The notes under the pieces were generated by a model. It searched no databases. It saw only the letters and a program-made list of their open reading frames with translations, and had not been told where the DNA came from. Made by a program: the position numbers and the translations under genes. A stretch of DNA of 41,824 bases from a virus: positions 1 to 41,824 of the IMG/VR virus record IMGVR_UViG_3300037264_003785, one strand, 5' to 3'. This document shows, piece by piece, positions 1-41,824 of this stretch. Numbering within the stretch: the first letter of the stretch is position 1; each line of letters starts with the position of its first letter.

Positions 1-127
1 GACCTGCCGGGACCTGCAGGACCTGCGGGAACGCGCCACGCTGGAAGGCCGCGACCAGTGGACCACCTGGCGGCTGCTGGTGTTCCCGTCCAGGTCCGCG
101 GCGAAACGGTGGATCCACGCCCACCGG
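1..127. repeat. Terminal direct repeat, left copy
   Basis: These 127 bases are identical to the last 127 bases of the window (41698-41824). Both copies lie in the same reading frame of one gene, which becomes complete when the ends are joined. A perfect repeat of exactly 127 bases is what a circular assembly with a 127-base k-mer leaves, so it is probably an assembly overlap and not a biological terminal repeat. Confidence 0.95.
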
Positions 128-205
128 CCCGCGTACGTGTACAGCGGCCGGCCGTCACCCTACATGGTCCCCGAGGCCCTGGCGGGCGCGGTGGCGGCGC
201 CATGA
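2..205 (+). CDS. Small hypothetical protein, 3' part (gene begins at 41666)
   Basis: This is the 3' portion of a gene cut by the ends of the window. Joined through the terminal repeat to the ATG at 41666, it encodes a 78-residue protein. The sequence is rich in Arg, Leu and Trp in its first half and ends with a short Pro/Ala stretch. I recognise no domain. Its TGA overlaps the ATG of the small terminase (ATGA, 202-205), so it belongs to the packaging transcript. A phage-specific accessory of packaging is possible but unproven. Confidence 0.75.
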   Translation, partial: TCRDLQDLRERATLEGRDQWTTWRLLVFPSRSAAKRWIHAHRPAYVYSGRPSPYMVPEALAGAVAAP

Positions 206-720
206 CACGCGCCAAGCCGTACGATTGGAACACGCTCAAGGCCGACTACATACTGGGCGAACACGAAAGCGTGGCCAGTTATTTCGAGGCGAAGCACCCC
301 GAAATCACCAGCGACACCTACGAGAAAAAGACCAAGGGCTGGCGGGACGAGCGCAGGTTGTACACGGCGAAAGCGGCGGCCAAGGCACTAGAGAAGGCCG
401 CGAACAAGCGGGCGGACATGCTGGCCAGGCACGCGGCCGCGGGCCAACTGCTGCAAACGGTGGGGCTGAACGCCCTGGTGGACCAGGCCACGGGCAAGGT
501 GCGGGACGGGATGACACCCGATAACCCGAAACAGGCCGCGGACATTATCAAAGCCGGGGCGGATATAGAGCGCGAGGCGCTGCTGTCCGAGGACGCGGCC
601 ACGGGCCTGCCGGCCGTGGACCTTGCCGTGGGGGTAGAACTTGGACCCGATGACATTAAGCAAATCCGAATTTTTGCGAGAGCCTACGGCCGCCGCAAAG
701 CACTGGGCGGAGCGCCTTGA
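202..720 (+). CDS. terS: Terminase small subunit (probable)
   Basis: A 172-residue protein that would recognise phage DNA and present it to the large terminase. The N-terminal ~50 residues (KPYDWNTLKADYILGEHESV) look like a helix-turn-helix DNA-binding segment. A Lys/Ala-rich helical middle (about 50-90) suits oligomerisation, and the C-terminal segment would contact the large subunit. The frame is open upstream to 58, but the ATG at 202 is chosen because it forms an ATGA junction with the preceding gene. It lies directly before the large terminase and overlaps it by 71 bases. The call rests on position, length and the helix-turn-helix-like start, since small terminases are poorly conserved. 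Confidence 0.7.
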   Translation: MTRAKPYDWNTLKADYILGEHESVASYFEAKHPEITSDTYEKKTKGWRDERRLYTAKAAAKALEKAANKRADMLARHAAAGQLLQTVGLNALVDQATGKVRDGMTPDNPKQAADIIKAGADIEREALLSEDAATGLPAVDLAVGVELGPDDIKQIRIFARAYGRRKALGGAP

Positions 721-2251
721 CCCGCTAGTGTGGGGCCTGCACCACGTGCGGGTGGTGGACGGGCACCCGTTTGAGTTCGTGGATTTTCCCTTCCTGGTGG
801 ACATATACCAGGACGACAACCCGCGCCTGGTGATCCAAAAGGGCGCCCAGTTAGGCGTGACGGTGTGCGCCCTGGTCCGCATGGCCCACCGGTCCGGTGT
901 CCTGGGCCGGTCCTGTATTTACTTTTTCCCGAACGACAACGCGATCACCGCTTTCGTGCAGGGCCGGTTCGATCCGTTCGTGCGTGAGAACCCTGACGTT
1001 CGCCGGTTGATCCCCAGCCGGTACGCTGACAATACCCGCCTCAAGCGCATGGGCCAGGGGTTCGCCCACTTCCTGGGCATGAAGGGCCGAACCCAAAAAC
1101 TATCGACACCCGCGGACGCCATTTTCTTTGATGAATTGGACGCCATGACTAACGAGCGCGACATATCGGTGGCCAAGGAAAGGACGGCCGCCAGCAAAAC
1201 ACCCGAGGACATGCGCCTGTCCACGCCCACCGTGCCGGGTTACGGTATCAGCCGGGAGTTCGAAGCCAGCGACCAGAAAAATTGGGTGATGAAATGCCAG
1301 CACTGCGGGCACCAGAACGAGGCCGGGCACCTGCAGTTCCCGAAATGCGTGGAAGCCGGGGTCCTGGGCTGCGCCAAGTGCAGCAAGGCCCTGGACGTGC
1401 GCAAAGGAGAGTGGGTGGCCAAGTTCCCCGGGCGGTCCGTGTCGGGCTATTGGGTGCCGCGGTTTATCAGCCCACGCGCGAACTACGTGACAATATTGGA
1501 CGAATACCGGCACACCATGAATCTGCAGAACTTCTACAACTCCACCCTGGGCATGCCGTACGCGGACAGCGAAACGGCGATCACGGCCGCCCACGTCCTG
1601 ACCCTGTGCGGTGGCGAACCCATGGCCACGGCAGCAACCGGGTGTACAATGGGCCTGGACGTGGGGAGCGTGCTGCACGTGGTGGTGTCCGCACCAGGGA
1701 AGCACCGCATGCGCCGCCTGGTGTGGGCCGGCGAGGTGACCTGGGCGCAGGCCGACCAACTGGTGCAGCGGTTCGGCGTGAAGCGGTTCGCCATTGACGC
1801 CCTGCCCGAACAGCACGCAGCGCGCGAGTTCGTTATGCGGAACAGATCGAAAGGGTGGCTGGTGTTCTACTCGCACACCCAGCGCGGGTCCTACGCGTGG
1901 AACGATGAAGCCCGCACCGTGACGGTGAACCGCACGGAAAGCCTGGACGCCAGCCAGCGCCTGCTGCGGGACAGCCAGTACGAGTTCCCGCGCCGGTGTG
2001 ACGTTATCGAAACCGTGGCGCGGCACTGCGCGGCCCTGGCACGCAAACAAGAGGTGGCAGAGCAAACAGGGGAGGTCTCGCACGTGTACGTGCGGACCGA
2101 GGCGGACCACTACCGACAGGCGCTGAACTACGACATGCTGTGCTGGGACACCGGCACCGTGCCGACAACGCGCGGCGGGGTGCTAAAACTGAACGAGGCC
2201 ATGCTGTCCATGACCGGCGGCGGGCGAAAGGTGAAGGTGCGGAAATGGTAA
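650..2251 (+). CDS. terL: Terminase large subunit (GpA-like ATPase/nuclease)
   Basis: A 533-residue packaging motor that uses ATP to drive DNA into the prohead and cuts the concatemer. A Walker A-like motif (KGAQLGVT, about 64-71) and a Walker B motif with the catalytic Glu (AIFFDELD, about 157-164) mark the ATPase. A zinc ribbon follows (CQHC at 216-219, CAKC at 241-244), a feature of the lambda GpA family. The RNase H-like nuclease starts at GLDVGS (Asp about 337), with a further candidate metal ligand in AIDALPE (about 383). The ATG at 650 is the first ATG in frame, with only a distant GGGGGT as ribosome site, and a TTG at 641 is an alternative. The 71-base overlap with the small terminase is unusually long. 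Confidence 0.93.
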   Translation: MTLSKSEFLREPTAAAKHWAERLDPLVWGLHHVRVVDGHPFEFVDFPFLVDIYQDDNPRLVIQKGAQLGVTVCALVRMAHRSGVLGRSCIYFFPNDNAITAFVQGRFDPFVRENPDVRRLIPSRYADNTRLKRMGQGFAHFLGMKGRTQKLSTPADAIFFDELDAMTNERDISVAKERTAASKTPEDMRLSTPTVPGYGISREFEASDQKNWVMKCQHCGHQNEAGHLQFPKCVEAGVLGCAKCSKALDVRKGEWVAKFPGRSVSGYWVPRFISPRANYVTILDEYRHTMNLQNFYNSTLGMPYADSETAITAAHVLTLCGGEPMATAATGCTMGLDVGSVLHVVVSAPGKHRMRRLVWAGEVTWAQADQLVQRFGVKRFAIDALPEQHAAREFVMRNRSKGWLVFYSHTQRGSYAWNDEARTVTVNRTESLDASQRLLRDSQYEFPRRCDVIETVARHCAALARKQEVAEQTGEVSHVYVRTEADHYRQALNYDMLCWDTGTVPTTRGGVLKLNEAMLSMTGGGRKVKVRKW

Positions 2252-4083
2252 CGAAGAACCTGAAACTGTCGGACGTGAAACCCGCAGGACCGAAACGCCG
2301 GCACGTGTCCGGTGTGATCGTAAACCGCAAGGCGCCGGTGGACTACCAGGCCGAGGCCATGCGCGAACTGCAGGAAGCCGAGGGCCGGCGCGTGGTGATA
2401 TTCGACCCCGCCATGCTGACCCCCAAGGGCTGCAGCAATTTCAGGGACCCCGTTACCGGTGAAAAGGTCACCGCCCGCATGCAGGAGGTGCGCTGGCTGG
2501 AAATGCGCCGGGACGTGGAAGGCAAGGGCAGCAAGGCCCGCGTAGTGGAGGCGTTCCGCCCGGTCCGCCTGGACCGCGTGGACGTGCCGGCCTATTTCAA
2601 AAAGGTCGAGGCGCTGCACGAAGGGCTGCGCGAAGCCATGCGCGAAACGACCGGCTCATACGATGACTGGGGGCAACTGTCCGCGGGCCTGTCCAGCGGG
2701 GAATACCTGCCCATGCCGCCGGGTCCCTACACGCGCCAACTGTACGTGTCCGACATGTGGGCCATGCACGCGAAGGCGTTCGAAGCCTACAACCACAACC
2801 CCGTGGCGAAAGCCCTGGTCGACATGAAGGCCGCCTTCATAATCGGCGGCGGTGTCATGGTGAAATGCGCGGACGAACTGGCGCAGGACGTGGCGGACGA
2901 GTTTATCGAACGCGAACGCCTGAACGAACGCCTGCACACCTGGTGCCGCATGCGGATCGTGAACGGCGAACTATTCATCCAGCCGGCCGAGGTGAAGCCC
3001 GGGTACCTGGGCGTCCGGTCCGTGGACCCTTCCACGGTGTGGGAGATCGTAACGAACCCGCGGGATATTGCCGAGGTGTACGGCTATTGGGTGCAGTACA
3101 GCACGCAGTACCAGATCAAGACCGAAAAGGCCGCCGGCGGGTCCGCGCCCGTGTCCGAGTACGTCATCGAACTGCTGCCACCTGACGCCGTGCTGCACCT
3201 GGTGGCCAACGTGCAGGAGAACGAAAAGCGCGGCCGTTCGGACCTGTACCCCGTCCTGGGCTGGCTCAAGTGGCTCAAGGATTTTTACCAATACAAGGTC
3301 GTCCGCGCGGTGGGCGAGGCCGCCTGGCTGTGGGACCACAAGGTGAAAGGGGACGACACGGACGTCCGCCGGATAGCGGAACAGTTCACCACGTGGCCGC
3401 AGCCCGGCTCCGAGTATTTCCACAACGAAGCAGAGGAACGCACGCTGGTGGCGTTCAACGGTGCGGCCGCCGGCCAGCGTTCACCTATCGGGGACGAAAT
3501 CCTGAACCTGGTGTGCGTGGGCATGGGTATCCCGAAGGAATACATGGGGATCGGGGACGCCAGCACCAGAGCCAACGCGATCACGGCCACCGAACCCGCG
3601 GCCAAGGTTTTCCAGACCGAGCAAAAGCGGTTCGAAGGGCTGCTGCGCGACATACTGCGCCGGGTCCTGTCCACCGCGCAGCAGGCCGGGCGCCTGGCGG
3701 CCGGGGCCGACCTGTCGTTTGAGGTGGTGTTCCCCGAAATCGCGCCCGAGAACAAAAAAGAAAAGGTCGAACTGCTGGACCAGGCGCGGCGCATGGGTGT
3801 GTTCACGAAGGAACGCGTGGCCAGCATGGTGGCGAAGGAACTGGACGTCACCGACTACGACTACGAAAAGGAACAGACGGACATAGCGGCAGAGGAAGCC
3901 GCGGACAGAGAGAAGGCCGGCGCCTTCCTGTACCCGCCTGTGCCTGGTGCGGACGAACTGGACCAGGACCCCGAGGCCGCCAGCAAGGTACCGGACGTGC
4001 TGCGCAAGCCGAAGCGCCCGACCACGGGCGGCACGGGGAACGCGGAACGCCGGGCCGTGAACAAGACCGGGGCCACGCTGTAA
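2245..4083 (+). CDS. Portal protein
   Basis: A 612-residue portal, the dodecameric ring at the capsid vertex through which DNA enters and to which the tail attaches. Typical features are a segment in which a residue patch reads NPVAKALVDMKAAFIIGGG, followed by an alternating strand/helix core with SVDPSTVWEI and a glycine-rich wing. The C-terminal ~80 residues are acidic then Lys/Arg-rich. The ATG at 2245 overlaps the TerL stop (ATGGTAA) and is preceded by a GAAGGTG ribosome site. The frame is open further upstream, but that part is antiparallel filler inside TerL. Position between TerL and a MuF-like protein supports the call. Confidence 0.85.
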   Translation: MVTKNLKLSDVKPAGPKRRHVSGVIVNRKAPVDYQAEAMRELQEAEGRRVVIFDPAMLTPKGCSNFRDPVTGEKVTARMQEVRWLEMRRDVEGKGSKARVVEAFRPVRLDRVDVPAYFKKVEALHEGLREAMRETTGSYDDWGQLSAGLSSGEYLPMPPGPYTRQLYVSDMWAMHAKAFEAYNHNPVAKALVDMKAAFIIGGGVMVKCADELAQDVADEFIERERLNERLHTWCRMRIVNGELFIQPAEVKPGYLGVRSVDPSTVWEIVTNPRDIAEVYGYWVQYSTQYQIKTEKAAGGSAPVSEYVIELLPPDAVLHLVANVQENEKRGRSDLYPVLGWLKWLKDFYQYKVVRAVGEAAWLWDHKVKGDDTDVRRIAEQFTTWPQPGSEYFHNEAEERTLVAFNGAAAGQRSPIGDEILNLVCVGMGIPKEYMGIGDASTRANAITATEPAAKVFQTEQKRFEGLLRDILRRVLSTAQQAGRLAAGADLSFEVVFPEIAPENKKEKVELLDQARRMGVFTKERVASMVAKELDVTDYDYEKEQTDIAAEEAADREKAGAFLYPPVPGADELDQDPEAASKVPDVLRKPKRPTTGGTGNAERRAVNKTGATL

Positions 4084-4084
4084 C

Positions 4085-5182
4085 ATGCACGCCTGCACCC
4101 ACCCCCACGGACACCTGCAGGAGGCGGACCCCGCCGCGAACTTTAACCCCGGCGGGATCCCACTGCGCACCCGTTCGCAGGTCCGCGCGATCCAGCGCAT
4201 GACGGACCGCATGGCCGCGTCCCTGCGCTGGCAGGAGGACCGCCTGGTGTCCGAACTGTTGAAGCAGTACGACCAGTTCGGGGACGACATGGCGCGGGAC
4301 GTGTCGGCCATGTACGACCGGGTATTCCGCGGGCAGCCGCCCAGCCTGACGCTGTGGGAAAAGGTGAACGCGGACGCCATGGCGCGCCAGATGATTTACG
4401 ACCACCTGCAGCGCCTGAACGTGAACGTGACACGCGGACTCGAGGACACGCTGGCCACCACGTGGCGCAGCGCGTACAACATGGGCGCGTGGTCCATTGA
4501 TGAAGCCACCCCGCCGAAAATCGACATCAACTACGAACTGCCGCCCGACCCTTTTGTGCGCGCGTACGTGGGGGCGCCGTGGCAGGGCGCGCAGTTCAGC
4601 CAGCGTATCGGTGTCATAAATGACGCCATGGCCCGGGATATTCAAACGCAACTCACGGCCAGCATTATGGCCGGCGAGGGGTCCTATGACGCGGCCGACA
4701 AAATCAAAAACCTGGTCGGCATGGAGGACGGCGAGTTCCTGAAATCGCGGCCGAACATAAGCCGCGCCAAGTGGCGGGCCGATATGATAGCGCGCACCGA
4801 AATCATACGGGCCAGCCGGCAGGCGCAGCAGTTCGTGTACGATCAAAACCGGGACCTAATCGAGGACCTGGTGTGGGTGGCGTACGAGGGCGACAGCCGC
4901 ACGTGCGAACGGTGCCGGGACCTGAACGGGAAAACACAGGCCGAGGTCGAGGCCATGGGTTACGTGTTCGACCAGCCTGCGCACCCCAACTGCCGCTGCA
5001 CGCGCCTCCCGAAAATGAAAACATGGCAGGACCTGCTGGGACCTGACGCGAAGGACATGCCCGAAACGGTGGCGGACGCCATGGCGATTCCTGACGGTGA
5101 AGGCGGCCGCAAGTGGCAGACCCCGCAGGAGTTCGACACGTGGGCGGATAAATACCTGACGCCGTACGAAAAGGGGGCATAG
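4085..5182 (+). CDS. MuF-like head morphogenesis protein
   Basis: A 365-residue minor head protein. The C-terminal third carries the signature of the phage Mu gpF/SPP1 gp7 family: RTEIIRASRQAQQFVYDQ, then CERCRDLNGK, then AHPNCRCTRLP (about residues 298-308). These proteins bind the portal inside the capsid and are needed for head assembly or DNA ejection. The N-terminal half is helical. It starts one base after the portal stop, within the same transcript. No toxin domain is fused to the C-terminus, unlike some relatives; only about 50 residues follow the MuF motif. Confidence 0.88.
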   Translation: MHACTHPHGHLQEADPAANFNPGGIPLRTRSQVRAIQRMTDRMAASLRWQEDRLVSELLKQYDQFGDDMARDVSAMYDRVFRGQPPSLTLWEKVNADAMARQMIYDHLQRLNVNVTRGLEDTLATTWRSAYNMGAWSIDEATPPKIDINYELPPDPFVRAYVGAPWQGAQFSQRIGVINDAMARDIQTQLTASIMAGEGSYDAADKIKNLVGMEDGEFLKSRPNISRAKWRADMIARTEIIRASRQAQQFVYDQNRDLIEDLVWVAYEGDSRTCERCRDLNGKTQAEVEAMGYVFDQPAHPNCRCTRLPKMKTWQDLLGPDAKDMPETVADAMAIPDGEGGRKWQTPQEFDTWADKYLTPYEKGA

Positions 5183-5401
5183 GTGGCGTATTTCAATTTT
5201 TCCACCTGGGCACCGTGCCCTAGATACCACCGCGGAAAGAAGGCTCCGAAATCCTGCCCATATTGCCACGGGACACGGCAAATACCGGAGGCGCTGTTTA
5301 GTTCCGCGGTTGAACTCGAAAGGAAAACGAGAGAGGAAAACCGCCTGGCGGACCTGGTGGCGGCGCGGGTGCTGGAAATAATCAAAAAGAAAAAACGGTG
5401 A
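5183..5401 (+). CDS. Small zinc-ribbon-like protein
   Basis: A 72-residue basic protein starting at GTG immediately after the MuF gene stop. The N-terminal part contains PCPRYHRG followed by CPYCHGTRQIP, a C-H-C-C-H pattern that could bind one zinc ion. The remainder is a charged helix ending in a poly-Lys tail (IIKKKKR). No family is recognised. Its position between head genes suggests a role in head assembly or a DNA-binding accessory, but nothing in the sequence proves it. Confidence 0.65.
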   Translation: MAYFNFSTWAPCPRYHRGKKAPKSCPYCHGTRQIPEALFSSAVELERKTREENRLADLVAARVLEIIKKKKR

Positions 5402-5428
5402 ACACCGAACACCACGAAGGGACAGAAC

Positions 5429-5761
5429 ATGCCGAACCCGTACGCTGAACTGGCGCGCGAACTGGTGCAGGAGAACAAGCGCCGCCTGGCAGACTTTGAC
5501 GCGAACCCCGGGCTGGCGCGTTTCATGGCGGACTTTATTTACACCGCGAAGGCACAGGCGGACGCCAAGCGGATCCCGTGGGCGGACGCCCTGGTGCAGG
5601 ACCTGCGCCTGACCACCGAGGGCCACCTGCTTTTTAGTGTCGAGCCGGACGTGGAAAAAATAACGAAGCGCCTGGCCATTGTCATGCCGCCCGATCCTGG
5701 GAAGCACGCGGCGGAGTTCGACAAGGCCCTGCGCGAAGGGCGGGTGAACTTTGGCCGGTGA
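5429..5761 (+). CDS. Hypothetical protein in head operon
   Basis: A 110-residue protein of unknown function. The ATG at 5429 follows a GAAGGGACAG ribosome site. The sequence is predicted mostly helical (ELARELVQENKRRLADFD) with one hydrophobic strand pair (HLLFSVEP, LAIVMPPD). Its end overlaps the following gene by 11 bases. It has no signal peptide, transmembrane segment or recognisable motif. Location between the MuF-like gene and the prohead protease points to head biogenesis. Confidence 0.65.
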   Translation: MPNPYAELARELVQENKRRLADFDANPGLARFMADFIYTAKAQADAKRIPWADALVQDLRLTTEGHLLFSVEPDVEKITKRLAIVMPPDPGKHAAEFDKALREGRVNFGR

Positions 5762-6008
5762 CCTGCTGTTCAAAGCGCTGCAGAAGGACGAAACCCTGGG
5801 CACGCTCATCATGGACAACCATGACGCTGCCGGCGCGTTCCTTGGCGTGCTGGACCTGATACGCGAAGCCGCGCACCGGTCCGGCGTGCGGATACAGGAC
5901 GTGCGCGTGTCGAATTTTCAGCCCGCGAACCCCGCGGAACTGGTCAAAGCGAAACCGGGCGAAATGGTGGCCAAAGTTACATTCGGCCGGCGTGGGGGTG
6001 TGGCGTGA
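5751..6008 (+). CDS. Hypothetical protein in head operon
   Basis: An 85-residue protein beginning at a TTG that overlaps the end of the previous gene, which makes the start uncertain. The first in-frame ATG is at 5811 and would leave only about 65 residues. The body contains a helix (GDLLFKALQKDETLG) and two strands near the end (VRVSNFQPANP, GEMVAKVTFG). No family is recognised. It is joined to the next gene by a GTGA overlap. Confidence 0.55.
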   Translation: MAGDLLFKALQKDETLGTLIMDNHDAAGAFLGVLDLIREAAHRSGVRIQDVRVSNFQPANPAELVKAKPGEMVAKVTFGRRGGVA

Positions 6009-6238
6009 TCCTGGTACCGGACCCGCTGTCCGAGGATGAAGCCCTGCGTGTCCTGGGCGAGGTGGCCAAGGCGAAACAGGGCAAATATTCCACGTTTCAC
6101 GGCGATTTTCAGGACGGCCGCCTGGTGAACCTGGCCGTGGAAACGAAGGTCGACAGGCGCGCCCTGGACGCCATGTACCCGCGGCAGCGGGGCGAACGGC
6201 TGCGCACACTTGACACACCCGTACCCGAGGTGAGATAG
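6005..6238 (+). CDS. Small hypothetical protein, last gene before terminator
   Basis: A 77-residue protein starting at GTG in a GTGA junction with the preceding gene. It is basic and short, with a charged centre (GEVAKAKQGKYSTFHGDFQD) that resembles a nucleic-acid-binding or capsid-binding peptide only loosely. It is the last gene before the intrinsic terminator at 6270-6308, so it closes the packaging/early-head transcript. Function unknown. Confidence 0.6.
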   Translation: MILVPDPLSEDEALRVLGEVAKAKQGKYSTFHGDFQDGRLVNLAVETKVDRRALDAMYPRQRGERLRTLDTPVPEVR

Positions 6239-6269
6239 TTACCCAACGGAACGCCTAACGCATAACGCG

Positions 6270-6308
6270 AGGGCTGCCAGGTCCAACTCCTGGCGGCCCT
6301 ATTTTTTT
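6270..6308 (+). terminator. Rho-independent terminator after packaging genes
   Basis: A 12-base-pair stem, AGGGCTGCCAGG (6270-6281) with CCTGGCGGCCCT (6289-6300), has one G-U wobble and a 7-base loop. It is followed by A then seven T residues. This is a textbook intrinsic terminator. It sits in the 82-base gap between the small head genes and the prohead protease, so expression of the protease/capsid block can be set apart from the packaging genes. Confidence 0.9.
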
Positions 6309-6320
6309 CCAGAGGCCCAC

Positions 6321-7793
6321 GTGCCACCTGCAGCCCTTATCGCAAAACGACAAGCCGCAGCCCGCGCCGCCGCCGGCGCCCGTCCTTCCGTTTCATCCCT
6401 ACGCGAATCCCTTGGCAACCTGGACATGGTGTCGCTGCGTGAAGCCAAGGTCACGGACCCCGAGGCCCGCAAGGTCCTGGTGGACCTGCTGACCGTGGGC
6501 AAGGGCAACCCGCGCGACCGTCACTACTACACCCAAACCGCGATCGACACTGGCGCCTCTGCGTTCGAAGGCAAGCCCGCGTTCGCGGACCACAGCAGCG
6601 TGTCCGAGGAAAGCGACAGGCCCGAGCGCAGCGTGCGCGACATCATCGGGTACTACGAGGACGTACACGCGGACGGCGCGTCACTGAAAGCCACCCTGCG
6701 CGTGCTGCCCGGTCCGGCGTTCGACTGGGCCTGGTCCCTGGTACAAGAGTCCATCGCGTTCGCGCAAAAGCACCCCGGGCAAAACCTGGCCGGCATTTCA
6801 ATTTGTGCCCGCGGCGAAACCGCACCGGGCCAGCATGACGGCGAGGACTGGAAAGACGTGACGCGGATCCTGGAAGCGAAAAGCGCGGACGTGGTGACAC
6901 TGCCCGCGCGTGGTGGCCGATTTATCCAACTGACCGAGGACGAGGGGGGCAGCATGAAATTGGGCGAAATTTTGCAGGCGCTGAAATCGAAGGCCGCCGA
7001 GATCGAAGCCGCGGCCGGTGACAAGGTGCCCATGCTCAAGGACCTGACGCGCATGGTGGACCAAGCCGCCAGCATGCAGACCGAGGCCGAGGGGACCGAG
7101 GGCCAACTCATCCACCTGCCGGACGCCGGCGAACTCCCGGTGATCCCGCAGGCCGCAGCCGAGGCGGACGGCGAAGCGCCGGAAGCCAAGGCCGCCCGCG
7201 AAGCCGAGGACCAGGCGTACAAGAGCAACGCCATGAAGCAGGCCGCCGAGCGTTACGCGAAGGCCGCCGAGGGATGCACCCAGCAGGCCGAGGCCGAACA
7301 GGACCCGACCAAAAAGGCCGAGTTCACCCAGCGCGCCGGCGAGTTCAAGCGCATGGCCGATCGATACGCCACCGCCGCGGACCCCGCGGGCGTGGTCCCA
7401 CCCGTTCCCGGTGAGAAGCCGGCCGAACCCGTGGCCACCAGTGACACCACGGTGGACCCGAACGCCGCGAAGCCCGCGGCACCCGTGGTCCCGCCCGTGG
7501 AGGACAAGGTGCCGGCGCAGGTGGAGAGCCTGCGCCAGGAGAAGGACGACCTGGAAAGCCGCCTTGTTTTGCGCGAGGCCAATATCCCGGCCGGCCTGGT
7601 GGACCTGATGCTGCCGGCCATGAAGGGCAAAAGCGCGGACGACAAGCGCGCCTTTGTGGAGGCCAAGCGCCAGGAACTGGGCACCAGCCTTTTGGAAGCC
7701 GTGCGCGTTCGGTTCAACAACGGCGCGCGGACGGTGGCCGCGAAGGGCGTGACGGGTTCGAACCTGCTGCGCCAGCAGGGGCTGATTCAGTAA
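6321..7793 (+). CDS. Prohead protease-scaffold fusion (probable)
   Basis: A 490-residue protein. The N-terminal ~210 residues resemble caudoviral prohead serine proteases: GKPAFADHSS supplies a candidate catalytic His (about 91) and LAGISICARG a candidate Ser (about 160), which fits the order and spacing of that family. From about 215 to 480 the protein is Ala/Glu/Lys-rich, helical and low in complexity, with a Pro-rich linker near 365-400 and a coiled coil near 405-430, as expected for an internal scaffold. Fusion lets the protease digest its own scaffold. The GTG at 6321 follows an AGAGG-like site just after the terminator. It lies directly before decoration and capsid genes. Confidence 0.75.
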   Translation: MPPAALIAKRQAAARAAAGARPSVSSLRESLGNLDMVSLREAKVTDPEARKVLVDLLTVGKGNPRDRHYYTQTAIDTGASAFEGKPAFADHSSVSEESDRPERSVRDIIGYYEDVHADGASLKATLRVLPGPAFDWAWSLVQESIAFAQKHPGQNLAGISICARGETAPGQHDGEDWKDVTRILEAKSADVVTLPARGGRFIQLTEDEGGSMKLGEILQALKSKAAEIEAAAGDKVPMLKDLTRMVDQAASMQTEAEGTEGQLIHLPDAGELPVIPQAAAEADGEAPEAKAAREAEDQAYKSNAMKQAAERYAKAAEGCTQQAEAEQDPTKKAEFTQRAGEFKRMADRYATAADPAGVVPPVPGEKPAEPVATSDTTVDPNAAKPAAPVVPPVEDKVPAQVESLRQEKDDLESRLVLREANIPAGLVDLMLPAMKGKSADDKRAFVEAKRQELGTSLLEAVRVRFNNGARTVAAKGVTGSNLLRQQGLIQ

Positions 7794-7852
7794 CACCGAG
7801 GCGCAGCGCAGGGTAGTACACGAAAGACGAAATCGCACAGGAGGCGACAGCC

Positions 7853-8311
7853 ATGACCGAGATCAATGCCACGAACCTGATGAAGGACGAGTTTCTGCAA
7901 AAGAGCAATACGCCGGGACCGACCGCCACGCCGATCAACAGCGGCGACCTGGTGTACTGGGAGTCCACCACCAAGACGGCCATGCCCTACGTGCTGGACG
8001 CCAACGGCGCCGGCTTCATGGGTGTGAGCCTGGACACGACCCCCATGTCCGTGGTCAGCACGGACTACCTGCCCACGATCAACGTGCGCCAGCGCGGGCA
8101 GTTCAAGTTCAACAGCACCGCGGGCGACACGTACAACCCCGGGGACGCGCTGTACATTGGCGCGGACGCGCAGACGGTCACGAACACCGCCGGCGGCATG
8201 ACCACGAAAATCGCCACCGTTGCCATGGACCCGTCCATGGTGGCCCTGGCCGGTGGCACCGGCGTGAAGGTCCTGGCGGACGTGGTGGCGAAGTACCCGA
8301 CCACCGCCTAA
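7853..8311 (+). CDS. Capsid decoration-like protein (DUF2190-like)
   Basis: A 152-residue protein with a strong AGGAGGCGACAG ribosome site before the ATG, which indicates high expression. The beta-rich sequence (GDLVYWESTTKTAMPYV, INVRQRGQFKFNS, GDALYIGADAQ) resembles DUF2190-type capsid decoration or stabilisation proteins that sit at capsid three-fold axes. It lies between the protease/scaffold and the major capsid gene, the usual place for a decoration protein. The assignment to this family comes from memory of its pattern, not from a search. Confidence 0.65.
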   Translation: MTEINATNLMKDEFLQKSNTPGPTATPINSGDLVYWESTTKTAMPYVLDANGAGFMGVSLDTTPMSVVSTDYLPTINVRQRGQFKFNSTAGDTYNPGDALYIGADAQTVTNTAGGMTTKIATVAMDPSMVALAGGTGVKVLADVVAKYPTTA

Positions 8312-8325
8312 CCGAAGGAACTGGC

Positions 8326-8356
8326 GGCCGTGGTGGGGACGGTCCCCGCCGCGGCC
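8326..8356 (+). other. Stable hairpin upstream of capsid gene
   Basis: A 14-base-pair stem (GGCCGTGGTGGGGA, 8326-8339, with 8343-8356) with two G-U pairs and a 3-base loop lies in the 104-base gap before the capsid gene. No T-run follows it, so it is not a standard terminator. It may protect or process the capsid mRNA, or act as a partial terminator. Confidence 0.6.
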
Positions 8357-8415
8357 TAACCTAAACCGAGCAGAACGACACACAAACCAGTACCGCTGAA
8401 AGAGAGGCAAGAGCC

Positions 8416-9561
8416 ATGAAAACCGAGCAACTGAAGGAAGCCCTGCAGGAAGCCACGCGCCACCCGCGCCACGGCAGGGACACCCGCCGCATGGTGGAGG
8501 CGTTCGGGGAAGCCGAGGTCACCCAACTGTTGGAGGGCATGCTGTCCCCGTCCTTCAACTGGTCCGGCCTGCGCGAAGCCTGCGTGAAGGCCGAGGAACA
8601 GGGGCTGCTGAAGGAAAGCGTGGCCGAGTCCGCGTTTTCGTCCCTGCTGCGCCTGGGCGTGGAAACAATCATCAAGACCGGGTACGAGGTGCCCGATACG
8701 ATCCACCAGAACATCATGCTCGAAACGTCCAGCACCAGCCTGTACCAGCCGTACGCCTGGACGAACCGCGCGGAACTCCCGAAGGAGGTGCCCGCCGGCG
8801 GTGAGTTCGATGACAGCCGGGTCGTGCCCTGGGACGTGGTGGTGAAGAACCGGAAGTTCGGCCGCCGCCTGGCGTTCGAGACCGAACTGTTCGAGGACGA
8901 CCAGACCGGCGAGGTGCAGCGCAAGTCGTCCGAACTGGGCGAGAACATGCAGACCGTCAAGGAGATCTGGTTCGCTGGCTTCCTGTCCGGCGCCGCCTAC
9001 ACGTTCGGGGACACGAAGGTCCCCGCGCCCGTGTACCGCGACCCCGACCCGGCCGGCAGCACCAGCGTCTTTGTGGCCGCGGCCACGAACACGCGCCGCA
9101 CGAACAAGACCAACGCGGCCGAGTCCCTTGACCTGACGAATTTCAAGGGCGCCCGCACCGCCTTGCGGAACATGAAGGACAGCCTGGGCAACCGGGTGAG
9201 CGTCCGGCCGGACACGCTGGTCGTGGCGACCAACTTGGAGTATGACGGCGCGCAACTGATGAACGCCGCCTGGTACCCCGCCGCCACGGACACGACCACC
9301 AGCGCGCGAGCCGTGGACTACAACCCCATCAAGGGCATGGCCAACGTGCAGGTGTGCCGCTGGCTGCCCGACAGCGCGTGGTACGTGGGACAGGCCAAGA
9401 GCCGGTCCCTGGTGTTCCAGCGCCGCACGGGGCTGCAGGTCCTGCAGGAGAACCCCAGCGCGGGGGAATCCTTCAAACTGGACAAGTACATCTTCCGCGT
9501 CCGTGAGCGCTGGACCATGTTCTGGGGTGATGCCCGTTACTGGTACCAGGGCCACGCCTGA
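8416..9561 (+). CDS. Major capsid protein
   Basis: A 381-residue protein that forms the icosahedral shell. It begins with a charged helical arm (KTEQLKEALQEATRHPR) and has an E-loop/P-domain style pattern (RKFGRRLAFETELFEDD) and an A-domain-like end with TLVVATNLEY and NVQVCRWLPDSAW, consistent with an HK97 fold. A GAGAGGCAAGAG site precedes the ATG. Context is decisive: protease, decoration and then a terminator right after the gene. There is no obvious proteolytic cleavage site that I can define, and the ~100 N-terminal residues may be a delta-domain removed in maturation. Confidence 0.85.
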   Translation: MKTEQLKEALQEATRHPRHGRDTRRMVEAFGEAEVTQLLEGMLSPSFNWSGLREACVKAEEQGLLKESVAESAFSSLLRLGVETIIKTGYEVPDTIHQNIMLETSSTSLYQPYAWTNRAELPKEVPAGGEFDDSRVVPWDVVVKNRKFGRRLAFETELFEDDQTGEVQRKSSELGENMQTVKEIWFAGFLSGAAYTFGDTKVPAPVYRDPDPAGSTSVFVAAATNTRRTNKTNAAESLDLTNFKGARTALRNMKDSLGNRVSVRPDTLVVATNLEYDGAQLMNAAWYPAATDTTTSARAVDYNPIKGMANVQVCRWLPDSAWYVGQAKSRSLVFQRRTGLQVLQENPSAGESFKLDKYIFRVRERWTMFWGDARYWYQGHA

Positions 9562-9591
9562 CCCTTTTGGGTTAGCAGGGCCGCACCGAAC

Positions 9592-9634
9592 AAGGGCGGC
9601 GGCGGTTGTTGCCGCCGCTGCCCTTTTCTTTTTC
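9592..9634 (+). terminator. Rho-independent terminator after capsid gene
   Basis: A 14-base-pair stem, AAGGGCGGCGGCGG (9592-9605) with CCGCCGCTGCCCTT (9612-9625), has one G-U pair and a 6-base loop, followed by a TTCTTTTT tract. It directly follows the major capsid gene, where phages often place a terminator to keep capsid mRNA in excess over downstream tail genes. Confidence 0.9.
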
Positions 9635-9657
9635 CGACCCGATCAAAGGGAGGCGAC

Positions 9658-10308
9658 ATGAAAGCGAAAAACGTGAAGCAAAAGGCCCAGCCGAAAGCGC
9701 CGAAAAAAGAGAAGCCCGCCGGCCGCAAGGTCCAGGCGGTGGCGCGATCCACGGCGGGCACGGTCCAGGCGGTGCAGACAAGCGGGATCCTGCCGCAGGA
9801 CCTGCAGGACCTGGGACCCGAGGGCGTGGACCTGGACATGGACCCGAACCAGACACCCGAGGCCGAGGCAGCCGCGGACCAGGCGGAGGACATGGCGGAC
9901 CCCCACCAGGGCGAGGACCACGCCAGCGTGGTGGACGGGCTGGACCAAATCACGCAGGAGGTGTGCCGGCACTACGGCCACCCGTTCCTGGCGTTCAGCG
10001 AACGATACACCCGCGAAGGCTTCCCACTGGACCGCCGCGGCCAGCCGGTGCGGGTGACCCGCATGTACCACGTGGTGAACCTGTGCCTGGACATTATCCC
10101 GGCGGACATGTCGAAGGACGAACTGGTGGCGCGTAAAGCCACGATCGAGGCGCAGGGGTTCGCGTACACGTACTGGCGCGACAACGAACACAAGCAGGAT
10201 GCCGCCACGCTGTGGTCCCGGGTGAAGCCGGCGCCAGCAGGCAAGGCCGTGAAGGTACCGCAAGCCATGACGCCCGCCCTGCACGGTGACGTGCGAGTGC
10301 TGGCCTAA
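9658..10308 (+). CDS. Hypothetical protein after capsid gene
   Basis: A 216-residue protein starting at an ATG behind a GGGAGGCGAC ribosome site. The first ~35 residues are Lys/Ala/Pro-rich and look disordered (PKAPKKEKPAGRK). The middle is acidic, and the last 110 residues look folded (FSERYTREGFPLDRRGQPV, RMYHVVNLCLDIIPADMS). A basic disordered arm followed by a globular domain suits a capsid- or DNA-contacting head protein. No family is recognised. Confidence 0.7.
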   Translation: MKAKNVKQKAQPKAPKKEKPAGRKVQAVARSTAGTVQAVQTSGILPQDLQDLGPEGVDLDMDPNQTPEAEAAADQAEDMADPHQGEDHASVVDGLDQITQEVCRHYGHPFLAFSERYTREGFPLDRRGQPVRVTRMYHVVNLCLDIIPADMSKDELVARKATIEAQGFAYTYWRDNEHKQDAATLWSRVKPAPAGKAVKVPQAMTPALHGDVRVLA

Positions 10309-10332
10309 ACGACACCAGCAAGGGACCGAACT

Positions 10333-10605
10333 ATGGCCGGCGGCTGCGGTGAGGACATGCAGGACATAATCGCGCGAAGGACCGAACAGGAGAGGCGATT
10401 TATGGCGATCGAAACGGAACAGGGCCACCAGCGCGAAAAGGTGGCCACCGTCCTGGCCCTGGCCACAAAGACAGCGGACACCGTGGACAAGGCGGGCCGC
10501 AACCTGAACAAACTTCTGCTGCTGGCCGTGGTCCTGGTCCTGGGCGGCGGGATAGAAAAAGCCGGGGACCTGGTGAAACTGCTGCAGGTACTATTCGGAA
10601 AGTAA
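10333..10605 (+). CDS. Small coiled-coil membrane protein
   Basis: A 90-residue protein. Residues ~10-60 form a charged amphipathic helix, likely a coiled coil (ARRTEQERRFMAIETEQGH). They are followed by one hydrophobic segment (LLLLAVVLVLGGGI, about 61-75) and a short amphipathic tail. This layout resembles small phage membrane proteins, including some holin-like proteins, but the lysis genes lie elsewhere (21.6-24.2 kb). Its place between head and tail genes leaves the role open. Confidence 0.6.
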   Translation: MAGGCGEDMQDIIARRTEQERRFMAIETEQGHQREKVATVLALATKTADTVDKAGRNLNKLLLLAVVLVLGGGIEKAGDLVKLLQVLFGK

Positions 10606-10617
10606 GAGGGGGACCGC

Positions 10618-11292
10618 ATGTTTAAGGACCGATTTTTCAACCTGGACGACAACGGCAACCTGCTGGTGAACGTGGCGGTGGGCGGTGGTGGCGGCGGCGG
10701 CGCGGTCAATATCGCGGACCCGGTGACCCCTGCGCAAAAGGCCCTGGTGGGCTGGGCCGGTGGCCTGAACGTGAACATTTTCGGCACCGGCGGAAATGAC
10801 GTGGGCACGTACGGGTACAGCGAAACAGAGCCTAACGGCGGCCGCGCCCACCTTGGCGTGCATGCGTTCGCGCTGGGGTTCGATTCTTCCGACAGCCGCT
10901 GGTACGCGCCGGGGTGTAAGGCGTCCACGCCACTGGGGACCGAGCGCGGCCTAATCGTTCGGCCTATTCCGCCGTTTTCGTATGCGGAGCCAACTTTCGC
11001 CACCACTGGAAACAGTGGCCCGCAACTAATCGCCGGCGGGTTCGGTGCCTGGTACAGCGTGCAGCCTATCGCGGACGGCAGCGTGACCGCCATGGCCGCC
11101 GTTCTGGAAATCAGTAACGATGGGCTGTCGTTTGTCACGCTGAAATCCTTCACCGAGGCGGACCTGAACACGCTGTGGACCAGCGCGGCAGGTGCGAACC
11201 TGGCCCGTTTTTGGCGTATCACTGTTTCCAGTCTGACGTTGAACACGGCCACCGGCGTGACATTCTTGACGCTGGCCGCGCGGTCCAATTAA
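10618..11292 (+). CDS. Hypothetical beta-rich structural protein
   Basis: A 224-residue protein with an ATG preceded by AAGAGGGGGACC. A poly-Gly hinge (GGGGGGGAV, about 22-30) separates a short N-terminal anchor from a beta-rich body (AVLEISNDGLSFVTLKSF, RFWRITVSSLTLNTATG). The opening FKDRFFNLDDNGNLLVNVAV recalls the anchors seen in small virion proteins. Likely a virion surface or head-fibre component; no family is recognised. Confidence 0.6.
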   Translation: MFKDRFFNLDDNGNLLVNVAVGGGGGGGAVNIADPVTPAQKALVGWAGGLNVNIFGTGGNDVGTYGYSETEPNGGRAHLGVHAFALGFDSSDSRWYAPGCKASTPLGTERGLIVRPIPPFSYAEPTFATTGNSGPQLIAGGFGAWYSVQPIADGSVTAMAAVLEISNDGLSFVTLKSFTEADLNTLWTSAAGANLARFWRITVSSLTLNTATGVTFLTLAARSN

Positions 11293-11308
11293 AACCAAGA
11301 GGTGACGC

Positions 11309-11563
11309 ATGGCGAAAGTTAGCGCAACTATCAAGAGCGCCCGAGAGTATCAAAAGGGCGTCACGTCCTTCCAGGTCGAACTGGACGACCAGGGCGTCAA
11401 AACCCTCGCGGACGTGTCGGTGCCCACGAACACGGTGTCCACAAAGGACGCCACCGCCACCTGGCTGGCAAAGTGGCTGGGTGACCGCCTGTCCAAGGAC
11501 AAGGCGGACAAGGCGCGCGAGGACGAACTGAAAACCGTCACCGTCCAAAAGGACAAGCCGTGA
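11309..11563 (+). CDS. Small hypothetical protein
   Basis: An 84-residue, Lys/Asp-rich soluble protein (ATG at 11309, AAGAGGTGACGC site). The first 45 residues could form a small beta sheet (VTSFQVELDDQGVKTLADV), while the rest is a charged helix ending in a Lys/Pro tail. It overlaps the next gene by the GTGA junction at 11560. No domain is recognised. It sits in the head-tail connector block. Confidence 0.6.
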   Translation: MAKVSATIKSAREYQKGVTSFQVELDDQGVKTLADVSVPTNTVSTKDATATWLAKWLGDRLSKDKADKAREDELKTVTVQKDKP

Positions 11564-12231
11564 GCATTAGCGACAGCGCATACCGGGACAGGATCCGCAG
11601 TTTCCTGAACGATGGACCTGCAGACCACCGGGTAGCACCGGACGACATGACCGCCCAGTGTGACGGTGTGCGCTTGTCGCTGTTCGCTGCGAACAAAAAC
11701 ATGGTCGGGACCGCCGAGGGCGCGCCCACCGATCCACTGCTGCAGCGCAACGATGCTGGGTACCTTTCCACGGGGTTCACGGTCAGCAAGGCCCTGGGGC
11801 TGTTCACCCTGACCGGGGTCCCGCCCACCAGCGCGCAGGCCCTGTACTATTACCAGTATTTCAGCGACACCGAGGTCGACAAGTTCAGGGACCACGGGCT
11901 GGAACGCCTGGGCGTCAACAGCCAGGACGCGGTGGCCCGCGGCCAGGTGGACCAGGTGCTGCTGTCCGTGGTGGGGCACTATGGCGCGTCAGTGGGATAC
12001 GAGCGCCTGGCCAGCCGGTACTCCACCCAGTACAACAGCGCCGCCGAGGGCGCCAGCGCAGACAAGGCCGCCCTGTTCGACCACTACATGGGCCTGGCCA
12101 CCCACCACAAGGAACAGGCCGAGGCCGAGCGCCTGGCGTACTACGGAAACCGCCAGGAGCGCAGCACGGTGGCGTCCGTGGCCGTGGCCACCCCGCCCTA
12201 CCCTGGCGGCAACTACACGCCGAAACGGTGA
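11560..12231 (+). CDS. Head-tail connector candidate
   Basis: A 223-residue protein starting at GTG. The opening (MSISDSAYRDRIRSFLND) is helical and the centre includes QALYYYQYFSDTEVDKFRDHGLE, followed by a long helical stretch with ALFDHYMGLATHHKEQAEAE. Short helical proteins placed just after the capsid block are typically adaptor (gp15/gp6-like) connector proteins. This is inferred from position and helical character; I cannot name the family. Confidence 0.55.
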   Translation: MSISDSAYRDRIRSFLNDGPADHRVAPDDMTAQCDGVRLSLFAANKNMVGTAEGAPTDPLLQRNDAGYLSTGFTVSKALGLFTLTGVPPTSAQALYYYQYFSDTEVDKFRDHGLERLGVNSQDAVARGQVDQVLLSVVGHYGASVGYERLASRYSTQYNSAAEGASADKAALFDHYMGLATHHKEQAEAERLAYYGNRQERSTVASVAVATPPYPGGNYTPKR

Positions 12232-12235
12232 CACC

Positions 12236-12655
12236 GTGGATCCACTGAACCGGGACCAGGACCACGAAAACCTGGGCGAAGCCGGGCAGGAAATGGTGGG
12301 GCTGTACGGCCAGCCGGTCACGGTCCTGCGGTTCAGCGCTTGGGTGCCGGCGTACACGCTGGACCCGAACCTGGGGGTGGACGTGCCGGCCTTCCGGCTG
12401 GACACGAACCTGGGCACCACGGCGATCGTGTCAAACGTCACGCAGGCCGAGGTGCTGACCGGTGGCGGGCTGTTCCAGGTTGGCGACATAAAAACCCTGA
12501 CCCTGCTGGACGTGCGAGAGTACAAGACAGGGCAGGAGGGCGACATGCTGTACTTTGAGGGCATGCGCTACAAGTTAGTAGGCAAGCCGCGCCGGGTGTT
12601 CCGTGGCGGCGGCCGGGTGTGGGTGAACTGCACCTGGCGAAAGGTCGAGGCATAA
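12236..12655 (+). CDS. Head closure-like protein candidate
   Basis: A 139-residue beta-rich protein. The GTG at 12236 sits four bases after the stop of the previous gene; longer upstream extensions run through that gene and are discounted. Strands such as GQPVTVLRFSAWVPAYTL, KTLTLLDVREYKTGQ and MRYKLVGKPRRVFRGGGRV suggest a small barrel like the head-closure/stopper proteins of siphoviruses. The call is by order and fold impression only. It overlaps the next ATG by one base (TAATG). Confidence 0.5.
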   Translation: MDPLNRDQDHENLGEAGQEMVGLYGQPVTVLRFSAWVPAYTLDPNLGVDVPAFRLDTNLGTTAIVSNVTQAEVLTGGGLFQVGDIKTLTLLDVREYKTGQEGDMLYFEGMRYKLVGKPRRVFRGGGRVWVNCTWRKVEA

Positions 12656-13170
12656 TGGCCCGCGCCAGTTTGAAAGTGTCCTTCACCCTTGGCCCGCCCT
12701 GGCTGTTGAAAGCCTACCAGCGGCTGTCGGCCGTGTTCCAGGCGCAGTTCGAAATCGCGCACAGGAAAAGCGCCATGGTTATCGCGGCCCACGTGGTCCG
12801 GTACAGCCGGGTCGACACGGGCCGGTTCTGGAACGCGTGGACGCCCTTCCTTGACGCTGCCGGCTACAACTACCAGCGGTACGCACCAGTGAGCGAAGGG
12901 GGGGACAGCACCGCGGCCGCCGAGGGCAAGGCCCTGGGGTCCTTCCTTGACCAGCCGTTCCGCACCGTCCTGGGCAACGGCGTAAAGTACGCCCTGGAAC
13001 TGGAACAGCGGACCGGCATTTTCCGCGAGGGGTACGGGTCCCTGCAGGGCGCGGTGCCCATGTTCGACCGGTACTTTGCCCGCACGTTTGACAAGGCCGC
13101 GGCCCTGGTGGCCAAGGCGGTCGAGGAAGGCAAGCCGCAGGACCTGGACCCGGGAGCGCCTGACCTATGA
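12655..13170 (+). CDS. Tail completion protein (HK97 gp10-like)
   Basis: A 171-residue protein. The pattern VDTGRFWNAWTPF, followed later by GVKYALELEQRTG, matches the family in which a conserved DTG..R.s motif precedes an NGxxYA..iE.G segment. Such proteins join tail to head. The ATG at 12655 forms a TAATG junction with the previous gene. It is followed directly by a tail terminator candidate and the tail tube protein, the standard order. Confidence 0.72.
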   Translation: MARASLKVSFTLGPPWLLKAYQRLSAVFQAQFEIAHRKSAMVIAAHVVRYSRVDTGRFWNAWTPFLDAAGYNYQRYAPVSEGGDSTAAAEGKALGSFLDQPFRTVLGNGVKYALELEQRTGIFREGYGSLQGAVPMFDRYFARTFDKAAALVAKAVEEGKPQDLDPGAPDL

Positions 13171-13721
13171 CACCTGTGGCCCTGACTATCACCACCGGGA
13201 AGCGGAACATGCTGGCAAGCCTGGCCGCGTACCTGCGAACCGCCCTGGCGCCGGTCCCGATCGTAGAGGCCCAGTACCACCAGGTGCAGCAGTTCCCGTC
13301 TATCAGCATGCAGGACGGCGCCCTGTTCGGCCTGGGCGAGGTGGCCCTGGGCCGGGTCCTGCAGGTCACGGCCGGCGGCACCCAGTACCGCGGAAAGATC
13401 GAACAGACACAGATCGAGTTCAACTGTATGGCCCAACTGACGGCCGCGAACCGGGACGCTGACGCCGAAGCCCGAAACATGCGCGACCGGTTGAAATGGT
13501 GCCTCGAGAACGCCGGCGAGGACGGCAGCGGGCTTTCCGCGATCGAAATAAAGCGATACACTGTGAACCCGCCCACCGGGACCGGGTTTTACCTGTGGCA
13601 CCCGTCAGAGGTGAGCGCCGCCTGGAACGAGGCGTTTATAGCGAACGAGGACGTGCAGCCGCAGGTCAAGCGTTACCGGATTTTCGCCAGGATTTACTGG
13701 CACGAAATGCAACAAGTTTAA
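13167..13721 (+). CDS. Tail terminator candidate
   Basis: A 184-residue protein beginning in an ATGA overlap with the completion protein. It has an N-terminal helix (RNMLASLAAYLRTALAPVPIVEAQ), central strands (YRGKIEQTQIEFNCMAQL) and a C-terminal strand (QVKRYRIFARIYWHEMQQV). This alpha/beta layout and its place immediately before the tail tube gene fit the ring that terminates tail polymerisation. Sequence families here are very divergent, so the call is positional. Confidence 0.6.
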   Translation: MTPVALTITTGKRNMLASLAAYLRTALAPVPIVEAQYHQVQQFPSISMQDGALFGLGEVALGRVLQVTAGGTQYRGKIEQTQIEFNCMAQLTAANRDADAEARNMRDRLKWCLENAGEDGSGLSAIEIKRYTVNPPTGTGFYLWHPSEVSAAWNEAFIANEDVQPQVKRYRIFARIYWHEMQQV

Positions 13722-13733
13722 GGAGGCAGAGCC

Positions 13734-14468
13734 ATGGACGTCACGAAAGGGAAGCGCACGCCGGTGGACGTGGTGTCGTACAGCCACGGCCGGCAAACAC
13801 TGCCGTGGGTTCAATCCCTGAACATCACGCCGAACGGGTCCGCCGAATCGTACGGCCAGTTCGGGTCGGATGACGCTGTGCTGGTTGTGGGGTCCTTCAC
13901 GGACGCGGACGTGGCCATGGAGGTCCTGGTGTCGGACCAGAAACAACTGGCCGCCGCCTTGATGGACGTGAACCCGGCCGGCGAAATCGTCACGCTGGAC
14001 GTGGCCCAGTCGAAGCCTGTGACCATCCTGGCCACCTACAAGGGTGTCGCGGACGGCACGAAAATCGTGGGGTCCGTGTTCGTCCCGTCCGCCGTGCTTT
14101 CGGGCGCGCCGGTTACCGAGGACCTGACCACGCCCGCGAAGGTGGCGTTCGCGTTCAAGGGGAAATTAATGCGCCTCCCTATCGGCGCGAAGATCCTTTA
14201 CACGCGCGCCCGCGGGTCCGCGTTCGCTGGCTTCCAGACCACCGAGGACAAGGTGTTCGCGGGTGTCGGACCGTACACGGTGACGCTGGACCAGTCAGCC
14301 GAAACGTGGGAGGCCGCCGGCGGCGCGTCCACGCTGAACTACCTGGCCGTGTTCAAGGACGGGTCGATGGTGGACACCGGGTTCACCGTTGTGACGACCA
14401 CCTTCACGGTGACCGAGGACCCCAGCACGACCCACGTGTGGGAAGTGTTCACCCTGTACACGCCGTAA
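13734..14468 (+). CDS. Major tail (tube) protein
   Basis: A 244-residue beta-rich protein with an AGGAGGCAGAGCC site before the ATG, suggesting high expression. It forms the tail tube around the tape measure. Strand-like segments include TLPWVQSLNITPNG, ILATYKGVADGTKIVGSVFV and an Ig-like C-terminal part (about 165-244, ending VWEVFTLYTP), as many siphovirus tube proteins carry. It lies directly before the tail chaperone with the frameshift, which is where the tube gene is normally found. Confidence 0.8.
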   Translation: MDVTKGKRTPVDVVSYSHGRQTLPWVQSLNITPNGSAESYGQFGSDDAVLVVGSFTDADVAMEVLVSDQKQLAAALMDVNPAGEIVTLDVAQSKPVTILATYKGVADGTKIVGSVFVPSAVLSGAPVTEDLTTPAKVAFAFKGKLMRLPIGAKILYTRARGSAFAGFQTTEDKVFAGVGPYTVTLDQSAETWEAAGGASTLNYLAVFKDGSMVDTGFTVVTTTFTVTEDPSTTHVWEVFTLYTP

Positions 14469-14501
14469 CAGCACCGACACGCTGACCAACAAGGAGGCGA
14501 A

Positions 14502-14945
14502 ATGAAGGACGAAACGAAGCAGCAGCCCGCGACACCGGACGCGGACGCCATGGCGAAACTGACCAAGGCGCCCGTGTCCTACACGATGGAACTGGCGGGC
14601 CAGCCGGTCGAGTGCTGGCTGGCACCGCTGACATACCAGGAACGAATCCACGTCAACGCGTCCGCGAACGAGGCGTACCGGGTCCTGGTGGAGAACGGCG
14701 CCGAACACAAGGACGCCCTGTCCGCCGCGACTATCGCCATTATGACCACGACCGCCTTCTATTCCATGCGCAGCGGTCCCCACCCTGGCAGCCCGCGACT
14801 GTTCAAGACCACCGCCGAGGTGACCCTGGTGCCCTTTGACCAGGTGGGCGCGGCCATGGAACGGCAGGCCACCGAGTTTTCGCTGACCGAGGACGAACTG
14901 GGAAACTCTTTGCGGGCAAGGGTTACTACCTCCACAACGCCCTGA
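14502..14945 (+). CDS. Tail assembly chaperone, short form (gpG-like)
   Basis: A 147-residue protein. It corresponds to lambda gpG: a chaperone that coats the tape measure and recruits tube protein. The sequence is mainly helical (LTYQERIHVNASANEAYRVL, SAATIAIMTTTAFYSM). It follows an AAGGAGGCGAA ribosome site and lies between tube and tape measure. The last ~12 codons after the GGGAAAC slip site are replaced in the frameshifted form. Like gpG, the normal form should be far more abundant than the extended one. Confidence 0.85.
   Translation: MKDETKQQPATPDADAMAKLTKAPVSYTMELAGQPVECWLAPLTYQERIHVNASANEAYRVLVENGAEHKDALSAATIAIMTTTAFYSMRSGPHPGSPRLFKTTAEVTLVPFDQVGAAMERQATEFSLTEDELGNSLRARVTTSTTP
14900..14906 (+). 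promoter_or_regulatory. -1 ribosomal frameshift slip site GGGAAAC
   Basis: The heptamer G GGA AAC is in the correct phase of the chaperone gene (GGA begins 399 bases after its ATG). Both tRNAs can re-pair after a one-base backward slip. A weak hairpin, GGGC (14914-14917) with GCCC (14939-14942), begins 7 bases downstream, at a spacing suited to a stimulatory element. The -1 frame then stays open for 72 codons up to the start of the tape measure. Confidence 0.9.
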
Positions 14946-15124
14946 CCCTTGCCCAAGAATTTCCCGGGCTTTCGCCGTTCGGTGCCAGGTCCACCATGGA
15001 CCTGACGGAACACCAGGTCCACGCCATAGTGGGGTGGACCCAGCACCGCGCCGTTCAGAAAAAGAAGGCGGACGCCGCCGCCCGTGGCGGGATCCACCTT
15101 GACGCCGGTGACCTTGGGGAGTGA
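14906..15124 (+). CDS. Tail assembly chaperone, frameshift extension (gpT-like)
   Basis: This is the -1 frame read after the slip at 14900-14906, giving a total product of 207 residues (135 + 72). The extension contains GYYLHNALTLAQEFPGL and ends in a Lys/Ala-rich stretch (AVQKKKADAAARGG). It has no independent start signal, since its only ATG lies at 14998 without a clear ribosome site. Its stop is four bases before the tape-measure ATG. In lambda the T part of gpGT binds tube subunits while G binds the tape measure, and the same division is expected here. Confidence 0.88.
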   Translation, partial: LFAGKGYYLHNALTLAQEFPGLSPFGARSTMDLTEHQVHAIVGWTQHRAVQKKKADAAARGGIHLDAGDLGE

Positions 15125-15127
15125 CGC

Positions 15128-16747
15128 ATGCAGGTACTGACAGCCGAGATCCTTTCACTGTATCAAAAGCAGGGGTCCGACCAGGCCAGCGCCGCGTTCG
15201 TGGACCTCCAAAAGCAAGCCACGAACACGTCCCGCACCTTTTCCAATATGACGGTATCGGCCAGCACCGCATACGGCCAGATCGAACGCCCGCTCACCCG
15301 CGCCAGCCTGCAGGCCATAACCCGCGAAATCGCCTACACGTCCGGCGCGTTCGACAACCTGGGCCGCGGCGCCGGCGCCCTGGTGGAAGGGGTGGGCACC
15401 GTGGGGGCCGCGTTCGCGCGCCTGGCGGGTCCCCTGGGCCTTATCCTGACTATCGGCAGCCTGGTGGCCCTGGTCTTTTCTCGTATCAGTGACGCGTCAA
15501 AGAAGGCCGCCGAGAACGTCCGCAAGCAAGCCGACAGCATGGCCCAACTGTACGCGGACACCGAGGACGCTATCGAGGCCGGTATAAAATACGGCACCCT
15601 GACCACTGACCAGGCGAACAGGCTGCGGAACGAGAACAGCGAACGGTCGAAAAAATTGGACCGCATGAAGGACGAACGCCAGCGCCTGGCCGAACTTATA
15701 GTCGAGCGCCAGCGCGAACTGGAAGCCAGCCGCACCACCGAGGACGCCGCCCGCAAAGAGGTGGCCCGCCTGGAAGCCCTGGGCGCCAGCGAAGAAAAGG
15801 TCGGGCGTGCCAAGGCCGCGGTGCTGTTCGCGGCAGAGCGTGAAAAATCCATAACCGAGGGGCTGACCAACCTGCGCGAACGCCAGGCCCGCGTGGACAA
15901 GGAACTCCTGGGCCTGTCCGAGGCCCGGGCCGCTGTGGTGGAACGGAACAACGCCGGCGAAAGCCTGGCCGCTGAACTGGCCCGCCAGCAGCAACTCATC
16001 CTGCTGCAGCGCGCCGCGGACCTTATGACCCTGGGCACCATTGAGGAAGCCATAGGCGTCAAGCGCGGGGAACTGGTCGAGGCGGAGCAGGCGTACCTGG
16101 ACCTGTCGGCCGGCAGCGACCGCCAGGCCGTGGACGCGGCCACCGCACGGATTGAGGTGGTCCTGCAGGAAATCGCCATTTTGGAAAAGCGGGGCGAGGC
16201 GGTGAAGGCACTGTCCGCCAAGGAACGGGCCGAGAACACGAAACGGGCCGCACAGTTCCGCCAACTGTCAAACGTGCTGGCCGCCGGGTTCGAGAACGCC
16301 GACAAGCGGATTATTTTCTCCTGGCGGTCCACCATGGCCGCCACGGTCGAGGCCGCGGCGACCGCTATCAGTTCCTACCTGCTGATGAAAGCCGCAGAGA
16401 ATTTCAAGAACCCCGTGGTGGCCGCCGCCTATATCGCGGCCGCTGGGGTGGTCCAGGGCCTGGGGTCCGCGGCCGCCGGCGCGATCCGCGCGGGGGGTCC
16501 CGGGGCCGGCGACACAGGGGGGGCAACTGGCGCCAGTGAGGGGTCCGGCGCGGGGTCCGGCGCGGCCGTGTCCGAGGACCGCCGGCAACTGACCACGATC
16601 AACGTGAATATCCAGGGCGACTACGTGGGCGAGCCGGCCTTCATTGACAGGCTGGCCCTGCGCCTGTCCGAACGCGTCACCACCGGGGACGTGCAACTGA
16701 ACGCCAGCAGCGCCAAATACCTGGCGCCCGCTGTCGGGCCGGCCTGA
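15128..16747 (+). CDS. Tape measure protein
   Basis: A 539-residue protein that sets tail length and is ejected with the DNA. Most of it is long charged helix (about 130-370: KKLDRMKDERQRLAELIVE and similar). There is a hydrophobic segment near 95-120 (LAGPLGLILTIGSLVALVF) and another near 415-455 (AAAYIAAAGVVQGLGSAAAG), a typical pair of membrane-active parts. A Gly/Ser/Ala-rich linker (GGATGASEGSGAGSG) precedes a short conserved-looking tail domain. By the usual rule of about 0.15 nm per residue, the tail would be near 80 nm. The short length makes this a short-tailed siphovirus. Confidence 0.88.
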   Translation: MQVLTAEILSLYQKQGSDQASAAFVDLQKQATNTSRTFSNMTVSASTAYGQIERPLTRASLQAITREIAYTSGAFDNLGRGAGALVEGVGTVGAAFARLAGPLGLILTIGSLVALVFSRISDASKKAAENVRKQADSMAQLYADTEDAIEAGIKYGTLTTDQANRLRNENSERSKKLDRMKDERQRLAELIVERQRELEASRTTEDAARKEVARLEALGASEEKVGRAKAAVLFAAEREKSITEGLTNLRERQARVDKELLGLSEARAAVVERNNAGESLAAELARQQQLILLQRAADLMTLGTIEEAIGVKRGELVEAEQAYLDLSAGSDRQAVDAATARIEVVLQEIAILEKRGEAVKALSAKERAENTKRAAQFRQLSNVLAAGFENADKRIIFSWRSTMAATVEAAATAISSYLLMKAAENFKNPVVAAAYIAAAGVVQGLGSAAAGAIRAGGPGAGDTGGATGASEGSGAGSGAAVSEDRRQLTTINVNIQGDYVGEPAFIDRLALRLSERVTTGDVQLNASSAKYLAPAVGPA

Positions 16748-16758
16748 AAGGGCACACC

Positions 16759-18222
16759 GTGAAAAGCCTCCTCAACTACTGCCAGAAAATCCGTGACGGC
16801 GTACTGTTCGCGGAAACGTTTGAGAACGACAACTTTGTGGCCGCGCAGGGCTGGGTGGCCCTGCAGGGCGTGGCGCGGAACACGGGCCAGCAAGCCAAAG
16901 TGGGGATCCGGTCCCTGCTGCTGGCCGGCATGTCCACCCCGATCCTGTGGAAGGCGTCCACGGACGCGGACGTGGAAAACCCGGTGGCCGAGGTGTGGTT
17001 TTACGACACCATGGACGCCGTGCTGCCCGGTCCCTTTTTCAAAATAAAATTGAGTGACGGCAAGTTTTTCCAGATGGGCGTGCGCAACTCCGTCAGCACC
17101 GTCAACTACTGCGCGAACGCATCCGGCGTGTACACCGAGGACAACTTTGTGGACAGTACGAAGGCGCGCAGCCTGGGCTGGCACCGGTTCAGGATCCAGC
17201 GTGTCGGCACCGCGGTCAGCATGGCCGTGGACGCGGACGGCCTGGGGGCCTTCACCTGGACGGCCGCCGCGGGGTCCTACGTCACCGACCTGAAACTGCA
17301 GGCGGACGTGTACGGGTCCACAGCCGAGGGGTTCGGGTACTTTGACGAGGTGCGCTTGTACCGCCACAACGCGGTGAAGGTGTCCGGCGTGGCCGGCCGC
17401 GTGGTGAACTTTAGGGACGCCACCGAGGGCATGTTCCCGGTGACGCTGGACCTGGCCACCGACACGACCGAGTACACCACCAGCCCATACGTGGCCGTGC
17501 CGTTCCCGGTCCAATACTCCCTGCAAATAAGCCAGAGAATAAGCAGCGCCGGCGACACGTCCGCGTACGCGTACCTGGCGCACCGCACCCCCACCCTGGA
17601 CCTGAACCTGGGCGACTGGTACCAGTTCGCGGAAATAGACTTTGGCACGCGGCGCGTGACCACGTTTGACCTGACCCCGCGGACCCTGACCAACAAAAAC
17701 GAAAGCGCGAACGGGCACGCCGAGGTGCTGACGTACGGCTGGAAGGACCGCCTGGGGTTCACGGTGTCGGCCCTGGAAGGCCGCGATTATTGGGAACAGG
17801 CGCAGAACTGGTACGAGTACGCCAGGCTGGGCCAGCCGTTCGGCCTGCTGGTGCAGGAGAACGACCACGCGTTCCACAAGGTCCGCACCCTGGCCCGGGC
17901 CGGGTCGACCACGCTGAACCTGTACCTAAATATCACCGGCGGCGGCGGCAACGTGACGGCCGGGCGGACCGTGGTGATTCAAAAGGCGGACCGCAGCGCC
18001 CGCCAGGTGGTGGAGGTCACGACCGTCACCCCGAACGCGTCCGGCCCGATCCTGACGCTGGCCAGCCCGCTGCGCTTTGACGCCGAGGTGTACGACATAG
18101 TGCGGTCCCTGTACTTTTTCTATGCCCTGGAAATGGAAGGGCAGGACCTGGGCCTGAACATGTCGAACCCGCGCCGCGAACGGTTCAACTGGGTCCAGAC
18201 CGTTCGGGAGTACGTGCCGTGA
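16759..18222 (+). CDS. Distal tail-like protein with lectin-like insertion
   Basis: A 487-residue protein starting at GTG, 11 bases after the tape measure. The N-terminal ~200 residues look like a LamG/concanavalin-type jelly roll (ENPVAEVWFYDTMDAVLPG, HRFRIQRVGTAVSMAVDAD, GFGYFDEVRLY). The C-terminal part (about 215-487) is beta-rich and follows the order expected of the distal tail or minor tail ring (ALEGRDYWEQAQNWYEY, FFYALEMEGQDLGLN). The lectin-like part could bind host sugars. It overlaps the hub gene by 4 bases. Confidence 0.65.
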   Translation: MKSLLNYCQKIRDGVLFAETFENDNFVAAQGWVALQGVARNTGQQAKVGIRSLLLAGMSTPILWKASTDADVENPVAEVWFYDTMDAVLPGPFFKIKLSDGKFFQMGVRNSVSTVNYCANASGVYTEDNFVDSTKARSLGWHRFRIQRVGTAVSMAVDADGLGAFTWTAAAGSYVTDLKLQADVYGSTAEGFGYFDEVRLYRHNAVKVSGVAGRVVNFRDATEGMFPVTLDLATDTTEYTTSPYVAVPFPVQYSLQISQRISSAGDTSAYAYLAHRTPTLDLNLGDWYQFAEIDFGTRRVTTFDLTPRTLTNKNESANGHAEVLTYGWKDRLGFTVSALEGRDYWEQAQNWYEYARLGQPFGLLVQENDHAFHKVRTLARAGSTTLNLYLNITGGGGNVTAGRTVVIQKADRSARQVVEVTTVTPNASGPILTLASPLRFDAEVYDIVRSLYFFYALEMEGQDLGLNMSNPRRERFNWVQTVREYVP

Positions 18223-19916
18223 CCCTGCAAAATGTCCCCGTTCAATACGTCACCGCCACGTCCCGCGGGCAAAAGCGCCCGGTGTACTACGTGGTGTTCG
18301 GTCCAATCGGTGACGGGGACCCCACGTTCAACCGGCAGGCCCTGGCCACCGAGTACGCAAGCGGGGCGATTAAATCACCCACGAAGCAGCGCGCGCATAT
18401 CCTGCAACTACCCCAGTCATACCAAAACCAGGTCACCCCGTACGCCGGCAAAAGTTCGATCGGCGGGCTGACGTTCGTCCTGCAGGACAAGGCGGGCGCG
18501 GTCACGACCCTGGTGGCGTCCTACACCATGAAAAACCGCCTCGTGACAATATGGGCCGGGTATCAGGACGTGCCCGAGTACCAGTTTTTCCCGCTGTACC
18601 GTGGAATCCTGCGCGAGGTCACTATGACCGCGGACGGCGTGGGCTTTCAGTTCGAACTCGCGGACCTGCTGCGCACTGCCAAGGACCAGGTGTTCACCGC
18701 GGCAACGGCCCTGGCTATCGCCATGTCCGCCACGCAGACCACGGCGCCCGTGTACAGCGTGCAGGGGTTCGCCGCGTCCACCGACCTGGGGGACGGGTAC
18801 GGGGCGCGCAACTATATTCGGATCGATGACGAGGTTATTAGTTACACAAGCCTCGTGGCGTTCCCCACCTACTGGGACTTTGCCGGGTGCGTGCGAGGGG
18901 AACTGGGGACCGTGCCCACGAATCACGACCTGGACGCCGAGGTGGTCAACTTTGTGCGACTGGAAGGGAACCCGCTGGACCTGGCCCTGCAGGTCCTGAC
19001 CAGCACGGGGCTGGGCACCAACGGCGCCTATGACGTACTGCCGGCCAGCCAGGGCGTGGGGATCCCCGTGGACCTGGTAGAGGTGGCCGCGTTCGAAAAT
19101 CAGCGCGACCGGTGGATTTACACCATGCAGTTCCGCTTCTGGCAGCAGGACAAGACCGAGGCGAAGGGGTGGCTGGAAGAAAATATTTATAAAGCCATCA
19201 ACGCCTACCCGGTTGTCACGAACGAGGGGAAACTGTCGGTCCACCTGTACAGCGTGCCGCTGCCCACGGTGGGCACCCCCACCCTGGACGAATCCGCCAT
19301 TGTCGGCACGCCCAAGTTCACCGGCAACTACAGCACCGGGCGGGCCTTCTTTAACGAACTCGAGATCAAATACGACCACGACCCGATCGTGGACCAGTTC
19401 GGCACGATCGAACTGTACGAGAACAGCACCAGCCAGGAAAAGTTTGATGAGGTGGCGCCGCTGGTGTACGAGCAGCGCGGCGTCCGGTCCGACCTGCGGG
19501 CCGATATTGTCAACCTGCGCACCGTGGGGAACATTTTCAAACGGTTCAGCACGCCGGCGCCTGAAATCCAGGTCAGCGCGTTCTACGGATCCCACCTGGT
19601 GGGCGTGGGCGAAAACGTGATCCTGTCGCACCGGGCGCTGCCGGACCTGCGCACCGGCCGGCGGGGTATCCTTTCGAAACTGTGCGAGGTCACGGCCAAA
19701 AATATAGACTTTCAGCGCGGCACCGTGGCCATGACCCTGCTGGCCACCGAGTTCAATATCGACCGGCGGTACGGTGCAATAACCCCGGCCAACTATCCCG
19801 ACTACCTGGCGGCCACGGAAACGCAGCGCCTGTACGCGTTTTTGTCCAACGAGATCGTGGCCTGCACGGTGGGACACATGAGCAACGGCGAGGACGGTTA
19901 CTACGTCACGCCCTGA
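18219..19916 (+). CDS. Tail hub/tail-associated protein (Tal-like)
   Basis: A 565-residue protein starting at GTG in a GTGA overlap with the distal tail gene. It has a long N-terminal beta domain (VYYVVFGPIGDGDPTFNR, GILREVTMTADGVGFQFEL), a middle with ARNYIRIDDEVISYTS and CVRGELGT, and a C-terminal domain with LYENSTSQEKFDEVAPL. The DDEVISY..W....R.xxGT pattern is seen in many phage baseplate hub proteins. Such proteins cap the tube and open the tail at the cell surface. No peptidoglycan hydrolase motif is visible. Confidence 0.65.
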   Translation: MTLQNVPVQYVTATSRGQKRPVYYVVFGPIGDGDPTFNRQALATEYASGAIKSPTKQRAHILQLPQSYQNQVTPYAGKSSIGGLTFVLQDKAGAVTTLVASYTMKNRLVTIWAGYQDVPEYQFFPLYRGILREVTMTADGVGFQFELADLLRTAKDQVFTAATALAIAMSATQTTAPVYSVQGFAASTDLGDGYGARNYIRIDDEVISYTSLVAFPTYWDFAGCVRGELGTVPTNHDLDAEVVNFVRLEGNPLDLALQVLTSTGLGTNGAYDVLPASQGVGIPVDLVEVAAFENQRDRWIYTMQFRFWQQDKTEAKGWLEENIYKAINAYPVVTNEGKLSVHLYSVPLPTVGTPTLDESAIVGTPKFTGNYSTGRAFFNELEIKYDHDPIVDQFGTIELYENSTSQEKFDEVAPLVYEQRGVRSDLRADIVNLRTVGNIFKRFSTPAPEIQVSAFYGSHLVGVGENVILSHRALPDLRTGRRGILSKLCEVTAKNIDFQRGTVAMTLLATEFNIDRRYGAITPANYPDYLAATETQRLYAFLSNEIVACTVGHMSNGEDGYYVTP

Positions 19917-19928
19917 AAGGTGGAAGCC

Positions 19929-20273
19929 ATGCCATTTACTGTGATACCCTCTTTAATGGTGGACGTGGACAGCCCGGTATCCACCACGCTGATGACGTAC
20001 ATCAAAGAGGACCTCGACTGGTTGAAGGCTACGCTGACGGACGGCGCCGCGGCGCCGCAGGACGTGAACAGCGCGGACCTGTCCGTGTACGGTGACCTGA
20101 CGGTGACCGGTGACACCAGTTTCAACGGCGGGGACCTTTTAAGCGGTGCGGCCACGCTGAACTGGTGGCCGGAAACGAAGTTCCAAGCGAGCGCGACTTT
20201 TGACGGGAACCTGACCCTGACCGGCCTGGACCTCGACATGGTGGTGCCGCTAATTCAAGCGGAGGGGTTTTAA
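19929..20273 (+). CDS. Small tail protein, paralogue 1
   Basis: A 114-residue protein. The ATG at 19929 follows AAAGGTGGAAGCC; an in-frame GTG at 19920 is less likely. It begins MPFTVIPSL and contains IKEDLDWLKATLTDGAAAPQ, which closely matches IKDDLDHLKDTLSNGAGAPQ in the gene at 20693. The C-terminal part is beta-like (DLTVTGDTSFNGGDLL, LTLTGLDLDM). A short adsorption-apparatus or fibre-anchor role fits the location between the hub and the endolysin. The pair arose by duplication. Confidence 0.68.
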   Translation: MPFTVIPSLMVDVDSPVSTTLMTYIKEDLDWLKATLTDGAAAPQDVNSADLSVYGDLTVTGDTSFNGGDLLSGAATLNWWPETKFQASATFDGNLTLTGLDLDMVVPLIQAEGF

Positions 20274-20689
20274 TGAGCCAAGAACGGCAGTTAAGCGCGC
20301 AGCAGTACGATCCGACCAAGCACGACACCGCGGCGATCCAGCAGGCCGTGGGGTGCCCGTACACCCGGCAGACGATGATACTGTCGGACGACAACGGGTG
20401 CGGGAAACGGTGCCCGCATTTCCAGCAACTGATCCCCATGGTGGCCGACCGCCAGGTGGCCGGAAAGCATGGAGAGAACGGCAAGCCAGTGGTGGAACGC
20501 GTCCAGGTGGGCGTGAAGGTGGCCTGCAACTACCCCACCCTGCGGGACGTGGTGGCGGTCCACGCAGTGGTGGCCCTGCCGCAGCCGGCCGGTGTGGTCC
20601 CCTTTCCCACCCAGCCTCCCGCGCCCGGCACCGCCAACCCTGACGCGGAGAAGGCCACCGCGCCGGCGCCCGATCCGGCCGCAGGCTAA
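20273..20689 (+). CDS. Cys-containing hypothetical protein in tail region
   Basis: A 138-residue protein in a TAATG junction with the paralogue before it. It has four Cys (GCPYT, GCGKRCPHF) in a spacing that could hold a metal or disulfides, and one further Cys in VACNYP. The last ~40 residues are Pro/Ala-rich and disordered (PTQPPAPGTANPDAEK). It lies between the two paralogous tail genes, so it was either inserted between them or moved with the duplication. Function unknown. Confidence 0.62.
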   Translation: MSQERQLSAQQYDPTKHDTAAIQQAVGCPYTRQTMILSDDNGCGKRCPHFQQLIPMVADRQVAGKHGENGKPVVERVQVGVKVACNYPTLRDVVAVHAVVALPQPAGVVPFPTQPPAPGTANPDAEKATAPAPDPAAG

Positions 20690-20692
20690 CCC

Positions 20693-21115
20693 GTGCCCTT
20701 TGTGACCCTGACGCCCGCCTGTGTCCTGCCGGACGCGCCTATAACGGCGCAACTGTTCGGCAGGATAAAGGACGACCTGGACCACCTGAAAGACACCCTG
20801 TCGAACGGTGCAGGCGCTCCGCAGGTCATAGACAGCAGCGACTGGGACACGAACGGCGAACTGATAGTGCTGGGCGACATAACGGTAGGGGCCAACGTGT
20901 ACGGGCCGGCGACAAACGTGCAGGCGGTGGCCGGCCCGCTGGCCCTAGTGTTCAAAGAGAAGGCATGGATAAACGGGTACGAGGAAAACAGCAGCGGGGA
21001 ACAATTCGCGCCAAAATATGGCGACATAGTGTGGGGTGAGTTCATGGCACTGACGCACGCGCTGCAACTGCTGCGCGGCGGTCCGTTCCTGATGATGCAC
21101 AAGGAGGCTTCCTAA
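20693..21115 (+). CDS. Small tail protein, paralogue 2
   Basis: A 140-residue protein starting at GTG. It shares with the gene at 19929 the MPF start, the IK-DLD-LK-TL helix and the GAxAPQ turn, followed by a matching GDITVGANV strand. It differs in the C-terminal half (ALVFKEKAWINGYEENSSG, LQLLRGGPFLMMH), which may carry a different binding function. It overlaps the next ATG by one base (TAATG). Virion location is inferred from its neighbours. Confidence 0.68.
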   Translation: MPFVTLTPACVLPDAPITAQLFGRIKDDLDHLKDTLSNGAGAPQVIDSSDWDTNGELIVLGDITVGANVYGPATNVQAVAGPLALVFKEKAWINGYEENSSGEQFAPKYGDIVWGEFMALTHALQLLRGGPFLMMHKEAS

Positions 21116-21573
21116 TGAGTACGTTCGTCACAAAAAAACTGGCCAGCGGCACCTGGTCCGGCGCCAGCGCCACGGCCACCCTGGGCACGGTCCCCGCGGG
21201 CACGCGGTGGATCATCACCAGTTTCCGAGTTCAGGGCCGCCTGGCCGTCACCGGTGGGGCAAAGGTCATGGAACTCCGCCTGGGCGATATGACCCTCCTG
21301 CGCCGTTCGCTGACCAGCAGCACGTACGATTTCCCGGGCGAGGCCGTGCCGGGCGTGTACAACGCCGCCGGCCAGGGCCACCTGGACCTGCTGGAAAGCA
21401 AAAACAAAAGCAGCAATGACGCCGGGAACGCGAACAACATCCAAGCCGCGCTGGGTGCCCACAACAGCCTGTGCCTGGAAGCCGCGGAAATCGCGCAACT
21501 GTTTTTCAGCGGCGCGGGCACGGCGAACCTGGACGGGTCCTGGCACCTGGACGGGATAGAGGTCACCATTTAA
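21115..21573 (+). CDS. Beta-rich tail/receptor-binding candidate
   Basis: A 152-residue protein. Strands such as ASATATLGTVPAGTRWIITS and KVMELRLGDMTLLRR, and a final GSWHLDGIEVTI, suggest a jelly-roll tip of the type that ends small phage fibres. It is the last tail-region gene before the endolysin, joined to it by a TAATG overlap. Receptor binding is an inference from fold impression and place. Confidence 0.6.
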   Translation: MSTFVTKKLASGTWSGASATATLGTVPAGTRWIITSFRVQGRLAVTGGAKVMELRLGDMTLLRRSLTSSTYDFPGEAVPGVYNAAGQGHLDLLESKNKSSNDAGNANNIQAALGAHNSLCLEAAEIAQLFFSGAGTANLDGSWHLDGIEVTI

Positions 21574-22163
21574 TGGAACCGCTGGACTTTGCCGCACTGA
21601 AACGCCGGGACCGCGCTATCACTGACGCGCACCGCCCGGCGTGCGAGGCGATCCTGGCGCACTGCCGGCCGGACACTGGCGCCGCCTGGAACATGACCCC
21701 GGCGCAGTGGGTGGCCGAGTTCGTCTGTTGTGCGGTGGAGGTCCTGCGGCCGGCGCGGATCCCGCTGTCCCCGTCCATGGGCCAGGGCCTGCTGGAAAGC
21801 GGGTGGGGCCGGTCGACCGTGCTGTTCGGTATCAAGGCGCGGAAGCAGGACGTGGACGCTGGCAAAGCGGTGCAGCGCATGACCAAGGAATACCTGGACG
21901 GCCATTGGGTGAACGTGCCGGCCTTCTTTTTCATGGATACCACCATGCGCGGCCAGTTCGAGCAGTACCTGGACCTGTGCCGGCGGGTCCACCCGGCGTT
22001 CGCCAAGTTCTACCCCGCGCGGGACGAGGACTACCTGGCCTATATCCTGCGGCCGGGCAAGGCGTACGCCACCGACCCCGCCTACACGTCAAAGGTGCAG
22101 GGAGTGATAAAGGGCAGCGGGCTGGAAATCTTTGACCGGTTCGAAATGTACGGCGCGAAATGA
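21573..22163 (+). CDS. Endolysin, N-acetylglucosaminidase-like (GH73/FlgJ type)
   Basis: A 196-residue cell-wall hydrolase. The segment MGQGLLESGWGRSTVLFGIK (about 69-88) matches the glucosaminidase motif in which the Glu of LLESGWGRS (about 75) is the catalytic acid. A later part with AYATDPAYTSKVQGVIKGS matches the family's YATDPxYxxK motif that closes the active site. It would cleave the glycan between GlcNAc and MurNAc. There is no signal peptide, so release depends on a holin. The ATG at 21573 is used, as the longer upstream frame lies inside the previous gene. Confidence 0.88.
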   Translation: MEPLDFAALKRRDRAITDAHRPACEAILAHCRPDTGAAWNMTPAQWVAEFVCCAVEVLRPARIPLSPSMGQGLLESGWGRSTVLFGIKARKQDVDAGKAVQRMTKEYLDGHWVNVPAFFFMDTTMRGQFEQYLDLCRRVHPAFAKFYPARDEDYLAYILRPGKAYATDPAYTSKVQGVIKGSGLEIFDRFEMYGAK

Positions 22164-22813
22164 AACCCGCCACGGCCGCCGGCCTGCTGCTGATGCTGCT
22201 GTCCACGGCTGGCTGCCGGCAGCAGGTGGAGGTCACCCAGTACGAGGCTTTCCGCCAGGGGTTCGGTACCTGGGCCAAGCGGTACAACCCCACCATGGGC
22301 CAGGCGCAGGCGGACGAACTGGCCAGCGCGCTGTGGGCCGGGACCGCAGGCCGCCTCGAGATAGCGTGCCACGTGGCAGGGGTGGCGGTGTGCGAAAGCA
22401 GCCTACAGGTTCGCAAGTGGCAGGCGCGGGTGAAGCAGAACAAGGACTACCTGGGCGCCCATAACGAGGTCCACCTGTGCGAACTGCGGGCGCAGGGGTG
22501 GATCGAGAGCGTGCGCCGCAAGGGGTGCCGCAGCCGGACCCCGCGGTGTCTGACGCCAGAGGCCCGCGACTGGCTGGCCTTCCTGTCCCAGCACCCCGAG
22601 GTGGGCACCCTGCTGGCCACCCTGTGGTACTGCCGGCTGCTGGCCGAGGACGGTGGGAACCTGGAACGGACCACCAGGCGGTGGAAATGCGGCGGCCTGG
22701 CCTTCACCCGGCCGGTGTCCGTGGTGAGTTCGCTGGAATACTGGCAGCGGGTGCGCAACCTGGCCGCCGAATTGATGATGCTGTGTGCCGCGGTGAACGC
22801 GGGCCACGAATAA
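22160..22813 (+). CDS. Lipoprotein in lysis cassette
   Basis: A 217-residue protein with a lipoprotein signal: Lys at 2, a hydrophobic run, then LLSTAGC with lipidated Cys at about 19. The mature part contains several Cys (ACHVAGVAVCESS, KGCRSRTPRC, WKCGG) that suggest disulfides in the periplasm. A short AVCESSLQ stretch resembles the catalytic Glu-Ser of lytic transglycosylases, but the following glycine-rich motif is missing. It starts in an ATGA overlap with the endolysin. A spanin-like or wall-modifying role is possible. It is far longer than a usual outer-membrane spanin. Confidence 0.65.
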   Translation: MKPATAAGLLLMLLSTAGCRQQVEVTQYEAFRQGFGTWAKRYNPTMGQAQADELASALWAGTAGRLEIACHVAGVAVCESSLQVRKWQARVKQNKDYLGAHNEVHLCELRAQGWIESVRRKGCRSRTPRCLTPEARDWLAFLSQHPEVGTLLATLWYCRLLAEDGGNLERTTRRWKCGGLAFTRPVSVVSSLEYWQRVRNLAAELMMLCAAVNAGHE

Positions 22814-22825
22814 AAGGAGGACGCT

Positions 22826-23236
22826 GTGAAAAAGAAACTGCTGCTGTTTTCGGTGCTGGTGCTGGCCATGGTGTTCGTGGCGGTCACCGTGCCCGCGTTC
22901 GCGTGGGATCCGGTTGCCGTGGAAAAGGCGCAGGCCCTGAAAAAGGCCGGCGACTACAAGGCCGCCGCTGCCGTCCACCCGGGCCGGCTGTGCCAGGCGA
23001 TTTACCTGTGGAACCACGCCTGCAGCCTGGTCGGGAAACGGGACGCGGGCGGGGACTGGGCCTACAGTGAAAAGGTGGCCACGGACGCGCGGCGCACCGA
23101 GGCGCTGCAGTACCTGGGCCAGGCCGAGGACCTGCTGGACGCTGGCGTGTCGGACGGGGAAAAGTGCAAGGGCGTGGACCCTGACGTGCTGGGCCGGTTG
23201 ATCGAAGCGGTCCGCGCCGAAATCCAGCGACACTGA
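22826..23236 (+). CDS. Exported protein with signal peptide
   Basis: A 136-residue protein starting at GTG behind an AAAAGGAGGACGCT site. Residues 1-26 are a clear Sec signal (KKK, then LLLFSVLVLAMVFVAVTVPA, cut after AFA). The mature ~110 residues are helical with three Cys (GRLCQ, HACSL, EKCKG). It resembles a single helical-repeat protein in the periplasm. It may act in lysis, immunity or superinfection exclusion, since it lies between a lipoprotein and a holin candidate. No family is recognised. Confidence 0.62.
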   Translation: MKKKLLLFSVLVLAMVFVAVTVPAFAWDPVAVEKAQALKKAGDYKAAAAVHPGRLCQAIYLWNHACSLVGKRDAGGDWAYSEKVATDARRTEALQYLGQAEDLLDAGVSDGEKCKGVDPDVLGRLIEAVRAEIQRH

Positions 23237-23249
23237 ACGAGGGCATGCC

Positions 23250-23546
23250 ATGAATTGCGAACGCAAGCCGGAAACCTACGAGCCTATTTTCGGGGACGGG
23301 GTACGGGGTACGCTGCTGGCGATCCTGTACCGCCCGGCGAAACTGCTGTTTATCGACACCCCGTGCATGGCGGCGGTGTGGGTGGCCCTTGCGTTCGCGC
23401 TGGCCTGGAAGCATGACAACCTGTGGACCGTGGCCCACCTGGGCCTGGCGTGCCTGTACTGGGCGGCACGGAAATACTTTGACCCGGTTATCCGTGCAAT
23501 TTGTGCGTGGATTGAAGGAAAGGCGGCGACCCGTGCGAACCCTTGA
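23250..23546 (+). CDS. Holin candidate
   Basis: A 98-residue membrane protein. Two hydrophobic segments (about 37-52, PCMAAVWVALAFALAW; and about 58-72, TVAHLGLACLYWAA) are split by a short charged loop (KHDNL), and the C-terminus is short and basic. Two-helix proteins of this size beside an endolysin are often class II holins, which make the hole that lets the endolysin through. Its frame overlaps the next gene by 14 bases. Confidence 0.6.
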   Translation: MNCERKPETYEPIFGDGVRGTLLAILYRPAKLLFIDTPCMAAVWVALAFALAWKHDNLWTVAHLGLACLYWAARKYFDPVIRAICAWIEGKAATRANP

Positions 23547-24153
23547 CACGATCCTGCAGGCGGTGCTGGCCTTCTTTGGCTGGCTGTGGCGCGTGATCCG
23601 TACCGGGGCGACCTGGTACTGGGCGAAACTGAACCCCGCCGGCCGCGTGGGGGTCCTGGTCCTGCTGGCCACCACCCTGCTGTTCGCGTGGGCCTGGCTG
23701 ACCAAGCCGGGACCTGGTGGACCAGGCGGGACCCCTAGCGCGCCCGTGACGGTGGACCACCCTGTGACGTTCTACAAGGACCGCGTGGTGTACGTGACCA
23801 AGGAAGGCAAGCCGGTCACGGTGACCAAGCCGCCCGAGAGTAACCCGAGCGTGGACCCTGACGGCACCCTGCACGTGCCGCAGTGGGGCCTGTGCCTGAT
23901 ACCCAAGGCCGGCGCCCTGGTCCTGCTGTCCGAGCCGTCCGGCCTGAAACCTTTCGCAGCGTTCCGCGTGGCCTATTGGAAACGGTTCGGCCTGGAAACT
24001 GGCGCGGCCACGGCCGGTCCCATGCTGGGCCTGGACGCCCGCCTGCCTGTCCTGAACGCTATCACCGCGTCCGTGGGGACCTGCCCGCGGCTGGGCCTTC
24101 CCTTTGAAGCCTGGCGCATGTACGCCGGCGCCGGAATCTTTGTGAGGTATTAA
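23533..24153 (+). CDS. Membrane-anchored periplasmic protein in lysis block
   Basis: A 206-residue protein starting at GTG 23533 behind a GAAGGAAAGGCGGCG site. The frame is open upstream but that part lies inside the holin candidate. A first amphipathic/hydrophobic segment (LQAVLAFFGWLWRVI) is followed by a strong transmembrane helix (VGVLVLLATTLLFAWAWL, about 37-54) and a Gly/Pro linker. About 130 residues of predicted beta structure then follow, ending MYAGAGIFVRY. The topology suits an inner-membrane anchor with an extracytoplasmic domain. An inner-membrane spanin role is conceivable but the domain lacks the usual coiled coil. Confidence 0.6.
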   Translation: MRTLDTILQAVLAFFGWLWRVIRTGATWYWAKLNPAGRVGVLVLLATTLLFAWAWLTKPGPGGPGGTPSAPVTVDHPVTFYKDRVVYVTKEGKPVTVTKPPESNPSVDPDGTLHVPQWGLCLIPKAGALVLLSEPSGLKPFAAFRVAYWKRFGLETGAATAGPMLGLDARLPVLNAITASVGTCPRLGLPFEAWRMYAGAGIFVRY

Positions 24154-24155
24154 CC

Positions 24156-26699
24156 GTGGGATTTAAGCAAAACACCACCCAAGCCCTGGCCAAGGGCTTC
24201 AACGTTTCCACCGGCTATTGGGAGGACCTATACACGGACGCCGCGCATGCGCTGCTGGTGGCGTTCGCTGCGCCGCCCACCGTGATCGTGTCGGGCATGC
24301 CACCTGCTGAAATCGCCGGCAACGTCATGTCGGTCATAACCGACCCCGTGAACCCTGACCGCCTGGGCACCCTTTACGCTGGCGACAGTGACACCGAGGA
24401 CGTGGGGACCGCGTTCGGCCTGCAGGTGAACAGCCGCGGGTACGGGTGGAACACAGCCTCGAGCGCCTGGGAACGGATCCGGCTGGCGGTGGCCAGTGCG
24501 GACAGTGAGGACAACGGCACCGAAAGCGGCCAGCGCACGAACGGCCGCACGCTGGTGTGGAACGAAACGGACGGATATTGGCAGCGAGTTCAGGCTGGAC
24601 TGGGCAACGGGGACCTGCTGGACAACGGAACAAAGCAGGGCCTGTATGTGAACACCCGGCTGCATGGCTGGCAAACCGACAACAGCACCTGGTTCAGGAT
24701 ACGTGCCACGGGCGTGAACTGCCTATGTGTCACACTGTTCGGAAATGACGGCACGGACGTGTGGGTGCTGGGCGCACCTGGTGACAGCCTGGGCAGCCCG
24801 AACGCCATGGCCGTGCTGGGGTTCAACTACCTGTGGGACCCTGGGACAAGCCAGTGGAACCGTGCCCGCGGCGACACCACGAACGGCGCATGGGTGAACG
24901 TGAAGGCTGCCGCGCAACTACCCGCGTCCCTGGGTTCGCAACTGTCGGCCGCCAGCCTATCGGTGGTGTTCGCCAGCGACATGGCCGGACTGCCGATTAG
25001 TGGAACGGTGGACCAGGGCGATCCAGCAGCCGAGGCGGACGCCTGGCCCGTGTACCTGACGGACGGAACGAACGCGCCAGCGGTGAACGACAGCACGCCA
25101 CTGACCACAGCGTGGGGGCTGGTGGTGCGTATATCGGGCGGGCCTGCAGACTTTGCCACGGGCTTTCCGTCCGCGGGGTTTGCGGCTGGGTTCAGTGACG
25201 GCACGGCCATGCAGGGCGCCCGGGTGTTTGACCTCGACAGCGGGGTGGGGAATCAGTGGGTGCTGGGCGCGAACCTGCGTTTCACTGGCGCCGGTGGCGG
25301 CACCGAGGCCGGTACCGCCAGCGCACCCCTGCGAGTGGATCCAACTGGCACCACGGCCCAGCCTGTATCGGATAACGCGGGCAGCCTGACCGTGGACACA
25401 CCGCAACTGCCGGCCACCCTGGGCCAAAAGGTCATGGCGGGCAGCCTTGCCGTGGTCCTGGCCAGTGACCAGAGCGCGGTCCCGGTGTCCGGTTCGGTCA
25501 CGGTGTCGGGCACTGTCACCGCGAACCAGGGCACTGCAGCGGCGCCGGCCAGCGCCTGGCTGGTCCGATTGACGGACGGCAGCAACTACATGCCCACCAT
25601 GGACACGGTGGCGCGCCGCGGGTTCGTGTCAATCACTGACGGCAGCAACGTCATGCCCACCATGGACGCTGCAACCCGGCGCGGATATTTCCAACTGACG
25701 GACGGGACGAACAGCCCAGTGGTGACGAACGCGGCGCCGGCGTCAAACGCCTATGCCCTTGTTGTCCGCGCCGTGGGTGCGCCCTGGGGTGCGTTCGGTT
25801 CGGCGCTGCCCGCGAACGGGTCCGCGTCCGGCTACTATGACGGAACGAACCTGCAGGCCGCCAGGGTGTACGACCTGGACAGCGGCGCCGGCGCCCACTA
25901 TTGCCTGGGTGTGACACTGCGCCGTACAGCGTCAGGCACGCCAGTGGAATTGATAGGACAGGCAGCCATGGCCGCCAGTATTCCAGTGGTCATAGCGTCC
26001 GACCAGTCCGCGGTGAACGTGGGCAGTATCGCTGGGGCTATCACGCCAGGTACTGGTGCAACGAACCTGGGCAAGGCCGAGGACGCCGCCCACAGCAGTG
26101 GTGACGTAGGGGTAATGGCCCTGGGTGTGGTGAACACCACCCACACGGCCCGTGCAGGCGCGAACGGTGATTATGTCCCTATCGCCACAGACCTGGAAGG
26201 CGACGTATTAGTGACTGGCAGTGTGGCCCATGACGCCGTGGACGCGGACGCGCCCATAAAAATAGGCGGCCAAGCCCGCAGCACGAACCGCACCAAGGTG
26301 GCGGACGCGGACCGGGCCGACATAATCACCGACCTGAACGGGCGCATTATCACGGAACCGTTCGGGCCACGCGAACTGGACCTTGACGGGAATATAACGC
26401 TGACCACCACAGCCGAAACCACGCTTATTGCCGCAGGTGGTGCCGGCGTATTCCATGACCTTATCGGGCTGCTACTGACGAACACCAGCGGGTCCAGCGT
26501 CAGGGTGGACATACGGGACACCACGGCGGGAACGGTCCAGTTCAGTGTGTGGGTGGCGAACGCAAACAGTTTTTCCACCACGTTTATTCCGTTCCCGCGC
26601 CCGGTCAAACAAACGACGGCGAACACGAACTGGACGGCCCAACTGTCCAGCAACGTCACGGACGTGCGGATTTTCGCGCAGGTACTGAAAAGGAACTAG
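24156..26699 (+). CDS. Long modular tail fibre/receptor-binding protein
   Basis: An 847-residue beta-rich protein starting at GTG. Region 1 (about 85-190) has three tandem ~38-residue repeats built on D.GT..G...N.R...W....S.W.R. Region 2 has repeated LASDQSAVPVSG-type turns (near 270, 435 and 615) and a duplicated ~85-residue module (25047-25304 and 25692-25944, PVYLTDGTNAP vs FQLTDGTNSP and RVFDLDSG vs RVYDLDSG). The last ~95 residues look like a globular tip (ETTLIAAGGAGVFHDLIGL). LASDQSAVPV-type repeats are common in fibres of environmental phages. It is placed after the lysis genes. Confidence 0.75.
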   Translation: MGFKQNTTQALAKGFNVSTGYWEDLYTDAAHALLVAFAAPPTVIVSGMPPAEIAGNVMSVITDPVNPDRLGTLYAGDSDTEDVGTAFGLQVNSRGYGWNTASSAWERIRLAVASADSEDNGTESGQRTNGRTLVWNETDGYWQRVQAGLGNGDLLDNGTKQGLYVNTRLHGWQTDNSTWFRIRATGVNCLCVTLFGNDGTDVWVLGAPGDSLGSPNAMAVLGFNYLWDPGTSQWNRARGDTTNGAWVNVKAAAQLPASLGSQLSAASLSVVFASDMAGLPISGTVDQGDPAAEADAWPVYLTDGTNAPAVNDSTPLTTAWGLVVRISGGPADFATGFPSAGFAAGFSDGTAMQGARVFDLDSGVGNQWVLGANLRFTGAGGGTEAGTASAPLRVDPTGTTAQPVSDNAGSLTVDTPQLPATLGQKVMAGSLAVVLASDQSAVPVSGSVTVSGTVTANQGTAAAPASAWLVRLTDGSNYMPTMDTVARRGFVSITDGSNVMPTMDAATRRGYFQLTDGTNSPVVTNAAPASNAYALVVRAVGAPWGAFGSALPANGSASGYYDGTNLQAARVYDLDSGAGAHYCLGVTLRRTASGTPVELIGQAAMAASIPVVIASDQSAVNVGSIAGAITPGTGATNLGKAEDAAHSSGDVGVMALGVVNTTHTARAGANGDYVPIATDLEGDVLVTGSVAHDAVDADAPIKIGGQARSTNRTKVADADRADIITDLNGRIITEPFGPRELDLDGNITLTTTAETTLIAAGGAGVFHDLIGLLLTNTSGSSVRVDIRDTTAGTVQFSVWVANANSFSTTFIPFPRPVKQTTANTNWTAQLSSNVTDVRIFAQVLKRN

Positions 26700-26708
26700 G
26701 GGGACAGT

Positions 26709-26966
26709 ATGGTGACGGTCACGGCCACAGAACCCTATACGGACGGCCTGGAACAAAGGCGGGTTTTAATCACGGCCCAGTACAGCGAGGACGGCGTGCC
26801 CATGGGTGACCCCTACAAGGTGGACGCCCTGGCCAGCCAGGTGGACACGCTGGAAAAGGCCGAGGCGTTCCTGCGGGAATTGAACACCGGCCTGCACGCG
26901 TTCCACCATCCTGTGACGCCGGACCTGTCGCACCTGGACGGAATGGCCGCGGGGAACGGTGCCTAG
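26709..26966 (+). CDS. Small hypothetical protein after tail fibre
   Basis: An 85-residue protein with an ATG behind a GGGGGACAGT site, 9 bases after the fibre stop. The first half is strand-like (RRVLITAQYSEDGVPMG) and the second helical (QVDTLEKAEAFLRELNTGL). A fibre chaperone or a small structural partner is possible because such genes often follow long fibres. No family is recognised. It is the last gene before the non-coding stretch at 26967. Confidence 0.6.
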   Translation: MVTVTATEPYTDGLEQRRVLITAQYSEDGVPMGDPYKVDALASQVDTLEKAEAFLRELNTGLHAFHHPVTPDLSHLDGMAAGNGA

Positions 26967-27065
26967 CACACTTTCTGGCGTGGTCACTTTCGCACAGTTA
27001 TCCGATCAAAAAAACAGTGTTCCGGCCTTCCCTTCCAGGCGTCCCAGCCCACCTGTGAACGCCTA

Positions 27066-27102
27066 AAAGACACCCCGCCACGTGCAAAACCGGGGGTGTT
27101 TT
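27066..27102 (+). terminator. Terminator-like hairpin after late genes
   Basis: ACACCCC (27070-27076) pairs with GGGGTGT (27093-27099). An AAAA run on the 5' side also faces a TTTT run (27099-27102) on the other side, with one bulged G. The 16-base loop is long, so strength is uncertain. The A-run before and T-run after the stem would let it work in both directions. Confidence 0.5.
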
Positions 27103-27333
27103 CGGTCCCTTTCTGCGCGTCCGAACCCCGAAAAACCCTTGTCAATGACTGATATTTGACCACCTGCCGCCACCATGTCGAAACCCCGTCACGTGCCCAA
27201 AGCATTTCGCGTGCCAACTTTAAGAGGTACTCGGAAGCACGACAGCCCTGCAGAGTGCCGTGTCCGTGCGCCCGGGTACAGTGGGGATCCACGCGGCCGC
27301 CTGGCCAGCCGTTCAGGGGTCCCGCGGATTAGT

Positions 27334-27362
27334 TTGACCGTTTGACCGTTTGGAGGTACGAT
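27334..27362 (+). promoter_or_regulatory. Sigma70-like promoter P1 of early operon
   Basis: TTGACC (27334-27339), a 17-base spacer, then TACGAT (27357-27362). The -35 region is made of three tandem 8-base units (GTTTGACC GTTTGACC GTTTGGAG). Transcription would start near 27369 and reach the ATG at 27402 through an AAAGGCGG ribosome site. The same arrangement recurs at 28399-28427. Confidence 0.65.
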
Positions 27363-27381
27363 GTTCCATGTAGAAGGAACA
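27362..27381. promoter_or_regulatory. Candidate operator palindrome at P1 start site
   Basis: TGTTCC (27362-27367) and GGAACA (27376-27381) form a 6-base inverted repeat with an 8-base centre. It overlaps the end of the -10 box and the predicted start site, a typical place for repressor binding. It is absent at P2. It could also form a hairpin at the 5' end of the mRNA. Confidence 0.4.
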
Positions 27382-27401
27382 CACCACGAAAGGCGGACAC
27401 C

Positions 27402-28148
27402 ATGATATACGATGAAACTGTGAAGGCCGCGCTGCAGGCCATGAAGGAAACCCGCAAGCCGCAGGGAATTTTCTATAACCACGACCTGGGGCTGCCCGGC
27501 TGGGGGTGCTTCACCACGTTCCCGCTGGAACTGTGGAAGCGCAGCGCCGCCACCGGCAAAAAGGACATGACCCTGCTGTACGTGGTCCATGACCCCACCC
27601 AGTGCCGCACCGACTACGTGGGCATGACCGCAGAGGACTCCCGCATGTCGGCCAAGTGCGCCGCGTATGCCAGGGAACTCGCGGCCGAACACCTGCAGAC
27701 CCTGCGCCAGGAAAAGAAGGCCGGCGGGGTGCGCGAAAATCCGCCGGCGTCCGCGGTAATGCGGCTGAACCGGTCCGACCTGGTGGCCGCCCGCCTTGCT
27801 GAACTGCGAAAGGAACAGGCCGCCGAGCGCATGGACGGCATGGACACGGCGCCGCGCCTGCTGCCCTGTGGACACCATGACAGGGAACACAGCGCGGACG
27901 CGTGCGACACGTGCGAGGACATGCCCAAGGGGAAGGCGGTCCGGTCCACCGATCCCCGCAAGCCGGCCATTATGGAAGCCCTGAAAAAGGCCAGCGACTG
28001 CAGCAAGGTCACGAACGTGGTCCAGGTTGACGCCCACGCGTTCGTGGGGCGGTGCATGAAGCCGGCCCGCAAGAATGGCGGCCGCGGGTGCGAGTACGTC
28101 AGCGCCGGGTACTTCCTGGTGAACCTTCCCACGGTGTCCGCGCAGTGA
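27402..28148 (+). CDS. Early hypothetical protein, Cys/His-containing
   Basis: A 248-residue protein and the first gene after promoter P1. The ATG at 27402 follows an AAAGGCGGACACC site. It has a central helical basic part (RELAAEHLQTLRQEKK, VAARLAELRKEQAAE) and a Cys/His cluster (LLPCGHHDREHSADACDTCE) that may bind zinc. The end includes VGRCMKPARKNGGRGCEY. It may act on nucleic acid. No family is recognised. It overlaps the next gene by the GTGA junction. Confidence 0.68.
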   Translation: MIYDETVKAALQAMKETRKPQGIFYNHDLGLPGWGCFTTFPLELWKRSAATGKKDMTLLYVVHDPTQCRTDYVGMTAEDSRMSAKCAAYARELAAEHLQTLRQEKKAGGVRENPPASAVMRLNRSDLVAARLAELRKEQAAERMDGMDTAPRLLPCGHHDREHSADACDTCEDMPKGKAVRSTDPRKPAIMEALKKASDCSKVTNVVQVDAHAFVGRCMKPARKNGGRGCEYVSAGYFLVNLPTVSAQ

Positions 28149-28402
28149 GCGCGGCGTGGGTGGTGCGGCGCCTGGACTGGTGTACCCAGGCGCCGCTGTA
28201 TTCCAGTTTTGACCAGTGGACATGGACGGCCGCCAGCGGGCGCGCGTTCCTATTCGGAACAGAGGACCACGCCCGGGCTGTGGCGGCTGCGTTTAACAGC
28301 CGCAACACGTGGCGCACGGTCGAGTTCGCGGCCGAGGTCCACCACGTGCAGAACGTGAACCGGTGGCTGGCCGGGGGAGGTGACGCCGGGCCGAACGCTT
28401 GA
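28145..28402 (+). CDS. Small hypothetical early protein
   Basis: An 85-residue protein starting at GTG 28145 in a GTGA junction with the preceding gene. It has a Trp-rich N-terminal half (AAWVVRRLDWCTQAPLY, FDQWTWTAASG) and a helical end (EDHARAVAAAFNSR). Function unknown. Its stop lies just 5' of promoter P2, so P2 does not drive it. Confidence 0.6.
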   Translation: MSAAWVVRRLDWCTQAPLYSSFDQWTWTAASGRAFLFGTEDHARAVAAAFNSRNTWRTVEFAAEVHHVQNVNRWLAGGGDAGPNA

Positions 28403-28427
28403 CCGTTTGAACGTTTGAGAGTATATA
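28399..28427 (+). promoter_or_regulatory. Sigma70-like promoter P2 of early operon
   Basis: TTGACC (28399-28404), a 17-base spacer, then TATATA (28422-28427). The -35 region has the same three-unit pattern as P1 (GCTTGACC GTTTGAAC GTTTGAGA). The -35 box overlaps the stop codon of the gene ending at 28402. The start site near 28434 precedes the GGAAAGGAT ribosome site of the coiled-coil gene at 28470. Confidence 0.68.
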
Positions 28428-28469
28428 GGAACGCGTAGGCGGACACTTACAAAACGGAAAGGATACAGC

Positions 28470-29396
28470 ATGGACACCCAGCAGAAAACAACGGAACTGG
28501 TGCCCGACATGCCGGCGCTGCCGGCAAGCGCCAGCCCAGCCGTGCAGCAGGTCCACGTGACGTTCGCGGAGATTATGGCCGCGCAGCGGGACGCCCTGCG
28601 GCACGCAGTGAACATCCAGATCGTGGACAACGCCACCCTGACGGACGCCCTGGCCATTTCCAAGGCGTGCAAAAAATCGGTGGACAGCCTGGCCGAGGTT
28701 CGGAAGGCGGCCACGCAGGAGGCCGAGATATTCCTGGCGGCCGCCAAGGAACGGGAGAAGGCTTTCGCGCAGGTGTTCACGAACGCGAAGGCGGCCGTGG
28801 ACAACAAGGTGCAGGCGTACAACCTGCGCAAGGCCGAGGAAGCCCGCCTGGAAAAGGTCCGCATTGAGAACGAACTGCGGGCCGCCCGGGAACGGGAGGA
28901 CGCCGAACGCCGCCAGCGCGAAGCCGAGGAAACGGCCCGCCAGGTGGCCGAGGCCCAGCGGCTGGCGGACCAGCGCAGGGCGCAGGAAGCCGAGATCGCC
29001 AAGGCGGACGAAAGCCAGCGGCTGGCCCTGCAACTGCAGGCCGAACAGCAGCAGCAGGCGGAACAGGCCCGCCTGGACAAGGAACGCGCGGACCGCGAAG
29101 CCGCCCAGCGGATAGCGGACGAACGGGCCAAAATCGAACTGGAACGGGCGGAACGCGAAGCCCTGACCGCCACGGCCGCAGCGAACAGCGCCGGAAAGAC
29201 CAAGGGCGTGGCCGTTCGCTGGACATACGAGGTGAAGGACCCCGACCTGGTGACGCGCGGCCTGTGCGAACCCAGCCCGGGCAAAATCCGCAAGGCCGTC
29301 AATGCCGGCCTGCGAAACACGAACGCGGACGGCACGCCGAACGTGCTGGCGGCTGGCCTGGTGATTTACCAGGATATTTCGACAGTGGCGAGGTGA
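28470..29396 (+). CDS. Coiled-coil early protein, recombination-block type
   Basis: A 308-residue protein whose middle (about 90-235) is an almost unbroken charged coiled coil (KVRIENELRAAREREDAER, LALQLQAEQQQQAEQARLD). The C-terminal ~65 residues are folded: KTKGVAVRWTYEVKDPDLV, then PSPGKIRKAVNAG, then VLAAGLVIYQDI. This C-terminal motif is common in phage proteins that lie beside RecT/ERF annealing proteins and SSBs, and a role in recombination or in inhibiting a host nuclease is inferred from that. It is the first gene of P2. Confidence 0.65.
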   Translation: MDTQQKTTELVPDMPALPASASPAVQQVHVTFAEIMAAQRDALRHAVNIQIVDNATLTDALAISKACKKSVDSLAEVRKAATQEAEIFLAAAKEREKAFAQVFTNAKAAVDNKVQAYNLRKAEEARLEKVRIENELRAAREREDAERRQREAEETARQVAEAQRLADQRRAQEAEIAKADESQRLALQLQAEQQQQAEQARLDKERADREAAQRIADERAKIELERAEREALTATAAANSAGKTKGVAVRWTYEVKDPDLVTRGLCEPSPGKIRKAVNAGLRNTNADGTPNVLAAGLVIYQDISTVAR

Positions 29397-29401
29397 CCGA
29401 C

Positions 29402-30325
29402 ATGGGAGCAACTACACAGGTCGCAAAGGTTATCGCCAACTGGGACAACCGGGAGAACACGAACAACTACCAGCACCACAAGCCGCACCACCTGATAGTG
29501 TTCGAAGGGGACAGCAAGGAATCCCCGAACCGGGCCAAAATCAACTACGGGAACAACCCCGACCGGAACGCCTGCTCGCTGGCCATGGCGCAGGTGATCG
29601 AACGCGGGCGATCGTACGTGTTCACGCTGGAAACGGGAGAGAAGGACGGCCACCCGTGGAAGGCGATCCGAGAGGTGCGGGACATAACGGGCACCCTGCT
29701 GGGCACGTCCGAACCGCCAGAGGACGGCGAGGACGTGGTGCCGGAAGCCACGCCCGAACCGCCACCGGCCGCGAAGCCGGCGCCCAAGCCTGCAGCGCCA
29801 CCCGTCCAGGTGCCGCCTGCAGCGCCGGCGGCCGCGGTCCCAGCGCCTGGGCCTGCCAAGCCCACGAACGGGACCAGCAAGCCTCCAGCCACGGACACCC
29901 TGGTCCACCGCATGCTGATTGAAAAGACCGCCGAATTTTGGGCTGAAAAGGACCGGCAGGAAAACCTGCGGATAACACGCGGCGCGGGCTTCAACTGCGC
30001 GGCGCTGTTTATCAGCAGGGCGGCCGACCACTTTGTGCAGTTCACGGAAACGGACGGGCTGCGGGTGGACACGGTGTCGCTGGCACCGGCTGTCGGCACC
30101 CTGGCGGACATGTTCACGGCCCTGCTGCGCACGAAGCACGAACAGGACCTGGTGGACCGTCACCGGGCGCTGCTGGCCCTGTGCGTGTCCGTGGCGGACG
30201 TGGACGAACTTATGCTGCACGTGCGCGGGCTGCTGGGCGAGGCCGCGTACGCCACGCTGAAACCGGACGGCGTGACGCGCCGCACGGAAATCAAAAACGG
30301 CGGCAAGCCCGCCGGGGGGTACTGA
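29402..30325 (+). CDS. Early protein with beta domain, Pro/Ala linker and helical domain
   Basis: A 307-residue protein. The ATG at 29402 follows the AGGTGACCGAC region; the frame upstream lies inside the previous gene. Residues ~1-100 look beta-rich (HHLIVFEGDSKESPNRA, GRSYVFTLETGEKDGHPW), possibly an OB-like fold. Residues ~105-160 are a Pro/Ala linker (PAAKPAPKPAAPPVQVP). Residues ~165-300 are helical (LVHRMLIEKTAEFWAEKD, LADMFTALLRTKHEQDLVD). A ssDNA-binding or annealing role is suggested by the fold impression and position only. No family is named. Confidence 0.6.
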   Translation: MGATTQVAKVIANWDNRENTNNYQHHKPHHLIVFEGDSKESPNRAKINYGNNPDRNACSLAMAQVIERGRSYVFTLETGEKDGHPWKAIREVRDITGTLLGTSEPPEDGEDVVPEATPEPPPAAKPAPKPAAPPVQVPPAAPAAAVPAPGPAKPTNGTSKPPATDTLVHRMLIEKTAEFWAEKDRQENLRITRGAGFNCAALFISRAADHFVQFTETDGLRVDTVSLAPAVGTLADMFTALLRTKHEQDLVDRHRALLALCVSVADVDELMLHVRGLLGEAAYATLKPDGVTRRTEIKNGGKPAGGY

Positions 30326-30326
30326 C

Positions 30327-30530
30327 ATGGCACGAACTACACCCACGCACAGCGGCGTCACCACGTTCGCGTTCACGGGACCGCAGCAGCACAAGGCGGT
30401 CGCTGTGCAACTACTGCAGGACGGGAAAACCTGGGCGGACGTATGCCCGCGGCTGGCCCACCTGCTGCTGACGGACGCCAAGTTCAGGGCCAAGGTTTAC
30501 GGGACCAAGCCGCCAAAGGACGGCGGGTGA
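30327..30530 (+). CDS. Small hypothetical protein, last of early operon
   Basis: A 67-residue soluble protein with an ATG one base after the preceding stop. It contains QQHKAVAVQLLQDGKTWAD and a basic end (KFRAKVYGTKPPKDGG). The layout resembles small DNA-binding or regulator proteins, but no motif is conclusive. The terminator at 30545 follows its stop by 14 bases and closes the operon. Confidence 0.6.
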   Translation: MARTTPTHSGVTTFAFTGPQQHKAVAVQLLQDGKTWADVCPRLAHLLLTDAKFRAKVYGTKPPKDGG

Positions 30531-30544
30531 TCCTGCAGGTGGTC

Positions 30545-30580
30545 AAGGCCCGGGCCGGGTGGCCTGGGCCTTTTCTTTTT
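30545..30580 (+). terminator. Rho-independent terminator of early operon
   Basis: AAGGCCCGGGCC (30545-30556) pairs with GGCCTGGGCCTT (30561-30572): 12 base pairs with one G-U, a 4-base loop and a TTTTCTTTTT tract. A strong terminator for the P1/P2 transcripts, placed 14 bases after the last early gene. Confidence 0.92.
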
Positions 30581-30608
30581 GGGGTGCCCGTGATACGCTT
30601 TCCGGCAT

Positions 30609-30672
30609 GGCGGGTACCTGCCGGTGTGTCCGCGCCGGCCGCCGATCCTTTCCGTGGTGCCCGCCTTTTTTT
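30609..30672 (+). terminator. Second terminator-like structure or small RNA 3' end
   Basis: GGCGGGTACC (30609-30618) pairs with GGTGCCCGCC (30656-30665), 10 base pairs with one wobble, followed by seven T (30666-30672). The 37-base loop holds an internal CCGG/CCGG stem. The loop is long for a simple terminator, so it may be the terminated end of a small RNA or a back-up stop. Confidence 0.55.
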
Positions 30673-30673
30673 A

Positions 30674-30703
30674 TTTACACGCACGAAGCCCGCGAGGTAT
30701 ATT
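30674..30703 (+). promoter_or_regulatory. Sigma70-like promoter of replication module
   Basis: TTTACA (30674-30679), an 18-base spacer, then TATATT (30698-30703), directly after the T-run of the structure at 30609-30672. A start near 30710 would give a leader of about 155 bases before the initiator GTG. The boxes match 5/6 and 5/6 of the consensus. It overlaps nothing coding. Confidence 0.6.
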
Positions 30704-30737
30704 TTCGCCATGGCCTACGTGCGAAACGGTCAAAATA

Positions 30738-30864
30738 ACCCCGGGATTTTTGGGGGGTGCGCTGGGCGCCGGAAGGTGCCGGCAGGGCGGGGATTGAATC
30801 CTTGCCCTGTTCGCAACAGTGCCACCCTCAAGCGTCCTGGGGTTTTTTATTTTCAGGGGGTCCA
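30738..30864 (+). ncRNA. Structured leader RNA upstream of replication initiator
   Basis: Visible pairings: P1 CCCCGGGA (30739-30746) with TCCTGGGG (30835-30842), followed by T6; P2 GGGGGTG (30753-30759) with CACCCTC (30823-30829); P3 GGCGCC-GGAA-GGTGCC (30765-30780, a GNRA loop); P4 30782-30788 with 30804-30810, plus GGAT/ATCC inside. A rival hairpin (CTGTT 30807-30811 with AACAG 30815-30819) excludes the outer P4 stem. ACCCC (30738-30742) could instead pair with GGGGT (30857-30861) at the ribosome site of the initiator. This is the logic of a regulatory switch. No named class is recognised. Confidence 0.55.
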
Positions 30865-31749
30865 GTGAAACCGAAAAAAGACGCCGCGTTATCCGTTCCC
30901 AAGGGCTGGACTTTCGGCCCGATCCCGTCCGAGGTCCTAGAGTCTGACCTGTCAGAGCATGCGAAAATCACGGTCGGGGCGATCCTGTACCACGCCTGGG
31001 ACGGTGGCCCGTGCTGGCCTGGTACTGACCGCCTGGCCCGGCTGACCTCCACCCACGTGCGGACGGTCCTGCGGGCTATCAAGGAACTGGAAACGCACGA
31101 GCCGCCCTTCCTGCTGGTGGAACGCCGGCCTGGTCAAACGTCCCAGTATCGGTTTTTGTCGCATGGCACCCATGACACACAGTCACGGGTTACCACCACC
31201 ACCCCTGCCCCACAGTCACCCCCACCAGTGCCCCACAGTCACCAGGGTGGTGACCCACAGTCACACGAACTAGATACATTAACGAGATCCAATAAACGAG
31301 AGGCCGCGGCTGCGCCAGCGGGTCCCCTTCCGACCAATCCCACCCTGAACCCTACAGCCTTCACGGCCTGGTACTGCGAACAGTACCAGCAAAAGTTCGG
31401 CGTCAAATACGCCCACGGCGGCGCGAAGGACATGCTGGCCGTGAAGCGCCTGCTGGCCACGTACGGCGAAGGAAAGGCCCGGGACCTGGTGACGTTTGCC
31501 ATGTCCTGCGGGGACCAGTTCTACCGGCGCGTCAGTTCGTCCCTGTGCGGGCTGGTCAGCCAGGCAGCCAGGATCGCGGCACTGCAGGCCGAAACGACAC
31601 CAGCAAAACGGAAGGCGGGGGAGGTACCATTGAACCCACCGCGGATATGGCAGCACGAAGGGAAGGTGTACCGGTTGAAGGGGTGGCCACGTTATGAAGC
31701 GGACAACGGGGCCGTGTTACCCGAGGACCTGGTGCAGCGGTTCAGTTAA
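30865..31749 (+). CDS. Replication initiator (lambda O-like)
   Basis: A 294-residue protein that would bind the phage origin and recruit the helicase loader. Residues ~32-90 form a winged helix-turn-helix (ILYHAWDGGPCWPGTDRLAR, then STHVRTVLRAIKELE). Residues ~100-150 are a low-complexity linker (TTTTPAPQSPPPVPHSHQ). The rest (about 155-260) is helical and would contact the loader. The gene contains four iterons within the linker-coding DNA, as lambda O does. Start at GTG 30865 is preferred (CAGGGGGTCC site); the frame is open upstream through the leader RNA. The loader gene follows after 17 bases. Confidence 0.78.
   Translation: MKPKKDAALSVPKGWTFGPIPSEVLESDLSEHAKITVGAILYHAWDGGPCWPGTDRLARLTSTHVRTVLRAIKELETHEPPFLLVERRPGQTSQYRFLSHGTHDTQSRVTTTTPAPQSPPPVPHSHQGGDPQSHELDTLTRSNKREAAAAPAGPLPTNPTLNPTAFTAWYCEQYQQKFGVKYAHGGAKDMLAVKRLLATYGEGKARDLVTFAMSCGDQFYRRVSSSLCGLVSQAARIAALQAETTPAKRKAGEVPLNPPRIWQHEGKVYRLKGWPRYEADNGAVLPEDLVQRFS
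31178..31264 (+). repeat. Four CACAGTCAC iterons
   Basis: Exact 9-base direct repeats at 31178-31186, 31211-31219, 31234-31242 and 31256-31264. I noticed no further copy elsewhere in the window. Three of the four are preceded by CC. Confidence 0.9.
31178..31303. other. Predicted replication origin (iterons plus AT-rich tract)
   Basis: Four direct copies of CACAGTCAC lie at 31178, 31211, 31234 and 31256, spaced 33, 23 and 22 bases, so mostly about two helical turns. An AT-rich segment (31265-31303, with ACTAGATACATTAACGAG) follows immediately, a candidate unwinding element. The layout copies lambda ori within the O gene. The four sites code for the linker of the initiator. Confidence 0.75.
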
Positions 31750-31766
31750 ATCGGAAAGGGGACAGC

Positions 31767-32633
31767 ATGGAATACGGAACGGTGGAGGCTGGGACGTTAG
31801 AACACGCCCAGCAGGTGGCCGACCTGATAAAGTGCCCGGCAGTGGTGGACTTTATCAAGGTGGCCGGCAGGAACTACAACAAGCCGCGGGCATGCGATGA
31901 TTGTGGGGAGTTCTACCGCGCACCCGATGACGGTTTTCAGGGCGCGCCTGGCGGGTATTTTGGGAACACGCCCGGGTGGTGCTTTTGTACGGCGTGCGGT
32001 CACCGCCGCCTGAAAAAGGCGTTCGGGATCCCGGTGAACTACATGACCGCCCAGCCCGCCGATTTTTCCGAGTACACGGCCGCCGACTGGCAGCGGTTCA
32101 TGGACCGCGGCCAGGTGGTCACCGGTCCAATCGGTACGGGAAAAACCCACTTCCTTTACGCGCTGTTGAACGAACACCTGCGCACGGGTGAGCGCCGGTT
32201 GCGGTTCGTGGACTATCACACCATGACGCGCAGCATGCGCGCCGCGTACAAGCCGCCGGCGTACCGATCCGAGGAACAAATCGTGCAGGAGTTCGCGCGA
32301 CCGGTGGCGCTTTTCATTGATGACGTGTTCGGGTCCAAGCGCGAAGAAAAGCCCAGCGAGGACGAGGACCACGTGCTGTACGAGGTGGTGCGGGAACGGT
32401 ACGTCCTGCGCCGCAAAACCTACATTTCCAGCAACTGCAACCTGGACCAGTTAAAGGGCCTGGGGTTCAACCCGCGCACCATTTCACGCCTGAACGAACG
32501 GTGCGACATGGTGTCACTGACCGGGGCGGACCGCCGCGGCGCCCAGCCTGGCGCGCCCGGGGTGTCCGTGTTCGAACCCAGCGAAGCGGCCCGCGCCGCG
32601 TACGTGGAGGACCCGACCGAGGCCCAGCCATGA
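31767..32633 (+). CDS. DnaC-like helicase loader with zinc finger
   Basis: A 288-residue AAA+ ATPase that would load the host DnaB helicase at the origin. Walker A is GPIGTGKTH (about 120-128), Walker B ALFIDDVFGS (about 181-190), sensor-1 TYISSNCN (about 218-225), and an Arg finger is likely in SRLNERC (about 240-246). The N-terminal ~80 residues carry CDDC (43-46) and WCFCTACGH (71-79), a probable zinc site, an arrangement also present in some phage DnaC/DnaI relatives. The ATG at 31767 follows a GGAAAGGGGACAGC site. Confidence 0.9.
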   Translation: MEYGTVEAGTLEHAQQVADLIKCPAVVDFIKVAGRNYNKPRACDDCGEFYRAPDDGFQGAPGGYFGNTPGWCFCTACGHRRLKKAFGIPVNYMTAQPADFSEYTAADWQRFMDRGQVVTGPIGTGKTHFLYALLNEHLRTGERRLRFVDYHTMTRSMRAAYKPPAYRSEEQIVQEFARPVALFIDDVFGSKREEKPSEDEDHVLYEVVRERYVLRRKTYISSNCNLDQLKGLGFNPRTISRLNERCDMVSLTGADRRGAQPGAPGVSVFEPSEAARAAYVEDPTEAQP

Positions 32634-32944
32634 CACAGACCGCGATGGTGCTGGCGTACCTGCGGACCCACCCGCAGGGCCTGTCGCAACTGGAAGCCTA
32701 TGCGGTACTGCCGCAGGTGGTCACGAACTTGTCGGCCCGCATTTCAGACCTGGACCGCCTGCGGTTCGACATATACCGGGCAAGGGTGGACACGGTGGAC
32801 GGAAAGCACCACGTGTTCTACGTGCTGCGCGGTGAACCGGAAGCCCAGCCGCAGCCGGTGGAGGTCCAGCCGGTCCCCGTCCAGGCGGCGCCGGTGCAGG
32901 TGGTAGAGAGAGAAGCCGACCCAATACAGGAGGCCCTGCTGTGA
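32630..32944 (+). CDS. Small helix-turn-helix protein
   Basis: A 104-residue protein starting in an ATGA overlap with the loader. Residues ~1-45 form a winged helix-turn-helix-like domain (MVLAYLRTHPQGLSQLEAYA, then NLSARISDLDRL), like the short phage helix-turn-helix proteins that follow L..RI.DL patterns. The last 35 residues are Pro/Val/Gln-rich and likely flexible (PQPVEVQPVPVQAAPVQV). It could regulate transcription of this early operon. Which sites it binds is unknown. Confidence 0.68.
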   Translation: MTQTAMVLAYLRTHPQGLSQLEAYAVLPQVVTNLSARISDLDRLRFDIYRARVDTVDGKHHVFYVLRGEPEAQPQPVEVQPVPVQAAPVQVVEREADPIQEALL

Positions 32945-33402
32945 AACGAGAAAAGAAAAGCCGCACGCTGCGGGTGGTCATGTTCAGGACCTACCCGATT
33001 ATGTACCGGGACGACATGGCCGCGGCCGTGCGTGACGGCCGCAAGGTTGAAACCCGCCGACTAAACCCCGACTGGATGAAACTGAAAAAGGGCGACATGC
33101 TGTGGCGCAAGCGCGGCCGGTACGGGTCCGCGAAGCAGGCCACGCTGTGGACCAGCGTGTACGCGAACCCGCGCCAGGAACGCCTGCAGGACATAACGGA
33201 CGCCGGCCTGCTGGCCGAGGGCGCGCCGCTGTACAAAGAGGTGCGCGGGAAAATGGCACGGCACCTGTGCCGCCTGCTGTGGTACCGACAACTGTGGGAC
33301 GAACTCCACCAGGACCCGGCCGAGCAGTGGGCAGCCAACCCCGTGGTGGTGGTGATCCCGAACGCGGTCCACAAGGTGCCCAAGTTCGGGGAGGCGCACT
33401 GA
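32941..33402 (+). CDS. ASCH-domain-like protein
   Basis: A 153-residue protein starting at GTG in a GTGA overlap. YRDDMAAAVRDGRKVETRR, KKGDMLWRKR, LQDITDAGLLAEG and LWDELHQDPAEQWAANPVVV follow the order of phage ASCH-fold proteins (mlxaildGrKtqTRR, GDxlWvre, LqdItxedaxaEG, xxfxxlWdsi...NPwVwV). ASCH domains resemble PUA domains and bind RNA or modified nucleotides. Whether it acts on mRNA, tRNA or phage DNA is unknown. It is a common cargo of tailed-phage early regions. Confidence 0.8.
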   Translation: MKREKKSRTLRVVMFRTYPIMYRDDMAAAVRDGRKVETRRLNPDWMKLKKGDMLWRKRGRYGSAKQATLWTSVYANPRQERLQDITDAGLLAEGAPLYKEVRGKMARHLCRLLWYRQLWDELHQDPAEQWAANPVVVVIPNAVHKVPKFGEAH

Positions 33403-33701
33403 TGGGAGGCCCACCGATCAACCCGCCGGCCCAGTGCAGCGCCCAAGTGGACCACCCATGCAGGACCTGCGGCGGGGACGGTGCTGTGATCCAGCACGAG
33501 GACGGCTGCCCTGGTAAGCCTGCCACGCTGTGCGAGTGTCCCGAGGTGCGCTGTTCCACGTGCAAAGGTGCAGGCGAAACGACCAGGCAGTGCGGGAATG
33601 ACGCCGTGCGCGGCGGCCTGTGCCACGAACACCGCGGCCAGGCCATGGCGTACAAGGCGGACCAGCGCCTGGCCGCGATCCGTGACGGGGAGAGGGGCTG
33701 A
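33402..33701 (+). CDS. DnaJ-type zinc-finger-like small protein
   Basis: A 99-residue protein starting in a TGATG junction (ATG 33402). CRTCGGDG and CSTCKGAGE are CxxCxGxG repeats like those of DnaJ zinc fingers, and CECPEVRC lies between. Only two such repeats occur, with further Cys/His (CGNDAVRGGLCHEH), so one or two zinc ions could be bound. It may act as a small chaperone-like adaptor or RNA-binding protein. No J-domain is present. Confidence 0.68.
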   Translation: MGGPPINPPAQCSAQVDHPCRTCGGDGAVIQHEDGCPGKPATLCECPEVRCSTCKGAGETTRQCGNDAVRGGLCHEHRGQAMAYKADQRLAAIRDGERG

Positions 33702-33703
33702 CC

Positions 33704-33901
33704 GTGGACCACAAAAAGCAATACGAGGCGCACCTGGCGATAGCGAAGCACAGCAAGCGGTCCAGGTTCGCGGAACGGGTGAACGTGGGCGGCGTGAATA
33801 TCACGGTCGAACACGACCCGCGGTTGAAGCCCGACACGGTGGTGGTGAAGGACGGCCCGAAAGGGCGGGTGCTGCGGGTGTTCCGCGGGGTGAAGCCATG
33901 A
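33704..33901 (+). CDS. Small basic hypothetical protein
   Basis: A 65-residue protein starting at GTG. It is Lys/Arg-rich (HKKQYEAHLAIAKHSKRSRF) with a strand-forming end (GVNITVEHDPRLKPDTVVV, KGRVLRVFRG). It could be a small nucleic-acid binder. It overlaps the following gene by 4 bases (ATGA). No family recognised. Confidence 0.55.
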   Translation: MDHKKQYEAHLAIAKHSKRSRFAERVNVGGVNITVEHDPRLKPDTVVVKDGPKGRVLRVFRGVKP

Positions 33902-34104
33902 CCGCGACCACGTGGTGCAACTGCGGACACAGTGACGTGATCCACGAAACGGAAAACAGGGACGGCAGGCTGAACCCTGGGCGCTGTATGGCGCCTGGCT
34001 GCACCTGCCCGATATTCGACAAGGCGAAAGGGGCGGACAATGGGAAAGCGGACGAACAGCAGCAAGGTGGGGACCACGCCGGCGGGTGCGCCTGCGGTGG
34101 GTGA
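33898..34104 (+). CDS. Small Cys-rich protein
   Basis: A 68-residue protein with WCNCGHSDVIHE near the start and CMAPGCTCPIFD in the middle, a C-C-H...C-C-C pattern suited to zinc. It resembles small phage zinc proteins with CxCGHxxxxH motifs. The C-terminus (GGDHAGGCACGG) is Gly-rich. Its last 65 bases overlap the next gene in another frame. Function unknown. Confidence 0.62.
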   Translation: MTATTWCNCGHSDVIHETENRDGRLNPGRCMAPGCTCPIFDKAKGADNGKADEQQQGGDHAGGCACGG

Positions 34105-34342
34105 CGTGGCGGTGGTGGGGCTGGACGTGGTGAAGGACGCCACGCACCTGGCCGTGGCGGTCCACTGCGCACGCGAACTAATGGCGGACCTGGCGATAAG
34201 CGGGGACCGGAACGCCATGGCGTACTTTGACACCATGGCCAAGGTGTCGCGCGATATTCAGCGCAGGCTTTTCGATGGTGTGACAGCGATCGAATACCGG
34301 AAGCGGGTTATGCGTTCCATGCTGAAAGCCATGCCCAAGTGA
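34040..34342 (+). CDS. Small helical hypothetical protein
   Basis: A 100-residue protein with an ATG behind an AAAGGGGCGGAC site, overlapping the previous gene by 65 bases. After a disordered N-terminus it is helical (THLAVAVHCARELMADLAI, FDTMAKVSRDIQRRLFDG) and basic at the end. Both overlapping frames look coding, since each joins its neighbours by short overlaps. No family recognised. Confidence 0.6.
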   Translation: MGKRTNSSKVGTTPAGAPAVGDVAVVGLDVVKDATHLAVAVHCARELMADLAISGDRNAMAYFDTMAKVSRDIQRRLFDGVTAIEYRKRVMRSMLKAMPK

Positions 34343-34581
34343 GCGCCGGCAACCTTCCCCGGTCCGCCTGCAAAGGCTGCGGCCGGCCGATAGTGTGGGG
34401 CGTGACCGTGGACGGAAAGCGGATCCCGCTGGACCCGTCCGCGCCCACGTACCGGGTGAGCCGTTCGGACGGGGACGGCAGGGTGGAGGTGGAACGCACC
34501 GAGGCCGTGTTCGTTTCACATTTCAGCACCTGCAGCCAGGCGGACATGTTCAGCGGTTCGAACCGAAAGGTGGGGAACTAA
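34339..34581 (+). CDS. Small zinc-ribbon-type phage protein
   Basis: An 80-residue protein starting at GTG. CKGCGRPIVWGVTVDGKRIP followed by LDPSAPTYRV follows the pattern of a common small phage family (CxxCgxxixwxxTxxGKxxPlDp). The zinc ligands would be the two N-terminal Cys and the His/Cys of SHFSTCSQ near the end. The family's role is not known. It joins the next gene by a TAATG overlap. Confidence 0.7.
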   Translation: MSAGNLPRSACKGCGRPIVWGVTVDGKRIPLDPSAPTYRVSRSDGDGRVEVERTEAVFVSHFSTCSQADMFSGSNRKVGN

Positions 34582-34766
34582 TGGGCCAGATACTGACGGT
34601 CACTGACACGCAAGGCGACACCTACACCCACGAAAACCCCGAACAGTACAAGTCGGTGGACGGGTGGCTGACCGTGCAGGAACGGGGCGCCGTGGGGTCC
34701 GTGTTCCACCACTACAACGAGGCGAATATTTTTCGGTACACCGTGAAGCAGACACCGGAGGACTGA
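34581..34766 (+). CDS. Small hypothetical protein
   Basis: A 61-residue protein starting in a TAATG junction (ATG 34581) with AAAGGTGGGG upstream. It is acidic with aromatic residues and strand-like stretches (ILTVTDTQGDTYTHE, VFHHYNEANIFRYTV). No Cys, signal or membrane segment. Unknown function. Confidence 0.58.
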   Translation: MGQILTVTDTQGDTYTHENPEQYKSVDGWLTVQERGAVGSVFHHYNEANIFRYTVKQTPED

Positions 34767-34769
34767 ACC

Positions 34770-35033
34770 ATGCACGTTTCAAAGCCGGGGATTATTACAA
34801 AGACACCGGGACCTACAGGACCAGCCGACAGCGCGGGCGTGTATCCAGGCATGCGCGGCCACTGCTACAACGGGACCGGGTGGCAGGTGTGCGCATTTTG
34901 GGCGCACAGCGAAGCCGGCGACCTGAACCGGTGCATGCTGTTCGGCGTGCCCGCCGGGGTGGACAAGGTGGCCAGCGAAGCCCTGGTTATTTGCGACAAG
35001 GTGTACGGCGTGGACTACGAGGGACCGCCATGA
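34770..35033 (+). CDS. Small hypothetical protein
   Basis: An 87-residue protein. It has three scattered Cys (GHCYNG, WQVCAFW, NRCMLF) and a hydrophobic C-terminal strand-helix (KVASEALVICDKVYGVDY). The N-terminal 25 residues are Pro/Gly/Thr-rich and probably flexible. It overlaps the next gene in an ATGA junction. Function unknown. Confidence 0.58.
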   Translation: MHVSKPGIITKTPGPTGPADSAGVYPGMRGHCYNGTGWQVCAFWAHSEAGDLNRCMLFGVPAGVDKVASEALVICDKVYGVDYEGPP

Positions 35034-35248
35034 AGGGCTGGCCAGAGTGCCCCACGTGCCACGGGACCGGGGCGAACAAGTGCGCGGAACTGAAACCCTG
35101 CCTGGGGTGCGGTAAGCCGCAGGGCGTGGTGGCCACCAGGAACAACGATCCCGGGCATACGCGGTGCCTGTTGAAGGACCCCAAGCGGCGCAGGTTCAAC
35201 CCAGCGGCGCCGCACGTGGCCCACGGGTACAACTGGGGGAAAGCGTGA
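35030..35248 (+). CDS. Small Cys-rich protein
   Basis: A 72-residue protein with ECPTCHGTG and PCLGCGKPQ, two CxxC pairs that suit one zinc ribbon, plus HTRCLL later. The end is basic (KDPKRRRFNPAAPH), as in many small RNA- or DNA-binding proteins. It starts and ends in 4-base overlaps (ATGA, GTGA), so it is translationally coupled to the nuclease that follows. Confidence 0.63.
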   Translation: MKGWPECPTCHGTGANKCAELKPCLGCGKPQGVVATRNNDPGHTRCLLKDPKRRRFNPAAPHVAHGYNWGKA

Positions 35249-35766
35249 GCCAGATTAAGGCCAGCATTGAAACCGACATGACGGCGCGGGACGTGATCCG
35301 AGCAATAACCGAACACAACGGCGCCTGGGGGTGCGTGGTGGTGCCCGAGTTCACGTTTCAGGAACGCAGAATAGACGCCGCATTGATAGACACCCGGCAG
35401 CGCCGCGTGCGTGGATTCGAGGTGAAGGTGTCCCGGTCCGATTTTTTGAGCGATGAAAAGTGGCAACTGTACACCGCCTTCACGTCCGACCTGTCTATCG
35501 CGTGCCCTGCTGGACTAATACAGCCCGAGGAAGTGCCGGACCCGTTCGGCCTGCTGTGGTGTACGAAAGAGCCGGGCCAGCGGCGGTATGACGGCCAGAC
35601 GTTCACGCGGTACGGATCCCACTGGAAAAAGCGGCCCAAGAATTTCCAGAAAAGGGGCGGGCTGGCCTGGCAGTGGCGGTACCTGGAAATTATCGAAACC
35701 GAGTTTAAGCGGCTGGCCCACGTCCAGGTGATCCTGCAGGAACAGCAGGACTCCACGAAACCCTGA
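35245..35766 (+). CDS. MmcB/PD-(D/E)XK nuclease-like protein
   Basis: A 173-residue protein starting at GTG 35245. ERRIDAALIDTR followed by VRGFEVKVSRSDFLSDEKW has the D...ExK nuclease pattern, and the SRSDFLSDEKW...Y...SDLSIACP....EEVP..FGLLWC order matches MmcB-type DNA repair proteins (EIKsSraDFraDxKWpxY). It may cut damaged or foreign DNA. The protein is about the length of MmcB. The C-terminal ~60 residues are basic and aromatic. Active-site residues appear intact. Confidence 0.75.
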   Translation: MSQIKASIETDMTARDVIRAITEHNGAWGCVVVPEFTFQERRIDAALIDTRQRRVRGFEVKVSRSDFLSDEKWQLYTAFTSDLSIACPAGLIQPEEVPDPFGLLWCTKEPGQRRYDGQTFTRYGSHWKKRPKNFQKRGGLAWQWRYLEIIETEFKRLAHVQVILQEQQDSTKP

Positions 35767-35801
35767 CAGAATAAGCGGAACTGTTCGCCGGTGCGCCGGT
35801 A

Positions 35802-35830
35802 TTGTCAAACTATGAAACGGGGGATAGAAT
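35802..35830 (+). promoter_or_regulatory. Sigma70-like promoter in gap before 35832
   Basis: TTGTCA (35802-35807), a 17-base spacer, then TAGAAT (35825-35830); each box is one base from consensus. Transcription would begin near 35837, inside the frame whose first ATG is 35832. Transcripts from it would therefore start translation at the ATG at 35850 (AGAGGACGG site) or serve only downstream genes. Confidence 0.62.
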
Positions 35831-35831
35831 T

Positions 35832-36329
35832 ATGGCAGAGGACGGGTTCATGTTCACGCGCGACAAAATTAAAGCCTTCCAGTTCGGGGACCCCGACACC
35901 CAGCGGGAATGGGTGGACGAGGTGGACCACGCCTGGGAGTTTATGCTGAACGAGGTCAAGGTGGCCACGCTGGAACCGATCGAGGACAACGTGGAGAAAC
36001 TGCGCGCCCGGCTGCTGCTGTTCGGCCACTACCTGGTCCGGCTGGCGTACTGCCGCGCCCGCCTGGAACAGTTCTACAGCACGGCCTACAGCCTGCGCCT
36101 GGGCGAACAGGCCGGCAAGGGTAAGAGCATGACCGAGGCCAAGGCCGAAACCGACAAGCAGGTGGCGTGCGTGGCGTACCTGCACGCGCTGGCCGAGCGC
36201 CTATTCGAAAGCCTCAAGGAAGGGAAAAGCGCCATGCAATCCGTGCTGGCCATGGAGCGCGAAGGCATGCAGCCGCACACCCTGTACGAGAACCCGAACA
36301 ACCGGCGGCCAGCCGGTGTGGTGAATTGA
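35832..36329 (+). CDS. Hypothetical helical protein
   Basis: A 165-residue all-helical-looking protein (REWVDEVDHAWEFMLNEVK, KLRARLLLFGHYLVRLAYC, YLHALAERLFESLKEGK). The ATG at 35832 follows AACGGGGGATAGAATT, but the promoter at 35802 would start transcripts just after it, and a second ATG at 35850 has a good ribosome site. Read-through mRNA could use either. The protein has two Cys (YCRARL, VACVAYL). No family recognised. Confidence 0.68.
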   Translation: MAEDGFMFTRDKIKAFQFGDPDTQREWVDEVDHAWEFMLNEVKVATLEPIEDNVEKLRARLLLFGHYLVRLAYCRARLEQFYSTAYSLRLGEQAGKGKSMTEAKAETDKQVACVAYLHALAERLFESLKEGKSAMQSVLAMEREGMQPHTLYENPNNRRPAGVVN

Positions 36330-36946
36330 AACGAGGCGGCCCGCTGAAACGGCGGGCGCCGCTGTGGAAAACGTACCAGGACAAACTGCGCCGCGGCCAC
36401 AAGGTCCGGCGCAGTTCGCTTCGCAGGCGGAGCGAACGGCAGGACACGCTGGAAGGTTTGCACAGCCTGGTCAAGCGCAAGGTGTGTATACTGTCCGCAA
36501 CGTTCAGCCCGCAGTACGGGTTCAAGAGGTACCGCCCGGCGCCGGCGTACCACCCCGCGGGCGTGGTGGACCTGGGGACCGTCCCCGCGTCCGGTCCCTG
36601 TGGATCCCTGCTGCTGCCGACATGCTGCAGGTGCGGGCGCCGCATGCCGGCCCTGTACCTGGACCTGGACGAAATCGAAGGCCGGCACACTGGCGGGCTG
36701 ATACCCGGGGTCGTTGATCCCGGGAACGTGCAGCCGCTGTGCCGTGGGTGCCATGAAATAAAGCCGACCGAAAACGGAGGCCACGTGGACTACTGCGAAA
36801 CACACCAACCCGACCTTAAAGCCCGCCTCCTGCTATTCCGCGCCGAAATACTCCGCAACCTTGGCCCGTACCCGGGCACCATGAAGCCGTCCCTGCCGGC
36901 ACTATCCGCCGCGATCCGTGAAGCCTGCCGGAAGGTGTACCAGTGA
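36326..36946 (+). CDS. HNH-type endonuclease-like protein
   Basis: A 206-residue protein with a rare TTG start in a TTGA overlap. It opens with GGPLKRRAPLWKT, typical of phage small recombination/HNH proteins. CCRCGRRMPALYLDLDEIEG, then GNVQPLCRGCHEIKPTENGG, gives a CxxC...N..LCrxCHxxK layout like the C-terminal half of an HNH fold. The usual first His (DHI) is replaced by DLDEIEGRH, so the catalytic site is uncertain. It may act as a packaging-linked or homing-type nuclease. Highly basic throughout. Confidence 0.65.
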   Translation: MKRGGPLKRRAPLWKTYQDKLRRGHKVRRSSLRRRSERQDTLEGLHSLVKRKVCILSATFSPQYGFKRYRPAPAYHPAGVVDLGTVPASGPCGSLLLPTCCRCGRRMPALYLDLDEIEGRHTGGLIPGVVDPGNVQPLCRGCHEIKPTENGGHVDYCETHQPDLKARLLLFRAEILRNLGPYPGTMKPSLPALSAAIREACRKVYQ

Positions 36947-37455
36947 ACCCCGAACCGCCGGCGGCCCGCGCACTGCGCGAAGCCCGCAAGGGCGCGGCCG
37001 GGTCCGCGCTGGAAGCCCTGTTGTGCCAGCAACTGGTAGCGCTGGACCTTGGCGGGTTCGTGAAACAGTACAAGGTCCCGGGACCCGATCGAAATTGGAC
37101 GTTCGACCTGGCGTACGTGGGGGACGCCCTGCTGGTGGAGGTGGACGGCGGGACGTTTGCCGGCGGACGGCACACCCGCGGGCTGGGGTACGAAGGCGAC
37201 AGGGAAAAAGACAATACGGTGCAACTGTGGGGCTGGCGCGTGTACCGGTTCACGGCGCAGCAGGTGAAAACAGGACAGGCGGCCGCTACAATGCAGGTGG
37301 CGCTGGCCATGGTGAGGGGCGGCAAACCGTGGCACTACCTGGTGGACGGAAAGGAACGGGGGACCCTATGCGAAGCAGTGCTGCAGGGCACGGTGACCTG
37401 GTACAACGGAACAAGAAAATCGCGCAGGAAAAATACAACGAAACGCGGGACCTAG
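36943..37455 (+). CDS. VSR/DUF559-like endonuclease
   Basis: A 170-residue protein starting at GTG. DRNWTFDLAYVGDALLVEVD (about 46-65) and GYEGDREKDNTVQLWGWRVY (about 77-97) follow the PD-(D/E)XK order of the very-short-patch repair/DUF559 group: D-L-A, E-V-D, then R.kDn..q..Gwrv.r. Catalytic Asp and Glu appear present. The C-terminus is basic (SRRKNTTKRGT). A role in repair, recombination or DNA degradation is likely. Its last 88 bases overlap a second gene. Confidence 0.72.
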   Translation: MNPEPPAARALREARKGAAGSALEALLCQQLVALDLGGFVKQYKVPGPDRNWTFDLAYVGDALLVEVDGGTFAGGRHTRGLGYEGDREKDNTVQLWGWRVYRFTAQQVKTGQAAATMQVALAMVRGGKPWHYLVDGKERGTLCEAVLQGTVTWYNGTRKSRRKNTTKRGT

Positions 37456-37580
37456 TACAGCAGGCCGCCGGCCGTGGCCTGCGGATAATCCTGCAGGACA
37501 CCACGAAGATCCCGCGCACGAAAAACCGCACACTGAACCGCGTGCGGCAGATTATCGCCACAGAGGGGGAGCCGCTGTGA
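37368..37580 (+). CDS. Small basic protein nested at nuclease end
   Basis: A 70-residue protein in a different frame; the first 88 bases overlap the VSR-like gene. The ATG at 37368 follows an AACGGGGGACC site. It is basic and helical (NETRDLVQQAAGRGLRIIL, RTKNRTLNRVRQII). The GTGA junction with the next gene at 37577 supports it as real. It could be a small DNA-binding factor. Unrecognised family. Confidence 0.58.
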   Translation: MRSSAAGHGDLVQRNKKIAQEKYNETRDLVQQAAGRGLRIILQDTTKIPRTKNRTLNRVRQIIATEGEPL

Positions 37581-38194
37581 TCCTATACCCGCACGTGCTG
37601 GACGCGCCGCACCTGGACGGGGACGCCCTGGTGTTCGGCAAAGGCCCGACCTTTGACCCGCGGGTGGTCCACAGCCTGGACCGGCCGACCAGGGTGTACG
37701 CGATAAATCAGGCGGCCCTGGCCCTGCGCCTGGCCGAGGTGGAGCCGGACCTGGTGGTATGCTGCGACATTGAACCCATGCTGGAAATACAGGAACGGGT
37801 GACCTGCAGCACGGCGCCGCTGCGCCGGTTCGGTGTCCTGGCCGCACCCGTGTACCCCCACGAAAACGAAAGGCCCATGGGACACCCGTTCGACTATTCC
37901 GACCTGTGGGACACCTTCCAGCGGGTGTACCTGTTCGACATGTACACCGCGCCCAAGTTCGAATTTAACCGGGCACCGTTCAAACCCTGCACCACGTACA
38001 ACGCCGTCCTTGAAATCGCCGCCGCGAACAAAGCCCGCACCGTGTACACGAACGGGGTGGACGGTGGGACCGTGCGGCACGCGCAGTTCAAAAACACGCA
38101 CCAGGTGAACCTTCCCAACTATGACGCCCAGTTCGACATGGAACGCGAACTCGAGCGCACGCGCGGGATCCGGTTTGCCCGGTTGAAAGGCTGA
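37577..38194 (+). CDS. DUF115-like protein
   Basis: A 205-residue protein starting at GTG. DALVFGKGPTFDPRVVHSLD is like the GPSL...-motif of DUF115/MptE-like proteins; PTRVYAINQAALALRL and PDLVVCCDIEPMLEI follow the same order (name or ligand pocket, then D.E). DUF115 proteins are related to glycosyl- or pyrophosphate-transferring enzymes and often act with glycosyltransferases. It lies upstream of a methyltransferase and a glycosyltransferase. The substrate is unknown. It ends EELERTRG-type helical and basic. Confidence 0.6.
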   Translation: MILYPHVLDAPHLDGDALVFGKGPTFDPRVVHSLDRPTRVYAINQAALALRLAEVEPDLVVCCDIEPMLEIQERVTCSTAPLRRFGVLAAPVYPHENERPMGHPFDYSDLWDTFQRVYLFDMYTAPKFEFNRAPFKPCTTYNAVLEIAAANKARTVYTNGVDGGTVRHAQFKNTHQVNLPNYDAQFDMERELERTRGIRFARLKG

Positions 38195-38198
38195 ACAC

Positions 38199-38756
38199 GT
38201 GATCACGTCACAAGGCGCACCCTGGCTGGACCTGATGGAACTGGTGGCAAAGTGGCCGGCAGGCTACCGAGTTCTGGAAATCGGCACGAAGCAAAGCATG
38301 CCCGGGAGGTCCACGCACAGCGCGGCCAAGTTCCCAGCGGCCGGCCAGTACGTGAAGGCCGACTACCAGGACGGCGCGGACGTGGACGTGGTAGCCGACA
38401 TTATGAAACTGTCCGAGGTGTTCCCGCCGGGGTCCTTTGACCTGGTGGTGGCGAACTCCACGTTCGAACACGTGGCCAAGCCGTGGGTGGCCGCGGACGA
38501 AATCCACCGTGTCCTGTCACCCGGTGGCCTGTGTTTTGTCCAGACCCACCAGAGTTTCCCGCTGCACGCGTACCCGTTCGACTACTGGCGGTTCACGTGC
38601 GAAGCCATGGAGGTGCTGTTCTACGCTCCCAAGTGGCGGACCGTGCGGACCGCGTACGAGTTCCCGTGCCAGGTGGTGAGCGAACGGGACCCACAGGGCA
38701 AAAACCACCCGGCTTTCCTGAACGTGGCAATCCTGACCGAAAGGGCGAACGCATGA
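38199..38756 (+). CDS. SAM-dependent methyltransferase (class I)
   Basis: A 185-residue class I methyltransferase. Motif I is GYRVLEIGTKQSMPG (about 18-32), the acidic loop KADYQDGADVDVVADI, then FDLVVANSTFEHV (motif IV-like, about 80-92) and RVLSPGGLCFVQTH (motif VI). This is the type 11 pattern that methylates small molecules, sugars or proteins rather than DNA. Start at GTG 38199 gives a short gap after the DUF115-like gene. It overlaps the glycosyltransferase by 4 bases. Confidence 0.88.
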   Translation: MITSQGAPWLDLMELVAKWPAGYRVLEIGTKQSMPGRSTHSAAKFPAAGQYVKADYQDGADVDVVADIMKLSEVFPPGSFDLVVANSTFEHVAKPWVAADEIHRVLSPGGLCFVQTHQSFPLHAYPFDYWRFTCEAMEVLFYAPKWRTVRTAYEFPCQVVSERDPQGKNHPAFLNVAILTERANA

Positions 38757-39787
38757 AGGCAAAACTACTGGCCGTGTACCCGGCCGCGCAGGTGGTGGTG
38801 CAGAACTACCGAGGGGAGGGCGTGCTGCAGTACCTGCGCCGCGCGGACCCTGACGTGGAGGTGATCCACCCGCAGGGCGGTGAGGTGTGGCGGGACCTGA
38901 TACGGGCGGACGCGGTGTACTTCATGCGCACCACGGACCCGGCCCACGTAAACATGGCACGCGTGGCAAAAACCATGGGCGTCCCCGTGTGGGTGGACAT
39001 GGACGACAACCTGTTCGAAATCGAACCCGACAACCCGGCGTACGGCGGATACACCGAGGACGTGCTGGGCAGGCTGGCCACCATGCTGGACCTGGCGGAC
39101 GTGGTGACGGTCAGCACCGAGGACCTGGCCGCGCAACTGCAGGAGAAGCACCCAAACACCCGGTTCGAAGTGGTGCCGAACGCCCTGGACACGTACGCGT
39201 TCCGCGACCTGGGCACCATGCCCAAGGCAGGCCCGCGGCACTTTATCACCTGGCGCGGTGGCGGGTCCCATATCGCGGACCTGCTGTGGCACACCCCGGC
39301 GTTCCACAAGTTCGACCAGGTGGAGGACCCGCGGTGGGGCGTGCATTTTATCGGGTTCAATCCGTCCTGGCTGACCGATCCGCCGCCCTGGCTGCCGCAG
39401 CAGCGCACCCCGCGTTACTTTTTCACCCCGTACGTGCCGCACTTTTACACGTTCGTGCGTCAGTTCCGCGAAACGCTGGCGCCCTGGGCGCACGTGGTGC
39501 CGTTGAAGGACAGCAGGTTCAACCGGGCCAAATCCGCCATATCAGCGATCGAGGGCATATACGCCGGCGCAGTGCCGATCGTCCCCGCGTGGCGGGAATG
39601 GGAAATCCCGGGCGCGTTCACCTACAGCACCACGGACGGCCTGGCCGCCAGCATGCAGGCCGCGGCTGCCCTGACCGAGATCGAACGCCGGCAGCGGTGG
39701 GAACGGGCCGTCCAGTGGGTGAAGGACGCCCGCAGCATGGACGCCGTGAACCGCCTGCGCCTGCAGGTCCTGGCGTCCCTGTTGTGA
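38753..39787 (+). CDS. Glycosyltransferase (GT4-like)
   Basis: A 344-residue protein. The N-terminal half contains YRGEGVLQYLRRADPDVEV and VPVWVDMDDNLFEIEPD (about 80-97); the C-terminal half has EVVPNALDTYAF, then KSAISAIEGIYAGAVPIV (about 262-279), where the E...G.P pattern matches the donor-binding part of GT4 enzymes. It would move a nucleotide-activated sugar onto an acceptor: DNA base, virion protein or host surface. The true start is the ATG at 38753, within the end of the methyltransferase gene. Neighbours point to one pathway. Confidence 0.8.
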   Translation: MKAKLLAVYPAAQVVVQNYRGEGVLQYLRRADPDVEVIHPQGGEVWRDLIRADAVYFMRTTDPAHVNMARVAKTMGVPVWVDMDDNLFEIEPDNPAYGGYTEDVLGRLATMLDLADVVTVSTEDLAAQLQEKHPNTRFEVVPNALDTYAFRDLGTMPKAGPRHFITWRGGGSHIADLLWHTPAFHKFDQVEDPRWGVHFIGFNPSWLTDPPPWLPQQRTPRYFFTPYVPHFYTFVRQFRETLAPWAHVVPLKDSRFNRAKSAISAIEGIYAGAVPIVPAWREWEIPGAFTYSTTDGLAASMQAAAALTEIERRQRWERAVQWVKDARSMDAVNRLRLQVLASLL

Positions 39788-39903
39788 GGCGCCCGCGTGG
39801 GGTCCCCGAGGACCGTGACGCGTTCGCCGCCGGGATCCTGGTGGGCGTGGCTGGGCTGTGTGCTGTGCTGTGGCTGTACGAAATCGCGCGGAGGCTATTA
39901 TGA
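39784..39903 (+). CDS. Small single-pass membrane protein
   Basis: A 39-residue protein starting at GTG 39784 in a GTGA overlap with the glycosyltransferase. After ~14 charged residues a hydrophobic segment (FAAGILVGVAGLCAVLWLYE) spans the membrane, and the end is short and basic (IARRLL). It overlaps the next ATG by 4 bases (ATGA). Function unknown; it resembles the 44-residue protein at 41114. Confidence 0.6.
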   Translation: MRRPRGVPEDRDAFAAGILVGVAGLCAVLWLYEIARRLL

Positions 39904-41117
39904 CGGAACAGCGGCACCTGGAATACAGGCCCACGGACAGCCTGAAACTGTGGGACGAAAACCCACGGGATAACGACAAGGCCGTGCCAGAGGTGGCGGA
40001 AAGCATAAAGCGGTACGGATTCCTGGTGCCCGTGGTGGTGAACGGGGAAGGGATGGTCATGGCCGGGAACACGCGACTCAAGGCCGCCCTGCGCCTGGGC
40101 CTGCGCGAGGTGCCGGTGATCCTGGCGGACCACCTGACCGCGGACGAACTGCGCGAGTTCGCGCTGGTGGACAACAAGACCAGTGAACTCGCCACCTGGT
40201 CCCTGCCCGGCCTGGCGGCCGTGCTGAAAACCCTGACCCCTGCCAGCCAGGTACGCCTGCCGGGGTTCACCGCGGACGAACTCAAGCAACTGGCGGCCCG
40301 TGCCACCCCGCCGGCCGAGGACCCCGCAGAGGATACCGAACCGCCGCCGCCCGTCATGGGCAAGCAAGCCAAGGCCACCACCCAGCCGGGGGAGGTGTTC
40401 CGCCTGGGATCCCACGTGCTGGTGTGCGCGGACAGCCTGACGGATGACGCCCTGGACCACGTACTGGAAGGGGACGGCCCGGCCATGGTGCTGACCGACC
40501 CGCCGTTCGCCATATACGGCAGCAGCACCGGCGTCAGTTCAAACGTGGCGGACGACAAAATGGTGCGGCCCTTCTTTCGCCAGTTATTCCTGCGCATTTA
40601 TAACCTGCTCCCGCCGTTCGGCCACGCGTACGTTCACTGCGACTGGCGATCGTGGGCCACGCTGTGGGACGGTGCGCGGTCCGCGAACATGTCCGCGAAG
40701 AACCTGCTGGTGTGGGACAAGCAAAGCGGCGGCCTGGGGAACAACTACGCGAACACCTACGAACTGGTGGGCTTTTTCGCCAAGCAGCCCCACGGGCAGA
40801 CGATGAAATCTTTCGAGGTGTCCGGCCAGCGCCCGGTCCACCGCCCGAACATACTGCGGTACCCGCGGGTGCGGGGCGCGGACAGGGAACACAACGCGGC
40901 CAAGCCCGTGGAAATGCTGCAGGAACTGGTCAAAAACAGCAGCGACCCGGGCCAGCGCGTGCTGGACCTGTTCGGCGGCAGCGGGTCCACGCTGATAGCC
41001 TGCGAAAAGGCGGGCCGGCGCTGTGTCACGGTAGAGATCGAGCCTGCGTGGTGTGACGTGATTATCGCCAGGTGGGAACGGCTAACAGGCCAAAAGGCGG
41101 AAAGGGTGACCCCGTGA
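39900..41117 (+). CDS. ParB-like/DNA methyltransferase fusion
   Basis: A 405-residue protein. Residues ~5-130 form a ParB-like N-terminal domain (WDENPRDND, VVVNGEGMVMAGNTRLKAA). A linker (about 136-165) precedes a methyltransferase with the catalytic LTDPPFAIYG (about 198-207) before VLDLFGGSGSTLIACEKAG (about 354-372), the AdoMet motif. That order (DPPF before FxGxG) places it in the beta class of N6-adenine or N4-cytosine enzymes. The start is ATG 39900. Phages use these to protect DNA from host restriction. The recognition site cannot be told from sequence. Confidence 0.9.
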   Translation: MTEQRHLEYRPTDSLKLWDENPRDNDKAVPEVAESIKRYGFLVPVVVNGEGMVMAGNTRLKAALRLGLREVPVILADHLTADELREFALVDNKTSELATWSLPGLAAVLKTLTPASQVRLPGFTADELKQLAARATPPAEDPAEDTEPPPPVMGKQAKATTQPGEVFRLGSHVLVCADSLTDDALDHVLEGDGPAMVLTDPPFAIYGSSTGVSSNVADDKMVRPFFRQLFLRIYNLLPPFGHAYVHCDWRSWATLWDGARSANMSAKNLLVWDKQSGGLGNNYANTYELVGFFAKQPHGQTMKSFEVSGQRPVHRPNILRYPRVRGADREHNAAKPVEMLQELVKNSSDPGQRVLDLFGGSGSTLIACEKAGRRCVTVEIEPAWCDVIIARWERLTGQKAERVTP

Positions 41118-41248
41118 AAAAATACTATGTCCCGTTCCGAGAACTGCAGGACAGGAAAACAGCCAAGCGCCGCAAGCGCGCGTGGTGGTCCCTGGGCCTG
41201 CTGGTGGCCGCCCTGCTGTACCTGGTGCTGCAGGCGGTGAGGCCGTGA
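41114..41248 (+). CDS. Small single-pass membrane protein
   Basis: A 44-residue protein starting at GTG in a GTGA overlap with the methyltransferase. A basic first half (RKTAKRRKRAWWSL) precedes a hydrophobic segment (GLLVAALLYLVLQAV). It ends in RP and joins the next gene by a second GTGA overlap. It is the same type of gene as the 39-residue protein at 39784. Role unknown. Confidence 0.58.
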   Translation: MKKYYVPFRELQDRKTAKRRKRAWWSLGLLVAALLYLVLQAVRP

Positions 41249-41664
41249 GGCGCTTGATCCCAGCCGAGGACCGGGCCAAGGCCGAGCGCCTGCTGCGCGC
41301 GGGGACCAAGTGCGTGGACGTGGCCCGGGTGTGCCGGGTGTCCTATCCGTGGGTGCTGAACCTGCGGTATGCGCTGGGCCTGTGGAAAAGCCGCATGAAA
41401 TCGCCGGCCAGAAGGCCGGCGGAAAGCCAAGTGCTGACGGCCGTAGGTGCCCAGCCGGAAGGGGGGGAGGTGGTCCACCTGCAGCCGGTCCCCGTCCGCC
41501 TGTCGGACCGTTTCCTGTTGAAGGCGGCCGAGGCCCTGGACAAGGCGAAGGACCGCCACCTGGACGCCGACACCTGGGAGTTCGTGGCCGCCTTGCCGCA
41601 CGCCTGCCGAGAGGTGGTGGAACTGCGCCGCCTGCTGGACATACGGGCGCAGGAGGGGCGCTGA
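41245..41664 (+). CDS. Helix-turn-helix protein next to terminase
   Basis: A 139-residue protein starting at GTG 41245. Residues ~8-42 form a helix-turn-helix (EDRAKAERLLRAGTKCVDVA, then RVSYPWVLNLRYAL). The C-terminal half is helical (LLKAAEALDKAKDRHLDAD, VVELRRLLDIRAQEG). Such proteins lying before the small terminase are transcription regulators or additional packaging-site binders. The gene at 41666 follows after one base. Confidence 0.68.
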   Translation: MRRLIPAEDRAKAERLLRAGTKCVDVARVCRVSYPWVLNLRYALGLWKSRMKSPARRPAESQVLTAVGAQPEGGEVVHLQPVPVRLSDRFLLKAAEALDKAKDRHLDADTWEFVAALPHACREVVELRRLLDIRAQEGR

Positions 41665-41665
41665 C

Positions 41666-41824
41666 ATGGACGCGAAGCCCTACACGCTGCGGTACCTGAC
41701 CTGCCGGGACCTGCAGGACCTGCGGGAACGCGCCACGCTGGAAGGCCGCGACCAGTGGACCACCTGGCGGCTGCTGGTGTTCCCGTCCAGGTCCGCGGCG
41801 AAACGGTGGATCCACGCCCACCGG
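41666..41824 (+). CDS. Small hypothetical protein, 5' part (continues at 2-205)
   Basis: The 5' portion of the gene whose 3' part is at 2-205. It starts at ATG 41666, one base after the preceding stop, with an AGGAGGGGC ribosome site. It reads DAKPYTLRYLTCRDLQDLRE and on into the terminal repeat. Closing the circle gives 78 residues that end in an ATGA overlap with the small terminase. No domain is recognised. Confidence 0.78.
   Translation, partial: MDAKPYTLRYLTCRDLQDLRERATLEGRDQWTTWRLLVFPSRSAAKRWIHAHR
41698..41824. repeat. Terminal direct repeat, right copy
   Basis: Identical to bases 1-127. Removing one copy leaves a 41,697-base circular map, on which no gene is interrupted at the junction. 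Confidence 0.95.

What the first reader, a model, noticed from the sequence alone, without database searches (positions are those of the whole stretch)
30674..30864. Possible switch RNA controlling the replication initiator
A promoter (TTTACA-N18-TATATT) is followed by a ~155-base leader with at least four stems. Two sets of pairings exclude each other: outer P4 (30782-30788/30804-30810) against the hairpin at 30807-30819, and P1 (30739-30746/30835-30842) against ACCCC pairing with the initiator ribosome site (30738-30742/30857-30861). P1 is followed by T6, so transcription and translation of the initiator could both be gated. I do not recognise a known riboswitch class. All pairings are read directly; the switching model is inference.
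Basis: partly seen in the sequence, partly recalled or inferred. Interest (0 to 1): 0.8.

Follow-up and report, generated by a model that had tools for sequence, protein, structure and literature searches.

The report
Structured RNA leader before phage initiator
An unclassified virus from sequence databases carries, between a promoter and the gene that starts its DNA replication, a very stable three-way-junction RNA ending in a transcription stop signal; it probably limits how much initiator is made, but no relative was found against which to test the proposed switching.

Summary
In detail: at 30710-30848 (+) a promoter-driven leader folds into the most significant RNA structure in the 41.8-kb virus record (rank 1 of 1668 scanned windows), and does so on the transcribed strand only (-76 vs -50 kcal/mol; 10 of 45 pairs are G-U). 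It is a long rod (P1-P2-P3) capped by a three-way junction (hairpin A with a GGAA loop, hairpin B, CGCAA), and its closing stem P1 runs straight into T6. The initiator's ribosome site follows. The initiator gene looks lambda-O-like: HTH domain, four direct iterons plus an AT-rich stretch inside the gene, then a DnaC-like loader.

All four named helices are complementary, but both named alternatives have predicted probability about 0 and cost 9-11.5 kcal/mol.

Best reading: an intrinsic-terminator attenuator, or a terminated small RNA with read-through, gating initiator synthesis and transcription across the origin. No Rfam match and no homologue were found, so covariation could not be tested. 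Real structured RNA: very likely. Regulated switch: unproven.

The parts
30545..30577 (+). Conventional intrinsic terminator (12-bp stem, TTCTTTTT) after the preceding small gene
   Evidence: Consensus scan, fold
30609..30672 (+). Second terminator-like element: 10-bp stem GGCGGGTACC/GGTGCCCGCC (30609-30618/30656-30665) closing a branched loop, then T7; insulates the promoter
   Evidence: Fold -35.0 kcal/mol, z -4.4, 0/600 shuffles; minus strand -28.8
30674..30703 (+). Promoter-like site TTTACA-18-TATATT, predicted start about A30710
   Evidence: 10/12 consensus; start position inferred from spacing
30710..30848 (+). Predicted leader RNA, about 139 nt if terminated at T6
   Evidence: Inferred from promoter and T6; z and strand asymmetry
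30737..30844 (+). P1, 11 bp: 30737-30747 with 30834-30844 (closing stem, terminator stem)
   Evidence: Fold, pair probabilities 0.72-1.0
30749..30832 (+). P2, 8 bp: 30749-30756 with 30825-30832
   Evidence: Pair probabilities 0.88-0.99
30759..30822 (+). P3, 6 bp: 30759-30764 with 30817-30822
   Evidence: Pair probabilities 0.97-1.0
30765..30780 (+). Hairpin A: GGCGCC-GGAA-GGUGCC (GNRA-type tetraloop)
   Evidence: Pair probabilities >0.99
30781..30811 (+).
   Evidence: Pair probabilities 0.56-1.0
30812..30816 (+). CGCAA, the only unpaired strand of the three-way junction
   Evidence: Fold
30738..30758 (+). H0: early alternative hairpin (CCCCGG/UUGGGG or ACCCC/GGGGU) that uses the 5' arms of P1 and P2; pre-emptor-like
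   Evidence: MFE of shorter nascent transcripts; barrier to the rod 7.5 kcal/mol
30843..30853 (+). T-tract TTTTTTATTTT directly after P1
   Evidence: Sequence; tail score nT 5.8
30855..30860 (+). Shine-Dalgarno AGGGGG of the initiator
   Evidence: Sequence
30865..31749 (+). Replication initiator gene (GTG start, 294 aa; HTH_36; PHROG 270 'replication initiation protein')
   Evidence: Pfam E 7e-9, PHROGs E 5.5e-8
31177..31264 (+). Four direct iterons (ACACAGTCAC or CCACAGTCAC) at 31177, 31210, 31233, 31255; the only + strand copies in the window
31265..31304 (+). AT-rich stretch (60% AT in a 65% GC genome) next to the iterons: likely origin unwinding region
31767..32633 (+). DnaC-like helicase loader gene
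   Evidence: PHROG 50, E 4.7e-29

Best explanation
The feature is a folded RNA leader that works as a transcription attenuator of the replication operon. RNA polymerase starts near 30710 and transcribes a rod-plus-three-way-junction RNA. When the closing stem P1 zips up as polymerase enters T6, transcription stops and a small RNA of about 139 nt is released. When P1 forms too late, polymerase reads on through the initiator gene, across the iteron origin inside it, and into the DnaC-like loader gene. P1 is delayed by an early local hairpin (H0), which ties up the 5' arms of P1 and P2 until the 3' arms emerge. The leader thus sets the level of both initiator protein and transcription over the origin. 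Shown by computation: the structure, its strand specificity, the P1-T6 arrangement, and the initiator and iteron anatomy. Inferred: that P1 terminates, that H0 makes it leaky, and that a factor regulates the balance.
For: Top-ranked, strand-specific structure with 10 G-U wobbles among 45 pairs, so the fold is kept at RNA level. P1 ends in four G-C pairs and two A-U pairs directly at T6-A-T4. The leader's only strong promoter is just upstream and insulated by two terminators; the next + strand promoter-like site is at 35802. Leader not coding-like in any frame. H0 is the local optimum while the transcript is short; the rod overtakes at about 30832-30836, when polymerase would be near T6, and the barrier is about 7.5 kcal/mol. 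Initiator with internal iterons and AT-rich stretch, then loader, resembling lambda, where transcription over the origin activates replication (PMC3985674).
Against: No homologous leader, hence no covariation evidence. No transcript data. The rod is so favoured (about 13 kcal/mol over the H0 state at 30862) that it may terminate constitutively, with no regulation. No ligand, antisense promoter or RNA-binding partner was identified. A 100-nt branched loop is unusual for an intrinsic terminator. Host and its promoter rules are unknown.
Confidence: 0.5

Rival explanations
1. A stand-alone small RNA: promoter, compact fold and terminator form a complete small-RNA gene that acts in trans (on host or phage targets or a protein), and initiator mRNA arises merely by read-through or from another promoter.
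For: Complete unit of promoter, about 139-nt very stable RNA and T-tract; rod is the overwhelming ground state with no populated alternative.
Against: No other promoter-like site on the + strand between the leader and the initiator at the scan's threshold, so the initiator appears to depend on the same transcript; no target known.
Confidence: 0.22
2. Ligand-controlled riboswitch of an unknown class, switching terminator or SD access.
For: Three-way junction with GNRA loop, 5-nt junction strand and expression platform in the usual place; no Rfam match.
Against: Both named alternatives have probability about 0 and cost 9-11.5 kcal/mol; no conservation available to define a binding site.
Confidence: 0.1
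3. Put-like cis-acting antitermination RNA: the folded leader binds RNA polymerase and makes it resistant to terminators, including its own T6.
For: Lies just after an early-type promoter, like HK022 putL; lambdoid early genes are preceded by terminators (PMC9378689).
Against: putRNA is about 70 nt with two stem-loops; here a 3-way junction inside a terminator stem. No strong + strand terminators downstream that would need antitermination.
Confidence: 0.07
4. Countertranscript-driven attenuator as in plasmids pT181 and pIP501: an antisense RNA decides between pre-emptor pairing and terminator in the rep leader.
For: Same layout: rep leader, pre-emptor-like H0, terminator-like stem before the rep start (PMC5703833).
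Against: No antisense promoter: the best minus-strand match near the leader is 8/12, at 30725, and points away from the structured core; minus strand folds much less well.
Confidence: 0.05
5. Translation-coupled attenuation: a leaderless 52-codon ORF (ATG30710 to TGA30868, overlapping the initiator GTG) melts the leader when translated.
For: ATG at the predicted start; frame open to a stop-start overlap GTGA.
Against: Codon score negative in this frame, GC3 0.62 vs 0.73-0.83 in genes; 51 open codons expected by composition in 25% of cases.
Confidence: 0.04
6. The fold acts as DNA (part of the origin) rather than RNA.
For: Lies about 330 bp from the iteron origin.
Against: Strong strand asymmetry from G-U pairs, which would be mismatches in DNA.
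Confidence: 0.02

Closest known systems
Rep-leader attenuators of plasmids pT181 / pIP501 (PMC5703833)
   Same: Structured untranslated leader of a replication initiator; terminator-like stem just before the start codon; a pre-emptor-like sequence competes for the 5' arm of that stem
   Different: Here no antisense promoter was found, the terminator stem is the overwhelming ground state, and it closes a three-way junction; phage, not plasmid
HK022 put RNA (PMC9378689)
   Same: Folded RNA near the start of an early phage transcript
   Different: put is about 70 nt with two stem-loops and binds RNA polymerase; here 115 nt, branched, ending in its own terminator-like stem; no sequence relation tested beyond Rfam and BLAST
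Lambda pR-O-P / ori-lambda (PMC3985674, PMC6022878)
   Same: Initiator gene with four iterons and an adjacent AT-rich region inside it, followed by a helicase-loader gene; transcription from upstream crosses the origin
   Different: Lambda uses N antitermination at protein-bound nut sites; here a structured leader with a terminator stands directly between promoter and initiator
Terminator-linked riboswitches, e.g. the crcB and pfl candidates (PMC2864571)
   Same: Structured 5' leader overlapping a terminator
   Different: No conserved core or ligand known; no Rfam match; single example

Membership tests
Known Rfam riboswitch / structured RNA families | Match to a covariance model | tested here: not met
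   No match at gathering thresholds in the window; at E<=10 only a chance hit outside the leader
Riboswitch (any class) | Two mutually exclusive, comparably stable states | tested here: not met
Riboswitch (any class) | Conserved ligand-binding core with compensatory changes | not testable with these tools
   No homologue found
Riboswitch (any class) | Ligand-dependent folding | not testable with these tools
   Needs probing
Intrinsic-terminator attenuator | GC-rich stem followed directly by a U-tract | tested here: met
   P1 ends at T6-A-T4
Intrinsic-terminator attenuator | Competing pairing that prevents the terminator stem | tested here: inconclusive
   H0 possible early, barrier about 7.5 kcal/mol; not favoured at full length
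Intrinsic-terminator attenuator | Measured termination and its control | not testable with these tools
   Needs transcription assay
pT181/pIP501 countertranscript attenuator | Antisense RNA promoter within the rep leader | tested here: not met
   Best minus-strand match 8/12, not over the core
put antitermination RNA | About 70-nt RNA of two stem-loops near the early promoter | tested here: not met
   Fold is a rod with three-way junction
Lambda-O-type initiator/origin | Direct iterons plus AT-rich region inside the initiator gene | tested here: met
   Four iterons and a 60% AT stretch
Lambda-O-type initiator/origin | Helicase-loader gene next to it | tested here: met
   DnaC-like gene
Lambda-O-type initiator/origin | Sequence homology to lambda O | not tested
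   Only HTH_36 and PHROG 270 matches

The most novel reading that the evidence does not exclude
A new phage RNA control element: a three-way-junction leader whose closing stem is itself the terminator and which, by a race between an early hairpin and that stem, couples a phage-made or host-made signal to both initiator synthesis and transcriptional activation of the internal replication origin.
Probability: 0.2. Interest if true: 0.75.

Novelty: new variant of a known kind. Interest (0 to 1): 0.45.

Why it matters
Phage replication initiators are usually described as controlled by repressors and by protein antiterminators. A structured leader with its own terminator between promoter and a lambda-O-like initiator would be an RNA-level brake on the commitment to replicate, with the logic known from plasmid copy control. 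The region is small enough (about 200 bp) to be tested directly by in-vitro transcription and a reporter.

Tried and rejected
Rfam at gathering and permissive thresholds: nothing. Leader DNA against phages and plasmids: nothing. Two exact patterns of the leader in IMG/VR gave only chance hits without extended similarity or model score. Initiator in IMG/VR, genomes and phages: no confirmed relative; one weak homologue in a Desulfobacterota genome (L192) has no such leader. Loader and terminase relatives: distant only, at most 38% identity for the terminase. A single-sequence covariance model over these records: one hit (G003, E 0.008) inside a protein-coding gene, without the rod, judged chance; 389 genomes of the class of a Desulfobacterales MAG: none (stricter filters, so weak matches could be lost). 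Leader-DNA hits in 13 genomes were 20-36-base chance matches, several of them to the terminator tail. A structured stretch upstream of the loader in L215 is that phage's iteron array, not a leader. Considered and rejected: leader as coding sequence, as DNA-level palindrome.

Full report
What was checked. The window is a 41,824-base IMG/VR virus record. The finding lies before a gene that starts at GTG30865 behind AGGGGG. Its product has a helix-turn-helix domain (HTH_36) and matches PHROG 270, replication initiation protein. The next gene is a DnaC-like helicase loader. A promoter-like site TTTACA-18-TATATT (10 of 12) stands at 30674-30703, one of two 10/12 sites among 13.8 kb scanned.

Structure. 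The leader folds with -80.9 kcal/mol over 136 nt, z -6.6, no shuffle as good in 200. In a scan of 150-nt windows over both strands of the record it ranks first of 1668 (z -9.4 with 20 shuffles; the mean of all windows is -0.26, sd 1.22). The minus strand at the same place folds 28 kcal/mol less well. With 600 shuffles the 115-nt core gives -76.4 (z -7.9) on the plus strand and -50.0 (z -3.4) on the minus strand. The asymmetry comes from G-U pairs, 10 of 45, so it points to RNA and not to a DNA palindrome. The frames across the leader do not look coding.

Anatomy. P1 is 11 bp, P2 8 bp, P3 6 bp, all stacked as a rod; P3 opens into hairpin A (GGAA loop) and hairpin B (14 bp), with CGCAA as the only unpaired junction strand. 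Nearly all pairs have probability above 0.9; the exceptions are end pairs. P1 runs directly into TTTTTTATTTT. A second, smaller branched terminator-like element with a near-identical tail (TTTTTTATTTACA) ends just before the promoter, and a conventional terminator lies before that.

All four helices named are complementary. But ACCCC with the ribosome site and the 30807-30819 hairpin have pairing probability of about 0; forcing them costs 9.0 and 11.5 kcal/mol. A local terminator-like hairpin CCTCA...TGGGG with the same T6 costs 18.6. So the full-length leader is not a balanced two-state switch at equilibrium.

A kinetic alternative. Folding of growing transcripts shows an early hairpin H0 that pairs the P1 5' arm with the P2 5' arm. 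It remains the better state until about 30830; the rod overtakes at 30832-30836, with an estimated barrier of 7.5 kcal/mol. With the usual 10-14 bases covered by polymerase (own knowledge), that is when polymerase reaches T6. Termination could therefore depend on a race. This is inference from energy models only.

The gated gene. Inside the initiator gene are four direct iterons at 31177, 31210, 31233 and 31255, the only plus-strand copies in the window with at most one mismatch, followed by a 60% AT stretch. Lambda has four iterons and an adjacent AT-rich region inside gene O (PMC6022878), and transcription from pR over the origin activates replication (PMC3985674). By analogy, a terminator in the leader would control both initiator supply and transcription across the origin. 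A distant phage (L215) with a related loader has the same order: an HTH-type gene with repeats in its middle, an AT-rich stretch, then the loader.

Relatives. No homologous leader was found. Rfam is silent. Leader DNA has no match in phages or plasmids, and pattern hits in IMG/VR are chance. The phage is isolated: its terminase is at best 38% identical to anything reached, mostly in Deltaproteobacteria/Desulfobacterota MAGs, and its initiator and loader have only distant relatives. The tools say that records very near the window may be left out, so close relatives could exist unseen. Hence the covariation test is open, neither passed nor failed.

Verdict. A real, strongly structured, orphan RNA leader with a terminator-like closing stem before a lambda-O-like initiator. 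The most likely role is attenuation of the replication operon (0.5). A stand-alone small RNA is the main rival (0.22). The ligand switch is possible but unsupported (0.1).

Noticed in passing
window 31177-31304: Probable replication origin inside the initiator gene: four direct iterons (CMCACAGTCAC, spacing 33/23/22) followed by an AT-rich stretch, lambda-ori style
   Followed up: partly
window 30609-30672: Second branched terminator-like element directly before the promoter; its tail TTTTTTATTTACA matches 12 of 13 bases of the leader's tail TTTTTTATTTTCA
   Followed up: partly
window 39858-41117: Fusion of a ParB N-terminal domain with an N6/N4 DNA methylase, a type widespread in phages
   Followed up: no
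window 38483-39787: Protein with a partial match to PHROG 7162, glycosyltransferase
   Followed up: no
window 14851-15100: Low folding energy on both strands (z -4.6 to -6.7) in 150-nt windows; the 201-nt fold of this stretch on the + strand is not remarkable (z -1.8)
   Followed up: partly
L215 2100-2340: A gene of another virus record, before its DnaC-like gene, holds an array of AAAGGGTCCGGG-type repeats and then an AT-rich stretch: same origin layout
   Followed up: partly
window 641-2251: Terminase (PHROG 675) whose nearest relatives reached are 36-38% identical and lie in Deltaproteobacteria/Desulfobacterales MAGs, a weak hint at the host
   Followed up: partly
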